51,548 bases of DNA, taken from NCBI GenBank assembly GCA_023248955.1, contig JAHFDP010000022.1, forward strand, positions 1 through 51,548, read 5' to 3'. Position numbers and translations under genes: made by a program. The notes under the pieces are model-generated. The model was not told the origin of the DNA. It searched no databases and saw only the letters and a list, made by a program, of their open reading frames with translations. Below are positions 1 through 51,548 of this stretch, piece by piece (the first letter of the stretch is position 1; each line of letters opens with the position of its first letter). This stretch comes from Deltaproteobacteria bacterium. Its GTDB lineage: Bacteria; Myxococcota; Myxococcia; Myxococcales; JAHFDP01.

Positions 1-3000
1 CCCCGCTTGCGTGATTTTGAGACCGGTGAATCTGGCTACGCCACCGCTGGTGATTGCCGTTAACGAACCCGTGAGCGTGGGAACGCCGCTCAGCGTGATG
101 TCGCTGGGCAGCGCGCCGGTAATCGTGTTGTGTTGGGAATCGGTCACAGCGACATCCACCTCGTCCATCGCCACACCCGCGACTGTGCTGGCCGGCAAGG
201 CTGTAAAGGTGAGCATCGACGCTGGACCAAGTGCTATATTAAATGTACCGCTTGTGGCGCTTATTCCCAGAACGGTTGCTTGGAGTGAATAGTTTTGGCC
301 GAGCTTGTCGACGGAGAGATCGGCAAAGGTCGCCACCCCATTGGTCAGCGGCTCGGAAGCCTTTCCAGTAAGCGTTGCGCCGCTGACGCCACCCGAAAGC
401 GTGATCCCGATGGACACCGTCGCGTTGGTGGCGATGTTCTTCGCCTTGTCGTAGGCCGTGACCTGCACATTTCCCAGGTTTGCACCGGCCACGACGGGTG
501 TCGTCGCCGGCGGCGGGGAGGTCGTGAAAGCCAACGAGTCGATCGCACCCGGGACTACCGTAAAAAAATCGCTGTCCACGAACGTGAGCGAGGTGTCCTC
601 GTTTGACGCGCGGACCTGAAGGTTGCTACCGGACTTCGCAATCTGCAAATCCGCGAAGGTGGCCTCGCCGTTCACGAGCCGCTCGGCCAAGAGGTTGTTC
701 GTGATGACCAACCCTTCGGTGAGCGGCATGAGCGTGATGTGTCCCTGCTTTTGGGGGGTGGGGTTGAGATAGGGGTCAGCCGCAGCGACTTTCACCGTGA
801 ACGGGGTTCCGGAAACGAGCTTTTCCTGCGGCGGCTGCGAGAAAATAAGCTGCGAGGCTGCGGCCTCAGAGACGGTGAACGGCGCGCTGGGAATCGGCGG
901 AAGCCCCTCTCTCGTAGCGGTAAGCGTGACGCCCGCGGAGGCTTTTTGCAGATTGAGCCCGGGGAACGTTGCAACGCCATTTAGCGCACCCAAAGTGGAT
1001 TGCCCGTTAACGATTGGAGTCGCCGAGTTGCCAAAGAGCGCTAGCGCGTTGGCGCCGACCTGCGCGGCTACTGTGATGGTGTCGGTTGCACTGGTCACGT
1101 TGTTGTTGACATCTTGAATCGACACGCTGATGGGGTTTGTAAACGCCACTCCCGCTGTGACGTTGACGGGCCCCTGCTGGAACGCAAGATGGTCCGGCGG
1201 GCCGGGAGTGATGTCGAACGCCGAGCTGGTCACCGAACCCAGGGTGCTGTTTGACTTGATTTTTAGTTTGTACCCAATCCCAGCCTTATCGATGGAGAGC
1301 CCGGTGAAATGGACGATTCCGTCCGCACCGGCAGAGAAGGAGCTTGCCGCGCCCGAGAGCGTGCCTTGGCCCGGGTTGGTGTCGATAGAGACAGTGAGCG
1401 AGTCGGTCGCGCCCGCTACCGCAGAGTTTTGCGTCCCAAGCAGCGCCACCAGGAACTCAGCAATGGGCTGACCGGCCACCTGTCCGACGGGGTTCTGCGC
1501 GAAGCCCAAGTGCGTCGCCACGTCGGCAACGTGGAATGTGGCGCTTGTAGCGCCGAAGGTATTCGCCGAGGAAGCGGTGAGTGTGTAGTCGCCCGGGATA
1601 TTTACTTTCATGCCCGGGAACGAAACGCTGCTGGTTGACGTCGAACCCGTTGTTAAGCCAGAAAGCGTGCCTGGTCCGCTTGCCGTAATAGTAACGTTCA
1701 CGTTGGTGCCGCTGGCGATGGCGTTTCCCGCCGCGTCCTGGATATTCACCTGCGGCGCGGGGAGCAGATCCCCGTTCACCACCGCTCCGCTTCCGCTCGG
1801 GAGCGTCGAAGAGAAGACCAGTTTGCTCGCGGAGCCGGGCGTTATAGAAAAATCCGAGCTGTTGAGTGGCGCCAAAGTCCCCGAGGTTGCCTTGAGCGAA
1901 TAGCCGCTTTGGGCTTTGTCAACGCTCTCGGTGAAAGTCACGGAGCCAGAGGATGTAGAAGCGGATGGACTGGATGGAGAAATTGATCCACCGCCGGGCG
2001 TGTTCGGCGTGTTCAGCGAAAGCGCAACCGTCTCCGTCGTAGAAACAGCGTTGTTGTAGTGGTCCTGCACCTCGACGATCACTTGAAAATCTACGCCGGA
2101 AACCGCACTCGACGGCGGCTGCTTCTTGAAGGAGAGGTGCTCAGCAGCCCCAGCCACGATGCCCTCGGTCTGCTGCGCAATAAACTGCGCTACCGGCGGG
2201 GCGCTCACACTGATAATTGGCGCACCCACGGCCGTGCCTTTGAAATAGAATGTCGCCGAAGGATCGGCCGCCGCCATCGCGAGGGTTGTGATTGGATTGA
2301 TACACTGAATATCCGGGCAGAATTGAAAATTGGAAACGCCGGTGACGGCGAGCGTCAGGGTGAGCGCACCAGCAGAACTTGGGTTGTCGTACGCATCGCG
2401 GGTTTGCACGGTCACCGCATTAGAGAGCGTACCGGCGGGGAGCGTTGTCTGTGGTTGCGTGGTGAAAATGAGTTTCGACGCAGCGGCGGCACCAATTGTT
2501 TCGGTCTGCTGATCCGACATCTGCGTACCGCTCGAAGTTGGAGCTGATACGTTGATTGTGTAGGAACCTGCCGTGTCGCTCGAGAAATAGAAGGAAGCAG
2601 AGCTCGTGCCCGCGGGCATCGACGGGGAGGAGTTTCCGCTTTCCGCTGAGCATCCTGCGGTCGTGAAAAACGTCATGGCCCCCGGTCCGCTGGGCTGAAG
2701 CGTCAGCGTGGTGGCAGCGGCCACCGGAACCTGTGTCCCGTCGGCATCCCTCGTAGCCACCGTAACCGCAGCAGAGCAAGCGTGCGCCAGCAGCGTCTGC
2801 GCATGAGAGGTGATGGCAAGCTTCGTGGGAGCTTTCGTGTAGTCCACGCTCACCGATGTCACGTCACGCGGAGTGTCGTCTGGCCCCGGCAGCGCGGTGA
2901 GCGAATCGTCGAGCAGGAGGTCGAGCCAGAGGTAGCGGCTGTTGGTGCCGACGGGCATCGGCGCATTGAGCGTAATCGGGCCGCCTACTCCGCTCGGATA

Positions 3001-6000
3001 GTCTATAGGACTCGCGAAGCTAGTGGAGCTGAGGGAGGCGGCGGAGCGTGCACGGACACGAACGCTGCCCGGTGGTTGGGAGCTGGTGCTACTGCTAATC
3101 GTGAGATTGTCGATGGACTGCGCCGAGCTACCCAAATCGATCAAGCGCGAATAGCTACCCGTGACCGGCGGTATTGCAAGTGATGTGTATTGTACGTCGC
3201 TGTAATACGTCGGGGACAAGATCGCCGAAGCGCCGCCGGCGACATAGAATACACCGTTTGCCGCTACACCGGCGGTGCCAACACGGCCAGTGTCCGAGCT
3301 CGTGGCCTGTGCGAGCTTCGGGCCGGGCGTCCAGGCCGTGAGCGCGCCCGTGCTGGTGATGGAGGCGTAGGCGCTATCGGCATAGACGTAGCTTCCGTCG
3401 GAGCCGCCCGCCGCGTAGAGCAATCCGCCCGAGACGCCGTAGGCGAAGCCCGATCGGGCCCAAGGCAACGATGCGGTGGCCGTCCAGCTTCCGAGCGATC
3501 CATCGCTGCTGCTAATCTTTGAAAACCAGCTATCGCTTAGCGGCGTGCTGGCGCCCGTGGAGCTCTGGCTCGCGCCACCGAATGCGTAGAGGTAGCCGCC
3601 GTAGGCTGTGCAGCCGAAGGAGTGGCGCGTAGAACCTTTGTTGGACGCCGTAGATTTAGAAAAGGCCCCCGGTGCGCCGGTGCTGCTATCGATTTTTGCA
3701 ATCCAAACTTCGTTGACGTCCACACCGCTGACGGAACCGCCGAGCACATAGAGGTAGCCGCCGTACGTGGCCATGCAGTGGCGATCCCGCGCCGCAAAAG
3801 TTCCTGCCGTGGATGGGGTGAATTGCGAGGGCTGGCCGCTCGATCCGAGGGAGGCATAGAGAACGTCGGAGGACTGCTTACCGTCGACGGCACCACCCGA
3901 GACGTAGAGCGTCGTCGCAGTGGCCGCTGCTGCCAAGTCGCCGCGGCCCGCTGGAAGCGAATTATCCGATTGCTTCCACGCGAGCGAATTGTCGGGACTT
4001 TGGGTCGCGACGTAGACCTCGGAGCGCGGACTCACTGGTCCAGCCGCCGGTCCGCTTGAGCCACCGAGGGCGTAGACGTAATTTCCGCTCGTTGCCATCG
4101 CCAAGCCCTGGGCTTGGTAGATCGATCCGGCGCCGGTAAACGCACCCATCGAGCCTGCGGCGTTGAGCGTGGCGAAGGAGACGTCAGCCATCGCTGTGCA
4201 GCTCCCGCTCCCTGCGCAGCCGCCCAGGATGTACAAGAGTCCGTTCGCGACGACGCCCGTGTGGCCCCAACGACCCAGGGTGCTCCCGGAACTGCCCAAC
4301 AATGTGGCGGTCGCCGTGACAAACGTGCCTGGCGTTCCGTCGCTCTTGAGCGGCGCGACCTGCACGTCGCTAAGTGGAGACGAGGAAGAACGCCCGCCGG
4401 TGACGGTGATGTAGCCGTCGTACACGGTCGCCGTGTGGCCAGCTCGCGATGCGAGAGCGGTGGTCGCGGTGGAGAATTTTCCGGTGGTGCTCAGGGTCAG
4501 CGATGCGAGCGTCGCGTACTGGAAGGTATTCGTCAGCGTCCCGTTCGAATCCGCGCCGCCGGTAACATAGACGTAATCGCCACTCACCGCCGCCGCAGAA
4601 AACATGCGCGGGGAAGAGAGCTTGATCGAGGAAATTTTGAAGGGAGCGATGTCGCCATTCGAATCAATCGCTCCCAACTCAACTTGATCCGTGGGTGCTA
4701 TCGTCGCGCCCGATGCCGCACCACCCAGAAGGTAGAGGTAGCCGCCCGACGCGATCAGAGGCGCGCGCGCCGTTTTCGAAGCGAGGCTCGCGGTTGTCGT
4801 AGTCCAGGACCCCAACGATCCGTCCACACCAATGGTGGAACGCCAGACGTCGCTCAGCGGACCCACCGAAGCTTCGCCACCTGCGATGTAGAGCTTGCCG
4901 TTCCAGACCGCGCAGCCGAAGTTCGTGCGCGCGCTGGGAAGGGTATAGCTAGTTCGTTGCCAGTTCGTAGCCGTGCCATCGGGGTTGATCTGCGCATAGT
5001 AGCTATCGTCGAGATACGGCGGCGCTGTGGGGCTGGTGCTGGAGGAAGATCCGCCCAAGACGTAGAGATACCCACCGTAAGCGACACTGCAGTGGCCTTG
5101 GCGGGCGGTCGGCGAAGATGTTGCGCCCGAGTTCGACATGGTCGAAGGCGTGCTGAACGTGCCCGGAATCCCCGCCGTTCCGCCGAGCGTCACGTACTCG
5201 TAGGACTCAAGAATCCCGCCGACGCCATATCCGCCCGCGACGATAAGCTCTCCATTGGAGACGGCACCGCCGAAATATTCGCGGCCCAGTTTCATTGTAT
5301 TGGCGGACGTGTTGAAGCTACCAATGCTGCCGTTGGGGTGGATCTGGGCATACTGCACATCGTTCTTGGCTGTGTTGTTGCTATCGCCACCGACGACGTA
5401 GAGATAGCCGTCATAGGCGGCGGCAACGAAGTTCGCGCGCGCGCTGCTGAGCTTAGCGGCGCTTGCTGCGCCGGTCCCATTTGCACCAATGGAGCCGTCC
5501 GCCCCAATCGCTGCGTAGATCACATTGTCTTTTTTCGTGCCGGAGCTGTCCTTGCCGCCGACCAGATAGACAAAGCCATTGTAGGCGACCGCCACATGGC
5601 CGTAGCGCGCTTCCGCGGCCGGAAAGGTGGATGAAGTAAAGGTGCCGAGCGTTCCATCGGCATTGATTGAGGCCGAGAGAATCTCGTTGCTCGCACTGGA
5701 AGGCGAACTGCTCGTACGCCCGCCCGCGACGTAGAGAAAACCATTGGCCGCAACCGCACCCATCTCCGTCCGGCCCGTGATGACCGACGCAAGCGTGAGC
5801 GAAGTCGTTTGCGAAAAAGAACCCAGGGATCCGTCTGTCTTGACGGGGGCGAAGCTCACATCGCTAAGCGGCGTTCCGTTACTGTCTTCGCCGCCGATAA
5901 CGTAGAGATAGCCGTTGTAAATTACGGCGGCAGGATTGCGGCGTGCGGTGCCAAACGGGGACGATGTTGTGAACGATCCGAGCGTGCCGGCGCTGTTGAT

Positions 6001-6963
6001 CGCGGCGAAGGAGACGTCTGCGTGAAAAGACAAGTCGCCGCCGCCGACGACGTAGAAAAAGCCGTTTGAGGCGACCGTCGCGTGGCCGCCGCGGTAGAAG
6101 CCCATCGGGACGAACGACCAGGAACCGGTTCCTGCGGCTGTCTTGCCGCGCACGAGCGTCCCCTTGCTGATATCCACGCCGCCTTCGATGTTGCCGCCGA
6201 GTGCGAAGGTCGAAGAGGAGGCCGTATCGGGAATGGAGATGGTGGGATCGATCGACAACGGATAGCTGAGGCGGTCGAGGCCATCGGCCACCAGTGTGAG
6301 GCGCGATCCTGCGAGTGATAGTTGCGCCACGCTTGCTACGTCGCCGGTTTGCGTGCGGACAATCGGCGCGGGGATTTTGTAACGAATCCCCTGCGCGTCG
6401 GCGATGTCGATGTCGCCGTGCGCGTTCTGCTTGGCCGAGAGCCCCGCGCCCAGCACGAGATCCCACGTGAAGGTCAGTCGATCGCCGACGGACCGCGCCA
6501 GGACGATGTCTTCCTTCACACCCTGCGCGAAAGGCTGCTGCACGATGGCCGCGTTGCCGGAGGCCGAGGTGAAAATCACGCCGCTGCCGCGCGCTTGACC
6601 GGGCCGCGTCTGGATGGCGCTGGCCGCGGGGACGAGCTGTACGCCGGGATGGCCGGTGCGGTGAAGTTCGACGGCGCCGCTCTGCGAATCGATGTGCGCT
6701 TCGAAGGGAATGTTACCGACGGCGAGCAGTCCCTTGCCAGGCTTCGGCTGCGGCGCGCCGAGTCCCTTCGCTATGAAAACGAAGTGCCCGCTGGCACGCT
6801 CAAACACGAGCGGCGCGGTGTCACGCCCAACCGGAACCAGCGCATCGAGCGCGGCTGAAAGCGTGGGCGGCGGGCCAGAGCTACTCCCAAAACCGCAACC
6901 CGGGCATCCGGTAAACGACTCGCCAATCGCTAGCGCGATCAACGCCAAAGTGATTTTGCGCAA
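1..6963 (-). CDS. Giant Kelch-repeat / Ig-like-repeat surface lipoprotein (3' end outside window)
   Basis: One uninterrupted reverse frame runs off the left edge with 2321 codons in view. I place the start at TTG 6963 because AGGG lies 7 bases upstream and the product begins with a signal peptide ending at a lipobox-like Phe-Thr-Gly-Cys. Residues about 30-290 resemble the domain that ends in a YPLSIDPT motif in other large secreted proteins. Residues about 300-1250 hold some 18 Kelch-type units of 50-60 residues (pattern GYLYVVGG...DVxYAxIxxDGSLGSF), enough for two or three beta-propellers. From about 1375 onward come nine or more Ig-like units of about 100 residues (start LxFxxQP, end GVATFxGLxIxKAG), the last one cut by the edge. 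It is probably anchored in the outer membrane and displayed outside, with a binding or adhesive role. The ligand is unknown. It is not visibly in an operon. Confidence 0.85.
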   Translation of the reverse strand, partial: MRKITLALIALAIGESFTGCPGCGFGSSSGPPPTLSAALDALVPVGRDTAPLVFERASGHFVFIAKGLGAPQPKPGKGLLAVGNIPFEAHIDSQSGAVELHRTGHPGVQLVPAASAIQTRPGQARGSGVIFTSASGNAAIVQQPFAQGVKEDIVLARSVGDRLTFTWDLVLGAGLSAKQNAHGDIDIADAQGIRYKIPAPIVRTQTGDVASVAQLSLAGSRLTLVADGLDRLSYPLSIDPTISIPDTASSSTFALGGNIEGGVDISKGTLVRGKTAAGTGSWSFVPMGFYRGGHATVASNGFFYVVGGGDLSFHADVSFAAINSAGTLGSFTTSSPFGTARRNPAAVIYNGYLYVIGGEDSNGTPLSDVSFAPVKTDGSLGSFSQTTSLTLASVITGRTEMGAVAANGFLYVAGGRTSSSPSSASNEILSASINADGTLGTFTSSTFPAAEARYGHVAVAYNGFVYLVGGKDSSGTKKDNVIYAAIGADGSIGANGTGAASAAKLSSARANFVAAAYDGYLYVVGGDSNNTAKNDVQYAQIHPNGSIGSFNTSANTMKLGREYFGGAVSNGELIVAGGYGVGGILESYEYVTLGGTAGIPGTFSTPSTMSNSGATSSPTARQGHCSVAYGGYLYVLGGSSSSTSPTAPPYLDDSYYAQINPDGTATNWQRTSYTLPSARTNFGCAVWNGKLYIAGGEASVGPLSDVWRSTIGVDGSLGSWTTTTASLASKTARAPLIASGGYLYLLGGAASGATIAPTDQVELGAIDSNGDIAPFKISSIKLSSPRMFSAAAVSGDYVYVTGGADSNGTLTNTFQYATLASLTLSTTGKFSTATTALASRAGHTATVYDGYITVTGGRSSSSPLSDVQVAPLKSDGTPGTFVTATATLLGSSGSTLGRWGHTGVVANGLLYILGGCAGSGSCTAMADVSFATLNAAGSMGAFTGAGSIYQAQGLAMATSGNYVYALGGSSGPAAGPVSPRSEVYVATQSPDNSLAWKQSDNSLPAGRGDLAAAATATTLYVSGGAVDGKQSSDVLYASLGSSGQPSQFTPSTAGTFAARDRHCMATYGGYLYVLGGSVSGVDVNEVWIAKIDSSTGAPGAFSKSTASNKGSTRHSFGCTAYGGYLYAFGGASQSSTGASTPLSDSWFSKISSSDGSLGSWTATASLPWARSGFAYGVSGGLLYAAGGSDGSYVYADSAYASITSTGALTAWTPGPKLAQATSSDTGRVGTAGVAANGVFYVAGGASAILSPTYYSDVQYTSLAIPPVTGSYSRLIDLGSSAQSIDNLTISSSTSSQPPGSVRVRARSAASLSSTSFASPIDYPSGVGGPITLNAPMPVGTNSRYLWLDLLLDDSLTALPGPDDTPRDVTSVSVDYTKAPTKLAITSHAQTLLAHACSAAVTVATRDADGTQVPVAAATTLTLQPSGPGAMTFFTTAGCSAESGNSSPSMPAGTSSASFYFSSDTAGSYTINVSAPTSSGTQMSDQQTETIGAAAASKLIFTTQPQTTLPAGTLSNAVTVQTRDAYDNPSSAGALTLTLAVTGVSNFQFCPDIQCINPITTLAMAAADPSATFYFKGTAVGAPIISVSAPPVAQFIAQQTEGIVAGAAEHLSFKKQPPSSAVSGVDFQVIVEVQDHYNNAVSTTETVALSLNTPNTPGGGSISPSSPSASTSSGSVTFTESVDKAQSGYSLKATSGTLAPLNSSDFSITPGSASKLVFSSTLPSGSGAVVNGDLLPAPQVNIQDAAGNAIASGTNVNVTITASGPGTLSGLTTGSTSTSSVSFPGMKVNIPGDYTLTASSANTFGATSATFHVADVATHLGFAQNPVGQVAGQPIAEFLVALLGTQNSAVAGATDSLTVSIDTNPGQGTLSGAASSFSAGADGIVHFTGLSIDKAGIGYKLKIKSNSTLGSVTSSAFDITPGPPDHLAFQQGPVNVTAGVAFTNPISVSIQDVNNNVTSATDTITVAAQVGANALALFGNSATPIVNGQSTLGALNGVATFPGLNLQKASAGVTLTATREGLPPIPSAPFTVSEAAASQLIFSQPPQEKLVSGTPFTVKVAAADPYLNPTPQKQGHITLMPLTEGLVITNNLLAERLVNGEATFADLQIAKSGSNLQVRASNEDTSLTFVDSDFFTVVPGAIDSLAFTTSPPPATTPVVAGANLGNVQVTAYDKAKNIATNATVSIGITLSGGVSGATLTGKASEPLTNGVATFADLSVDKLGQNYSLQATVLGISATSGTFNIALGPASMLTFTALPASTVAGVAMDEVDVAVTDSQHNTITGALPSDITLSGVPTLTGSLTAITSGGVARFTGLKITQAG

Positions 6964-7052
6964 AGTTGTAGCCCTCGCGTGAGCGTCCAGTATATCTCAA
7001 AGTAAACAGACGTCCGCTACGAGAGTTTGTAACTCAACACTTTCGGCCAGCT

Positions 7053-8087
7053 CTAAGTGCCCGAACAGCGGCCCAACGCGAGTTTGGTGCAGTCGTTGCC
7101 GTTGACTTTGTAGTAGCCGGGCCCGTCGCAACCGAGGCAGGCGTTGCAGTCGTTCCAATACTGCTCTTGTGTGGCGCTGTAGTTCTGGCCGGTGGCAGGG
7201 TCGCACAGGTCTTGCGTGCCGAGCTGCTGGTTGTAGCCCTTGTTGTCGTCGGGGCCGCTGTCGGAGCTGCTCGAGCGGCCTTGTCCGGACGAGCAGTCGG
7301 TGGCGGGCGGAAAATCGCATTTCACGGACGCCGTAATCTGGGCAACCTTCTGCCAATCCGCGTCCCACTGCTGACTGGCAAGTCCAACCGATCGAATCGA
7401 CAGAAAGTAGCTTTCGCCATCTCGAACCTCGTCAAAGGGCCTTGGTGCAAGCGTTGTAGCGTCAAGCACTTGAAAGATCGCGAGCCCTTTGTGCTGCCCG
7501 GAGGCGGACGCCAAAAAAACGTAGGCGTAGGATCCATTGTAGGTTGGGACGGAGGTTAGTTGAATGTGACCTGGGTCGCGCCAGTACTGTTCCATGCCAA
7601 CGTCGGCAATGTATTTCAAGACCGTGATCGGTGTCCCAAGGCCGTTCTCGCCATACTGATCTTGACAGGCCGACGGTTGGGTCTTGAGACAAAACTCTTT
7701 GCAGGACGAATAGGTATCCCCCGACGGGAGGACCCCGTTGCAGTCGTTATTAACCAAAAAAATACCCCAGCTCGCGGCTTCCGAACGGTCTGCATTAGCA
7801 AAATCTATGCTTTGTCCGATGCAGTGGTTGCCGGGATTTGGATAACCTAGAGTAGTCGATGGCACGGTCCAGCCCTGTGGCGCTAGCGCCGTGCACCACT
7901 TGTTGGGTTTGTCCTGAATGGGAGAAACCGCCGCGCTGTCTGGCACGCCTTGACGCCCGCCCGTCGTAGCTCCACCGGTCGTGCCACCGCCAGTTGTGCC
8001 ACCATCGTTGGTTCCCCCTCCCGCGCGCGTGGAATCGCAGCAACAGAGACCGCAGGCAAAAACCAAGCAGAGGATCGAAGCGCGCAT
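7053..8087 (-). CDS. Predicted lipoprotein of unknown function
   Basis: The product has 344 residues. The start at 8087 has GGAG 8 bases upstream. The N-terminus is a hydrophobic signal ending in a run of three cysteines (GLCCCDS), so lipidation is likely although the exact lipobox is ambiguous. A low-complexity Gly/Thr linker (repeated GGTTGG) covers residues about 23-45. The rest is a compact domain with many Trp, Tyr and paired Cys residues, and a C-terminal CNACLGCDGPGYY segment. I do not recognise the family. It lies 89 bases upstream of the giant Kelch lipoprotein on the same strand, so the two may belong to the same surface-protein locus, but cotranscription is not shown. Confidence 0.7.
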   Translation of the reverse strand: MRASILCLVFACGLCCCDSTRAGGGTNDGGTTGGGTTGGATTGGRQGVPDSAAVSPIQDKPNKWCTALAPQGWTVPSTTLGYPNPGNHCIGQSIDFANADRSEAASWGIFLVNNDCNGVLPSGDTYSSCKEFCLKTQPSACQDQYGENGLGTPITVLKYIADVGMEQYWRDPGHIQLTSVPTYNGSYAYVFLASASGQHKGLAIFQVLDATTLAPRPFDEVRDGESYFLSIRSVGLASQQWDADWQKVAQITASVKCDFPPATDCSSGQGRSSSSDSGPDDNKGYNQQLGTQDLCDPATGQNYSATQEQYWNDCNACLGCDGPGYYKVNGNDCTKLALGRCSGT

Positions 8088-8274
8088 CTTTGTGACTCCG
8101 TTTTTCGTAACTCCGTCTTGAATCGCTTGCCTTGATTGGAGAGCAATGAAGATGCCAACAGACGGTCTTTAATCTCGAATGATTCTAATGGGCGTGTTTC
8201 GGTACTTGATAACGGGCGCGTGTCTTAGCGACATGAATGCCGGTGGGTTATTTAACCACACGTGATTACCATCA

Positions 8275-8312
8275 CAAAAAGAAACGCCCCGCCGGTTTTG
8301 GCCGGCGAGGCG
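8275..8312 (-). terminator. Rho-independent terminator of the HU gene
   Basis: Read on the minus strand, an 11-bp stem (CGCCTCGCCGG with CCGGCGGGGCG, one G-T pair) closes a 6-base loop and is followed by TTTCTTTTTG. It lies 29 bases past the HU stop codon. Confidence 0.85.
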
Positions 8313-8341
8313 CTTTTCGAGACTCGGTGCTGACAGAAATC

Positions 8342-8614
8342 TTAGAGGCTGCTCTTGAGCTCTTTGGAGGGCTTGAAGCCGACCGTCTTGGACGCCTTGA
8401 TCTTGATGGTGGCGCCGGTCTGCGGATTGCGACCCATGCGAGCCTTGCGGGCACGGACCGTCCACGTTCCGAAACCGGGGTAGGAGAAACGGCCGGTCTT
8501 CTTGATGGTCTTTCCCATGGTCATGTAGACGCAATCGACCACTTCGGTCGCCGTCTTCATCGTCATGCCCTTGTTGCTCGTCGCGACGGTCTTGATTAGC
8601 TCTGCCTTTGTCAT
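8342..8614 (-). CDS. HU family DNA-binding protein
   Basis: This is a 90-residue protein, the usual HU/IHF size. An ATG 24 bases further upstream is in frame, but the start at 8614 has a strong AGGAG at proper spacing and gives the canonical MTKAELIKTVA beginning. The signature FGTWTVRARKARMGRNPQTG covers residues about 47-66 and forms the DNA-binding arm with the conserved RNPQTG loop. HU dimers bend and compact DNA in the nucleoid and assist replication and recombination. The gene stands alone, with its own TTGACA promoter upstream and a strong terminator downstream, which fits high expression. Sequence reading cannot separate HU from an IHF-like paralogue. Confidence 0.95.
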   Translation of the reverse strand: MTKAELIKTVATSNKGMTMKTATEVVDCVYMTMGKTIKKTGRFSYPGFGTWTVRARKARMGRNPQTGATIKIKASKTVGFKPSKELKSSL

Positions 8615-8671
8615 TTTCTCTCCTGGAAGGACGGCCACTGGTTAAGCTTGGGCCGCATCATGATGCACCGC

Positions 8672-8700
8672 TGGCTATCAACCCACGGACGAAGTGTCAA
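8672..8700 (-). promoter_or_regulatory. Putative sigma-70 promoter of the HU gene
   Basis: On the minus strand a perfect TTGACA (8695-8700) is followed after 17 bases by TAGCCA (8672-8677). The -10 match is weak, so the call rests mostly on the -35 box and its place 58 bases before the HU start. Confidence 0.45.
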
Positions 8701-8758
8701 GAAGTAAACCGCGACAACTAGCGCTAAGTTGGAATTGCCTGCGCTGTGGGTTGTGGAT

Positions 8759-11700
8759 TTATAGCGCTTTCGGCTCCAGGACGATTTCGGCACTCTGCGC
8801 AGCATCGACGGCCGAGGCGAAGTCCTTGAACGCGTTCCACGCATCCGGGCCAACGCGGGCAGCTCCCAAATCCAGCCGTTCATGAAGGGTCAGGCTACCG
8901 GGCGCGGCACTGGAGGACCAGGAGAAGGCCGCAAAAGGAAGGGAGGAAGTGGTCGCGGGTGGCGCGACGATCTGCGTCCCGGCGGGAAGCGCGAGGCGGA
9001 CATCAATGCGGAGCTGTTCCGCGGAATCGATGAGCAGCGGAGTTACGCGCTCGGCGCGACCCACGAATCGGTGGCCGAGCCGAAGCGGCCAGAAGGATGC
9101 TGGGAAGGCAATCCGGCCGCTGTCGGTCCGGCGCGCAAACCCCTTGGCGTGAAAGCGGTAACGAAGCACCGCCGGATCGCCGGGCGCCGCCGGCTCTTCG
9201 ACCGAGAGATCGTCGAGCACCGCGCCGTGAAAATTGTGCGTGAGCTGCGACTCCAACGCCTGCTTGCGCTTCGCCGCTTCGAGCTGTTCGAGCGCTTCGG
9301 CCATGCCCGCACCCTGAAAACCCGTGGAGGTATCGACGGCGCTTCCGGTCAACGTCCCGTCGGGTTCTAGTTGAAGGTCAAAGACGATGGCGCGCGCGGA
9401 CTCCATTGCTCCGCGCCTTCGCGCTACGCCCGTCGCCAGCAAAGCTGGCTCCTCCTCCATTGCTCCGCGCCTTCGCGCTACGCCCGTCGCCAGCAAAGCT
9501 GGCTCCTCCTCATCCGTGGACTTCGGTGTGCGTTCTACGCGCACGGACTCGCCAGGCTCGGGAAGAATCGTGGCTTCGGCGTCGGAGAGAGACGAAGGCA
9601 GCGCACCGAAGGGCGCCATCCGCATCGAGGAGTCGATCCAGAGCGGGCCATCCGGGAAGTCCACACGCAACACGGCCGCTGTCCAGAGATCGCCGTGCGT
9701 AAAACGGTAGGGCGCCGGATCGGTTCCAAACGCGCGGATGAGCGCCACGTGGGAATGAATACCAGCCGCGGTGAGCGCCGCCTTGAGGACGGGCAGCCGG
9801 TTGCCGCGGCCGCTGGCCAAGACTTGCGCGGCGGACGCGGAGAAGTCCGTGGATCGACCGCGGCCACGGACCACCTTGGCGATGGCGGCATAGATCGCGG
9901 CTGCCTTTTCTCGCGGTGTGGAGCCCGGCGCGCTGCGCTCCAACTGATCGATCTCGAAGGCGGGCCGCGTCCGCAAAAGCGCGAAATCGGCGAACGACTG
10001 CGCCAGTGCCGCCTGGCCCGCACCCGAACCGACTTGAACCCAGGGCATGAACTCCGCCTCGCTCGTCGCACTGGGCTCGGGAACCAGCGCGGGGACTTTG
10101 CGCGCGGTGTAGGTCCAGCGATCGTACCCATCGGTTCCGACCGCCGCGGCGACATGCTCGATGGGTGGCGCGGAAAAATGATGCGCGTCGATCGTTAAAC
10201 CGGCAGCGGGCGCGGCGTGTACTTCGTAGCTGCTTTCGAAGATCGGAATTTCCGGCGCGCGAAAAGTAAAACTCGCCGATGCGAATCCCGGGAGCGCGGA
10301 ATCACGAGCGCCCATGGCACGAAGATATTCAAAATCGACGTAGTCGCCAGGTTCGAGACCACTAAGCGAAATCGAATCCTTGCCGGCGATTTCGTCTGGT
10401 TCGAGCACGCTTCCGTCTGGCTTGAGGGTCCGGAGAGCGACGATCTCGGCGCCGTCGGGGACGTTCACGTCGCCAAAATGCGCCAGGCCACGGCGGTCGA
10501 GGATCTGCGTAAGTGTGTGGATCCGCTCAATGGCCGATCCGTCGGCGTTCACCTCGAGCGCGGCCTGGTCGAGAAGCAACTCTGCCGGTGCTCCCCGCGC
10601 GGCGCCACCGGCGGCCCTGAACGAAGCGATGGCCTCCTTCGCGTCGCGATGAGCCCAGGCCAGTGGCGTTTGGCCATGCTCGTGATCCAGTGCGTGGCGA
10701 AGCAGGAGGTCGCCTCCACTCAGTCGCAAAGAAGCGTCGCGTTCCGCTTCCGCGGCGGTCTTGTCGCCCGCAAGCTCGAGCGCATTCGCCAAACGGTGGT
10801 GCAGCATGGCCGACCGCGGCGCGAGCTCGACAACCGAACGAAGGAGTGCCGCGGAGGCCACGGCATCTCCCGAGGCCAGAAACGCATCGGCCAGCGCCAG
10901 CTGCGGCGCCACGCGAGCGGGGGCCTTCGCCGCCAGCGACCGCGCCAGTTGGAGCGCACCCGCAACGTCTCCACGCTCTCGTAACCGAAGAAGCGAGGTC
11001 CGTCGGCCGTCTGGACAAGCCTTGACGAGTTGGGGAGCCAGCGCGTCTTCGGAAGCGGTGTCCTCTTCTCGGTGCGCAAGATCATCAAGCAACTGAAACG
11101 CATCGCAGCGATCGGGGTCACCGGCAAGCGCCTCGCCTGCCAAACGGCGGGCATCGGTGGTGTCTCCGCGCGCCTGGCGTAAACGCGCTTGGGCGATCAA
11201 CACACGCGAGGCGCCCGGAGCGGCCGCGGCGGCTAGCGCGAGACGCGTCTCGGCATCGTCGTAGTGCTCGGCATCGCGATCCATCGCCGCACGGTGGAGT
11301 TGGAGCCGTACCATGGATTTGTCGGCGGCCAACGCGGCGTCTTCGTCTCTCGCCGCGCGCCCCTTGGCCACGCGCTCCGGCAAATCGGCATCGCGCAAGG
11401 TCAGCTCCGCGCGCAACGCCAAGGCCGGCGCGCTCTGCGGAGCGAGTGCAACAACGCGTTCTATCTGCTCTCGGGCCGCGGCACGATCGTCCGGAAACGC
11501 AGCCAGCGCGGCCAAGAACGCTTCCGTCGATTCGTCTTCGGAAAATGGGGGCGGAGATTCAGCACTGGCGGCTGCATGCGGTGCTGCGCGCATCGTGCCC
11601 TTCGCGGGTTCGGTCTGCGCGTCGGAGTCCGAGCCGTCTCTTCTCGTCAGCGCGACACGGAAGCGGGCGCCCTCGGCACGCGTCCAACGCACCAGCACCC

Positions 11701-12610
11701 GATGCCTACCGGGCGCCAGCGATACCGGAACGGCGACCAACCGCGGTGGCAACCGCGGGTAGGGCGTGCGAACGACGGTCCGCTCGCCGTCGATGAAGAG
11801 CCGCAATGCGCCCGCACCCTCGACAAAAAGCAGATAGTCACCGCCGCGGGCGAGCGTCACGTCGCTGGCGGCGACATAGAGATCGGCATCGAACGGCTCC
11901 TCGTCGAGGCCAACATCGCCGTCGGGGAAGGCGAGCCTGCGCGTGGGCGCTAGACCGAACTGCGTGATGTAGGACGCGGCAATGGGCGTGGTCGCGTCGT
12001 CGAGCGGCGTCGGAGCATCGAGATCGAGCAGGTGGTGCGCGGCGAACGGTCCGGCGATGGACCAAGAAGTGACCGCACCCAGTGCCGCCCACTCCTGTCT
12101 TTCAACAACGTCGTCGCCCCGCTGCGCCGCGACGTGAGCAAGAACCTGATGCGCGCGCCGTGCGCCGCGCGCGGAAGCTCGGCCTGAGCCCAAATAGTGC
12201 ATGACCGCTTGCTTGATTTCCGCATCGACGGCGGGAGATGCGCCCTGCCAGGCGTCGAATCGCGAGAACGCGAGTTCGGCGAGCGGATCTTCCGGGTGCG
12301 CGGAAACGAGGCGGCCGTCGAAGCGAACCGCAGCGAGATCATCCACGCGATCGGCGGCCATTTCGGCCATCCCGAAGAGCGCCCAGCGTTCAAGCGGATC
12401 GCCGTCGAGCGCGGCTTCGAATCGGCGTTGCGCGGCCTTGGCGTCTCCACGTTGCAGGTAGGCGGACCAACCGCCTCGGGCGATCTCGGCGGCGCTGGCC
12501 CCTGGCGCGTCAGCCGCGTGTTCGATCGATTCCTCCGTGGAGGGTGCTACGCGTTGCGACACACAGGAGCAGAGCACGACGATCGTAACTATACTAAATA
12601 TCCTTTTCAT
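8759..12610 (-). CDS. TPR / DUF3857 / transglutaminase-like lipoprotein, catalytic triad lost
   Basis: This 1283-residue protein starts with a signal peptide ending LCSC, so lipidation at Cys16 is likely. TPR-like helical repeats rich in Ala, Leu and Arg fill much of residues 30-640. A DUF3857-type beta domain follows (about 660-790; motif LKPDGSVLEPDEIAGKD). A transglutaminase-like fold comes next (about 870-1010), and then a C-terminal beta-rich part. Against the paralogue immediately upstream, the catalytic Cys position is Gly936 (GRGNR where the paralogue has GDCKD), and the His position reads Ala. Only the Asp in LWIDSS remains, so I infer a pseudoenzyme with a binding or scaffold role. 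An exact 54-bp tandem duplication adds two 18-residue repeats after the transglutaminase region. Its ATG overlaps the upstream stop by 4 bases, indicating translational coupling. Confidence 0.85.
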   Translation of the reverse strand: MKRIFSIVTIVVLCSCVSQRVAPSTEESIEHAADAPGASAAEIARGGWSAYLQRGDAKAAQRRFEAALDGDPLERWALFGMAEMAADRVDDLAAVRFDGRLVSAHPEDPLAELAFSRFDAWQGASPAVDAEIKQAVMHYLGSGRASARGARRAHQVLAHVAAQRGDDVVERQEWAALGAVTSWSIAGPFAAHHLLDLDAPTPLDDATTPIAASYITQFGLAPTRRLAFPDGDVGLDEEPFDADLYVAASDVTLARGGDYLLFVEGAGALRLFIDGERTVVRTPYPRLPPRLVAVPVSLAPGRHRVLVRWTRAEGARFRVALTRRDGSDSDAQTEPAKGTMRAAPHAAASAESPPPFSEDESTEAFLAALAAFPDDRAAAREQIERVVALAPQSAPALALRAELTLRDADLPERVAKGRAARDEDAALAADKSMVRLQLHRAAMDRDAEHYDDAETRLALAAAAAPGASRVLIAQARLRQARGDTTDARRLAGEALAGDPDRCDAFQLLDDLAHREEDTASEDALAPQLVKACPDGRRTSLLRLRERGDVAGALQLARSLAAKAPARVAPQLALADAFLASGDAVASAALLRSVVELAPRSAMLHHRLANALELAGDKTAAEAERDASLRLSGGDLLLRHALDHEHGQTPLAWAHRDAKEAIASFRAAGGAARGAPAELLLDQAALEVNADGSAIERIHTLTQILDRRGLAHFGDVNVPDGAEIVALRTLKPDGSVLEPDEIAGKDSISLSGLEPGDYVDFEYLRAMGARDSALPGFASASFTFRAPEIPIFESSYEVHAAPAAGLTIDAHHFSAPPIEHVAAAVGTDGYDRWTYTARKVPALVPEPSATSEAEFMPWVQVGSGAGQAALAQSFADFALLRTRPAFEIDQLERSAPGSTPREKAAAIYAAIAKVVRGRGRSTDFSASAAQVLASGRGNRLPVLKAALTAAGIHSHVALIRAFGTDPAPYRFTHGDLWTAAVLRVDFPDGPLWIDSSMRMAPFGALPSSLSDAEATILPEPGESVRVERTPKSTDEEEPALLATGVARRRGAMEEEPALLATGVARRRGAMESARAIVFDLQLEPDGTLTGSAVDTSTGFQGAGMAEALEQLEAAKRKQALESQLTHNFHGAVLDDLSVEEPAAPGDPAVLRYRFHAKGFARRTDSGRIAFPASFWPLRLGHRFVGRAERVTPLLIDSAEQLRIDVRLALPAGTQIVAPPATTSSLPFAAFSWSSSAAPGSLTLHERLDLGAARVGPDAWNAFKDFASAVDAAQSAEIVLEPKAL
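9401..9508 (-). repeat. Exact 54-bp tandem repeat (x2) carrying a GCCAGC-AAA-GCTGGC palindrome
   Basis: Copies 9401-9454 and 9455-9508 are identical. Each contains a 6-bp-arm palindrome with an AAA loop, preceded by TCCGCGCCTTCGCGCTACGC. The period is a multiple of three, so each copy adds 18 residues in frame (EEPALLATGVARRRGAME). Related sequences occur at 15072-15117, 25921-25944 and 31117-31155, which suggests a dispersed palindromic element and not simple slippage alone. Confidence 0.9.
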
Positions 12611-15600
12611 CGCGCCGCCCGCTCGCTGCCCGTTTCGGAGAGCTTCACCTGGCGCAGAAGCGCCGCATCGAGACCCGCGAGAAACGAGCGAAACTCCGCA
12701 TAATCGGCGGGCTCCACACGGTCGGCCTTCAACACGACCTCTCCCTCGGCGATCAGCCGTGCGCCTTCATGGTGGTAGGCGAGATGGTAATTTCCGTAGC
12801 GAGACTGCGCGATCGCGTCCTCCGGAAGTTGAACCTGCGCCAGCGTCGTCGGCAGGTCGACTTCGTAATGAAAGCGGTGCCGCCAGGGATAGCCGAGCAC
12901 CAGCGCGTAGTCGCGCTTCGAGAGCGGCGCGTAGCTCTCGACGTACTGCGGGGCCTGACCAAACGGCGTAAAGGAGAGCCCGCGCAGAGCGTGTTGCGCA
13001 AAGCGCGGCACCGTTGCGGCGAAACTGGTCGAGACGTCGCGCTCCACCTGACCAGGATCGTTCATGTCGAACGCGGTGCAGGTGAGCCCGGGAAAGGCCC
13101 GGCTGTAGGTCTCCTCGAAACGGCTCTTGCGCGTGTCCTTCGACTCGTAGCTCCGGCGATAGTCAGGTGCACCGAGGCCACGGACCAGCGTGGTTCCGGT
13201 GAGGTGCGCGTCGCCAGCGGCATCGAGCGCAATTTGGAAACGGCTCTCGGTGGCGTTATCCGACGTGAGGGCGGCATCGATGGTCACAAAGTCGCTGTGG
13301 CCCGCGGGATCGACCACCAGCGCTTCGGCGCCGCGATCGTCGCCCGGCAGCTCGTGCGACCCGTGGTACTCGGCCGTCCCGTCGAGGAAGAGCTTGAACT
13401 TGGGGACGTAGAGGATGGCGTGGTTGAACACCGCCAGCGACGCCGGTTCGCTCGGAATTTTTCCCAGGTGGTGCATGCGAACCAGCGCCAACCGCGACTC
13501 GATGCCCAGCGCGTCCAGCATGGCGTGCATGAGCGACGCCTTGTCTTTGCAGTCGCCGAACGAGCGCTCGAGAATGGTCGACACTTTGTACGGCTTGAAA
13601 CCGTGGATACCGAACTCCAGCCCGACGTAGCGCGTTTGGGAAATCACGTAGTCGTAAACCGCTCGGATGCGCGCCTCCTCGTCGGCGGCGGGAAGGGCGG
13701 ACACCGCTTCTTGCGCGGCTTTTCTGATTTCGTCGGTCACGTGGAGCTGGTCCTTCACCAAGCCCCAATAGAATTCGCCGACCTGATGCCAGTCTTTGTA
13801 AGTGGAGACGTGAACGAAGGTCGCCACCTCGCTCCATCCTGGCATCCCCGGTTCAGTCACGATTTTGGGCACGTCTTGCGCGGTCCACGAGAGCACCGTG
13901 GCGCCCGCGTCACCGGCTTTTTCGGTGCGGGTAACCTTGGCCGCGCCCGCGGTGTTGGAATAAAAGCGCCGGCCCGGCGGGCCAATCAGCACGTAAGCGG
14001 CCTGGGTCGTGGGGATGGTGCTTTGAAGAAAAACCACGTCGCCGAAATAGTCAGCGAAATAGTTGTCCTCGCCCGCGTCGTCGAGGCGGGTGGTGATTTC
14101 CACGATGTCGCCGGGCGCTAGCGTCGGGAAGGAAAGGACGCGCTGGCGGTAATCGTAATAGAGACCAAACCAGGGCTCAGAGAGCGAGCGATCGTTTTCC
14201 CCGTGACTCTCCACGATGCTGCCGTCGGGGCGAATCACCCGCGCCCGCTCGATGCGCAGCTCCTGCCGACCGGGAGTATATTGAATACCGTGCGTCCGCC
14301 ACATCTCCACGCCGCGCTGGTTTTGGACCAGCACGATCTGCTGCTCGGTGCGCGAGGCGAGCCCGTTCGGAAAAACGCGCGTGACGTGAACGTCGGACAG
14401 CATGACCGCATCGTCGGACGCGGCGTGATCGCTGCTTTGTCGAAGCTGTGTAGCGTCGGCGAGATAGGGCGCCGCGTAACTCTTCTCGGGGCGCACCGCG
14501 CGGGCCAGCTCCCGCAAAGGCGGATTCTGCGGCCTGAGCGCGAGGGCGTGTTGAAAGTCATCCAACGCACCCGCCGTGTCGCCGCGCCGAAGCAGATGCT
14601 TGCCGCGGCGCTCGTAGACTTCAGCGCTGTCCGGCGCCATTTCCCGCGCGCGTGCGTAGTAAGCATTGGCTTCGGAGACTTCGGTGCCACCCGGCGCGCC
14701 TGCACCGTGCGCGCCCCCATCGTGAGCAGAAAGCACATCCGCGGCGCGGAGGAGCGGATCGACTTCGCCCGGATCCAACGCGGCAACATCGTCCAGCGTT
14801 TTCGTGGCCCCGGGCAGATCGCCTTTGGCCAGCAGCAGCTGCACCAGCGCGTTGCGCGCTTCAGAATCGTCCCAGCGGCGCGCCAACGCTCGGCGAAGCA
14901 GCGCTATCGCGGTCTCGGATCTTCCCAGGCGGCGCTCCGCAAAGGCGGCCTGCTTGAGCGCATCCGGCGACTTCGGAAATCGCTCGGCCAGCGCCCGCCG
15001 CTCTTGGATGGCGCGTGGGAAGAGGCCCATCGCCTCGTGCGCGCGCGCCAGCAGGAGCTCGACCTCAAGCGTTGTTCCGCGCCTTCCCCCTCTGCCCGTC
15101 GACAGCGAATCCGGCGCGGTCCCTAGCGCATCTTCGAGGTAAGGCAGCGCGCGAAAGGGCTGCCCGCGATCGAGCGCTGTCCGCGCCAGCGCGAGCTGCG
15201 CACTGACGTCGTGCGGAGACAGTGCCAGCGCGGTCTCGAGCGCCACGCGGCGTTTGTTGGCGTTCTCTTCCTCGTAGCGAGATTGCCGAATGAGCAACGC
15301 CGGGTCTTTCGGTGCCAGCGCCACGGCGCGTTTCTGGGCCTCGAGATGCGTCCGCTCCTTGACGTCGAAGGGGCGCCGGCTGGCGAGCAGGATGGCCTCG
15401 TCTTCCGCCAAAGAAGCGTCATATGTGGTCAATACCGATCTTGACAAAAGAGCAAGTGCGTCGTCGACGCGTGATTCACGCTCGAGTGTCCGTGCCGATG
15501 GATCCACCAGCCGCGCGCCCGCCTTGGGAATGGACGAAGCCAGGCTCGGCATCGGCGCACCGCCAACCGTCCCGAGGCGAACACGCAAAGATGGCCAGGC

Positions 15601-16359
15601 CTCGCCACCCGCCACCTTGAGCAGCAGCGTGTTTTCGCCTTGCTTGAGCGTCACCGCCGCGAAGCTTTGATCGAAGCGCGCCGGATGCTGCGCCGGATCG
15701 CTGCGCACCATTGCGCCATTGACCCAAAGTTTAGTGGCCCCCGAAGCGCCGCAGGCAACCCAGACCGTCTGCGCGCGCGGCGACGTGATCACGGTCGCGC
15801 CGTAAAAAACGATCTGTTTGTGCGGTGAAAGAAACGAGCTGAGATCGACGACGCCGAACTCCGGCGCGAAGGGCAACACGCGCCAGTGCGCTTCGTGCTC
15901 TTTGCCCGGCCAAGCGACCGTATAGTCGACCGGCTGCGTCTCCGGCGGAAACGTGGCGTCAAAGCCCGCGCGACCGTCGTTGTCGAAAGGCCCGGCCACT
16001 GCCCAGGCCTCGACGGTACCCAGCGCCTTCGCGTCCGCGCGCGCTGCACCGAGATCGCCCAGCGTGCGCGCGGTTTCCAACGCAAATTCCAGAGCCAGTG
16101 CGCGCGTCTCGCCGCGGTAATGCGAGTCGCCGGCGACTTTCAAATAGAACGCCCGCAACGGCCCCAACTCGGCCTGGCTCTGTTTCTTCTCCTCCGCGAT
16201 GCGCAGGAGATCGGAAACGCCGCGCGGCTCGGCGGCATGCCGCACGAGTTGCGCCTGATGCGTAGGGAGTTCGTTCGCCACGGCCGCCTGCGCGACCAAC
16301 ACCAGAGCAAGGGGGCACCAGCGCATCAGGAGGCCAAACAAGAACGTCTTGGTCCGCAT
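12607..16359 (-). CDS. Secreted TPR / DUF3857 / transglutaminase-like protein with intact triad
   Basis: The product has 1250 residues. The frame stays open upstream across comF, but the start at 16359 gives a typical signal peptide (MRTKTFLFGLLMRW...AQAAVANE) and leaves a 32-bp gap after comF, so I prefer it. A predicted beta domain (PA14- or galactose-binding-like, about 130-260) is followed by TPR repeats (about 280-620). DUF3857 follows (about 640-800; IRPDGSIVESHGEND), then a transglutaminase-like domain with GDCKDKASLM (Cys937), NHAILYV (His980) and LFLDGT (Asp993), and a C-terminal beta domain. The triad is that of papain-fold peptidases and transglutaminases. The substrate is unknown, and a role at the cell envelope is inferred. 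The stop overlaps the ATG of the dead paralogue by 4 bases. Confidence 0.85.
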   Translation of the reverse strand: MRTKTFLFGLLMRWCPLALVLVAQAAVANELPTHQAQLVRHAAEPRGVSDLLRIAEEKKQSQAELGPLRAFYLKVAGDSHYRGETRALALEFALETARTLGDLGAARADAKALGTVEAWAVAGPFDNDGRAGFDATFPPETQPVDYTVAWPGKEHEAHWRVLPFAPEFGVVDLSSFLSPHKQIVFYGATVITSPRAQTVWVACGASGATKLWVNGAMVRSDPAQHPARFDQSFAAVTLKQGENTLLLKVAGGEAWPSLRVRLGTVGGAPMPSLASSIPKAGARLVDPSARTLERESRVDDALALLSRSVLTTYDASLAEDEAILLASRRPFDVKERTHLEAQKRAVALAPKDPALLIRQSRYEEENANKRRVALETALALSPHDVSAQLALARTALDRGQPFRALPYLEDALGTAPDSLSTGRGGRRGTTLEVELLLARAHEAMGLFPRAIQERRALAERFPKSPDALKQAAFAERRLGRSETAIALLRRALARRWDDSEARNALVQLLLAKGDLPGATKTLDDVAALDPGEVDPLLRAADVLSAHDGGAHGAGAPGGTEVSEANAYYARAREMAPDSAEVYERRGKHLLRRGDTAGALDDFQHALALRPQNPPLRELARAVRPEKSYAAPYLADATQLRQSSDHAASDDAVMLSDVHVTRVFPNGLASRTEQQIVLVQNQRGVEMWRTHGIQYTPGRQELRIERARVIRPDGSIVESHGENDRSLSEPWFGLYYDYRQRVLSFPTLAPGDIVEITTRLDDAGEDNYFADYFGDVVFLQSTIPTTQAAYVLIGPPGRRFYSNTAGAAKVTRTEKAGDAGATVLSWTAQDVPKIVTEPGMPGWSEVATFVHVSTYKDWHQVGEFYWGLVKDQLHVTDEIRKAAQEAVSALPAADEEARIRAVYDYVISQTRYVGLEFGIHGFKPYKVSTILERSFGDCKDKASLMHAMLDALGIESRLALVRMHHLGKIPSEPASLAVFNHAILYVPKFKLFLDGTAEYHGSHELPGDDRGAEALVVDPAGHSDFVTIDAALTSDNATESRFQIALDAAGDAHLTGTTLVRGLGAPDYRRSYESKDTRKSRFEETYSRAFPGLTCTAFDMNDPGQVERDVSTSFAATVPRFAQHALRGLSFTPFGQAPQYVESYAPLSKRDYALVLGYPWRHRFHYEVDLPTTLAQVQLPEDAIAQSRYGNYHLAYHHEGARLIAEGEVVLKADRVEPADYAEFRSFLAGLDAALLRQVKLSETGSERAAR
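15072..15117 (-). repeat. Diverged copy of the palindromic element, in frame
   Basis: The stretch TCCGCGCCTTCCCCCTCTGC followed by CCGTCGACAGC aligns well with the 54-bp repeat at 9401-9508. It encodes APDSLSTGRGGRRGTT inside the TPR region. The palindrome itself has decayed. It is clearly similar by eye but has not been tested statistically. Confidence 0.5.
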
Positions 16360-16391
16360 TCCTGCAATTGTCGGCCGCCCCCTCTCCACGA

Positions 16392-17087
16392 TCAAATCGC
16401 TCGCGCCAACGCGAGGACCTCCACCCGCCGTGCTCCGGCTTCCTTGAGTGCTCGCGCGCAGGCCGCGGCCGTCGCGCCGGTGGTGAGCACGTCGTCCACC
16501 AGCAGAACTCGCTTTCCCTGGGCGTGCTTGGCCGACAAGAACGCGCCGCGCACGTTGGCCTCGCGGGCGCGCGTATCGAGCCCCACTTGCGGACGTGTCT
16601 CGCGGATGCGCCGAAGAAGACGCGGCTCGAGCGGAAGTTTCCACGCCGACGAAAGTGTACGCGCAAGCAACAACGCTTGATCGAATCCGCGCTCGCGCAG
16701 GCGTTTTTTGTGCAGGGGAATGGGCGCGATCAGATCGGCCATCGGCGCGCCCGTGCTGGCGAGCAGCCGCCCGAGCGGACGGGCCACTCCGTACGCTCGG
16801 CCGTATTTCAATCGATGAATGCCCTCGGCGAGCGCGCCGCCAAAAAGCCACGGGGCATGCGCCCGCGCGAACGCGGGAGGATGGCCGGCGCAACGCGGGC
16901 AGCGACGCGCTTTGAGCGCTAGCACTTCGCTGTGAAAATCCACAGGCAGTCCGCACACCGCGCAGCCGGGAGGGCACTCGACCAGCGTGGCCGCGCACGG
17001 TTCGCAAAAAGGATCGGCAGGCAGCGAAGGCGCGCGACACGCGGCACAGCGCGGGGGGAGAAGGAGACTAATGAACGCAGAGAGCAT
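16392..17087 (-). CDS. comF: ComF family phosphoribosyltransferase-like protein
   Basis: This 231-residue protein begins LLLPPRCAACR and has a four-cysteine zinc-finger-like N-terminus (CxxC pairs at about 14-17, 29-32 and 42-45, plus 68-71). A type I phosphoribosyltransferase domain follows, with the PRPP loop VLLVDDVLTTGAT at about residues 193-205. These are the hallmarks of ComF/GntX. The family is linked to DNA uptake: ComF is a cytoplasmic protein that acts with ComFA and the recombination machinery during transformation. It is the first gene of a likely three-gene operon with the two DUF3857 proteins, although no functional link to them is known. No Shine-Dalgarno precedes the start. 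A 14-bp-arm hairpin lies just upstream instead. Confidence 0.9.
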   Translation of the reverse strand: MLSAFISLLLPPRCAACRAPSLPADPFCEPCAATLVECPPGCAVCGLPVDFHSEVLALKARRCPRCAGHPPAFARAHAPWLFGGALAEGIHRLKYGRAYGVARPLGRLLASTGAPMADLIAPIPLHKKRLRERGFDQALLLARTLSSAWKLPLEPRLLRRIRETRPQVGLDTRAREANVRGAFLSAKHAQGKRVLLVDDVLTTGATAAACARALKEAGARRVEVLALARAI

Positions 17088-17090
17088 GGA

Positions 17091-17122
17091 AATCCGATAT
17101 CAGAGGGGTCTGACATCGGATT
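17091..17122. promoter_or_regulatory. 14-bp inverted repeat abutting the comF start
   Basis: AATCCGATATCAGA and TCTGACATCGGATT pair at 13 of 14 positions around a GGGG loop. The repeat ends three bases before the comF start codon, in the space shared with the divergent gene at 17243. It may be an operator or an mRNA hairpin that masks the start. No T-run follows, so a terminator is unlikely. Confidence 0.6.
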
Positions 17123-17242
17123 CGGCAGGCCCTAATCGGGGGCTCCGCACTGGCCTCCCTTCCGCACAAGAGAACACGTCCGACGGAACTCGTTGCCGCG
17201 AACAGCGCACGGAGCTACGGTGCGCGCCCCGGAGGATTCAAA

Positions 17243-17488
17243 ATGAACGAACAGGAACTGCAGGCGGAGCTGAGCCGGCTCAAGGCTGAAAACGAATCGC
17301 TAAAGGCACGCAGCAGCCGCGCGGTGTCGCTCAAGGTCAGCGAGAAGGGCGGCGTTTCGATTTACGGGCTGGGGCGATTTCCGGTCACGCTCTACAAGGA
17401 GCAGTGGACGAAGCTCCTCGACATGGCGGACGAGATTCGCGCGTTCCTCCGCGAGAATGATTCGAAGCTGAAGACCAAGCAGCAATAG
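17243..17488 (+). CDS. Small conserved coiled-coil protein of unknown function
   Basis: This 81-residue protein has a strong GGAGG 7 bases upstream of its ATG. Residues 1-25 form an acidic leucine-heptad coiled coil (ELQAELSRLKAENESLKA). The rest has a compact domain (SLKVSEKGGVSIYGLGRFPV) and an amphipathic C-terminal helix. From memory, proteins with the KGGVSIYGLGRFPVTLYKEQW block recur in myxobacteria and cyanobacteria without an assigned role. It has no signal peptide, so it is probably cytoplasmic. It is transcribed divergently from comF and ends convergently with the MocR-type gene. Confidence 0.8.
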   Translation: MNEQELQAELSRLKAENESLKARSSRAVSLKVSEKGGVSIYGLGRFPVTLYKEQWTKLLDMADEIRAFLRENDSKLKTKQQ

Positions 17489-17524
17489 CTTCGGTCCGCG
17501 GCCGCGCTCACGTCCGTTGACCGA

Positions 17525-18958
17525 TTAAAGCCTCCGCACCGCCTCCGCTAGCTCGCGTTCGGTCAGCGCTGCGTAGCCCATTCGTACGAACGGCCTCGGT
17601 TTTCCACTGAATGTAAATCGCCGCGCGGCGTGGATCTGGACGCCCGCCGCGAGCGCACGCGCTGCCCACGTTTCCACGTCGAACCCATGCGCGCGAACCC
17701 AGAGCGCCATACCGCCGGCGGGCACTTCGAACGAGAGCCGCTGGCTGAATTTTTCACGTAACGAATGGACAAGAAAATCGCGGCGCGCGCGGTAGATTCG
17801 GCGGCAACGGCGCGCGTGGCGCTGCACTTCGCCGTCCTCGAGCAATTCCGCCACCGCGCATTCGACGGCCTGATCGCCTTGACGGTCGATCACGTAGCGA
17901 TGCGCGACGATCCGCTCGAGCAAGACGCGCGGCGCGGCGACGTAACCGATGCGCAAACCGGGCGCGAGAATTTTGGAGAGCGTGCCGATGTAGACGACCA
18001 CGCCCGCGCGATCGGCGCTGGCCAAAGGCAGCACGGGGCGACCGTCGTAGTGGAACTCGTGATCGTAGTCGTCCTCGATAATGGCGATTCGCTCCCGGCG
18101 CGCCAGGTCGAGCAAAGCTAGGCGCCGCGCGGCCGCGAGCGTGACCATGGTCGGATATTGGTGGTGCGGCGTAAGGTAGATGGCGCGCATCCGCGTGCGT
18201 TTGGCGAGCGCGGTGAGCACGGCCACGTTGAGACCTTCGCCATCGACAGGGACGGAGACGAGTCGCGCACCACACTGCCGGAGGGCTTCCCACGCTGGGC
18301 GGTAACCGTACTCCTCGACAGCGACGACGTCGCCTGGCTCGATCAGCGCGCGCGCAGCTAGCGCCACGGCCATCTGCGCGCCGCGGGTAACCACGAGATC
18401 GTCCGCGCCAGCGGCCAGTCCGCGCGTGGCCGCGAGCATCGACGCCAGCGCCGTCCGCAGGCGCTCATGACCGCGCGGATCGCCGTAGCCGAGCAATGTG
18501 CGCGGATCCTTGCGTAGGGCACGGCGGTAGGCGCGCGCTAACTTTTCGCCGGGGACGAGCCGCGCGTCGGGCACGCCGCCGCCCATGGTGAGCGTGCCGC
18601 GTGGCGCAGCCTTGGGCTCTACAAATGCGGGTGCGGATCGCATCTCGAAACCCAGACGATCCGGAATCGATTCGCGCTGCGGCCGAGGAGAAAACCGCCG
18701 CGGCGTCACGTCTGGAATGTCGGGAGAAACGAAAGTGCCGCGCGCCTCGGACGTCTGAATCCAGCCCTCAGCGAGGAGCTCCTGGTACGCAACGACGACG
18801 GTGCTTCGGTGAACGCCGAGCGTCTCGGCCAGCGCGCGCGATCCCGGCAAACGCGCGCCCGGCTTGAGCCGGCCGTTGCGGATCCCGTGGATCACCGCGT
18901 GCGTGATTTGCAGGAACAGTGGCTGATCGGGGTTCGGATCGAGCGCGAGTTGAAACAT
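17525..18958 (-). CDS. MocR/PdxR-type regulator (GntR HTH fused to aminotransferase fold)
   Basis: This is a 477-residue protein of typical MocR length. I take the start at 18958 because MFQLALDPNPDQPLFLQI is the standard MocR beginning. Frames further upstream read through a repetitive palindrome. Residues about 10-75 are the GntR winged helix (LPGSRALAETLGVHRSTVVVA). Residues about 110-470 are a class I aminotransferase-like domain, with the PLP lysine in YIGTLSKILAPGLRIGYV. MocR proteins sense PLP or amino-acid-derived ligands and usually regulate a neighbour. Here the divergent flavin-binding/GNAT gene is the obvious target. A perfect inverted repeat in the shared promoter region (19028-19051) is the likely operator. 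Confidence 0.92.
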   Translation of the reverse strand: MFQLALDPNPDQPLFLQITHAVIHGIRNGRLKPGARLPGSRALAETLGVHRSTVVVAYQELLAEGWIQTSEARGTFVSPDIPDVTPRRFSPRPQRESIPDRLGFEMRSAPAFVEPKAAPRGTLTMGGGVPDARLVPGEKLARAYRRALRKDPRTLLGYGDPRGHERLRTALASMLAATRGLAAGADDLVVTRGAQMAVALAARALIEPGDVVAVEEYGYRPAWEALRQCGARLVSVPVDGEGLNVAVLTALAKRTRMRAIYLTPHHQYPTMVTLAAARRLALLDLARRERIAIIEDDYDHEFHYDGRPVLPLASADRAGVVVYIGTLSKILAPGLRIGYVAAPRVLLERIVAHRYVIDRQGDQAVECAVAELLEDGEVQRHARRCRRIYRARRDFLVHSLREKFSQRLSFEVPAGGMALWVRAHGFDVETWAARALAAGVQIHAARRFTFSGKPRPFVRMGYAALTERELAEAVRRL

Positions 18959-18961
18959 CCA

Positions 18962-18993
18962 CGTGGATGGCCGGGTCAAGCCCGGCCATGACG
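18962..18993. repeat. REP-like palindrome resembling alphaproteobacterial repeats
   Basis: ATGGCCGGG (18967-18975) pairs perfectly with CCCGGCCAT (18981-18989) around TCAAG, and outer CGT/ACG bases extend the stem. Close variants of this sequence are very common between genes in Rhizobiales such as Bradyrhizobium, where they create spurious MAGLDPAIH-like frames. The same reading appears here. It lies a few bases upstream of the MocR start. Confidence 0.75.
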
Positions 18994-19027
18994 GGCGCGA
19001 GTGATCTGGACTGGTCGATATTTTCAT

Positions 19028-19051
19028 TCTGGTACTTTTCGACCTACCAGA
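19028..19051. promoter_or_regulatory. Candidate MocR operator
   Basis: A perfect 7-bp inverted repeat, TCTGGTA-N10-TACCAGA, ends 19 bases before the ATG of the flavin-binding/GNAT gene. It lies between the two divergent starts, where an autoregulated MocR protein would bind. Confidence 0.5.
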
Positions 19052-19070
19052 TTTTTGGCTTTCTTTCCGC

Positions 19071-20090
19071 ATGACCTCGCTCACAACCTTGCAACGCCGC
19101 CCCGATCGCGGTTCGCATGACCGCACCCTCATTCACGCCATCCTCGACGAAGGCCTGGTGTGCCACGTCGGATTTTCCGAGGGCAGCCAACCGTTCGTCA
19201 TCCCGACGGGCTATGCGCGCGATGGCGATCGCATCTACCTGCACGGGGCGCACGCCAGCCGCATGATGACCACGTTGGCGCGCGGCGTTCCCTGTTGCGT
19301 CACGGTGACGCTGCTCGACGGGTTGGTGCTGGCCCGCGCCGCGAAACGCCATTCAATGAACTACCGCTCCGTGGTGATCTTCGGCTCGGCGCACGCAATA
19401 GAAAGCCGCGACGAGAAACGGCGCGCGCTGGAGCGAATCGTCGAGCACGTCGTTCCCGGACGCTACGCGCAAGTCCGCGCCCCGAGCGACGCGGAGCTGG
19501 ATGCGACACGGGTCGTGGAGCTGTCGATCACCGAAGCGTCCGCCAAGACGCGCACCGGTCCACCCGTTGATTCTGAGAATGATTCTCAAATTCAATGCTG
19601 GGCCGGCGTGATCCCGTTGCGCCTTCGTAAGGACGCGCCGGTCTTCGAAGAGAGCCGCGGCGAATTCTGCGTCAGCACGGACCGGGCGCGATTCGAGATC
19701 GATGCGATCCATCGCTGGCTTTCAAGGGAAGCCTACTGGTCGCCGGGGATCACGCGCGAGAAAATCGTCCGCTCGGTGGAGCAGTCGCTCTGCTTTGGCG
19801 TTTATGGTGACGCGCAGCAAGTCGGCTTCGCGCGCGTCATCACCGACCACGCCTCGTTTGCCTACTTGTGCGATGTCTTCATCGACGAGCGTTTTCGCGG
19901 CCGCGGGCTCGGCCACTTTCTAATGCAATGCATTCACCGCCATCCCGAGTTGCAGGGCCTTCGCGGCTGGTTTTTAAAGACGCGCGACGCGCACGGGCTC
20001 TACGCCAAGTCGGGATGGAGGCCGCTGCGAATGCCGGATCGCTTCCTGTCGTTTACGCCCGAGGAACCGCCATGTTCGAGCACGCGCTGA
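19071..20090 (+). CDS. Pyridoxamine 5'-phosphate oxidase-family flavoprotein fused to GNAT acetyltransferase
   Basis: This 339-residue protein has two domains. Residues 1-180 match flavin-nucleotide-binding proteins of the PNPOx-like split-barrel family (GTPS-less type; motifs GFSEGSQPFVIPTGYARDGD, LHGAHASRMM, NYRSVVIFG). Residues about 205-335 are a GNAT N-acetyltransferase, with FIDERFRGRGLGHFLMQ as the acetyl-CoA loop. The flavoprotein domain binds FMN or F420-like cofactors in relatives. The acetyl acceptor is unknown. Divergent transcription from a MocR regulator supports a pyridoxal- or amine-related role. The linker codons contain a perfect Fur-box-like palindrome. Its end overlaps the next GNAT gene by 19 bases. 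Confidence 0.88.
   Translation: MTSLTTLQRRPDRGSHDRTLIHAILDEGLVCHVGFSEGSQPFVIPTGYARDGDRIYLHGAHASRMMTTLARGVPCCVTVTLLDGLVLARAAKRHSMNYRSVVIFGSAHAIESRDEKRRALERIVEHVVPGRYAQVRAPSDAELDATRVVELSITEASAKTRTGPPVDSENDSQIQCWAGVIPLRLRKDAPVFEESRGEFCVSTDRARFEIDAIHRWLSREAYWSPGITREKIVRSVEQSLCFGVYGDAQQVGFARVITDHASFAYLCDVFIDERFRGRGLGHFLMQCIHRHPELQGLRGWFLKTRDAHGLYAKSGWRPLRMPDRFLSFTPEEPPCSSTR
19574..19588. promoter_or_regulatory. Fur-box-like 7-1-7 palindrome inside a coding region
   Basis: TGAGAATGATTCTCA is a perfect 7-1-7 inverted repeat that differs from the classical Fur motif (TGATAATNATTATCA) only by one symmetrical change. It sits exactly at the interdomain linker of the fusion protein. Whether Fur binds it is unknown. 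Confidence 0.4.
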
Positions 20091-20602
20091 GCGCAACCGC
20101 TCAAATTCGAGAGCTGACCCGCGAAGACCTACCCGAGCTCTTTACGGTCTTTGAAATCAATCGCGTGCGTTTGCGGCAGTCACTTTCTTGGGTCGACACG
20201 GTGCCTGACGAAGCAGCCATGGCAGCGCGCGTGGAGACACGGCAACGCTCGGGCGCGCTGGTGTGCGGGATTTTCGTCGACGGGCGACTGGCGGGCTACC
20301 TCACGCACAATCACGTGGAGACGGTGCACCGCTCGGCCGCCATCGGCTACTGGATCGACGCAGCGCACACCGGGCGCGGGCTCATGACAGCGGCCGCGGG
20401 TGCTTTTGTGCGGCACAGCTTCGCGGAGCGCGGCTTGCATCGGCTCATCATTCGCTGCGCGGTCGGAAATGCGAAGAGCCGAGCGGTCCCCGAGCGGCTG
20501 GGGTTTCGATTCGAGGGCGTCGAGCGCGATGGCTCGTGGCACTACGACCGTTTCGTCGACGTCGCGGTGTACGCGAAGTTGGCGAGTGACGAGGGAAGGT
20601 GA
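20072..20602 (+). CDS. RimJ/RimL-type GNAT N-acetyltransferase
   Basis: This 176-residue protein has its ATG at 20072, with GAGGAA 5 bases upstream and inside the end of the preceding gene. The frame is open further upstream, but that part only overlaps the neighbour. The fold is GNAT of the ribosomal-protein-acetyltransferase type (IGYWIDAAHTGRGLMTAA as the acetyl-CoA loop, RCAVGNAKSRAVPERLGF as the C-terminal core). Relatives acetylate the N-terminus of ribosomal proteins or small molecules. The substrate here cannot be told. It is translationally coupled to the flavoprotein/GNAT fusion and probably shares the MocR-controlled promoter. Confidence 0.88.
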   Translation: MFEHALSATAQIRELTREDLPELFTVFEINRVRLRQSLSWVDTVPDEAAMAARVETRQRSGALVCGIFVDGRLAGYLTHNHVETVHRSAAIGYWIDAAHTGRGLMTAAAGAFVRHSFAERGLHRLIIRCAVGNAKSRAVPERLGFRFEGVERDGSWHYDRFVDVAVYAKLASDEGR

Positions 20603-20621
20603 TGCTTCCGATGTTTCAGAG

Positions 20622-20643
20622 ATACGTTATAATTATGTCGTAT
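20622..20643 (+). promoter_or_regulatory. Antitoxin promoter/operator (MazF module 1)
   Basis: A perfect -10 TATAAT (20628-20633) lies inside an inverted repeat ATACG-N12-CGTAT. The predicted transcription start falls within about two bases of the ATG at 20642, so the mRNA would be leaderless. The -35 box is poor. There is no Shine-Dalgarno. Confidence 0.6.
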
Positions 20644-20875
20644 GAAACCAATACAAGTCACCATTGAAGAATCCCTCCTCCACGAATTGGATCGCCACCT
20701 CCGCGGCCACAGGCGCGGCCGCTCGGCGTTTATTCGCGAGAGCGTTCGACTTCACCTCGTGCAACTGCGCATCCGTGCGCTCGAGGAACAGGAGCGTCGT
20801 GGCTACGCCAAGAAACCCATTCGCAAGGGTGAACTCGACGCCCTTTACCGTCGGCAAGACTGGGGGCCGAAATGA
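20642..20875 (+). CDS. Ribbon-helix-helix antitoxin of a MazF module
   Basis: This 77-residue protein has an N-terminal ribbon-helix-helix fold (beta strand MKPIQVTIEESLLHELD, then helices to residue about 45 with RGRSAFIRESVRLHL). A charged C-terminal tail would wrap the toxin. RHH antitoxins bind a palindrome at their own promoter as dimers, and such a palindrome overlaps the start codon here. The stop overlaps the toxin ATG by 4 bases, which gives tight coupling and the usual antitoxin-first order. It lies 39 bases after the GNAT gene but has its own -10 box. Confidence 0.88.
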   Translation: MKPIQVTIEESLLHELDRHLRGHRRGRSAFIRESVRLHLVQLRIRALEEQERRGYAKKPIRKGELDALYRRQDWGPK

Positions 20876-21201
20876 AACGCGGCGAGATTCGTCTTTGCCG
20901 ATTCGCTTTGCCCGACAAGCGCCGACCCGCGCTGGTACTCACGCGAACCGCTTCTCTAGCGTTGCTAAATTCGGTCACGGTAGCGCCGATCACCAGCACG
21001 CAGCGCGGCGTCCCCTCGGAGCTGCCACTTGGACCCGAGAACGGGCTCAAGCAGGCGTGCGCGGTTAATTTTCACAACGTCGTAACGATTTCGCAGAAGG
21101 ATGTTGGCGCGCTGGTGTGCACGCTTTCGGAACGCCTGCTCAACGATGCGTGCCGGGCGCTGGCCTATTCACTTGGCTGCGACGAGCTCGCCGTGCACTG
21201 A
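20872..21201 (+). CDS. MazF/PemK-family endoribonuclease toxin
   Basis: This 109-residue protein starts KRGEIRLCRFALPDKRRPALVLTR, the typical MazF beta-barrel beginning, and has the conserved VTVAPITST and NFHNVVTISQKDVG strands. MazF toxins cleave mRNA (sometimes rRNA or tRNA) at short sequence motifs. The cleavage specificity cannot be read here. It is coupled to the antitoxin upstream by an ATGA overlap. It looks intact. A second, only distantly similar MazF module follows after 44 bases, so the pair is not a recent tandem duplication. Confidence 0.9.
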   Translation: MKRGEIRLCRFALPDKRRPALVLTRTASLALLNSVTVAPITSTQRGVPSELPLGPENGLKQACAVNFHNVVTISQKDVGALVCTLSERLLNDACRALAYSLGCDELAVH

Positions 21202-21210
21202 CGGCACGCA

Positions 21211-21239
21211 TTGTAGGCCGGTATAACCGGGGTTATACT
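21211..21239 (+). promoter_or_regulatory. Leaderless promoter with perfect operator palindrome (MazF module 2)
   Basis: TTGTAG (21211-21216), a 17-base spacer and TATACT (21234-21239) form a good promoter. A perfect 18-bp palindrome, GTATAACC-GG-GGTTATAC (21221-21238), overlaps the -10 box. The predicted start of transcription is about 7 bases downstream, at the ATG at 21246. Confidence 0.7.
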
Positions 21240-21245
21240 TCTTCC

Positions 21246-21479
21246 ATGAAGACGGCCATCTCGCTTCCCGATCCGCTCTTTCGTGCCGCTGAAGACGCTG
21301 CGCGCCGCTTGCACGTTTCCCGCAGTCAGCTCTATTCGGAAGCGCTGCGGGAATTCCTCGACGCGCGCGGACGAGAGGGGATCACCGAAGCGCTCGACCG
21401 TGTTTACACCGAAGAGTCGGGCAACCTTGACCCTGTCCTCACCAAGATTCAGCGCAAGTCGCTCGGAAAAACCTGGTGA
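21246..21479 (+). CDS. Ribbon-helix-helix antitoxin of the second MazF module
   Basis: This 77-residue protein begins MKTAISLPDPLFRAAEDAARRLHVSRSQLYSEALREFL, a clear MazE/CopG-type ribbon-helix-helix. The C-terminal third is acidic and likely binds the toxin. The frame is open upstream over the preceding toxin, but the ATG at 21246 directly follows the promoter palindrome and gives the canonical N-terminus. No Shine-Dalgarno is present, in keeping with a leaderless message. It overlaps the toxin start by 4 bases (GTGA). Confidence 0.9.
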   Translation: MKTAISLPDPLFRAAEDAARRLHVSRSQLYSEALREFLDARGREGITEALDRVYTEESGNLDPVLTKIQRKSLGKTW

Positions 21480-21817
21480 TCCGCCGCGGCGATCTCTGGT
21501 GGGCATCGCTGGGCGAGCCGCGCGGCTCCGAGCCCGGCTACCGGCGGCCCGTCATCATCGTTCAGTCCAACGACTTCAACCGCAGCCGTCTGAACACGGT
21601 ACTCGCCGTCGGCATCACCTCGAACGTGCGCCTCGCCGAAGCGCCGGGCAACGTGCTTTTGCCTCGACGCGCGACCTCACTTCCGCGCGACGCGGTAGCC
21701 AACGTGTCGCAGGTCATCACGTGCGACAAAAGCTTTCTCGATAAACGCATAGGCACGTTGTCGCCCACGCTGATGCAAAAAATCGACGCGGGGTTGCGGC
21801 TTGTCTTTCAGCTCTAA
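21476..21817 (+). CDS. MazF-family endoribonuclease toxin (second module)
   Basis: This 113-residue protein starts with GTG inside the antitoxin stop. RRGDLWWASLGEPRGSEPGYRRPVIIVQSN is the standard MazF opening with the catalytic-loop GSEPGYRRP. It continues with TVLAVGITSN and VSQVITCDKSFL. It is expected to cut single-stranded mRNA when free of antitoxin. It is more canonical than the first MazF of the region and only remotely like it. Its stop overlaps the end of the convergent SemiSWEET gene by 4 bases. Confidence 0.93.
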   Translation: MIRRGDLWWASLGEPRGSEPGYRRPVIIVQSNDFNRSRLNTVLAVGITSNVRLAEAPGNVLLPRRATSLPRDAVANVSQVITCDKSFLDKRIGTLSPTLMQKIDAGLRLVFQL

Positions 21818-22080
21818 CGATTCCGCGCCTTCACCCACACGATGCAGAGCACCAGAACACAGGCCACGACGTTGGCGAGAATCACCGCCCAGTCGTGGCG
21901 CGCGATGCCGTAACCGGTCCAACAGGCGAGGCCGGTGGAAAACATCAGAAGGTAGGTCCACGAAAAGTCGTGCGTGCTTCGCGTGCGGATGGTGCGGAGC
22001 GCCTGCGGAATCCAGCTGCCGGTGGTGAGCACGCCGGCGAGAATACCGAGCGCGAGGATGCCGGTTTCGGTGTTGTTCAT
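21814..22080 (-). CDS. SemiSWEET-type sugar transporter (PQ-loop, 3 TM)
   Basis: This 88-residue membrane protein has three predicted transmembrane helices (about 7-27, 41-58 and 66-83). The PQ-loop signature GSWIPQALRTIRTRSTHDFSW is characteristic of SemiSWEETs, which dimerise to move sugars by facilitated diffusion. The ATG at 22080 overlaps the upstream stop by 4 bases (ATGA), which fixes the start even though the frame is open further. The substrate cannot be told. It is the last gene of a long minus-strand run that begins at proB. Confidence 0.9.
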   Translation of the reverse strand: MNNTETGILALGILAGVLTTGSWIPQALRTIRTRSTHDFSWTYLLMFSTGLACWTGYGIARHDWAVILANVVACVLVLCIVWVKARNR

Positions 22081-22520
22081 GGCGAGACCCAGGCTCCCAA
22101 TTGCGCGCGCGCGGTGTCGGCGTCGAGTGCGGCGGCTTTCTTTTTCACGTCTGCGGAGACCCATTTCGGAAATGGCGTGACAACGTTGCGGTGCGCACCC
22201 GTTCTCGTGTGTTCCTGTTTGACAGCCGCGAGCCGATCTTTCCCGAGCGTCTCCGCCAGCCGAACCAACGCGGGCCACAAGCGGCGGTGTACGAACGTTA
22301 CTTTTTTCGCGACGAGCCGAAAGCAGAGTACGTCGGGTGAGTCTTCGATCAAGTTGAGCGCCGCAAAAATCTCGTGGCTCCTCTTGTGTCCCCACCAACT
22401 TCCCCGAATTGGCTCGCAGGCGACGGATTCGGCCACGTTCGGAACGGGGCCGTTGCCTGACGCGAGGACCACGCCGTACTTCTCGACGAATTTCACGGGA
22501 TCAAATCGTTTACTCGCCAC
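22077..22520 (-). CDS. Conserved protein of unknown function
   Basis: This 147-residue protein starts with GTG inside the last codons of gpmI (11-base overlap). It has a conserved-looking core, GSWWGHKRSHEIFAALNLIEDSPDVLCFRL followed by VHRRLWPALVRLAE, rich in Trp and His, and an Ala/Lys-rich C-terminus. I have the impression that the SWWGH...FxVxRxxxDSxDVLxCRLVxGKxTxVHRRLWPALVRLA pattern occurs in many unrelated genomes as an unassigned small protein, but I cannot name a family. There is no signal peptide, so it is probably cytoplasmic. It is coupled to both gpmI and the SemiSWEET gene. Confidence 0.75.
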   Translation of the reverse strand: MASKRFDPVKFVEKYGVVLASGNGPVPNVAESVACEPIRGSWWGHKRSHEIFAALNLIEDSPDVLCFRLVAKKVTFVHRRLWPALVRLAETLGKDRLAAVKQEHTRTGAHRNVVTPFPKWVSADVKKKAAALDADTARAQLGAWVSP

Positions 22521-24051
22521 GGAGCAGCGGCCTTCCCGTCATCACGTTCGGCTGCGGCAACCCAATCATCGCGCAGAGCGTCGGCGCTACATCCGCAAGA
22601 ATTCCACCCTCCCGCACGCGCGCGCCGCGTCGCTCGCGATCCACGACGATCACTGGCACCGGACCGATGGTGTGCTGCGTGTGCGGACCGCCCGTGACCG
22701 GGTCGATCATCATTTCGCAATTGCCATGATCAGCGGTGATGATCGTGCTGAAACCCGCGTCCTGTGCGGCTTTGACGAGGACGCCAACGCATTCATCGAC
22801 AACTTTGACCGCCGTGATCGCCGCGGAGAGAACGCCGGTGTGACCAACCATGTCTGGGTTGGCATAATTCACCACCGCGAAATCCACCTCGGGCAATTTC
22901 GCGCAGAGCTTCGCCGTCACTTCGCGCGCGCTCATCTCTGGCTTCAGATCGTACGTCGCAACGTCGCGCGGGCTTGGCACCAAGATTCGCTCTTCGCTCG
23001 GAAAGACAACTTCGCGACCGCCGTTGAAGAAAAACGTCACGTGCGCGTACTTCTCCGTCTCCGCGCAACGCATCTGGCGCAACCCGGCGCGGCTCACCAG
23101 CTCGGGGAGAATTTCCGACGGCTGCTCCGGCGGAAACGCGGCGCGCAAGCCAAAATTCTTGTCGTACTCGGTCATCGTCACATAGGTCGCCAGACGCGGG
23201 CGCGGGGTCGGTGTGAACCCCGTGAACGAAGGCTCCGTAAACGCGCGCGTCAGCTCGCGAGCGCGGTCGGAGCGGAAGTTGAAAAAGAGCACCACGTCGC
23301 CATCGCGAACCAGGCCGCGCGGCGTGCCATCGGGGCGAACAATCACCGTCGGCGCAATAAACTCGTCGGTCTCGCCGCGGGCGTAAGCGGCCTGCACCGC
23401 AGCTTCGCCGCTCGACGCAAGATGGCCCTCGCCACGGACAAGCGTGTTGTAAGCGCGCTCGACACGATCCCAGCGGTGATCGCGATCCATCGCAAAGTAG
23501 CGACCGGTGACCGTGGCGACCTGCGCATTGGTGCCGGCCATTTCGCGCTCCAGCGCCGCAAGAAAACCGGCACCACTTTTCGGCGACGTGTCGCGACCGT
23601 CGGTGAACGCATGCACGAAGACCCGCGACAAGCCGCGTTCGTTCGCCGCGCGCAACAGCGCCGAAAGATGCACGAGCGACGAATGCACGCCGCCGTCGGA
23701 AACGAGCCCAAACAGATGCAACGCGCCGCCGCTCGACTTCGCCGTGTCGAACGCGTGCGCAATCGCCGGCCGGCGCGCCAGCTCGCCGGATTCACACGCG
23801 CGGTTGATGCGCACCAAATCCTGAAAGACGATCCGACCCGCGCCGATGTTGGTGTGGCCGACTTCGGAGTTGCCCATCTGGCCGTCGGGCAGACCTACCG
23901 CGAGGCCACTCGTCAAAAGTTCGCCGTGCGGAAATTCGTTGCAGAGCCCGTCGAGCGCGGGCGTGCCCGCGAGCAGGATGGCATTGCCGTCGCGCGCTTT
24001 GCGGCAGCCGAATCCGTCGAGGATGACGAGCAGCGTTTTACGAGTGGGCAT
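22510..24051 (-). CDS. gpmI: 2,3-bisphosphoglycerate-independent phosphoglycerate mutase
   Basis: This 513-residue protein is the usual GpmI length. It interconverts 3- and 2-phosphoglycerate in glycolysis and gluconeogenesis using two Mn ions and a phosphoserine. The alkaline-phosphatase-fold motifs are present: LLVILDGFGCR (metal Asp) near residue 10, QMGNSEVGHTNIGAGR with the catalytic Ser near residue 62, and AYRPxDG-type and TADHGNCE metal ligands near residue 430. The insert domain with SDGGVHSSLVHL and HAFTDGRDTSP is intact. It lies downstream of rlmH in the rsfS-rlmH-gpmI order common in deltaproteobacteria, with two lipoprotein genes inserted between. Confidence 0.97.
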   Translation of the reverse strand: MPTRKTLLVILDGFGCRKARDGNAILLAGTPALDGLCNEFPHGELLTSGLAVGLPDGQMGNSEVGHTNIGAGRIVFQDLVRINRACESGELARRPAIAHAFDTAKSSGGALHLFGLVSDGGVHSSLVHLSALLRAANERGLSRVFVHAFTDGRDTSPKSGAGFLAALEREMAGTNAQVATVTGRYFAMDRDHRWDRVERAYNTLVRGEGHLASSGEAAVQAAYARGETDEFIAPTVIVRPDGTPRGLVRDGDVVLFFNFRSDRARELTRAFTEPSFTGFTPTPRPRLATYVTMTEYDKNFGLRAAFPPEQPSEILPELVSRAGLRQMRCAETEKYAHVTFFFNGGREVVFPSEERILVPSPRDVATYDLKPEMSAREVTAKLCAKLPEVDFAVVNYANPDMVGHTGVLSAAITAVKVVDECVGVLVKAAQDAGFSTIITADHGNCEMMIDPVTGGPHTQHTIGPVPVIVVDRERRGARVREGGILADVAPTLCAMIGLPQPNVMTGRPLLRGE

Positions 24052-24069
24052 TGGGGGCGACCCCGGCCA

Positions 24070-24822
24070 TTAGCGGCGCTTGCGTTCGACCTCGCGCCGC
24101 AGTGTCTTGATCTCTCTGCGCAGCGATTCAAGCTCGCGCGCCTGCGCCTGAATCGCGGCGACCGCCATCGTCGAGTAGGCATAGGGGTCGATGCCGTTCT
24201 GCGCGGCGTCGATCAACGGCAAGCGCAGCATCTGTTTTTGGATCGCATCGATCTCGTCGACCGAAAGATAACGAATATCTTCCTTGAACCGCCGTCGCGA
24301 GATCGGGCACATCCGGCCCGGGTCCTGCGTTGCGCAACGAAGCGCGATACGGCAACCGAGTTGTGGATCGCATTCGCGTCCCAGCGGCGTACAAGGTTGC
24401 CCCTTCTTCTCCTCGGTGCAGTGCGCGAGACCCGGAATCCCGGCGTCCCGATCTGTTCCACCGCAAACCGGCGGAGGACAGGTCGTGTACCAGGTTCCCC
24501 ACTCGCCGCCGTCGATGGAGCCGCCGTCCGAGATACCGCCGTCTATCACGCCGCCGTCGCCAACCCCGCTGTCAATCACGCCACCGTCTCTTCCGCCGTC
24601 ACCAATTCCGCTGTCGGAACTACTTCCGTCCGCGGTGCCCACATCTGTTCCTGCGTCGCTTTGGATACCCCCATCGGGCGAGCCACCGTCTCCGCTCCCG
24701 CCGTCCGCAACGCCGCCGTCCTTCACCGGCACAGCGGCATCTGTGTCGTCCGTCAGCGGAACCAAGCCCTGCGATCCGCAAGCCACGAGCGCGAACAAAA
24801 TCCCCGACGAGAATCGTTTCAC
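24070..24822 (-). CDS. Lipoprotein with Asp-Gly linker and reduced S74-like chaperone domain
   Basis: This 250-residue protein starts with GTG overlapping the upstream stop (GTGA). A short signal ends LVACG, so lipidation is expected. Residues about 35-110 are a low-complexity DGG/SDG linker. A Cys-rich segment follows (WYTTCPPPVCGG...CDPQLGCRIALRC). Then comes a region like the intramolecular chaperone of endosialidase (peptidase S74): CPISRRRFKEDIRYLS, YAYSTMAVAAIQAQARELESL and a C-terminal coiled coil. The central hydrophobic GFIIEDVEP block seen in the paralogue is missing, so the domain is shortened and probably not self-cleaving. It may trimerise through its coiled coil. The function is unknown. 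Confidence 0.75.
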   Translation of the reverse strand: MKRFSSGILFALVACGSQGLVPLTDDTDAAVPVKDGGVADGGSGDGGSPDGGIQSDAGTDVGTADGSSSDSGIGDGGRDGGVIDSGVGDGGVIDGGISDGGSIDGGEWGTWYTTCPPPVCGGTDRDAGIPGLAHCTEEKKGQPCTPLGRECDPQLGCRIALRCATQDPGRMCPISRRRFKEDIRYLSVDEIDAIQKQMLRLPLIDAAQNGIDPYAYSTMAVAAIQAQARELESLRREIKTLRREVERKRR

Positions 24823-25427
24823 TTTCGCTCCTCCACCTGCCGGTGCAGCGCCCGTACCTCGGCCCTGAGCGCGGCGATTTCCCGTGCCTGCGACTGTAGC
24901 GCAGCAACGGCCATCGTCGAGTAACCGTAGAGGTCCACCTGATCGCGCGCGGAGTCGACAGCCAGGCTCGGCTCGACGTCCTCGATGATGAAGCCCAGAT
25001 GTTCGCGCGCCGGGTCGGCCTTGTAACGGTACTTGGCAATTCGAAAGCGCATCAGCTCGCGTTCGAGCGCCGTTAAATCCGCGTCACCCAGGTAGCGGAT
25101 CTCCTCCTTGAGCCGCTGGCGCGAAATGGGGCAACCGTGGCTCTTGGGATCGCTAGCGGCGCACTGGAGCGCGACGTTGCAGCCTAGATGCGGGTCGCAA
25201 GACGCGCCGACAGGGCTACACGCCTGGCCTGCTTTTTCAGTCGTGCATGGCGCGAGTCCCGCGATTCCCGCGTCAACTCCGCTTTGGCAGACCGGTGCAC
25301 CACAAGTGGTGAACCAGATTCCGCCGCCACCGTCTCCTGCATCGGCGACACCGCCATCGTTGCTCGACGGCGACGCACCACAAGCGACGAGCAGCGCCGC
25401 GAAGGCGACAGGGATGCAGGATCGCAT
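24819..25427 (-). CDS. Lipoprotein with S74-like (tail-spike chaperone) C-terminal domain
   Basis: This 202-residue protein has a signal peptide ending LLVACG, so lipidation is likely. A short Gly/Asp linker leads to a Cys-rich segment (WFTTCGAPVCQ...CDPHLGCNVALQC). An S74-like domain spans about residues 105-200: CPISRQRLKEEIRYLG, RYKADPAREHLGFIIEDVE, YGYSTMAVAALQSQAREIAAL, and a heptad coiled coil at the end. In phage tail spikes this domain folds as a trimer and then cuts itself off. Here no large passenger precedes it, so assembly or membrane display are only guesses. It is paralogous to the next gene, which it overlaps by 4 bases. Confidence 0.78.
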   Translation of the reverse strand: MRSCIPVAFAALLVACGASPSSNDGGVADAGDGGGGIWFTTCGAPVCQSGVDAGIAGLAPCTTEKAGQACSPVGASCDPHLGCNVALQCAASDPKSHGCPISRQRLKEEIRYLGDADLTALERELMRFRIAKYRYKADPAREHLGFIIEDVEPSLAVDSARDQVDLYGYSTMAVAALQSQAREIAALRAEVRALHRQVEERK

Positions 25428-25459
25428 AGGCGCAGTTTAAGCAAACCAGGGGCTGGTCG

Positions 25460-25909
25460 TCACTTGTGGTACGGCTCGCCCCGCACGATTGTTAACGCTC
25501 GGTAGATCTGTTCGAGCAACACCACGCGCGCCAGCCGATGTGGCAGCGTCATCTTGCCGAGGCTGAATACAAGCGAAGCCTTTTGCAATACATCGTCCGC
25601 GAGGCCTTCGTCACCGCCGATAGCGAAGACGGTGTCACGCGCTTCTTGCCGCGCGCGCGCCAGAAACGTCGCCCACTCTTCGCTTGCGAATTGCCGGCCG
25701 CGCTGATCGAGCGCTACCAGCCGTGCTTTGCCGCAACGCTCGAGGATGGCCGAACCTTCGTTGCGCTTGGCGTGTGGACCGCTGGCCGCCTTCAATTCCA
25801 CGAGGTCCAACGGAACCGTGTGGCGAATACGCGCCGCGTACTCCTGCACTGCCGGCTCAAAGAGACCGCTGCGATCGCGGCCTACGGAGATGACTTTAAG
25901 TTTGATCAT
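25460..25909 (-). CDS. rlmH: 23S rRNA (pseudouridine1915-N3)-methyltransferase RlmH
   Basis: This 149-residue protein is the standard RlmH length and belongs to the SPOUT knotted methyltransferases. It starts MIKLKVISVGR, has VALDQRGRQFASEEWA and FAIGGDEGLADDVLQKASLVFSLGKMTLPHRLARVVLLEQIYRA split across the knot, and ends GEPYHK, the conserved tail that closes the active site. It methylates pseudouridine 1915 in helix 69 of 23S rRNA on assembled 70S ribosomes. It follows rsfS on the same strand, the common order, with a palindromic repeat between them. Confidence 0.97.
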   Translation of the reverse strand: MIKLKVISVGRDRSGLFEPAVQEYAARIRHTVPLDLVELKAASGPHAKRNEGSAILERCGKARLVALDQRGRQFASEEWATFLARARQEARDTVFAIGGDEGLADDVLQKASLVFSLGKMTLPHRLARVVLLEQIYRALTIVRGEPYHK

Positions 25910-25920
25910 TCGTCGGGGCA

Positions 25921-25999
25921 GGGGCGAAGGTCGGCTTTGCCGACGAGCGCCGCGGGGCAGAGCTCCGGTGCCCCCCTACCCAAGTGGGCAGAGGGGGGA
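25921..25999. repeat. Intergenic palindromic element between rsfS and rlmH
   Basis: GTCGGC-TTT-GCCGAC (25930-25944) lies next to GAGCGCCGCGG, and a second stem pairs CCCCCC (25971-25976) with GGGGGG (25993-25998). Read on the minus strand, the order CCGCGGCGCTCGTCGGC-AAA-GCCGAC parallels the repeat at 9401-9508. It may also weaken readthrough from rsfS, but no T-run follows. Confidence 0.6.
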
Positions 26000-26002
26000 C
26001 CA

Positions 26003-26416
26003 TTACGTCCCGAAGGCGTGACGTTCGGCGAGCCGCCTTTGCGGCGCATCCACCCAAAGGCCGTCCAAGTCGTAGTGGAGGCGGGTTTCCTGATCGAGCA
26101 CGTGCACGATCACGTCGCCGTAATCGATGAGCACCCAATTGCCCTGCTCGTAACCTTCCATGCTGACCGGCTTGTGGCCGGAAGCGGAGAGCGCCTCGCG
26201 AACGCCGTCGGCGATGGCCTGGACCTGGCGGCTCGAAGCGCCTGAGAGCAGAACCAGCTCGTCGGCATAGGTGGCCAGGTGCGCGATGTCGACGACCACG
26301 ACGTCGTCGGCCTTCTTGTCGAGTCCCGCCTGCGCGGCGACCAGTGCGATGTCGCGGGCCGGCGCCTCGTGCGAAAGCGAAGGAACAACAGCGAGCGAAG
26401 TCTGTGTGTGGACCAT
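26003..26416 (-). CDS. rsfS: Ribosome silencing factor RsfS
   Basis: This 137-residue protein starts at 26416, where AAAGGAG lies 7 bases upstream. Earlier in-frame ATG codons lack a ribosome site. The Iojap/RsfS domain is clear: DIALVAAQAGLDKKADDVVVVDI, SSRQVQAIADGVREAL, and GNWVLIDYGDVIVHVLDQETRLHYDLDGLW in consecutive parts. RsfS binds uL14 on the 50S subunit and blocks subunit joining when nutrients are short. It lies between proA and rlmH. nadD, usually next to rsfS, is not present here. Confidence 0.96.
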   Translation of the reverse strand: MVHTQTSLAVVPSLSHEAPARDIALVAAQAGLDKKADDVVVVDIAHLATYADELVLLSGASSRQVQAIADGVREALSASGHKPVSMEGYEQGNWVLIDYGDVIVHVLDQETRLHYDLDGLWVDAPQRRLAERHAFGT

Positions 26417-26492
26417 CAAATCTCCTTTGACTGCGTTAGGGCGCCACACGTTCGCGCGTGGCCAATCGGTATTGCATTGCGATACAATCTAT

Positions 26493-27743
26493 TCAAATCC
26501 GTACCTGTCCGTCTCCAGTAACGACGAATCGCGTCGTTGTTAATTCACGAAGTCCCATGGCGCCGTAGGCGTGCAGCTTGCTCGTGGAGATACCGATTTC
26601 AGCTCCAAGACCGAGCTCGCCGCCGTCGTTGAAACGGGTCGAAGCATTCACGAGCACGCAGCTGGCGTCGATTTCTCGGGTGAAACGGCGGGCGTTGGCG
26701 AGGTCGTTCGTCACGATCGCTTCGGAGTGTAACGAGCCATAGCGCTCAATATGCGCCAGGGCGTCGTCGAGGGATGTGACCACCTTCACAGCCAGGGTGA
26801 GCGCCAGGAATTCACGACCAAAATCGGTTTCGGTAGCGGCGATCGCTGGAACGTCTGCTTGGCGCAGAAGCGCTAGGGCGCGCGGCTCGGCACGAAGTTC
26901 CACTTTCGCATCGGCGAGCGCGCGGCCAACGTGCGCGAGCAGCGCGGGCGCGGCGACTTCGTGCACGAGTAGGCACTCGGCGGCGTTACAAACGCCCGGC
27001 CGCTGCGCTTTGGCGTTGACCACGATGCGCGTGGACATCTCAGGGTCAGCAGAGGCGTCGAGAAAAACGTGACACACGCCGCGCGCATGTTTGAGCACTG
27101 GAACGCGTGCATGCTCGGCAACGAACGCAAGCAATCCTTCGCCACCGCGCGGAATGGCCAGGTCGATGAGGCCGTCGAGCGCAAGCAGTTCGGCGAGCGC
27201 CGCGCGGTCGGTCGTCGGAACGGTCTGCACCGCTTCGCGCGGCAGTCCGGCGGCCACCAGTGCATCGGCGACGCGCGCCGCCAACGCCGCATTGGTCCGC
27301 GCGGCTTCGCTGCCACCGCGCAAAATCGCCGCGTTCCCCGAGAGGATGCAGAGCGCCGCGGCGTCCACTGTCACGCCTGGACGCGCTTCGTATACTAAGA
27401 GGATTACACCGAGTGGCGTACGGACGCGCTGCACGTCGAGTCCATTGGGGCGCCGCCAAGATTCGGTGACTTGCCCCACCGGATCGGGGAGCGCCGCGAT
27501 TTCTCGAACAGCACGCACGAGCGCAGAAACATCGAGCCGCAAGCGATCCAGTAGCGCCGCGGAAAGCCCCGCCTTTTTCGCGGCCTCCAAATCAGCGCGA
27601 TTCTCAGCAGCCAGCGCTTCGGCCTGATCGGCGAGCTGCGCGGCCAGATTGCTAAGTGCGGCCCGCTTTTGCGCAGTGGTCGCCCGGGCCATGATGCGCG
27701 TGGCTGCGCGGGACGCGGTCGCCAGCGTGCGCATGGCGGTCAT
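26493..27743 (-). CDS. proA: Gamma-glutamyl phosphate reductase
   Basis: This 416-residue protein catalyses the second step of proline synthesis, reducing gamma-glutamyl phosphate with NADPH to glutamate semialdehyde. The aldehyde-dehydrogenase-like fold has the catalytic cysteine in [17 protein letters not shown] (about residue 250). The ProA markers [32 protein letters not shown] and [22 protein letters not shown] are present. The start overlaps the proB stop by 4 bases, so the pair is translationally coupled. Confidence 0.97.
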
Positions 27744-28867
27744 GAACGCAGCTCCGTGAGAAGCGCGAGATCATCGCGGTGGACGATTTCGTCGGTCACT
27801 TTGTAACCGAGCGCGGGCTCGATTTCGCTCGACCGCTTGCCGAGAATGCGCCGCACTTCGTCGGCCGAATAACCGGAGAGTCCGCGCGCGAAGGCACCGT
27901 CCGCGTCGCGAATTTCCACGGCATCGCCAGCGACGAACGTTCCTTCGACTGCGCGAACGCCACTCGGCAAAAGTGATTTCCCGCCCTGTTCGATCGCCAA
28001 CCGCGCGCCGGCGTCGACGTGCAAAGATCCGCGCGCGCGCAGGTCACTGCCTATCCAGCGCTTGCGACGACCCGCCGCTGCAGAACCTGCATGAATGCGT
28101 GTGCCGACCGATTTCCCCTCGAGGATATCGGTCAGCACGCCATCGCGGCTGCCGCGTGCAATCACAGTAACTGCACCTGCGTCCGCCGCGCGCGCCGCTG
28201 CGGAAAGCTTCGATCGCATGCCGCCGGTGCCGACCGTGCTTTTCGAATTTCCGCACAGCTTGAGCACCGCCGGCGTCACGCGCTCCACCTCGGGAATGAG
28301 TGTCGCCGAAGCGTCGCCGCGCGGATCAGCGGTAAAGAGCCCGTCCATGTCGGTAAGCAAAATGAGCAGCTCCGCGCCGACCAGATCGACCACCATTCCC
28401 GCCAACGCATCGTTGTCGCCAAACCGCAGCTCCTCGACGGAGACGGTGTCATTCTCGTTGATAATCGGCATCGCTCCCGCGGCGTGCAGCGCGGCGAAGG
28501 CGTGGCGGGCATTCAAGTACCGCGCGCGATTGGCGATATCGGAGTGCGTGAGCAGCACCTGCGCCACCACCACGCCGCGGCGGCCGAGCGCATCTTCGTA
28601 ACGGCGCATCAGCGACGACTGCCCCACCGCGGCACAGGCCTGCTTGCCGGGAATGTCACGCGGCCGCGATGAAAATCCAAGCCGCTCCACGCCCAGCGCT
28701 ACCGCACCCGAAGACACCACCGTCAGCTGGCGACCGCGCGCAGCCTGGGCCAGCTCGTCGGCGAGTGCTTCGAATCGGTGAGCATCGAATCGGCCATCCG
28801 GGGCGATCACACCGGTGCCCAGCTTGACCACGAGCTTCTTCGTCTTCGCTAAAGCGACTCGATTCAA
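27740..28867 (-). CDS. proB: Glutamate 5-kinase with PUA domain
   Basis: This 375-residue protein phosphorylates glutamate with ATP, the first and proline-inhibited step of proline synthesis. Residues about 10-260 are the amino acid kinase fold ([67 protein letters not shown]). Residues about 285-370 are the PUA domain. The start is taken at TTG 28867. No strong Shine-Dalgarno is visible and a slightly later start cannot be excluded. It is the first gene of the minus-strand run with proA, rsfS and rlmH, divergent from hflX. Confidence 0.96.
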
Positions 28868-28951
28868 CGTAACTTAATTGTAACCCGCCTGGCCCGCCAA
28901 ATCGAGGGGGGTGGCCGTCCCGATGCGGACCGGCGCTTGTTTCGCCTCGGC

Positions 28952-30661
28952 ATGGTCACTACCCTCCCTACCTTGGCCCACGACCTCTTCGGCAACACCG
29001 CCGGACTCAAATCCTCCGCAGCGAAAAAACTCCACGCCACTTATCGGCGCCGTCTCTCCGCAAGCGAGCTCGTGAGCCCCGAGTTGGCGCGGCACCTGAC
29101 GGAATGCAGCCGAGAGATCGGTCGCCAGGTCGGCGTGCTGCTCACGCGCAGCGGCGAAATCGAAGCGGTCATCGTCGGCGACAGCGCCAAGCTCGTACTG
29201 CCGGACATCGGTCGCGCGCGCGCCGGGCAGGTGCGTTTGCGCGGACTGCGGCTCGTCCACACGCACCTGAAACACGAGCCGCTTACGCGCGACGATCTCA
29301 CCGACCTGGCGCTTCTGCGACTCGATCTCGTTGCCGCGATCGACGTCGAAGAAAACGGACTGCCCGGGAAAGTCTCGTACGCGACGCTGCTTCCGCAGAG
29401 CGAAAACGGTGAGCTGTGGCGCATCGACGAAGTGCCGAGCGTGCACGAGCTCGACTACGATCCGCGCGCCGGCGCCGCCGAGCTGGAGTCGGAATTCGCG
29501 CGACAAGATCGCACGCGCAAAGTCGGACGGAGCGGACGCGCGCTGCTGGTCGGCATCGCGGGGCAGGGTGAGCGCGAGCACGCGGAGTCATCGCTCGTCG
29601 AGTTGCGCGAACTAGCGCGAACCGCGGGCGTGGAGATCGCCGAAGCCGTGTTGCAAGCGCGCGCCAAACCGGATCCAAATTTTCTGGTCGGCAAAGGCAA
29701 GCTCGACGAGATCGTGATGAAGAGTTTGCAGCTAGGCGCGGACGTGCTGATTTTCGATCACAATCTTTCGCCGTCGCAGTCGCGCCACATCGGCGAAGTG
29801 ACGAGTCTGAAAATCATCGATCGCACGCAACTTATTCTCGATATTTTCGCGCAACGTGCGCAGAGCGCCGACGGCAAGCTGCAGGTCGAGTTGGCGCAAC
29901 TTCGCTATCTGCTGCCGCGCCTCGGCACGCGCGACGATGCGCTGTCGCGACTGTCCGGCGGCATCGGCGGCCGCGGTCCGGGCGAGACGAAGTTGGAAAT
30001 GGACCGCCGCCGCGTGCGCGATCGCATCGCCTTTCTCGAGGAGAAAGTGGCCGAGTTGGTCAGCGGCCGAATCGTGCGCCGCAAGCAACGCAACAAGGGC
30101 GGCGTGCCGATCATCTCCATCGTCGGCTACACCAACGCCGGCAAGTCGACGCTCTTGAACGCGCTCACCGACAGCGACGTGCTCGTGGAGGACAAGCTTT
30201 TCGCGACGCTCGATCCGACCAGCCGCCGCTTGCGTTTTCCGCAGGAGCGCGAGGTGATTCTGACGGACACGGTGGGATTTATTCGCGACCTGCCGAAGGA
30301 TCTTGTCGCTGCATTTCGCGCCACGCTGGAAGAGCTCACTGACGCGGATCTTTTGCTGCACGTGATCGACGCCAGCGATCCCGCACACGAGGATCAGGCG
30401 CGCGCGGTGGAGACGATCCTTGGTGAGCTGGGACTCTCGGAATCGCGGCGTTTGCGCGTGTATAACAAAAGTGATCGGTTGTCGATCGGCGAAGCGGCAC
30501 ATTTTGCCGAGGCGCACGGAGGCATCGCGGTGAGCGCGAAAAATCGCACCGGATTCGCGACGCTGCTCGGGAAGTGCGAGGAGATCCTGTGGCGCGAAGG
30601 TGTGGTGCGCGCGCCGGGGCCGGATGAGGCGGAGTTTTTGCGCACGGTGCCGGAGGCGTAA
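28952..30661 (+). CDS. hflX: GTPase HflX with extended N-terminal domain
   Basis: The product has about 569 residues from ATG 28952. A TTG 15 bases earlier is also in frame. It binds 50S subunits and 70S ribosomes and helps split stalled or heat-damaged ribosomes. An extra N-terminal domain (about 1-180, LVSPELARHLTECSREIGRQVGVLL) precedes the classical HflX core and is typical of deltaproteobacterial members. The glycine-rich SGGIGGRGPGETKLEMDRRR leads to the G domain: GYTNAGKST (P-loop), DPTSRRL (switch I), DTVGFIRDLP (G3) and NKSD (G4). It lies divergent from proB and just upstream of a disrupted gene. Confidence 0.96.
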   Translation: MVTTLPTLAHDLFGNTAGLKSSAAKKLHATYRRRLSASELVSPELARHLTECSREIGRQVGVLLTRSGEIEAVIVGDSAKLVLPDIGRARAGQVRLRGLRLVHTHLKHEPLTRDDLTDLALLRLDLVAAIDVEENGLPGKVSYATLLPQSENGELWRIDEVPSVHELDYDPRAGAAELESEFARQDRTRKVGRSGRALLVGIAGQGEREHAESSLVELRELARTAGVEIAEAVLQARAKPDPNFLVGKGKLDEIVMKSLQLGADVLIFDHNLSPSQSRHIGEVTSLKIIDRTQLILDIFAQRAQSADGKLQVELAQLRYLLPRLGTRDDALSRLSGGIGGRGPGETKLEMDRRRVRDRIAFLEEKVAELVSGRIVRRKQRNKGGVPIISIVGYTNAGKSTLLNALTDSDVLVEDKLFATLDPTSRRLRFPQEREVILTDTVGFIRDLPKDLVAAFRATLEELTDADLLLHVIDASDPAHEDQARAVETILGELGLSESRRLRVYNKSDRLSIGEAAHFAEAHGGIAVSAKNRTGFATLLGKCEEILWREGVVRAPGPDEAEFLRTVPEA

Positions 30662-30706
30662 CGTTTTCGGAGCCGAACCGTACCCTTGCCAACGAATCCT
30701 GCCATC

Positions 30707-31297
30707 ATGCAAACCATCATCCTCGTTGCAGCGTTACTCTTCGCCACGTCCGCTCGTGCTACAGACGGCCTCGAAGTCATCGTCGTGGCATACGTTCTTC
30801 CAAATTTCGCCTTCTCGGTGGCCGGGTTTGGGAATGAAACAACCTCTTCCACGCCACTGAAACGCTCGTGTGCGGACTCGACGCGCTAGCCGTCGGTTAC
30901 GTCGGTTTTCGAATCGCGACCGCGCGCACGGATGGCCGGACGTCCTTCGCCTCTACAGCAGCCTTCGGGCTAGCGCTATGGCCGGCAGCGCTGGCGATTC
31001 ACGGTGCGTATAAGCCGGAAAACCACAATTGCCGTTACCTACGACGGCCGATCGCGGCCCGTCTACTTCGGTGCTCCTCCGGTGCCTCCTCAGCGCACCG
31101 AAAAGTGCGCTTCCGGGGGGCTCCTCGTCCGCGCCTCGCAGCCGAGCCACGCTCGGCCGTCTCGGTTCCACTGCAACTGTGGATTTCCGGCTAAGTTGGC
31201 CACGATTTCTTCGACGGCCAGCGCGCCCACTCACGTCACCGTTGCGCCGCTCATCACGCCTTCGTCCTCTGGCCTTGCGCTCGCCGGGCGGTTCTGA
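30707..31297 (+). pseudogene. Exported or membrane protein gene, frameshifted and interrupted by an insertion
   Basis: Three pieces form one ancestral frame. 30707 to about 30840 encodes a signal peptide (MQTIILVAALLFATSARATDG) and a hydrophobic stretch. From about 30841 to 31013 the reading continues in another frame (NLFHATETLVCGLDALAVGY...ALAIHGAYK), so a one-base deletion or two-base insertion occurred near 30840. After the element at 31014-31191 the frame resumes and ends TPSSSGLALAGRF-stop at 31297. Removing the element together with one TAA copy restores AYKLATISST exactly in frame with the middle part. The ancestor was a small exported protein with two or three hydrophobic segments, of unknown function. 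The frameshift position is approximate. Confidence 0.65.
31014..31191 (+). mobile_element. 178-bp MITE-like element with terminal inverted repeats and TAA duplication
   Basis: The ends GCCGGAAAACCACAATTGC and GCAACTGTGGATTTCCGGC are imperfect inverted repeats (17 of 19 positions). They are flanked by TAA on both sides (31011-31013 and 31192-31194). Similarity between the arms continues inward (GACGGCCGATCG against CTCGGCCGTC), so most of the element could fold as one long hairpin. It encodes no transposase and would need one in trans. Strand is arbitrary. Confidence 0.72.
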
Positions 31298-31303
31298 ACC
31301 CCG

Positions 31304-31600
31304 TTACGGGTGCGGCGTGATGGCCACGATTGTGATCTGCGCCTTGCTGGGTCCGTAGTGCCAAAACACGCGAAGCGCGCTGGGCGTTCGGTTTTCCGCG
31401 TAGGCCTCGAACACCTTTTCGTCCGCTACGCCGCGAAGCGAATGAAACTCGTGCGTCTTCAGACTCGGATGTCGGAGGTTCGTTTCTAGAAGCCCGAGCG
31501 TCTTCCGGACGGCTCTGAACTGCTTGGCTCTCGCCGGGGTCCGCTCAAGCTCCGCGAGTTGGCCCCGCGCTTCCGACGTGAAAACGAGCTTGAAGTTCAC
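31304..31600 (-). CDS. RelE/ParE-superfamily toxin
   Basis: This 98-residue protein looks like a RelE/ParE fold: MNFKLVFTSEARGQLAELER (strand and helix), RHPSLKTHEFHSLRG (basic core), and ALRVFWHYGPSKAQITIVAITPHP (closing strands). RelE members cut mRNA on the ribosome and ParE members poison gyrase. The residues do not clearly decide between them. The order antitoxin then toxin, with a 4-base overlap, supports a functional module. The gene ends 7 bases from the convergent pseudogene. Confidence 0.8.
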   Translation of the reverse strand: MNFKLVFTSEARGQLAELERTPARAKQFRAVRKTLGLLETNLRHPSLKTHEFHSLRGVADEKVFEAYAENRTPSALRVFWHYGPSKAQITIVAITPHP

Positions 31601-31872
31601 TCGACCTCGTCATCCGCGTAACGGGCAAAGCTGCCGAGGCTTTCGGTCTTGCCCGCTTTCGACTGGGCGAGCCCCCGCTTCACGCTGGCGAGCGCCTTCT
31701 TGCTCTGAAAGAGCCACTGCTCACGCGCCGGAATTTCGACGAAGGGCTCGAGCAGAATCCGACCGTCCGGCTCTCGTACGGCTCGGAAGCTACTCACGTC
31801 CTGCGCGAGCCGGCCGAGCGTGATGCGTCCCTTCCTGTCGGGACGAAGAATGGCGATGGCTGGCTTTCCCAT
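31597..31872 (-). CDS. AbrB-like antitoxin
   Basis: This 91-residue protein has an N-terminal swapped-hairpin-like part (AIAILRPDRKGRITLGRLAQDVSSFRAVREPDGRILLEPF), as in SpoVT/AbrB antitoxins. A C-terminal helix (FQSKKALASVKRGLAQSK) and an acidic tail probably bind the toxin. The ATG at 31872 lies 6 bases after a predicted -10 box, so the message would be leaderless. Two direct repeats overlap the -35 region and are a likely binding site for the AbrB domain. Confidence 0.78.
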   Translation of the reverse strand: MGKPAIAILRPDRKGRITLGRLAQDVSSFRAVREPDGRILLEPFVEIPAREQWLFQSKKALASVKRGLAQSKAGKTESLGSFARYADDEVE

Positions 31873-31878
31873 AAACGT

Positions 31879-31930
31879 ACTCTAAGAGATGGTGGGTAGA
31901 ATAACAAGTGGGAATAATAACAAGTGGGAA
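31879..31930 (-). promoter_or_regulatory. Leaderless promoter with two 15-bp direct repeats (AbrB-type module)
   Basis: On the minus strand TTGTTA (31902-31907), 17 bases and TAGAGT (31879-31884) form a promoter ending 6 bases before the antitoxin ATG. The exact repeats AATAACAAGTGGGAA (31900-31914 and 31916-31930, period 16) cover the -35 box and its upstream side. Confidence 0.6.
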
Positions 31931-31993
31931 ATAATTAAGGTGGGCATCAGAATCGAACGTGCTTCTAAACCGACCCATGCTAGGCTTTGGCCT

Positions 31994-32695
31994 GTGGCCG
32001 CTCCCCACCACGGCACCGACGCGCTCGAGCAGCTTGACACCGCGCACAACTACAACGCCTGGCTGGGCCGCAAACTGCGCACCCATCTGGGCTCGCGCAT
32101 TCTCGAGGTGGGCGCGGGCATCGGTACCATCACGCGGCAGATCGCGGCAGGACGCGAGAAGGTCGTCGCGTTGGAAGTCGAGCCTGCTTATGTCGAGAAG
32201 TTGCGCGTCACTTTCGCGGGCACCAACGTCACGCCGCTGCTTGCGAGCGTCGAAACCGCCGACTGGGCCTCGCTGGCCGCGCATCGCTTCGACACGGTGG
32301 TGCTCTCCAACGTGCTCGAGCACATCGAAGACGATCTCGGCGCCGTCTCGAATTTTGGGCGCGTCTTGCAACCAGGCGGACGTCTCGTTGTGCTCGTTCC
32401 CGCGCTGCCGCTGCTCTACGGCAGCCTTGACGAAGCGGTCGGCCACCATCGTCGCTACACGCGCGAGACGCTCACGGCGGTACTCACCTCGGGCGGCTTC
32501 GCCGTCGAGCATCTCGAGTGGCTGAACCTTTTTTCGATGCTGGGCTGGTTCGTCAACGGGCGCATCTTCAAGCGGCGCACCGTCTCGCCCGCACAGCTAG
32601 CGCTCTATGATCGCGTGGCGCCGCTACTCGCGGCGCTTGAGGATCGACTGCACGTACCGATCGGAATGAGCCTGTTGGCGGTCGGGCGCAGGTGA
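31994..32695 (+). CDS. Class I SAM-dependent methyltransferase
   Basis: The product has 233 residues from GTG 31994. The frame is open from 31889, but that stretch covers the AT-rich repeats of the divergent antitoxin promoter, so I prefer the shorter form. The Rossmann-like methyltransferase motifs are clear: ILEVGAGIGTITRQIA (SAM-binding glycine loop), VVALEVEP (acidic loop), FDTVVLSNVLEHIEDD and LQPGGRLVVLVPALPLLYG. Relatives include UbiE-like and lipid- or sugar-modifying enzymes, and the substrate is unknown. The C-terminal part (WLNLFSMLGWFVNGRI) is hydrophobic and may touch the membrane. It ends 15 bases before the vapB gene, with the vapB promoter inside its 3' end. Confidence 0.9.
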   Translation: MAAPHHGTDALEQLDTAHNYNAWLGRKLRTHLGSRILEVGAGIGTITRQIAAGREKVVALEVEPAYVEKLRVTFAGTNVTPLLASVETADWASLAAHRFDTVVLSNVLEHIEDDLGAVSNFGRVLQPGGRLVVLVPALPLLYGSLDEAVGHHRRYTRETLTAVLTSGGFAVEHLEWLNLFSMLGWFVNGRIFKRRTVSPAQLALYDRVAPLLAALEDRLHVPIGMSLLAVGRR

Positions 32696-32710
32696 TGTAT
32701 ACTATACATC
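32675..32710 (+). promoter_or_regulatory. Leaderless vapBC promoter with perfect palindrome (module at 32711)
   Basis: TTGGCG (32675-32680), 17 bases and TATACT (32698-32703) form a promoter. A perfect 17-bp palindrome, GATGTATA-C-TATACATC (32694-32710), covers the -10 box and ends on the base before the ATG. Transcription would start at about the start codon. Confidence 0.72.
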
Positions 32711-32986
32711 ATGCAGCTTGCGCGTACCCAGATTTACCTCACCGCCGCCGAGAATGCCGCGCTCAAACGCGAGGCTCGCACCACCGGACGTAGCAAATCG
32801 CAGCTCATTCGGGATGCGGTCGACGAGAAGTACGTCAAAAGGAAAGACAAGGCAGCGCTCATCGCGGCGATCAAGGCCTCGGCGGGCGCGTGGGGGCCAG
32901 GCGAAAATGGCGAGGCCTACGTGGAGCGGATGCGACCCGGACGATTCGCCAAAAGAATGAAAGCGCTCCATGATCGTCGTCGCTGA
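32711..32986 (+). CDS. vapB: VapB-type ribbon-helix-helix antitoxin
   Basis: This 91-residue protein opens MQLARTQIYLTAAENAALKREARTTGRSKSQLIRDAVDEKY, a CopG/RHH DNA-binding domain. The C-terminal half (KASAGAWGPGENGEAYVERMRPGRF) resembles VapB tails that thread through the VapC active-site groove with an Arg. It overlaps vapC by 17 bases. It binds the palindrome that ends at its own start codon (inferred). The similar antitoxin at 49751 shares this arrangement but the proteins differ substantially. Confidence 0.9.
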   Translation: MQLARTQIYLTAAENAALKREARTTGRSKSQLIRDAVDEKYVKRKDKAALIAAIKASAGAWGPGENGEAYVERMRPGRFAKRMKALHDRRR

Positions 32987-33350
32987 TTCGTCGGTGCTCA
33001 TCGATCTCCTGCGTCATCGCCCAGAAGCAACGAGGCTCTTTCTGGAGATTGCAGAAAGCGACGACGACCTCTGGAGCGCAACCATTGTGCGCACAGAAGT
33101 ATTGACGGGCATGCGTCCCATGGAAAAACTTGCCACGATGCAATTGCTTGGACAAATCCGATGGAAGGACGTGACCTGCGAAGTCGCTGATCGGGCAGGC
33201 GAGCTGGCGCGTCTCTACTTTCGGTCGCACCGCGGCATCGACGCGCTCGACTATATTACCGCTGCAGCCACCCAAATCCTCGGCGGCCGGCTACTCACTC
33301 GCAACGTGAAACACTTCCCGATGTTCGCGGGGCTCAAGCCCGCCTACTGA
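32970..33350 (+). CDS. vapC: VapC PIN-domain ribonuclease toxin
   Basis: This 126-residue protein is a PIN domain of normal VapC length. The acidic metal-binding residues are visible: Asp6 in VVADSSVLIDLL, a Glu in IVRTEVLTG (about residue 43), and the Asp pair in GIDALDYITAAA (about residues 90-93). VapC toxins cut tRNA or the 23S sarcin-ricin loop with Mg or Mn. The target is unknown here. It ends RNVKHFPMFAGLKPAY, a typical VapC tail. It overlaps the antitoxin and is convergent with the small membrane protein at 33354. Confidence 0.93.
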   Translation: MIVVADSSVLIDLLRHRPEATRLFLEIAESDDDLWSATIVRTEVLTGMRPMEKLATMQLLGQIRWKDVTCEVADRAGELARLYFRSHRGIDALDYITAAATQILGGRLLTRNVKHFPMFAGLKPAY

Positions 33351-33353
33351 CCG

Positions 33354-33506
33354 CTACCGCAACACCTTCATCAGCAGCACCAGCAGCAACGCCATCGCCA
33401 CCACACCGCCGATCACACCGCCGTACCCAATGAACGCGTCTTTGAGCGTCGGCGCGTCCTCGCCGTAACCGGGATCCTGCTCCGGCGTTTCGTCTTTTTC
33501 GGTCAC
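33354..33506 (-). CDS. Small single-pass membrane protein (50 residues)
   Basis: This is a short gene missed by length cut-offs. GTG 33506 overlaps the stop of the large upstream gene by 4 bases (GTGA), and GGAGG lies 7 bases before it, so translation is well supported. Residues 1-26 are acidic (TEKDETPEQDPGYGEDAPTL). Residues about 28-47 form one hydrophobic helix (YGGVIGGVVAMALLLVLLMK), and the protein ends VLR. With the positive end after the helix, the orientation is probably N-out or tail-anchored. No family is recognised. Its coupling suggests it works with the cyclase-like protein upstream. Confidence 0.75.
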   Translation of the reverse strand: MTEKDETPEQDPGYGEDAPTLKDAFIGYGGVIGGVVAMALLLVLLMKVLR

Positions 33507-36088
33507 GGTGCTCCTCCGGCGGCGAGCTGCGGCAGGTGATGCTGCGCCAGCAACGAGAAGAACAGCGCATCGTCAGGAACGGCTTCCCACACCGCAAGAC
33601 CACCTTGTCGTTCGAAGCCCTTGAACATGGCGCGGCCAGAGTAGACGAAGAGCTCCGCCAGCCGCGCACCATCGAAGCCGGCGATGAGCACGAGACGTGT
33701 TTGCGGAAAAACGAAACGTCGTTGCAACGCGGGATTCAGCGCGGCTGCTGCAAGTTCGCAGCGACGGAATTTCCGATCGTCCCGCGCAGCGAGGTAAGCA
33801 CGCAGCGCTTCGTCCGACAGCGCGCAGCCGACGTTGTAGATGTCGCCAGCCTGCGCTTCGCCACTGGCCGAGGCGTCGAGCACCTGCTTCACCGCCGGCG
33901 CCATCGCTGCGAGCAGCATGGCTTGCGCGCCAAACGTATCGCCGCGAAGCAGAATTTCTTGCGCACCCGAGAGCGCGTCAGCGGGCACCGGCAGCACCCA
34001 CGAGCGGTCGACCAGCACGCTCCACGGGCAGACGATTTCCATGCTCAGGCGTTCGGTGCGCGCCTTGGCCACCTGCGCGTCGATCTTTGCGCGTACCGCG
34101 CCGGTGCGGGCTGTGCCGCGGGCGCTCTCGTTGATCTTTTCGGCAATGGCGACTTTCACGCTCCCGAAGGACACATCGTCAAACAGCGCCACCTGCGGCG
34201 CCGCACCGTACGAGAGAAAAATCCCCGCGTCGAGTTTTTCACCGGCCAGCAGCGCGAGGTCCGAGGAGAGATCCTCGTCGAGTTCGCGCTCCTCCGCTGC
34301 ACGCGCTTCCGGCGAGAGCGCGGGATCGATCCCAAGCTGCCGCTCCACGTGGCGCTGCTCGAGCGCGAGACGCCGCTCGGCCACCGAGCCGGTACGACTC
34401 TCCTGCTCGAGGCGTTTCGAATACCCGTCGAGCGCGCGTCGAATGTCTCGCGAGAGCTGCATGAGCGCGGAGATATCGCCGGAGAAACTGACGGCATCGC
34501 CCAGCAAATTATTGAGCGTGATGCCCCCGCGATCGTCGAGGTGCGACGCCCCCATGTGATGCTCGCGCGCAGCCTCGAGAATCGGCGCGTAAAAATCGCG
34601 CTGGAGAAAATCGGCCGTGACCTCTTCCTTGAGCAACGCCGTGCGCCGCGTGAAATCCTTCACGTCGACAAAAAGATGGCCAGTGGTTCGGGCGTGCTGC
34701 CGTTCGCGCAAAATGGACCGATCGTCCGCGGCGAGAAAATAGAGACGGCCTGCTTCGTATTCCGCGGCGAGTCCACCCTCCGACTCGCCGCCGGTCCGCT
34801 CGAGCAAAAGCGCGGCCGCAGTCGCCAACGCGCGATCGAAAAAAACATCCACCGCCAACGCGACGATCGCGCGCGCACACCGCAGGACCGCCTGACCTTC
34901 GCCGAGAAAACTACCGGGTTCGTCATCGCGAAAGTTGCGGAGGCCGGCCTCCAGCGCGGTGTAGAGCGTTTGCACCTCCGGTCTTGCCTCCGTGCGCGCG
35001 GCCCGCAGACCGGCCACCAGCTCGCGCCGGCGCTCGGCGGCACCAAGCACCGTCCCGAGCAATTCCCGTCCAGAGAAGAGCCGCACCAGCGTGGTATCGG
35101 TCCCCGGCAGCGGTTTTTTCCCTTCTCCTACGAGCAGCAACGCGCGCACCGATTGCCGCAACACCGCCTGCGCACAGAGGCGCTCCAGCCGTTGGCGCTG
35201 CACCGAATCGCGCGCAATCGATGTGGCCAGATCGCGCGCCAGGGATTCGGGATCAAGCCCACTGGCAAGTTTCGCCGACAACTCGTCGACCTGCGTGGGG
35301 AGTAAATTCCATGGGATCCCATACGATTCGAGCCCCGATCCAGGAAGCTCCGCGCGGCCGCCCAGCCACGGCAACAGATCGCCGCCAGCGCGCACGGCCA
35401 GCGCCATCGGACTTGAATCGCCGAGCGCACCGCTCTGGCGCAACGCCAACCGCAGCGCCACCAGCATGCCCGCGGCCACACCTCCACGAATCCAACGCGC
35501 GGTCGGCTCGGCGATTGGCAATCCGGGCGCGGTCTTGATTGCCCGAGGAGCGGCCGTCCGCAACATCAGCAGCACCAAATAAACCAGCGGCTCGCTGTTT
35601 TCCGTTGCGGCAACGTCGTCCTTGGCGCGCGCAAAGAGGCGCGTCAGCAGTCCCGCGAGCTCGCGACCGCCGCGCTCATCGCCGAGCCAAGTAGCCAGCA
35701 CGCCCGCATCGAGACCGTGGTGCAGCTCGGTGGCCTCGAGAAACGCACGCTTGGTCGACTCCTTCTGCAAGCGCGGCGGCGGCACGAACGAAACCGGCCG
35801 CACCGCGCTCGCGTCGAAGCCATCGACCATCAGCAAGCGGTCGTACTCCTCGGAAGAGAACTCCGCGCGATGCCGCGCACACAACGCTTGGAACAGGTCG
35901 TTCGCCGCCCGCGCCATGGTGGCGTGCAACTCCGCGGCGATGCCGTAAGGGATCCGCAAGTCGGCCAGCGACGTGCCCAGCCGCGCCCGCAGCCGCGCGC
36001 CATCGGGAAAAAGCTGCTGCGCCACGGTGTGGCCCGCGCCAGCCTGTCGCAGGCGACGAAGCAGATCGAGACGTTCGTCGGCGTACAT
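33503..36088 (-). CDS. Large protein with class III cyclase-like domain
   Basis: This 861-residue, mostly helical protein has no clear signal peptide or transmembrane segment. At about residues 468-560 a class III nucleotidyl cyclase-like core is visible. GHLFVDVKDFTRRTALLKEE corresponds to the first metal-binding Asp strand. NLLGDAVSFSGDIS corresponds to the second Asp hairpin (GDxxxxxG). A long charged helical insert follows (about 580-660), and then a region with IFLSYGAAPQVALFDDVSFGSVKVAIAEKINESARG that completes the fold. The purine-specifying and transition-state residues are not evident, so activity is uncertain. The N-terminal 460 residues are unassigned. It is coupled by GTGA to the small membrane protein at 33354. 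Confidence 0.65.
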   Translation of the reverse strand: MYADERLDLLRRLRQAGAGHTVAQQLFPDGARLRARLGTSLADLRIPYGIAAELHATMARAANDLFQALCARHRAEFSSEEYDRLLMVDGFDASAVRPVSFVPPPRLQKESTKRAFLEATELHHGLDAGVLATWLGDERGGRELAGLLTRLFARAKDDVAATENSEPLVYLVLLMLRTAAPRAIKTAPGLPIAEPTARWIRGGVAAGMLVALRLALRQSGALGDSSPMALAVRAGGDLLPWLGGRAELPGSGLESYGIPWNLLPTQVDELSAKLASGLDPESLARDLATSIARDSVQRQRLERLCAQAVLRQSVRALLLVGEGKKPLPGTDTTLVRLFSGRELLGTVLGAAERRRELVAGLRAARTEARPEVQTLYTALEAGLRNFRDDEPGSFLGEGQAVLRCARAIVALAVDVFFDRALATAAALLLERTGGESEGGLAAEYEAGRLYFLAADDRSILRERQHARTTGHLFVDVKDFTRRTALLKEEVTADFLQRDFYAPILEAAREHHMGASHLDDRGGITLNNLLGDAVSFSGDISALMQLSRDIRRALDGYSKRLEQESRTGSVAERRLALEQRHVERQLGIDPALSPEARAAEERELDEDLSSDLALLAGEKLDAGIFLSYGAAPQVALFDDVSFGSVKVAIAEKINESARGTARTGAVRAKIDAQVAKARTERLSMEIVCPWSVLVDRSWVLPVPADALSGAQEILLRGDTFGAQAMLLAAMAPAVKQVLDASASGEAQAGDIYNVGCALSDEALRAYLAARDDRKFRRCELAAAALNPALQRRFVFPQTRLVLIAGFDGARLAELFVYSGRAMFKGFERQGGLAVWEAVPDDALFFSLLAQHHLPQLAAGGAP

Positions 36089-36149
36089 CGCGCTCTATCG
36101 TACGCCAAAATGGCTGGAACTTTTCGCCCGCCCGCGCGTAAAACGAGGC

Positions 36150-36707
36150 ATGCGCAAGCTCATCATTTTCCTCTTCGCTACCACCGCCTGTGGCGCGCCG
36201 TTGCCTTCTTTCGACGTTCACGCGTCGTCCAAGACGACGCTCCCGCACCAGTCTTGCCCCACCTGCGCACTCGGCGCGGCACTGCCAGCGCTGTCGGGTC
36301 CCTTCGGTGCGTTGGGCAATTTCGATCTTTCGCAGACGCAGGATTTCAAAAATCAGGGCGTGCCCAAAGATCACATCACCTCGGTGAAACTCTCCGCGCT
36401 CACGCTGACCGCTTCGCCCACCGACGGGGCCTGCTCACCCGCGGATTTTTCATTCTTGTCCGGATTGGAATTCCACGTGGCCATGAGCGACGGGTCGCAA
36501 GATCAACGCCTGGCCCACATCGAAGGTGCGAACGGCGCGGCGCTTTCGGGAACGTCGCTCGGCTTGCAGGTAGACGATGTGGAGCTCGCTCCCTACGTTA
36601 AGTCCGACACCATGAAGATCACGACCAAGGCCACCGGACATCCACCGGAGCATTGCGACACCGACATCACCGGCGCCCTGACGTTTCACGTGAAGGCACA
36701 TTTGTAA
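36150..36707 (+). CDS. Predicted lipoprotein of unknown function
   Basis: This 185-residue protein starts at ATG 36150. The frame is open upstream over the divergent neighbour, but this ATG gives a lipoprotein signal (MRKLIIFLFATTACGAP), with Cys14 as the lipid site. The body is a beta-rich domain (FDLSQTQDFKNQGVPKDHITSVKLSALTLT...) and ends TDITGALTFHVKAHL. The pattern suits a small beta-sandwich exported to the outer membrane. No family is recognised. It lies divergent from the cyclase-like gene with 61 bases between, where no clear promoter was found. Confidence 0.75.
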   Translation: MRKLIIFLFATTACGAPLPSFDVHASSKTTLPHQSCPTCALGAALPALSGPFGALGNFDLSQTQDFKNQGVPKDHITSVKLSALTLTASPTDGACSPADFSFLSGLEFHVAMSDGSQDQRLAHIEGANGAALSGTSLGLQVDDVELAPYVKSDTMKITTKATGHPPEHCDTDITGALTFHVKAHL

Positions 36708-36741
36708 TTTGAATTCCTGCGCGGCTCAGATCGTCCATCAC

Positions 36742-36770
36742 TTGACACCATGGGAAGCATCCTTTACCTA
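36742..36770 (+). promoter_or_regulatory. Putative sigma-70 promoter
   Basis: TTGACA (36742-36747) is followed after 17 bases by TACCTA (36765-36770). The -35 box is perfect and the -10 box is weak. It lies 47 bases before the small exported protein gene at 36818. Confidence 0.5.
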
Positions 36771-36817
36771 ACATGCGGCCCATAACCAGCCGCCACGGCG
36801 GCAAAGAGGAGCAGAAA

Positions 36818-37036
36818 ATGTCCAAGGGAATGTTTGCGGCAATGATGGCGGCGTTCGGTCTCACTTTCGCGGGCGTTGCGTACGCGGATGAGGCAGCGGC
36901 TCCGGCGGGCGGCGATGCGGCGAAGGCTGACAAGCCGGCCAAGAAGGCCAAGGGCGGCAAGAAGCACGCGAAGAAGGACAAGAAGGGCGAAGAGAAGAAG
37001 GACGGCGACGCCGCTCCCGCTGGCGACGCAAAGTAA
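36818..37036 (+). CDS. Small exported Lys/Ala-rich protein
   Basis: This 72-residue protein starts at 36818 with GGAG upstream. An in-frame ATG at 36773 has no ribosome site and breaks the signal peptide. The signal peptide (MSKGMFAAMMAAFGLTFAGVAYA) is followed by a mature part of about 49 residues that is almost wholly Lys, Ala, Gly, Asp and Glu (KADKPAKKAKGGKKHAKKDK). It would be disordered and very basic, with acidic ends. It could bind DNA, polysaccharide or lipid at the envelope, but nothing is known. It has its own promoter and strong terminator, so it is probably an independent, well-expressed unit. Confidence 0.8.
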   Translation: MSKGMFAAMMAAFGLTFAGVAYADEAAAPAGGDAAKADKPAKKAKGGKKHAKKDKKGEEKKDGDAAPAGDAK

Positions 37037-37088
37037 TTCGCTCCAACGCAATCGTGAGGCGGGCTTCGGCCCGCCACGCTCCGAAAAG

Positions 37089-37121
37089 GGTCCGCCTAAC
37101 CGCGGGCCTTTTTCTTTTTTT
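37089..37121 (+). terminator. Rho-independent terminator before glnA
   Basis: GGTCCGC (37089-37095) pairs with GCGGGCC (37102-37108) and is followed by TTTTTCTTTTTTT. A second strong stem with a TTCG loop (GGCGGGC-TTCG-GCCCGCC, 37058-37075) precedes it. Confidence 0.85.
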
Positions 37122-37265
37122 AAAATACTTCTGGCGCCAACTCGGGATTAGAGGAAAAATTCGAAACGTTTTAGATGAGCCGAAAGGCACCGCGCCTTGC
37201 CGAATTCTCGCCCCGCCGCTACTAGAAGAAAATCAACCCCACCCTCTTCGCGAAGGAAAACGAAC

Positions 37266-38723
37266 ATGGCACCCAAAGCTAGCGAGGTCATCGGCCTCGC
37301 CAAGGACAAAAAGGTCGAGATGGTCGACCTGAAGTTCATGGATCTCATCGGCCTTTGGCAGCATTTCACGGTGCCGCTGGCCGAGCTGAAACCGGAAGTT
37401 TTCGAGGAAGGCCTCGGCTTCGACGGCTCCTCCATCCGCGGCTGGCAGGCCATTCACGCCAGCGACATGATGGTGGTGCCCGATGCCTCCACGGCGCTGA
37501 TGGATCCCTTCAATGCCGTGCCGACGCTTTCGCTCATCTGCAACATCGTCGATCCGCTCACCCGCGAGCCTTACTCCCGCGACCCGCGCCACATCGCGCA
37601 GAAGGCGGAGAAGTACGTGCAGTCGTCGGGTGTCGGCGACCAAATCTTCTTTGGCCCCGAGGCGGAATTTTTCATCTTCGACGGCATCTCCTACGAGACC
37701 ACGCAGCACAGCGCGCACTACAAAATCGAATCGACCGAAGGCCAGTGGAACAGCGGCAAGTCGACCGAGACGGTGTGGGGCGGCCCGGGCGTGGGCAACA
37801 TTGAGGTGCCCAACCTCGGCCACAAGCCTCGCTACAAGGAAGGCTATTTTCCTGTCGCGCCGATCGACAGCCAGCAGGACATCCGGAACGAGATGTGCAA
37901 GGCGCTGGCGGAAGTCGGCATCTACGTCGAGCGGCAGCACCACGAAGTCGCCACCGCAGGCCAAGCGGAAATCGACGTGCGCTTCAACACGCTGACCGCC
38001 ATGGCCGACCAGCTGATGTGGTTCAAGTACGTGCTCAAGAACGTGGCGCACAAGCACGGCAAAACCGTGACGTTCATGCCCAAGCCGATTTACGGCGACA
38101 ACGGGTCGGGCATGCACTGCCATCAGAGCATCTGGAAGAATGGCAAACCGCTCTTCGCGGGCGACAAGTATGCGGGCCTGTCGGACCTGGCGCTGCACTA
38201 CACGGGCGGCATTCTGAAGCATGCGCGGGCGCTGGCAGCGCTGATCTGCCCGACGACGAACTCCTACAAGCGGCTGGTGCCGGGGTTCGAAGCACCGGTG
38301 AACTTGGCCTACTCGTCGCGCAACCGATCGGCGGCGATTCGCATCCCGATGTACTCACCGAGCCCGAAGGCCAAGCGCATCGAGTTCCGCTCGCCGGATC
38401 CGAGCTGCAATCCGTATCTGGCCTTCGCGGCCATGGCCATGGCGGGAATGGACGGTATTGAAAATAAGATCGATCCGGGCCAGCCGTTGGACAAGGACAT
38501 CTTCTCGCTCTCACCGGAGGAGCTGAAGGACGTTCCCAAGATGCCAGGCTCACTCGAGGAGGCGCTGGTTTGCCTGCAGCGCGACCATGAGTTTCTACTT
38601 AAGGGCGGCGTCTTCACGCGCGATTTGATCGAGACCTGGGTCGAGTACAAGCTCGAGCGCGAGGTGAATCCGGTTCGGCTGCGCCCGACGCCGATGGAGT
38701 TCGCGCTCTATTTCGACATGTAA
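37266..38723 (+). CDS. glnA: Glutamine synthetase type I
   Basis: This 485-residue protein makes glutamine from glutamate, ammonia and ATP as a dodecamer. The start at 37266 follows a GGAA ribosome site and gives [37 protein letters not shown], the [15 protein letters not shown] active-site region (with DNGSGMH), [23 protein letters not shown] and [19 protein letters not shown] are intact. The Tyr normally adenylylated in GSI-beta (LYDLPPEE) is Phe413 here ([10 protein letters not shown]), so control by adenylylation is probably lost. It is monocistronic between two terminators. No clear NtrC or sigma-54 site was accepted upstream. Confidence 0.96.
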
Positions 38724-38751
38724 CCTTAGTCTTGACAAAAAGATAACAGGC

Positions 38752-38791
38752 GGCCCGCACGGGAGCGAATCCAGCGCGGGCCTTTCTTTTT
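38752..38791 (+). terminator. Rho-independent terminator of glnA
   Basis: GGCCCGC (38752-38758) pairs with GCGGGCC (38776-38782) over a 17-base loop and is followed by TTTCTTTTT. It begins 29 bases past the glnA stop. Confidence 0.8.
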
Positions 38792-38812
38792 GGCGTGCTA
38801 GCCTTCGCGCCG

Positions 38813-41800
38813 ATGCGCCGCCTCCTCTTGTGCGTTCTCTTCGTCGTTTCGGGACCTGGCTGCATCAGCTGCAGCCCTTGCTTCGGCGTGGTTTGCCCCA
38901 GCGGGGTGTCGTGCGATTCCGCCACTGGCCTCTGTGGATCTCCGACGGCATTCGGGTGCAGCACCGATACGCAATGCGCCACGTTGGCCGATCCCACACA
39001 CGCGCGCTGCGACACCGCCACGAAATTCTGCGTCGGCTGCCTCAAGGACGGCCACTGCCCCAGCGGCCATTGCGACGCGAAGACCGAAGCCTGTGCGCCG
39101 CCAACCTGCGCGACCGAAGCCGATTGCGCCAAGTTCGCCACCACGAAACGCTGCGACCCGGCCCTCAATATTTGCGTCGGCTGCACGAGCGACGTGCAGT
39201 GCGGAACAACCTCCGGACCACGCCAGGTTTGCGCGCCGTTGGAACGAGCCTGTGTGGTGTTCCCGTGCACGCTAGATGCAGACTGCGCGGGCGATTGGGC
39301 TGGACCACGCTGCGACATTCCGAGTGGCCGCTGCCAAGAGTGCAGCGCAGACGCAGATTGCACGGGCGACAAGAAACGCTGCGACGTAAGCCGGCACGCC
39401 TGCACCGCTTGCCTCGCCGACGCGGACTGCGCGGTGATCGACGGCTACTCCTGCAAGACCGACACGCAAACCTGCACGTTCGGTGGCTGCGTGCGCGACG
39501 ACCAATGCGGCGGCGCGCGGTGCGACACAGCCAAACGCGCGTGCAAACGCTGTCTCGTCGATGCGGACTGCACAATCATCGGCGGCACCTGCGCGGACGG
39601 CGCGTGCGTTTCCAAGAGCGTTTGCGCAACCGGCAACGACTGCGCCTTTCCCTCCGCATGCGCGGACGGATCCTGCGTCCAGTGCGGCCCGGCGCTGGCA
39701 TGTCGCGGAAATCAAGTTTGCAAAAACGGGTCGTGCGCCGAACCAGTGGCTTGTGGCGATTCCACGTCCTGCCTCGCCGGCCGCAGCTGCCAGGCGGGCA
39801 TGTGCGCCGATGCGGCGTGCGTCGACGACGCCTTCGCGCCGAACCAATCCGCGGGAAGCGCCACCGGCGTCGCGCTGACCGCCAATACCTCTGATCTCAA
39901 GAGCCTCGTCCTCTGTCCCAACGCCAACGACTGGTTCTCGCTCGCCGCCGACGATGGCGACGGGGCGCAAGTGGAACTCCACTTTTCCAACGCCAGCGCC
40001 GCCGCGGCGATCACGCTCTTGCGAGCAACGCCAAGTGGCGGCCTACTTCCCGTCGGCTTCAGCGAAGTCGCACCGTACGGATTGCGCGCGACCGCAGAAA
40101 CGCTCCCCGCGGGACGTGGTCCGCTCTTCGTGCAGGTGCACGCGCCGGGCGATCGTGTCGAATATGAGCTGATCGCGCGGACCGCCGTACGCAGTATATG
40201 CGCCGACGATTTCCGCGAGCCGGACGATTCCTCCGACACAGCATCCGCGCTGCTTCCGGGGTCCGTTGCGCTCACCAGCTGCCCTGGAAACGACGACTGG
40301 TTCCGCCTCGATCTTACCGGTCCGGAACGCGTTGAAGTCACGGTCGCGCATGCGGGATCGTCCGATGATTTGGAGCTCGATCTGTACGACGCGACCGGCA
40401 CCGGAACCGCACTCGCGACCGGATCCTCGCGGGTGACCTACACGGCCGCGGCGGGCGGGCCGCTCTATCTCGACCTCCGCAACAAGGCGACCCTCAAGCG
40501 TGTTTACACGCTCTCCCTGCGCTATCCACCAATGCCGCCCGTGAACGACGCCTGTGCCGGAGCGGTGGACGTTGCACCCGGATCCACCGTGCAGGGAACG
40601 ACTGCGGGCGCCTCGGCGGATGGTGCCGCACCTTGCGCCGCGGCGGCCGGATCGGACGTGTACTACAAAGTATCGCTTCCGAATACATCGTCGGTGACAC
40701 TCGACGCGACGGCCGGCTACGACGTCGCGTTGGCGGTGTGGAAGTCCTGCGGTGGAGCGCCCGTTGTTTGCGCGGCCGGTGCGAAAGGTGCAGCGCATCT
40801 GGCCATCGAATCGCTCCCGGCTGGTGACTACTTCATCGGCGTGGCCAGCGCTGCGGCAGCAGAGGAGGGCGCTTTCGCACTCTCGGTTGCCACCGGTACG
40901 CCGACGCCACCGCCGCCCAACGCCACGTGCGCCACCGCCGCGCCGCTCGCTTTTTCGTCAACGGCGAACGGTCCCGCTACCGCCGAGGCCTCGGCCGCCG
41001 CGGACATCTCCGCCGCACCCGATTCCGTTCCCGCCGAGTGCGCACCCACCGGATCGCCAGGTGGAAATGCGGTCTATTCATTCGAGCTGACGGAGCCCCA
41101 AGGCGTTTTGGCTGCGGTTAGCGCGGCGTTTCCAGCCTACTTGACATTACGTCAACTTGATAATTCGTCATGTTCGACGCTTATCACCTGCGCGCCCGGC
41201 ACGAATCCCGCGCTTGGAAAATTGTCGCTCGCCGCCGGCCGTTATGCGCTGGTGGTCGACGGCGGCGGTCCCGCTGGCGGACCTTTTTCGCTCGACACCA
41301 AGCTCTATCCAGCGGCAAGCAATGACACCTGCACGACCGCGGCACCCCTAACTGATAGCGGCACGGTGAGCGGTGACACGCGTCTCGCCACCCATAACTA
41401 TGCAATCTCCTGCGCCGCACCCAAATCCTTCGCCCCCGACGTGGCGTTCTCCTTCACGCTGGCCGCTGAGCAGGGTGTGCACCTCGCCCTGGACGCCACT
41501 TACAACGCCGCGCTCGAGGTCCGCGCCCTGAACTGCACCGATCCGCAGGTCGTTGCGTGCAACGTGCAACCCGCGACCACGCTGGATTTCCCACGCCTCG
41601 CTCCGGGCGTGTATTACGTTGTAGTTTCTTCGTATGACAACGGCGGCGGACCTTTCGCGCTGCATTTTGCACTGCGATCGCCGGCCACACCGCCACCGAA
41701 CGCCGACTGTGCGGGCAGCGCGAACGCGACGGTCTGCGACAACGCGGTGCCGCTCACCTTCGACGGATTCGGCAACGCAGCAGTCGACGGAACCTCCACG

Positions 41801-42133
41801 CAAAGCTGCGACGGCCTTCACCCAACCACCTGCACCGGCGGAGCGTTGAGCGGACCCGATGTGACCTATTCCGTCACACTTCTTCCGGGGCAAACGCTCT
41901 CGGCAACGATGACACCGAGCGGTTTCGACGGCGCGCTCTACCTTGTGGACGGCTGCGGCGCGACGACCTGCTTGGCCGGGAGCGACAAGTCGTTTCTGTC
42001 CGGCGGCGCGGAAAGCATCAGCTACACCGTTCCCGCAACCGCTGTTGGCGGGACCTATCTTCTGGGCGTCGATTCGTTTTCTCCGAGCGCGTTCGGCGCG
42101 TTTCATCTCAGCGCCGCGCGTTCGGGGCCGTAG
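38813..42133 (+). CDS. Large Cys-rich, PPC-domain secreted or lipid-anchored protein
   Basis: This 1106-residue protein has a signal peptide (MRRLLLCVLFVVSGPGC) with an imperfect lipobox. Residues about 20-330 carry repeated Cys-rich units (CxxDADC...GxRCDxxxxxCxxC), of the sort called Dickkopf-like in myxobacterial proteins and probably cross-linked by disulfides. Residues about 345-1106 hold five or six beta-sandwich units: the first two fit the bacterial pre-peptidase C-terminal type (CPNANDWFSLAADDGDGAQVELHF; CPGNDDWFRLDLTG). Later ones start PPNATC or SNDTC and end LPAGDYFIGVASA-like. Such domains bind and position extracellular proteins or glycans. No enzyme domain is present. It is convergent with the lipoprotein at 42137 with only 3 bases between. 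Confidence 0.82.
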   Translation: MRRLLLCVLFVVSGPGCISCSPCFGVVCPSGVSCDSATGLCGSPTAFGCSTDTQCATLADPTHARCDTATKFCVGCLKDGHCPSGHCDAKTEACAPPTCATEADCAKFATTKRCDPALNICVGCTSDVQCGTTSGPRQVCAPLERACVVFPCTLDADCAGDWAGPRCDIPSGRCQECSADADCTGDKKRCDVSRHACTACLADADCAVIDGYSCKTDTQTCTFGGCVRDDQCGGARCDTAKRACKRCLVDADCTIIGGTCADGACVSKSVCATGNDCAFPSACADGSCVQCGPALACRGNQVCKNGSCAEPVACGDSTSCLAGRSCQAGMCADAACVDDAFAPNQSAGSATGVALTANTSDLKSLVLCPNANDWFSLAADDGDGAQVELHFSNASAAAAITLLRATPSGGLLPVGFSEVAPYGLRATAETLPAGRGPLFVQVHAPGDRVEYELIARTAVRSICADDFREPDDSSDTASALLPGSVALTSCPGNDDWFRLDLTGPERVEVTVAHAGSSDDLELDLYDATGTGTALATGSSRVTYTAAAGGPLYLDLRNKATLKRVYTLSLRYPPMPPVNDACAGAVDVAPGSTVQGTTAGASADGAAPCAAAAGSDVYYKVSLPNTSSVTLDATAGYDVALAVWKSCGGAPVVCAAGAKGAAHLAIESLPAGDYFIGVASAAAAEEGAFALSVATGTPTPPPPNATCATAAPLAFSSTANGPATAEASAAADISAAPDSVPAECAPTGSPGGNAVYSFELTEPQGVLAAVSAAFPAYLTLRQLDNSSCSTLITCAPGTNPALGKLSLAAGRYALVVDGGGPAGGPFSLDTKLYPAASNDTCTTAAPLTDSGTVSGDTRLATHNYAISCAAPKSFAPDVAFSFTLAAEQGVHLALDATYNAALEVRALNCTDPQVVACNVQPATTLDFPRLAPGVYYVVVSSYDNGGGPFALHFALRSPATPPPNADCAGSANATVCDNAVPLTFDGFGNAAVDGTSTQSCDGLHPTTCTGGALSGPDVTYSVTLLPGQTLSATMTPSGFDGALYLVDGCGATTCLAGSDKSFLSGGAESISYTVPATAVGGTYLLGVDSFSPSAFGAFHLSAARSGP

Positions 42134-42136
42134 CCG

Positions 42137-43417
42137 CTACCCCAGATCGCCGGGAGTGACGCAAATCGGCGCGTCTTGCGATTCGTCGCAGAATTGCGCG
42201 GGGTAGCAAGTAACGTCGCCGCACTGCACGCCGGCTGCGACGTTTTGATCACCGGTCTGGTCACCATCGACGGCAGTGTCGCCGGAGCCACTTTCATCAC
42301 CGTTAGTCGTGCCCTCGAAGTCCGCGGCCACTTCGTCATCGCTTGGCGCATCCGCGAGCGTCTTTTGGGACGCGAGAATGATCCGCTTGAGAAACGTGGC
42401 CGCGGTTAGACGCGCATCCTGCTGATTGTTGGAAACGCCGTCGCAGTTCGAGTAGCCCAAGCCGGAGCAGTACGCGTTCACGAGGTTGGTGCTGTAGTAA
42501 CCGTTGTTCCAAGCCTTATCGAACATGAAGAGGTTTTCGACGGAGAGCCAACCGGCGAGCGACGCGGCGGTGATGGCCACGGTGTAAGGATTGAACGCTG
42601 AGGCCGTGCGGATCGCCTGGATTTCCCCTTGCAGCGCTGCGGTCATTTCACCCGCGGACACCGCTTCGTTCAACGTCTCGCCCGCGAGTCCTGCGGTTTG
42701 AAGGAACTGTTCCCACATCTGAAGTCGGATGGCGTTGATCTCTGCAAATCGGCCGCTGGCCCAAAGATCGCCGGAGCGTTGAATGACCTGCTCGGTCATC
42801 GCGCTGTAGGTCCGCCATGCTGTTTCCTTGATAGCGTTGATCGCATTGAGCCGCGCGGAGAGTGCATAAAACTCCGCTTGCGTCGTCGCCAGCATCGAAT
42901 TGAGTGATCGAATCGCCATGGCCGCGCGCGCCGAAGCCGCCACCTTGCTCCCGAGATAGGCTTGCTCGATTCCCGCCGCGCCGATCAAGTACCAAGCATT
43001 GATGAGCGTTCCCTGCACGCCCACGCCATTCTCGGCCCGCGCGAGATCTTGATATTTTGCCTGGACGCATTGAAGCTGCGTGTGAATGAACTCCGCTTTG
43101 GCGTGCTGATTCACAGCCTCGCTGTCGCGCGCGTCGTAAATTTTACGAAAGAGGTTGGTGAGATTGTCGAGCGCGCCCGAACCTTGCGCGATCTCTTCAT
43201 ACTCAATCATCTCCGTAATTCTTGTGTAGCTGAGATTCGGATCCGACTGCTTGCGACGCTCGATGGCTGCCAGAAGCTGCGCAATCGTCGTGATCGCCGC
43301 TTCGGCCTCGGGCATGCAACTCGTTTCCGCGGAGCGCTGCGACACCGGCTTCATCCGCCCGCTATTGCAGGAAACAAGAACCGATAGAAGCGACAACAGT
43401 CCAGACAAGCGCCGCAT
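42137..43417 (-). CDS. Helical lipoprotein with Cys-containing tail
   Basis: This 426-residue protein has a signal peptide ending LVSCN, so it is lipidated at Cys17. Residues about 40-340 are almost entirely helical and rich in Ala, Gln and Ile (for example ALSARLNAINAIKETAWRTYSAMTEQV), with some predicted amphipathic stretches. From about 345 an acidic disordered linker (DDEVAADFEGTTNGDESGSGDT) leads to a short disulfide-type tail, CGDVTCYPAQFCDESQDAPIC. That tail resembles the Cys-rich units in the neighbouring large protein. The family is not recognised. It lies downstream of gyrB but is separated by 189 bases containing a hairpin. Confidence 0.72.
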   Translation of the reverse strand: MRRLSGLLSLLSVLVSCNSGRMKPVSQRSAETSCMPEAEAAITTIAQLLAAIERRKQSDPNLSYTRITEMIEYEEIAQGSGALDNLTNLFRKIYDARDSEAVNQHAKAEFIHTQLQCVQAKYQDLARAENGVGVQGTLINAWYLIGAAGIEQAYLGSKVAASARAAMAIRSLNSMLATTQAEFYALSARLNAINAIKETAWRTYSAMTEQVIQRSGDLWASGRFAEINAIRLQMWEQFLQTAGLAGETLNEAVSAGEMTAALQGEIQAIRTASAFNPYTVAITAASLAGWLSVENLFMFDKAWNNGYYSTNLVNAYCSGLGYSNCDGVSNNQQDARLTAATFLKRIILASQKTLADAPSDDEVAADFEGTTNGDESGSGDTAVDGDQTGDQNVAAGVQCGDVTCYPAQFCDESQDAPICVTPGDLG

Positions 43418-43487
43418 GGAGCCTCCTTGGAAACTACCTGAGGCCTACTTCAATTCGCGTGCCGTCTTGGTACCGATTCTTAACTAA

Positions 43488-43527
43488 CCGACACCACTCA
43501 AAACCGAACGTTCCGAGTGGTCTGTCG
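43488..43527 (-). terminator. Possible terminator or hairpin downstream of gyrB
   Basis: CCGAC and CCACTC pair with GAGTGG and GTCGG around a 15-base loop, with a small asymmetry. On the minus strand it is followed by TTAGTTAAG and not a true T-run. It sits 80 bases past gyrB, so it may stop gyrB transcripts. The rest of the 189-base gap is unremarkable apart from two CTCGATATT repeats. Confidence 0.4.
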
Positions 43528-43606
43528 GCGCTCCACCTGGTGTGTGCATGCTCCGGTAAATCCGAGCTCGCTCGCCTCGTTTCGTGGGCAATATCGAGAC
43601 AGGCTC

Positions 43607-46047
<2,441 letters not shown>

Positions 46048-46100
46048 AATGCGGACCATCGAAAATTCTAACACGATGGAGCCTTGCGCGCAACGAGAGT

Positions 46101-47186
46101 TTACGCTGCGGAGAGCTTGCCGGATCGCATGAAATAGACGCTGGAATCGCCCGCACCGGCGACGAGTCGCGCGTCCGTTGTGGTGAGTACGGCCTGCGAC
46201 GAAAGACGCGCCAAAACGGACATCAGGTAGGCGTTGCGTTCGGGATCGAGCTCGCTGGAAACGTCATCGAGTAGGAGCAGGGGATCGACGCCACGAACGT
46301 CGCGCAGATTTTCGATTTCGCCGACTTTGAGCGCCAGCACGATGGCGCGCTGCTGACCTTGCGACGCAAAACTGCGCGCCGCGCGGCCGTCCAACTCGAA
46401 GACCCAATCATCCGCATGAGGCCCGACGCTCGTAAACCCGCGTTGCTCATCTTGTGCCGCGCGTGCATTGAGTAACGCCAGTAATTCGTCCGCCGTCGAA
46501 GCAGCCGGCCGATAGTCGAGCGAGAGCGCGCCAGCTCTTCCGACTTCGTCGAAAGCGGAAGCGACGCGCGGCCCGAGCTCTTCCAGCAGCGCCAACCGTC
46601 GCCGTACGATTCGCGCGCCCAAATCACAGAGCGGAACCTCGAACGCTTCTCGTTCCGCGCGCGCGCTGCGACTGGTCTCGCGCAAGAGTCGATTTCGATT
46701 TTTGAGCGCGCGCAAATAGTCGCGGGTCTCGGAAAGATGCACCGGAAATCGATTGAATGTAGCGCGATCGAGTGCGCGGCGGCGCCCTTCGGGTCCGCCT
46801 TTAACGAGCGCCAAATCGTCCGGTGTAAAAGCGACCACCGCGACACCATCGAACCACGTCACCAAATCACGCAACGGCTTTCCGTCCACCACAGCTGCGC
46901 GCGTGCACCGACTTCCCGAGGTGGTTAGCTCCACGTCGAGCTGTCGCTCCACACCCTGCACAACAACGTTTGCAGCAACCGATCCGTTCGGCAAACCAAG
47001 TTGAACCAAATCCCGCAAACGCACCGTGCGCAAGGGTTTTAGCGCGATCGCGAAATAAATCGCTTCTAGAAAATTCGTTTTCCCTTGGCCGTTTTCACCG
47101 ACCAGAACGGTCGTTCGCGCGGTCAATTCCACGCGCCCATATTGGAGATTCCGAATACCGCGCGGCTCAAGCCAGCGGATGCGCAT
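46101..47186 (-). CDS. recF: DNA replication and repair protein RecF
   Basis: This 361-residue protein loads RecA with RecO and RecR at gaps. It is an SMC-like ATPase: MRIRWLEPRGIRNLQYGRVEL starts the family, Walker A is GENGQGKTNFLEAIY (about 32-46), the signature region includes SFASQGQQRAIVLALKVGEI (about 285-304) and Walker B is DPLLLLDDVSSELDPERN. The length is normal. Five bases separate it from the small secreted protein gene upstream, so these genes and dnaN form one transcriptional unit. gyrB follows after 91 bases. Confidence 0.96.
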   Translation of the reverse strand: MRIRWLEPRGIRNLQYGRVELTARTTVLVGENGQGKTNFLEAIYFAIALKPLRTVRLRDLVQLGLPNGSVAANVVVQGVERQLDVELTTSGSRCTRAAVVDGKPLRDLVTWFDGVAVVAFTPDDLALVKGGPEGRRRALDRATFNRFPVHLSETRDYLRALKNRNRLLRETSRSARAEREAFEVPLCDLGARIVRRRLALLEELGPRVASAFDEVGRAGALSLDYRPAASTADELLALLNARAAQDEQRGFTSVGPHADDWVFELDGRAARSFASQGQQRAIVLALKVGEIENLRDVRGVDPLLLLDDVSSELDPERNAYLMSVLARLSSQAVLTTTDARLVAGAGDSSVYFMRSGKLSAA

Positions 47187-47191
47187 CGCGC

Positions 47192-47476
47192 TTACTTCGC
47201 AACGATCGATTTACAAACGCCCCGTTTGTCTTTTGCGGCAAAGGGGTCGCAGCGCAACTTAGCGGCGCAATCCTCGTCGCTCTTGCAGGGCACCTCACAG
47301 GTTCCGAAGCCCTTTTTTCCATTCGTGACGATCCAACCGCCATGGCAAACGAGGCCGCCGTGGCACGGCTTGTTTGGACCGCAAAGCGCGCCCGCTTCGC
47401 CGGCAGCAAAGGGTTGAATCTTTCCCATCGTCGGCAGCGCAAACAGAGCGGCGCCAAGAAGCAATACCTGAAGCAT
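47192..47476 (-). CDS. Small secreted Cys-rich protein inside the dnaN-recF operon
   Basis: This 94-residue protein's ATG shares one base with the dnaN stop (TGATG), which fixes the start. The frame is open further upstream inside dnaN but only as a shadow. Residues 1-16 form a hydrophobic segment (MLQVLLLGAALFALPTMG), probably a signal peptide. The mature part has eight or so cysteines in a repeated pattern (LCGPNKPCHGGLVCHGG, GFGTCEVPCKSDEDCAAKLRC, RGVCKS) like the Dickkopf-type units found elsewhere in the window. An exported disulfide-rich protein between two replication genes is unexpected. The function is unknown. Confidence 0.78.
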   Translation of the reverse strand: MLQVLLLGAALFALPTMGKIQPFAAGEAGALCGPNKPCHGGLVCHGGWIVTNGKKGFGTCEVPCKSDEDCAAKLRCDPFAAKDKRGVCKSIVAK

Positions 47477-48597
47477 CAGATTCTCATCGGCATGATGACA
47501 CCAACGAACTTTTCTTCTCCAACCGGCCGAACCACACCCGGCGAAAGCTCGTCGCACAGTTCAAGCATGACCTGTTCTGTATCGAGCGCGCCCAAAACAT
47601 CAATTAGGTAACGCGCATTAAAACCAATCTTCATGGCTTCACCGTCATACGCAACAGTGAGATCTTCCTTGGCCTCACCAAAATCTGGATTCTGGCTCGA
47701 GAGCCGCAGCTGGCCTTTCGAAAGCTCGCAACGCACCGCGCTCGACTTGTCGATGGAGAGCAGCGAAACGCGCCGCAGTGTTTCCAGAAGTCCTTCGCGC
47801 TTAAGGCTGACCGAACGCTCCGCCTCTTTCGGAATAACCTGTTGATAATCTGGAAACGTGGCGTCGATGAGCCGCATGACCATCTGCAAATCGCCGCGTT
47901 GGAAGACGCAAGACGTATCGGTAAATCCAAGCTGACATTGCGCGGCGCCCTCTTCGCCGAGCAGACGCCGCAGCTCGAGCAGACCTTTGCGCGGAATAAT
48001 CACGCCACGCTTCAATTTGAAATCACCTGCGAGTTTTTTCTCGCTCAGCGCAAGACGATGCCCGTCAGTCGCAACGAAACGCAGCCCTTGTCCTTCGGTC
48101 CCCGCTTCGCAGTAAACACCAGTCAAATTGTAACGTGTCTCGTCGGTTGAAATCGCATACTGCGTCTTCTCGATCATCTCCGCGAGCACGGCCGGTTCGA
48201 TGGCGAGGAGACTCACCTTGTCGGCCTGCGGGAGTTGCGGAAATTCCTCAGCCGGCGCGCCCACGATCGTGAATTCAGCGGAACCACACGTCAGCTTCAC
48301 GCGGTTGTTGGCCTGCTTGGCGATAACCACCGTCGGCGCTGGCAACGCACGGACGATATCGTAAAGCTCCTTGTGCTTGATGGCGACGGCCCCCTCGTGA
48401 AGAATTTCGCAGGGGTGGGTACCCGAGACGCCAATTTCGAGATCGTAAGCGCTAGCGGTCAGACGACCGCCTTCCTGCGTCTTTTTTGCGGAGAGCAGGA
48501 CTGAGGCGAGAATCGGCATGGTGGATTTCTTCTCGACAATCCCCTGCGCGCGATAGAGCGCACGGGAAAGTTCATCCACGCTAACTTGAATTTCCAT
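47476..48597 (-). CDS. dnaN: DNA polymerase III beta sliding clamp
   Basis: This 373-residue protein forms the ring-shaped processivity clamp of the replicative polymerase. It opens MEIQVSVDELSRALYRAQGIVEKKSTMPILASVLL, the canonical start, and has three structurally repeated domains of about 120 residues. It contains KGLLELRRLLGEE (domain 2) and ends YLIDVLGALDTEQVMLELCDELSPGVVRPVGEEKFVGVIMPMRI in parts matching the clamp C-terminus that carries the binding cleft. It is the first gene of dnaN, small secreted gene, recF. dnaA is not in the window. DnaA-box-like sites lie upstream. Confidence 0.97.
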   Translation of the reverse strand: MEIQVSVDELSRALYRAQGIVEKKSTMPILASVLLSAKKTQEGGRLTASAYDLEIGVSGTHPCEILHEGAVAIKHKELYDIVRALPAPTVVIAKQANNRVKLTCGSAEFTIVGAPAEEFPQLPQADKVSLLAIEPAVLAEMIEKTQYAISTDETRYNLTGVYCEAGTEGQGLRFVATDGHRLALSEKKLAGDFKLKRGVIIPRKGLLELRRLLGEEGAAQCQLGFTDTSCVFQRGDLQMVMRLIDATFPDYQQVIPKEAERSVSLKREGLLETLRRVSLLSIDKSSAVRCELSKGQLRLSSQNPDFGEAKEDLTVAYDGEAMKIGFNARYLIDVLGALDTEQVMLELCDELSPGVVRPVGEEKFVGVIMPMRI

Positions 48598-48667
48598 GGT
48601 GTCCGCCCGGCTTCTTTTAAAAGAAGATCTCTAAATATTAAAGAAGAAAGAAGTAGTACGTAGGGCC

Positions 48668-48807
48668 TGTGGATCTGTGGAAAAGTGATCTAACGCAATT
48701 AAAGGATTAGGAGAAGTAGGAAGGGTAAGTCCCGGTGCGCGGGTGTGGTCATCGTGTGTAGCAAAGCGACTTTTGAGGTGTCAACACGAAGACCGGGGTT
48801 GGCCACA
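48668..48807. promoter_or_regulatory. DnaA-box-like sites upstream of dnaN
   Basis: TGTGGATCT (48668-48676) and TGTGGAAAA (48676-48684) overlap by one base and match the reverse consensus TGTGGATAA at 7 and 8 of 9 positions. TTGGCCACA (48799-48807) matches TTATCCACA at 7 of 9. An AT-rich stretch (48617-48655) adjoins. The 249-base gap holds no gene. DnaA could control dnaN here, or an origin may be near, but three imperfect boxes are not decisive. A short palindrome GTAAC-AG-GTTAC lies at about 48825. Confidence 0.35.
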
Positions 48808-48846
48808 GGAATTACGAGGGAGCGGTAACAGGTTACGCAGGCCTGT

Positions 48847-49269
48847 TTAGGGGGCGACGCCGACGGCCTTGGAAGCGGCCTTGAAGAAGGCGCGTAGATC
48901 GGCCGGACCGTCGACTGCGGCTCGGAAAATTCGGGCCATATCTAATTTCGCGTAGGCGTGCGCGACGGCGTTCCGAAAGCCAGCAGCGCGGACGAGACGT
49001 TCGGCCAGCGGCGCATCGATGACACCGGCATCACGCAAACGCAAAAACGAATCCGCGTAATCGGCAGGCGTGCCAAGATTGAGCTGAGCGCAGGCCGACA
49101 TGGCGAGGTCTAACGTTGTTTGAACCGCCAGCCAGAGATGAAACATGACGGCGTCGGATTCGTCGGTGAGCGGATGAAACGAGGCGTCGTTAGCGGGAAG
49201 TTTTTTCGCCACACGTTCGAGATGACGTTCCAGGGATTCGAACTTTTCCGCGAAGAGTTGCCGGTCCAT
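48847..49269 (-). CDS. hepT: HepT-type HEPN toxin
   Basis: This 140-residue helical protein has the HEPN ribonuclease motif RNAVAHAY (R-x4-H-x-Y) at about residue 102, as in HepT (DUF86). HepT dimers cut tRNA or mRNA. In known pairs the partner MntA adds AMP to the Tyr of that motif and silences the toxin. The Arg, His and Tyr are all present, so the toxin may be active. The ATG follows directly after the MntA stop, with no spacer, which couples the two genes. Confidence 0.88.
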   Translation of the reverse strand: MDRQLFAEKFESLERHLERVAKKLPANDASFHPLTDESDAVMFHLWLAVQTTLDLAMSACAQLNLGTPADYADSFLRLRDAGVIDAPLAERLVRAAGFRNAVAHAYAKLDMARIFRAAVDGPADLRAFFKAASKAVGVAP

Positions 49270-49659
49270 TTATTTCGCCATTCGCCCAAGAACGCTGTCG
49301 ACGTTTTTTCGGATCACCGGTTGCGCATCGCACCAGAAGTCGACCGCTTTGAGCCAGAAAGCGCGAAACGAGCCGGGTATTTGCTCGAAGAGGACGCGCG
49401 CATCTTTGGCGGCGCGGTAGCGAAAGAGGCCGCCGGCGCGATCGAGATCGGCGAGATCGACTTTGTCGGTTTTGAGAAGGAGGTTGAGCTTGCCCATGAG
49501 GTCGAATGAATCCAGTGCGGCGGTCCCGGTGTAGGCGAAGTCCCAGTCGGAATCGGGGCGATGGTCGCCACGGGCGCGGGATCCGACGAGCAAAAACATC
49601 TCCAACCCGGGTTGCTGCGCCGCGAGATCGGTCAGCGCTGAGGCGACGGAAAGGTCCAC
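49270..49659 (-). CDS. mntA: MntA-type minimal nucleotidyltransferase antitoxin
   Basis: This 129-residue protein has the nucleotidyltransferase signature LLVGSRARGDHRPDSDWDF (GSx10DxD) at about residues 24-40, which binds ATP and Mg. A later acidic pair (KVDLADLD) supplies the third carboxylate. MntA proteins transfer AMP to their HepT toxin. Translation starts at GTG 49659. It precedes the HepT gene on the minus strand and lies divergent from the VapBC module at 49751, with 91 bases between. Confidence 0.9.
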   Translation of the reverse strand: MDLSVASALTDLAAQQPGLEMFLLVGSRARGDHRPDSDWDFAYTGTAALDSFDLMGKLNLLLKTDKVDLADLDRAGGLFRYRAAKDARVLFEQIPGSFRAFWLKAVDFWCDAQPVIRKNVDSVLGRMAK

Positions 49660-49714
49660 TCGGCGAGTGTATGACGCGGGGCTTTCGGTTGCTATTTTCG
49701 CAGGCGACCGCGTC

Positions 49715-49752
49715 TTGATTGAGTGGACAAACTGATATACATTATGGTGTAT
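49715..49752 (+). promoter_or_regulatory. Leaderless vapBC promoter and operator (module at 49751)
   Basis: TTGATT (49715-49720), 17 bases and TACATT (49738-49743) form a promoter. An inverted repeat, ATACA-N6-TGTAT (49737-49752), runs from the -10 box into the start codon at 49751. The predicted transcript begins at about 49750. Confidence 0.62.
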
Positions 49753-49996
49753 GGTTCGAACGCAACTTTATCTGACGACCAAAGAGCGCGAAGGCCTGCG
49801 CCGGGTCGCTCATCGCACGGGGCGCAAGCAGAGCGAACTGATGCGCATTGCTTTGGACGAGTACCTCGCTAAAAACGACACATCAGGGGCGCTTAAGGCG
49901 CTGCGCGCTGTACGTGGAATGTGGAAGGACCGGACCGACCTCCCGGACTTCGATGCTCTACGACGGGAATCTGACCGGGATTTATGGAACCGCTGA
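49751..49996 (+). CDS. vapB: VapB-type ribbon-helix-helix antitoxin (second module)
   Basis: This 81-residue protein starts MVRTQLYLTTKEREGLRRVAHRTGRKQSELMRIALDEYL, a clear ribbon-helix-helix domain. Its C-terminal part (ALRAVRGMWKDRTDLPDFDALRRESDRDLWNR) fits VapB tails of the type that ends in acidic and Trp residues for toxin binding. No ribosome site is present. An operator-like repeat overlaps the start codon. It overlaps the toxin by 13 bases. Confidence 0.9.
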   Translation: MVRTQLYLTTKEREGLRRVAHRTGRKQSELMRIALDEYLAKNDTSGALKALRAVRGMWKDRTDLPDFDALRRESDRDLWNR

Positions 49997-50367
49997 TCGT
50001 CGATACCGACATCCTGATCGACTACTTTAGGAACCATGCCGATGCGGTCACCTTCTTGGAAGCTGATCCGCAGCGAGTTCGGCTTTCGGTCATCACGGTC
50101 GCGGAGCTCTACCAGGGGGTTTTCGAAGGGCATGAGCGACGGGCGCTAGAAACGCTTCTCGAGAAACTGTCTCTTCTGCCCGTCACACCGGAAATTGCCG
50201 AGCAGGCGGGTCTCTGGTCGCGCGACTACTACCGGTCACACCGCTTGGCGTTGACGGACTGCTTGATTGCCGCGACGTCTAAAGTCCACGGCTTACGGCT
50301 GGCGACGCTGAATCGGAAGCACTATCCGATGCTCAGCGAGGTGGAGACGCCGTATCGGATGGAGTGA
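49984..50367 (+). CDS. vapC: VapC PIN-domain toxin (second module)
   Basis: This 127-residue protein is a typical VapC. Its metal ligands are Asp7 in LIVDTDILIDYF, Glu41 in VITVAELYQGVFEG and Asp in ALTDCLIAATSK (about residue 98). It ends LNRKHYPMLSEVETPYRME, a family-typical tail. It should cleave RNA, but the target is unknown. It is only moderately similar to the VapC at 32970, so the two modules are not recent duplicates. It reads convergently with the lipoprotein at 50401. Confidence 0.94.
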   Translation: MEPLIVDTDILIDYFRNHADAVTFLEADPQRVRLSVITVAELYQGVFEGHERRALETLLEKLSLLPVTPEIAEQAGLWSRDYYRSHRLALTDCLIAATSKVHGLRLATLNRKHYPMLSEVETPYRME

Positions 50368-50400
50368 GCGCTGCCGAGTTCGGTGCATTCCGAAGTCGGG

Positions 50401-50709
50401 CTACTTCTTCGTCTCGGACTGTGTGTTCATGACCCAGCCGCTTGGGATTCGAACATAAACCGCCTTCTTATTGCAACCGGAAGCCCCGATTTGCTCTGGA
50501 AAGCTCGTTCCATACGCCAAGAACAAGACCGTGAACTGAAGCTGAGCCCCAGGACAGTCCATCTCGAAGGACGCCCTACTTCGGATGTCTTCGAACGCCC
50601 GATCCACGCTCTCTTTATCAACCATGAAGCCACCGGACGCGATTTTTGGGCGAGCGATCTGTGGACCAGCACAGCCAAGCAATGCCGCAAGCGGAAGCAA
50701 ATTCTTCAT
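50401..50709 (-). CDS. Small lipoprotein with conserved Cys-containing domain
   Basis: This 102-residue protein has AGGAG 8 bases before its ATG and a signal peptide ending LLGC, a good lipobox. The mature domain has the motif FEMDCPGAQLQFTVL...GASGCNKKAVYVRIPSGWV, with two cysteines about 36 residues apart. From memory this FDCPxxQLxxxxL...VxGCGKRAxY arrangement recurs in small myxobacterial lipoproteins of unknown role. It lies just downstream of atpC, but has its own ribosome site and no sign of a functional link to ATP synthase. Confidence 0.8.
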   Translation of the reverse strand: MKNLLPLAALLGCAGPQIARPKIASGGFMVDKESVDRAFEDIRSRASFEMDCPGAQLQFTVLFLAYGTSFPEQIGASGCNKKAVYVRIPSGWVMNTQSETKK

Positions 50710-50734
50710 TGGTTCATTCTCCTAAATTTAATGG

Positions 50735-51148
50735 TCACACGTGCCGCGCCACGCTGATTCGCGCCGCCGCTCGCTCGACCTCGGCGCGTCGCAGCTCGTA
50801 CGTTGCGTCGTCCAAATTCGTCGCGGTCGTTAATTCCTGCGTCGCCGATGCGGCATCCGACTGCGCGCGGGCAACGTCGATCTGCTCTGGCCGCTCGGCG
50901 AGCTCCGTCAGCACCAGCACGCGGTTGTCGCTCACCTGCGCGAAGCCGGTTCCGATGGCGAGGTGATGCTCCGCGCCGCTCGCAACGTAAACCAGCTCGC
51001 CAGGCCGCAGCGCCGAGAGAAATGGCGTGTGTCCGGTCCGCACGCCAAAGCCCCCCTGCAATCCGGGCGCGCGGACTTCGTCTACTTCGGTAGACAGCGC
51101 ACGCCGGTCGGGCGTCACGATTTCCAGCAGCAGCTTTCCGTCCGCCAT
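50735..51148 (-). CDS. atpC: F1F0 ATP synthase epsilon subunit
   Basis: This 137-residue protein begins MADGKLLLEIVTPDRRALSTEVDEVRAPGLQGGFGVRTGHTPFLSAL, the conserved beta-sandwich start of the epsilon subunit. VLTELAERPEQIDVARAQSDA leads into the C-terminal helical hairpin that can block rotation. It is part of the F1 rotor stalk and lies two bases after atpD, the standard atpDC order. Confidence 0.96.
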   Translation of the reverse strand: MADGKLLLEIVTPDRRALSTEVDEVRAPGLQGGFGVRTGHTPFLSALRPGELVYVASGAEHHLAIGTGFAQVSDNRVLVLTELAERPEQIDVARAQSDAASATQELTTATNLDDATYELRRAEVERAAARISVARHV

Positions 51149-51150
51149 CG

Positions 51151-51548
<398 letters not shown>

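Follow-up and report, generated by a model that had tools for sequence, protein, structure and literature searches.

The window, by which we mean the whole stretch of 51,548 nt that was analysed, contains a minus-strand ORF of 1283 aa with two identical 54-nt units inside it, lying next to one another at 9401-9454 and 9455-9508. Tandem Repeats Finder places the repeat at 9401-9511 with a 100% match. Each unit contains the palindrome GCCAGC-AAA-GCTGGC (9435-9449 and 9489-9503), and the two are translated as EEEPALLATGVARRRGAMEEEPALLATGVARRRGAME. In this way the residues EEEPALLATGVARRRGAM are added twice to the host protein. The features of the locus are as follows.

8759-12610, minus strand: host ORF, 1283 aa, a TPR/DUF3857 protein; inserted residues 1034-1069 (36 residues)
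9401-9508, minus strand: tandem array of two identical 54-bp units (repeat comparison, Tandem Repeats Finder)
9457-9509, minus strand: first unit in the reading direction, 53-nt core (covariance model R2, 71.8 bits, E 3e-16)
9403-9455, minus strand: second unit in the reading direction, 53-nt core (R2, 71.8 bits, E 3e-16)
9489-9503, no strand assigned: hairpin 1 of the first unit, GCCAGC-TTT-GCTGGC on the minus strand (palindrome search, fold, compensatory changes)
9435-9449, no strand assigned: hairpin 1 of the second unit (palindrome search, fold)
9467-9478, no strand assigned: hairpin 2 of the first unit, GCGC-GAAG-GCGC on the minus strand (fold, stem variants)
9413-9424, no strand assigned: hairpin 2 of the second unit (fold, stem variants)
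15046-15115, minus strand: a copy, probably decayed, within the adjacent paralogue (ORF 12607-17040) and in the same frame (E 2.6e-4 by blastn, whereas the covariance models reach only E 0.22-0.32)

A sequence-only reading of this DNA had described two identical in-frame units, each with a palindrome, and both were found within the ORF. The same reading called the host gene dead, but the ORF is intact and a protein search matched 58 of 60 genomes, own genome included. Of four proteins examined in connection with the host ORF, those of L034 and L046 were set aside, having probably been translated from the wrong strand. It also saw related copies between genes and in a MITE-like element of the window. 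No clear one was recovered by R2, which found the two array copies and otherwise only weak matches, with E 0.026 or worse. One such weak match (E 0.026) lies on the plus strand at 25926-25968.

Architecture of the repeat unit

What kind of sequence is the unit? It is about 51-57 bp long and is built from two hairpins, in the order GGAG-GA-H1-GACGGGCGGAG-H2-GGAGCA. The layout over 46 copies from 15 genomes is GGAG-GA-(stem-loop 1)-CGACGGGCGGAG-(stem-loop 2)-GGAGCA. Stem 1 occurs as GCCAGC/GCTGGC, GCGGGC/GCCCGC, GCCGGC/GCCGGC and other variants, and stem 2 as GCGC/GCGC, GGCC/GGCC or GCCC/GGGC. For the eight stem pairs tested, 98.1% of cells pair despite the differing stems. Two-sided changes occupy 48 cells, compared with 20.6 in shuffles, and none of 500 shuffles was as high, although kinship among copies inflates such counts. 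The fold of a single unit contains both hairpins; its z of −1.4 relative to shuffles is only mildly better and not decisive alone. No terminal inverted repeats were found, and the fold pairs no end with the other end. Among 55 single copies, the base preceding the tag is most often C (65%) and the core tends to be followed by TNGG(A); the flanks show no clear target-site duplication. Neighbouring copies run in the same direction, head-to-tail, as judged by eye from the match lists.

The tag that precedes the first hairpin is GGAG in 41 of the 46 copies, GCAG in three, and GGAA and AGAG in one each; GTAG and GTGG do not occur there. The second tag is GTAG in the window copy and in other copies. 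The unit is also unusually free of stop codons: 33 of the 46 copies are open in all six frames, whereas shuffles have a mean of 21.4 and a maximum of 28, with the caveat that the copies are related and not independent. Among ten copies from the own genome that are read in the same frame (frame a, see below), the variable columns are spread 6/6/4 over codon positions 1, 2 and 3. This distribution indicates that selection acts on DNA or structure rather than on the peptide.

Copies across the genome and its relatives

The repeat is dispersed. A blastn search of the own genome with the array region returned 25 matches at E ≤ 0.001 across 10 contigs, and a 27-base mid-unit pattern allowing up to three mismatches matched 29 times, compared with once for the reversed pattern, which argues against chance. 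The short sequence GCCAGCNNNGCTGGC with one mismatch is by itself a weak signal (101 matches, 77 in the control). A covariance model, R1, built from 23 units, gave 47 matches at E ≤ 1 among 150 candidates scored, corresponding to about 23 sites. The genome is a draft of 116 contigs and two of its arrays contain runs of N, so an assembly or chance artefact might be considered; single, uniquely flanked copies in numerous genes and assemblies, together with the reversed control, reduce the probability of such an artefact to practically nil. The sequence-only reading had proposed scanning the genome with a profile of the unit, and the scan revealed many further copies, many of them in frame within genes, in keeping with its idea of a palindromic repeat that is dispersed and can sit in coding DNA.

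At several sites in the own genome the units form tandem arrays that repeat every 54 bp: in the window and on contigs C57, C80, C89, C87, C35 and C52. The copy number of two long arrays (L009 4941-5452 and L014 3968-4475) is not countable because each contains ten N. Among twelve representative units the median difference is 3 of 49 core bases, which makes the spread look recent. By our own gene calls, with frames read by hand, genes hold 15 of the 20 stronger sites. Frame a (the EEPASLATGGARRRGA frame) accounts for 12 of these, and frame b (C35 7058), frame c (C45, at the C-terminal end) and the antisense strand (C35 3166) for one each. C57 was counted as frame a from both flanks, its array holding a run of N. 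The other five sites are intergenic or N-terminal (C80, C89, C52, C49 54108 and C87 30343). The hosts include TPR proteins, a ParA-like ATPase, an RseP-like protease and an LptA-like protein. One TPR gene (L010 3940-7296) has three separate insertion sites with five units in total, one site being in another frame, and the gene next to it carries a further copy. The LptA-like gene (L130 2118-3050) has two copies at different positions. A different palindromic repeat, GCGAAGGCCAGCnnnGCTGGCGAGCGCGGGCGGGGGG, is common to L023 1450-1560 (G000 C48) and L024 1450-1560 (G000 C56).

How far does the repeat extend beyond this genome? R1 matched 16 of 145 genomes of the order, own genome included (15 of 144 others), in families f1, f7, f9, f5 and f4. 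With R2 the count was 15 of 195 genomes of the phylum, and the one f4 genome matched by R1 was no longer among them. Copy numbers from these multi-genome searches are to be read as "at least", since no more than 40 candidates per genome were scored with R1 and no more than 29 with R2. An exact core pattern matched only one MAG in the genome_contigs collection (DP_8, "Deltaproteobacteria bacterium"), which appears to be the same assembly as relative G026; that match is then not independent of the order-wide R1 count. The exact pattern was absent from IMG/VR viral contigs. In a literature search for myxobacterial reports, reviews aside, none was recognised as describing the element.

A stricter test counted a site as in-gene only when both flanks are coding in one open frame, and was applied to 113 sites in 15 genomes, using codon scores from a home-made model with few training genes and approximate gene calls. 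These sites do not include the three weakest in the own genome (C103, C6 and C62:15069), the single site of G115, locus L240, listed matches such as G008 C91 and C109, G019 C41 and C102, and G044 C254, C353 and C22, or the further matches G032 C141, C239 and C375 and several of G026. The test was passed by 43 sites, 34 sense and 9 antisense. By genome, the own genome contributes 9 of its 20 sites (all eight sense copies being in frame a), G026 contributes 2 of 26, and the 13 other genomes together contribute 32 of 67. The 34 passing sites in relatives are distributed 7/11/8 over the three sense frames, with eight antisense. Hosts in relatives include glutamate synthase, a secretin, HlyD-like and NifU-like proteins, M3 and S9 peptidases, an SMC/RecN-like protein and a PPDK-type protein. 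Array periods are 54 bp (own genome) and 57 bp (G014, G008) within genes, and 53 bp (G026 C127) and 52 bp (G032 C12) between genes.

These placements bear on two functional explanations. First, the 18-residue repeat could be a motif with a function in proteins, which selection has copied from one protein to another, as the preference for one frame in the own genome might suggest (12 of 15 in-gene sites, and every sense site under the strict test). However, the relatives use all three sense frames and also have antisense and intergenic copies, the variation is not concentrated at third codon positions, the stems covary and the hosts are unrelated proteins. Since copies occur sense, antisense, in different frames and between genes, the peptide is not what spreads; varying frames and strands led us to reject the motif, which we consider very improbable. 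Second, the element could be kept as a regulatory DNA or RNA site, such as a terminator, an mRNA stabiliser or a gyrase site, and be found in genes incidentally. In G026, 24 of the 26 classified sites fail the in-gene test, most of them beside genes, as expected of such a site. But many copies lie deep within coding sequence, no position is conserved between genomes except for one neighbourhood apparently common to G013 and G041, and Rfam gave no match in the window. A regulatory role as the reason for the element's presence is therefore improbable.

In-frame insertion into genes

If the unit is an inserted element, related genes should exist without it. For the window protein, 29 orthologous loci were fetched; an ORF could be used in 23 of them, and 22 gave an alignment across the site. 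All 22 have 24-26 residues opposite 60 in the window protein, and each occupies 0-2 of the 36 element residues. The sequence-only reading had suggested this alignment too, and its outcome is a clean gap rather than residues conserved across orthologues. The closest genomes have only ~44-47% protein identity at this locus, so the window copy has no base-level empty site.

Closer comparisons come from two genes with single copies. The glutamate synthase gene gltB of G013 has a net gain of 54 bp over five of eight relatives (G041, G038, G032, G026 and G029) and of 60 bp over the other three (G035, G018 and G047); in the protein alignment all eight have an 18-residue gap relative to G013. Likewise, the M3 peptidase gene of G018 has a net gain of 51 bp over three of five relatives (G032, G013 and G026), 63 bp over G035 and 66 bp over G044. 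All of these net differences are multiples of three. The ends of the element vary, such that a 53-nt core gives a net gain of 54 and a 52-nt core a net gain of 51, and each in-gene copy adds 17 or 18 amino acids. The alignment of the RseP-like host on C23 has a linker too variable for a gap to be placed. The predicted structure of the gltB domain with its insert, which was not counted as evidence, has a mean pLDDT of 48.9 and the insert (residues 164-179) is of low confidence.

Comparison at the sequence level thus makes a strong case that the element has been inserted in frame into genes. The scattered copies, the stems that pair despite their differences, the orthologues that lack the element and the multiples of three together argue for insertion of a dispersed repeat. 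The feature in the window is very probably an in-frame copy of a dispersed, non-autonomous, two-hairpin palindromic repeat of ~51-57 bp that was amplified once in tandem. The added peptide is most likely a tolerated passenger and not a selected domain.

What are the implications of such an element? First, most of what is known of selfish repeats within protein genes comes from Rickettsia and a small number of REP-rich species; here a compact family occurs in soil bacteria that live freely, and relatives belonging to one genus offer both filled and uninterrupted sites. Second, core enzymes such as glutamate synthase are hit, as is a NifU-like protein. Third, the family makes it possible to test by what route such repeats move and how a protein copes with successive in-frame additions. 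Fourth, there is a caution for annotators, in that a repeat of this kind can be mistaken for a protein motif.

Known palindromic repeats and the question of a mobiliser

The element works like Rickettsia palindromic elements (RPEs), a likeness that the sequence-only reading had drawn and that is borne out by in-frame copies in unrelated proteins whose orthologues lack the residues. Like RPEs, it is palindromic, dispersed over the genome, and found both between and inside genes. RPEs in Rickettsia are 105-146 bp long according to the available portion of PMC2229807; a further source on their properties, likewise available in part, is PMC10969869. Compared by description only, the element differs in being about 51-57 bp long and in having two separate short hairpins in place of one long stem-loop of about 100-150 bp. 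PARCELs (PMC2996958) also form tandem repeats within genes from palindromic coding DNA, but what is conserved in them is an amphipathic pattern of the protein, which is mostly a membrane protein whose function is unknown, whereas the frames and strands of the element vary and its hosts include core enzymes. Bacterial MITEs (ERIC, Correia/NEMIS and RUP) are, in the same partial text of PMC2229807, about 100-200 bp long and usually bounded by terminal inverted repeats. They resemble the element as small non-autonomous repeats that are sometimes fused in frame to genes, but the element is shorter and has no pairing between its ends.

The comparison with REPs is closer. The accessible part of Di Nocera 2013 (PMC3733652) describes REPs tagged GTAG and CGTC, and defines GTAG-1 by a palindrome beside the tag, a spacer dinucleotide and a 3-bp tail. 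Hairpin 1 has this arrangement (tag, GA, 6-bp stem, 3-nt loop and GAC tail), and it is nearly identical, with GGAG for GTAG, to the P. fluorescens REP GTAGGAGCCGGCTTGCTGGCGAT given in the consulted section of Nunvar 2013 (PMC3686654). The same part of PMC3733652 reports intragenic copies in O. terrae, R. conorii, Thauera and others, with O. terrae having the most intragenic GTAG repeats and GTGG tags in most of its GTAG-20 elements. Unlike members of the GTAG superfamily, the element has GGAG as its first tag and not GTAG (or GTGG, GYRG, GTMG). Its two hairpins, unlike each other, form a fixed pair pointing the same way, and its arrays run head-to-tail, whereas inverted head-head or tail-tail dimers predominate among GTAG REPs. 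No RAYT gene was seen flanked by the element. GTAG REPs are mostly intergenic; for the element, the share of in-gene sites under the strict test varies with the genome (2 of 26 in G026, 32 of 67 in the other relatives, 9 of 20 in the own genome). Because tag, dimer orientation and transposase all differ from those expected, we file the element with the intragenic palindromic repeats and not with the GTAG family. The element is new, but it belongs with selfish repeats of a kind already known.

How might the repeat spread? How the repeat is mobilised, how it is tolerated and what the GGAG tag contributes are matters that we infer, and a mechanism of spread can be put forward only weakly. An enzyme acting in trans on hairpin DNA may place copies at many sites. 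Copies in genes would survive if they lengthen the gene by a multiple of three bases overall and the protein tolerates the added peptide, and the low six-frame stop content relative to shuffles may help such tolerance. Tandem duplication at the 54-bp period could then add units without a frame shift.

One candidate for the enzyme is a Y1 (RAYT-type) tyrosine transposase that recognises GGAG-tagged hairpins, making the element a strict REP whose transposase was lost from the own genome or missed by its assembly. The hairpin 1 layout and its near match to the P. fluorescens consensus fit this proposal, as does the distribution of Y1_Tnp (PF01797): of the 53 genomes that have it among 145, 14 are element-bearing relatives (of 15 in all) and 39 are element-free (of 129). 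The Fisher test gives p 1.4e-5 with the own genome counted and 0.03 without family f7, in both cases ignoring shared ancestry. Nine of ten Y1 proteins checked score best with the REP-associated transposase model (the tenth with IS200), but only one passes the REP-associated cut-off. Y1_Tnp was not found in the own genome, which is 95.57% complete. Moreover, a search around 20 Y1 loci in relatives gave no match to the element at E<1e-3 under R1 or R2; the best match near any of them, at the same place with both models, has E 0.0021 (R1) or 0.074 (R2). A strict RAYT link was therefore rejected, Y1_Tnp co-occurring with the element yet lacking it at these 20 loci, and the tag, never GTAG or GTGG, also speaks against it. 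The link of Y1 to the element is suggestive only, and movement by a Y1 transposase is a possibility that we regard as doubtful.

For a non-autonomous two-hairpin repeat inserted in frame, a more specific history can be imagined, although we think it unlikely. The element would be a branch of the REP superfamily in which the first tag changed from GTAG to GGAG. With the built-in TAG stop lost, most copies would be open in six frames, making both coding and intergenic DNA usable. The branch would have entered several families of one order, with core enzymes among its hosts, and spread recently here without Y1, moved by an unknown enzyme.

Two further observations concern the Y1 genes of relatives. 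The ends of three Y1 loci (L112, L113 and L126) carry other hairpins, for example AGCTGCCGGCTTTAGCCGGCAGCT, that are unrelated to the element. In addition, G035 and G044 each have about 20 Y1_Tnp matches, which is unusually many for one genome.

Follow-up and report, generated by a model that had tools for sequence, protein, structure and literature searches.

In this study, we found that a 178-bp sequence in the window, i.e. the whole stretch of 51,548 nucleotides that was analysed, is one of about 40 copies of a MITE family (family 1) that is dispersed in the host genome. The family-1 element is a MITE, as all testable defining features were observed: terminal inverted repeats, target-site duplications, many copies, and a length of less than ~600 bp with no transposase encoded. 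Judged from its sequence, it was probably mobilised by an IS1380 element, and we consider it quite likely that the window element is a non-autonomous MITE with a modular hairpin body, on which an IS1380-family transposase acted in trans. A preliminary description of the window had already read the element as a MITE, which was borne out by the multiple copies, the target duplication, the hairpin and the absence of coding capacity. The module ladder, a 57-bp tail and a second family with different ends go beyond that description.

The window element and the reading frame that it interrupts

Two TAA copies (31011-31013 and 31192-31194) bracket an imperfect hairpin of 178 bp (31014-31191, plus strand); these coordinates, the TAA pair and the inverted ends are as previously described. 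The inverted ends (AGCCGGAAAACCACAATTGCCGT / ACTGCAACTGTGGATTTCCGGCT) are 87% complementary over 23 nt, and an inner second arm pair of 22 nt matches at 82%. Comparison of the genomic copies, together with the pairing of the arms, divides the plus strand of the element into a left arm with the terminal repeat AGCCGGAAAACCACAATTGCCG and an inner stem (31013-31075), a core with the hairpin GCGCACCGAAAAGTGCGC (31076-31122), a spacer CCTCGTCCGCGCCTCG (31123-31138) and a right arm that is an imperfect reverse complement of the left arm and ends in CAACTGTGGATTTCCGGCT (31139-31192). The window copy represents the form without optional modules (A0 B0 C0) and has no coding capacity. As a single strand it folds at -48.5 kcal/mol, compared with -32.6 +/- 3.0 for shuffled sequences (z -5.2; 0 of 200 as good). 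Thus, the proposal that the whole element could form one long hairpin is supported, both by this fold and by the pairing of the arms across 29 family-1 copies (see below).

The host genome (G000; 3.83 Mb in 116 contigs, with several element copies at contig ends) was searched for further copies, as had been suggested, and 32 family-1 copies with both ends were detected, ranging from 178 to 507 bp. About a dozen more are incomplete, about six of them truncated or at contig ends and about six being solitary ends. The 178-bp form itself has eight other copies with 93-98% identity, besides many longer or partial ones. A minimal form of 34-38 bp (L050, C92:67365-67402) consists of little beyond the two ends and is flanked by perfect CTCAG copies. 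One solitary left-arm fragment (L045, C45:16806-16864) lies in frame in an M20-type peptidase (PF01546, E 7e-22), immediately after its signal peptide, and is a possible MITE-derived protein segment. Nothing comparable was found in 39 other genomes of the order; outside the host, the family-1 ends gave only single, unpaired matches among 195 genomes of the phylum, and viral contigs, plasmids and phages yielded only scattered likenesses of 27-48 bp or single unpaired end-like matches. The family-1 element is therefore known from one genome, and this host is the sole member of its family among the genomes compared, in which no empty site was found.

The preliminary description stated that the element was inserted cleanly in a reading frame and took this as strong internal evidence for its boundaries. 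The arithmetic is right, since deletion of the element and one TAA joins the frame as ...AIHGAYK-LATISST... and leaves it open to a stop at 31296-31298. However, the interrupted ORF (30707-31298, plus strand), which has a signal-peptide-like start (MQTIILVAALLFATSARA...), changes frame near 30835-30856: the ATG-started frame from 30707 is not the AYK frame, which is open from about 30835. The host ORF is thus broken twice, and the frame is weaker evidence than it looked, so that the case for insertion rests on copy number and target duplications. An uninterrupted homolog of the broken gene, the search for which had been proposed, was not found: the read-through protein has no convincing homolog in 193 genomes of the phylum (best E 0.002 at 31% identity), no Pfam match above the cut-off and no match in the PDB. 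Downstream of hflX lies the decayed orphan ORF that holds the window copy. The HflX protein is 62-66% identical to HflX of Myxococcaceae and delta-proteobacterial MAGs, by which the host was judged to be of the Myxococcota type. Beside the element, two small adjoining ORFs of 91 and 98 aa on the minus strand (31317-31875) show an antitoxin-toxin-like layout; neither Pfam nor NCBIfam gave a match for this pair.

One frame is open into the element (a 108-aa ORF), as would be expected if the sequence belonged to a conserved coding region. In that case homologous genes should carry the same 178 bp, which had been named beforehand as an observation that would speak against an insertion. Such genes were sought and not found; the same 178 bp occur instead in many unrelated loci, and the ORF has no homolog in the 193 phylum genomes or in Pfam. 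A coding origin was rejected, and we give it practically no weight.

Target sites and the candidate IS1380 partner

Five bases were read on either side of CCGG...CCGG in the 32 family-1 copies. The 3-bp core was identical on both sides in 22 of these copies; when the right flanks were permuted among copies, the mean was 6.4 and 0 of 20,000 shuffles reached 22. All but one of the 22 matching cores were TNA (21/22; TTA 8, TAA 6, TCA 6, TGA 1). All five flank bases agree in 11 copies, with YTNAR as consensus (e.g., CTGAG, TTCAA, TTTAA and CTTAG), and in the remaining 11 core-matching copies exactly one outermost base is different. In addition, the two terminal bases of the element form a complementary pair (G..C or A..T) in 28/32 copies and track the target, A..T copies being found mostly at T-TNA-A sites. 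Given the agreement of the flanks and the complementary end bases, the most fitting description is a duplication of 3-5 bp at a palindromic YTNAR target. The window copy is flanked by ATAAG (31010-31014) and CTAAG (31191-31195); here the duplication counts 3 bp by the strictest measure, and the earlier assignment of a TAA duplication holds for this copy; across the family it is a TNA core that extends to YTNAR. No matching core was present in 10/32 copies, indicating that some copies have been rearranged, mutated or recombined.

These duplications, which lie far above the shuffles, and the sharp ends strongly contradict the idea that the family is a REP/BIME-type palindrome moved by a RAYT, or a dispersed structured RNA gene, next to which the flanking repeats are incidental. 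The elements are indeed palindromic and GC-rich and show compensatory stem changes. However, REP/BIME sequences are short palindromes without target duplication, whereas duplications are present here and the sizes are 178-507 bp; moreover, Rfam models at gathering score gave no match in four element loci, and the genome contains remnants of DDE transposases with matching ends. We regard this explanation as highly improbable.

The preliminary description implied that a transposase partner is encoded elsewhere. A profile search of the host genome for DDE_Tnp_1_4 (IS1380) detected a sole match, C28:172-486, which is truncated and contains stops. It was assigned to IS1380 by PF13701 (E 2e-13) and the NCBIfam IS1380 model (E 1e-24), and its plasmid relatives, 37-47% identical, are annotated as IS1380. 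At C28:682-700, 0.2 kb past the remnant, lies the end ACCTGAAAACCTCAGTTG, from which the family-1 ends differ in 2-3 of 18 positions. The same end delimits another MITE family, about 155 bp in length (family 2; C77:18983-19137, C94, C97, C112, C114, and C64 with a nested insertion), to which the C28 end is closer than to family 1 and with which the remnant has a 22-bp inner stretch in common. The target type points in the same direction: the IS1380 elements of other Myxococcota have CCCGG or CCCG at their start and CTAG, CTGAA/CTGAA or TTCAG/CTCAG next to them, so that YTNAR fits the family (CTAG, CTGAA, YTCAG). For IS1247, an IS1380 element obtained by trapping, the duplications are 5 bp long (PMC3281130). 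Thus, a partner with a closely related end does exist elsewhere in the genome, but as a remnant: no intact IS1380 copy was found in the assembly, and the search for a full-length transposon with the same ends led to a truncated IS1380 whose end is related but not identical. From this remnant we infer that an IS1380-family transposase is likely the enzyme that moved the family-1 MITE. Such a transposase would recognise the terminal ~18 bp on both sides (RCCGGAAANCCACARTTG) and direct insertion to a short YTNAR palindrome, which would give rise to the duplication with a TNA core that is read at the copies.

Other candidates were examined as well. An apparently intact ISAs1-like transposase of 423 aa (L041/L244, C95:30050-31500) is located ~160 bp past a degenerate short element copy; as a partner it was rejected, as this transposase (C95:30712) is merely near a MITE fragment and no MITE ends surround it. 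A DDE_Tnp_1 ORF at C71:37684, obtained with the DDE_Tnp_1/DDE_Tnp_1_4 profiles, showed no sign of MITE ends around it. The solitary family-1 ends in C45, C61:6545, C43, C74 and C92 were read for a longer element, and none reaches a transposase.

Alternatively, the MITE might belong to a different transposase family, one that duplicates 3 bp of the type TNA (IS5/IS1031-like), its likeness to the IS1380 remnant being coincidental. By the strict count, many copies have a duplication of no more than 3 bp, with TNA as the core, and IS5-type remnants are also present in the host. Nevertheless, half of the matching copies are identical over the 5 bp of YTNAR, the ends of the C28 remnant and of family 2 agree with the MITE end at 15-16 of 18 positions and occupy the same type of target, and the IS5-type remnant differs in its ends and is flanked by TA. 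We therefore consider an IS5/IS1031-like origin unlikely.

One modular body with two kinds of ends

Apart from one 405-bp copy with a nested third element, the size ladder of the family-1 copies (178, 248, 311, 305, 368, 405 and 507 bp) is built from hairpin-forming modules at three fixed sites. On the plus strand of the window copy, these correspond to the points directly after 31075 for module A (69 bp, 0-3 in tandem), after 31122 for module B (~63 bp) and after 31138 for module C (~57 bp; copies in C32, C54 and C114). By arm sequence, three family-1 subtypes were distinguished. Each of them includes copies with no module, with A and with A+B, which indicates that exchange or loss of modules took place irrespective of the arms. 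Module C was observed in subtype III only.

A search with the 507-bp copy retrieved extra loci at about 80% identity that lack family-1 ends. These about ten elements (C49, C105, C7, C61:29677, C32:13240, C33, C25:67638, C36 and C92:99547) have AGGGCCTGTCCTCAAATT-type inverted repeats at their borders and TA next to these, carry the shared body between the ends AGGGCCTGTCC and follow the same size ladder (about 180, 250 and 307 bp). A comparison of the two families gave 25% identity for the ten outermost columns at the left and 31-43% for the right end. In the interior it is mostly 60-100%, except in some short variable segments and in the columns of module C, a module that is present in only part of the copies. 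A third kind of end, GGAGCCTGTCTCGATATTGCCC, was found in C33 near 10793-11033, where it surrounds module C and parts of the core. At C25:79485, the end AAGGCCTGTCCCTAAATT lies next to the final 28 codons of a transposase of the IS5 type, with a match to the NCBIfam IS5 model (E 1.5e-5) up to the last profile position, i.e. the exact C-terminus; one of its plasmid relatives is annotated as IS5 family. IS5 elements of the IS427 group make a 2-bp duplication, TA where stated (PMC4133298, PMC3281130). Since the AGGGCCTGTCCTCAAATT-type ends match the IS5/IS427-type remnant, the body is common to elements with ends of two IS families. By sequence comparison, the second pair of ends is unrelated to the first and matches an IS5/IS427-type element and a TA target, and both enzymes would have moved the body.

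In 29 family-1 copies, 1230 of 1273 arm cells are paired, with exchanges such as C-G/G-C in 16 vs 11 copies and G-C/A-T at a near-terminal pair. In a consensus hairpin for six family-1 and four second-family bodies, 96.1% of the cells are paired, and this value falls to 33-49% when the partner is slid along the same ten bodies. Changes on both sides were counted in 27 cells of these bodies, compared with 11.4 +/- 2.4 in shuffles that ignore relatedness, and many of these cells represent one change between the two families. The pattern favours selection on the paired state without proving it; the same outcome could result if the arms of a single hairpin correct one another.

It is plausible that one modular hairpin body was propagated by two unrelated transposition systems, the elements differing mainly in their outermost ~15-17 bp (IS1380-type ends and YTNAR vs IS5/IS427-type ends and TA) and keeping the hairpin by compensatory changes; we see about even chances for this. 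In our main reading, the GC-rich body between the ends folds into one long branched hairpin. As the sequences show, the modules at its three fixed points vary irrespective of the arms, and the same body is also found with the second, unrelated ends. Bacterial MITEs are usually pictured as deletion derivatives of one parent transposon. If two systems indeed moved this body, the unit that persists and replicates would be the body rather than the transposon end, possibly because its structure has a role as RNA or single-stranded DNA. The family is a useful case for how small parasitic DNAs may switch their moving enzyme, and with two transposase remnants in the same genome, the change of enzyme and the selection on the hairpin become testable questions.

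Known systems and associated small elements

Besides IS-derived MITEs in general, the IS1380 family (IS1247, ISEcp1) is among the closest known systems. With this family, the window element has in common ends that begin with CC-G-, a palindromic target of 4-5 bp and a remnant with a related end in the genome, whereas it lacks a transposase and its body is unrelated to the IS. A limited literature search revealed no IS1380-derived MITE family. In architecture alone, and not as a class assignment, the closest system is BOX of Streptococcus pneumoniae and S. suis, with fixed end modules, a variable number of inner modules and strong folding, and in S. suis the same boxB modules inside two sets of end modules (PMC3049150). 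In contrast to BOX, whose host is unrelated, the window family has three different optional modules at three fixed sites, and via remnants in the same genome each of its two end sets can be assigned to an IS family (IS1380 and IS5/IS427). Correia (CREE/NEMIS) and ERIC are small hairpin MITEs with size classes defined by an internal segment (107/155 bp; PMC2229807); unlike the window family, they have TA targets and one optional segment, and do not combine one body with two kinds of ends. In Porphyromonas gingivalis, the MITE BrickBuilt contains a variable number of inner repeats in tandem and has IS5-like ends (PMC4596501), but its units are 23-nt minisatellites and it has one kind of end.

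A unit of 57 bp with TTAG at its borders (TTAGTTTTCACCGGCC...GAGTTTCTTC, followed by TTAG) is present in 11 copies with 98-100% identity (L071-L081; C20:202-319, C71:46790, C77:19792, C61:12627, C11:53154, C6:13914, C112:97719, C92:143162, C28:700 and C80:21467) and had no match among plasmids. In 9/10 places it lies directly outside an IS1380-type end, with either MITE end, the IS1380 remnant or a family-1 relic end as its neighbour, and once it is in tandem; at C80:21467 it stands alone. IS1380 elements can mobilise adjacent DNA, as described for TMos in Paracoccus (PMC3281130). The unit may thus be a product of one-ended transposition, a reading that accounts neither for its presence at both ends nor for the lone copy at C80:21467.

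A third small element, with the ends AGGTTGTGAAAAA / AGCCTGTGAAAAA and apparent 5-bp duplications (CTCAG and CTGTG), was observed inside one family-2 copy (L055, C64:10397-10705) and one family-1 copy (L036, C73:38959-39363). As it is nested in copies of these two families, filled and empty sites occur inside one genome.
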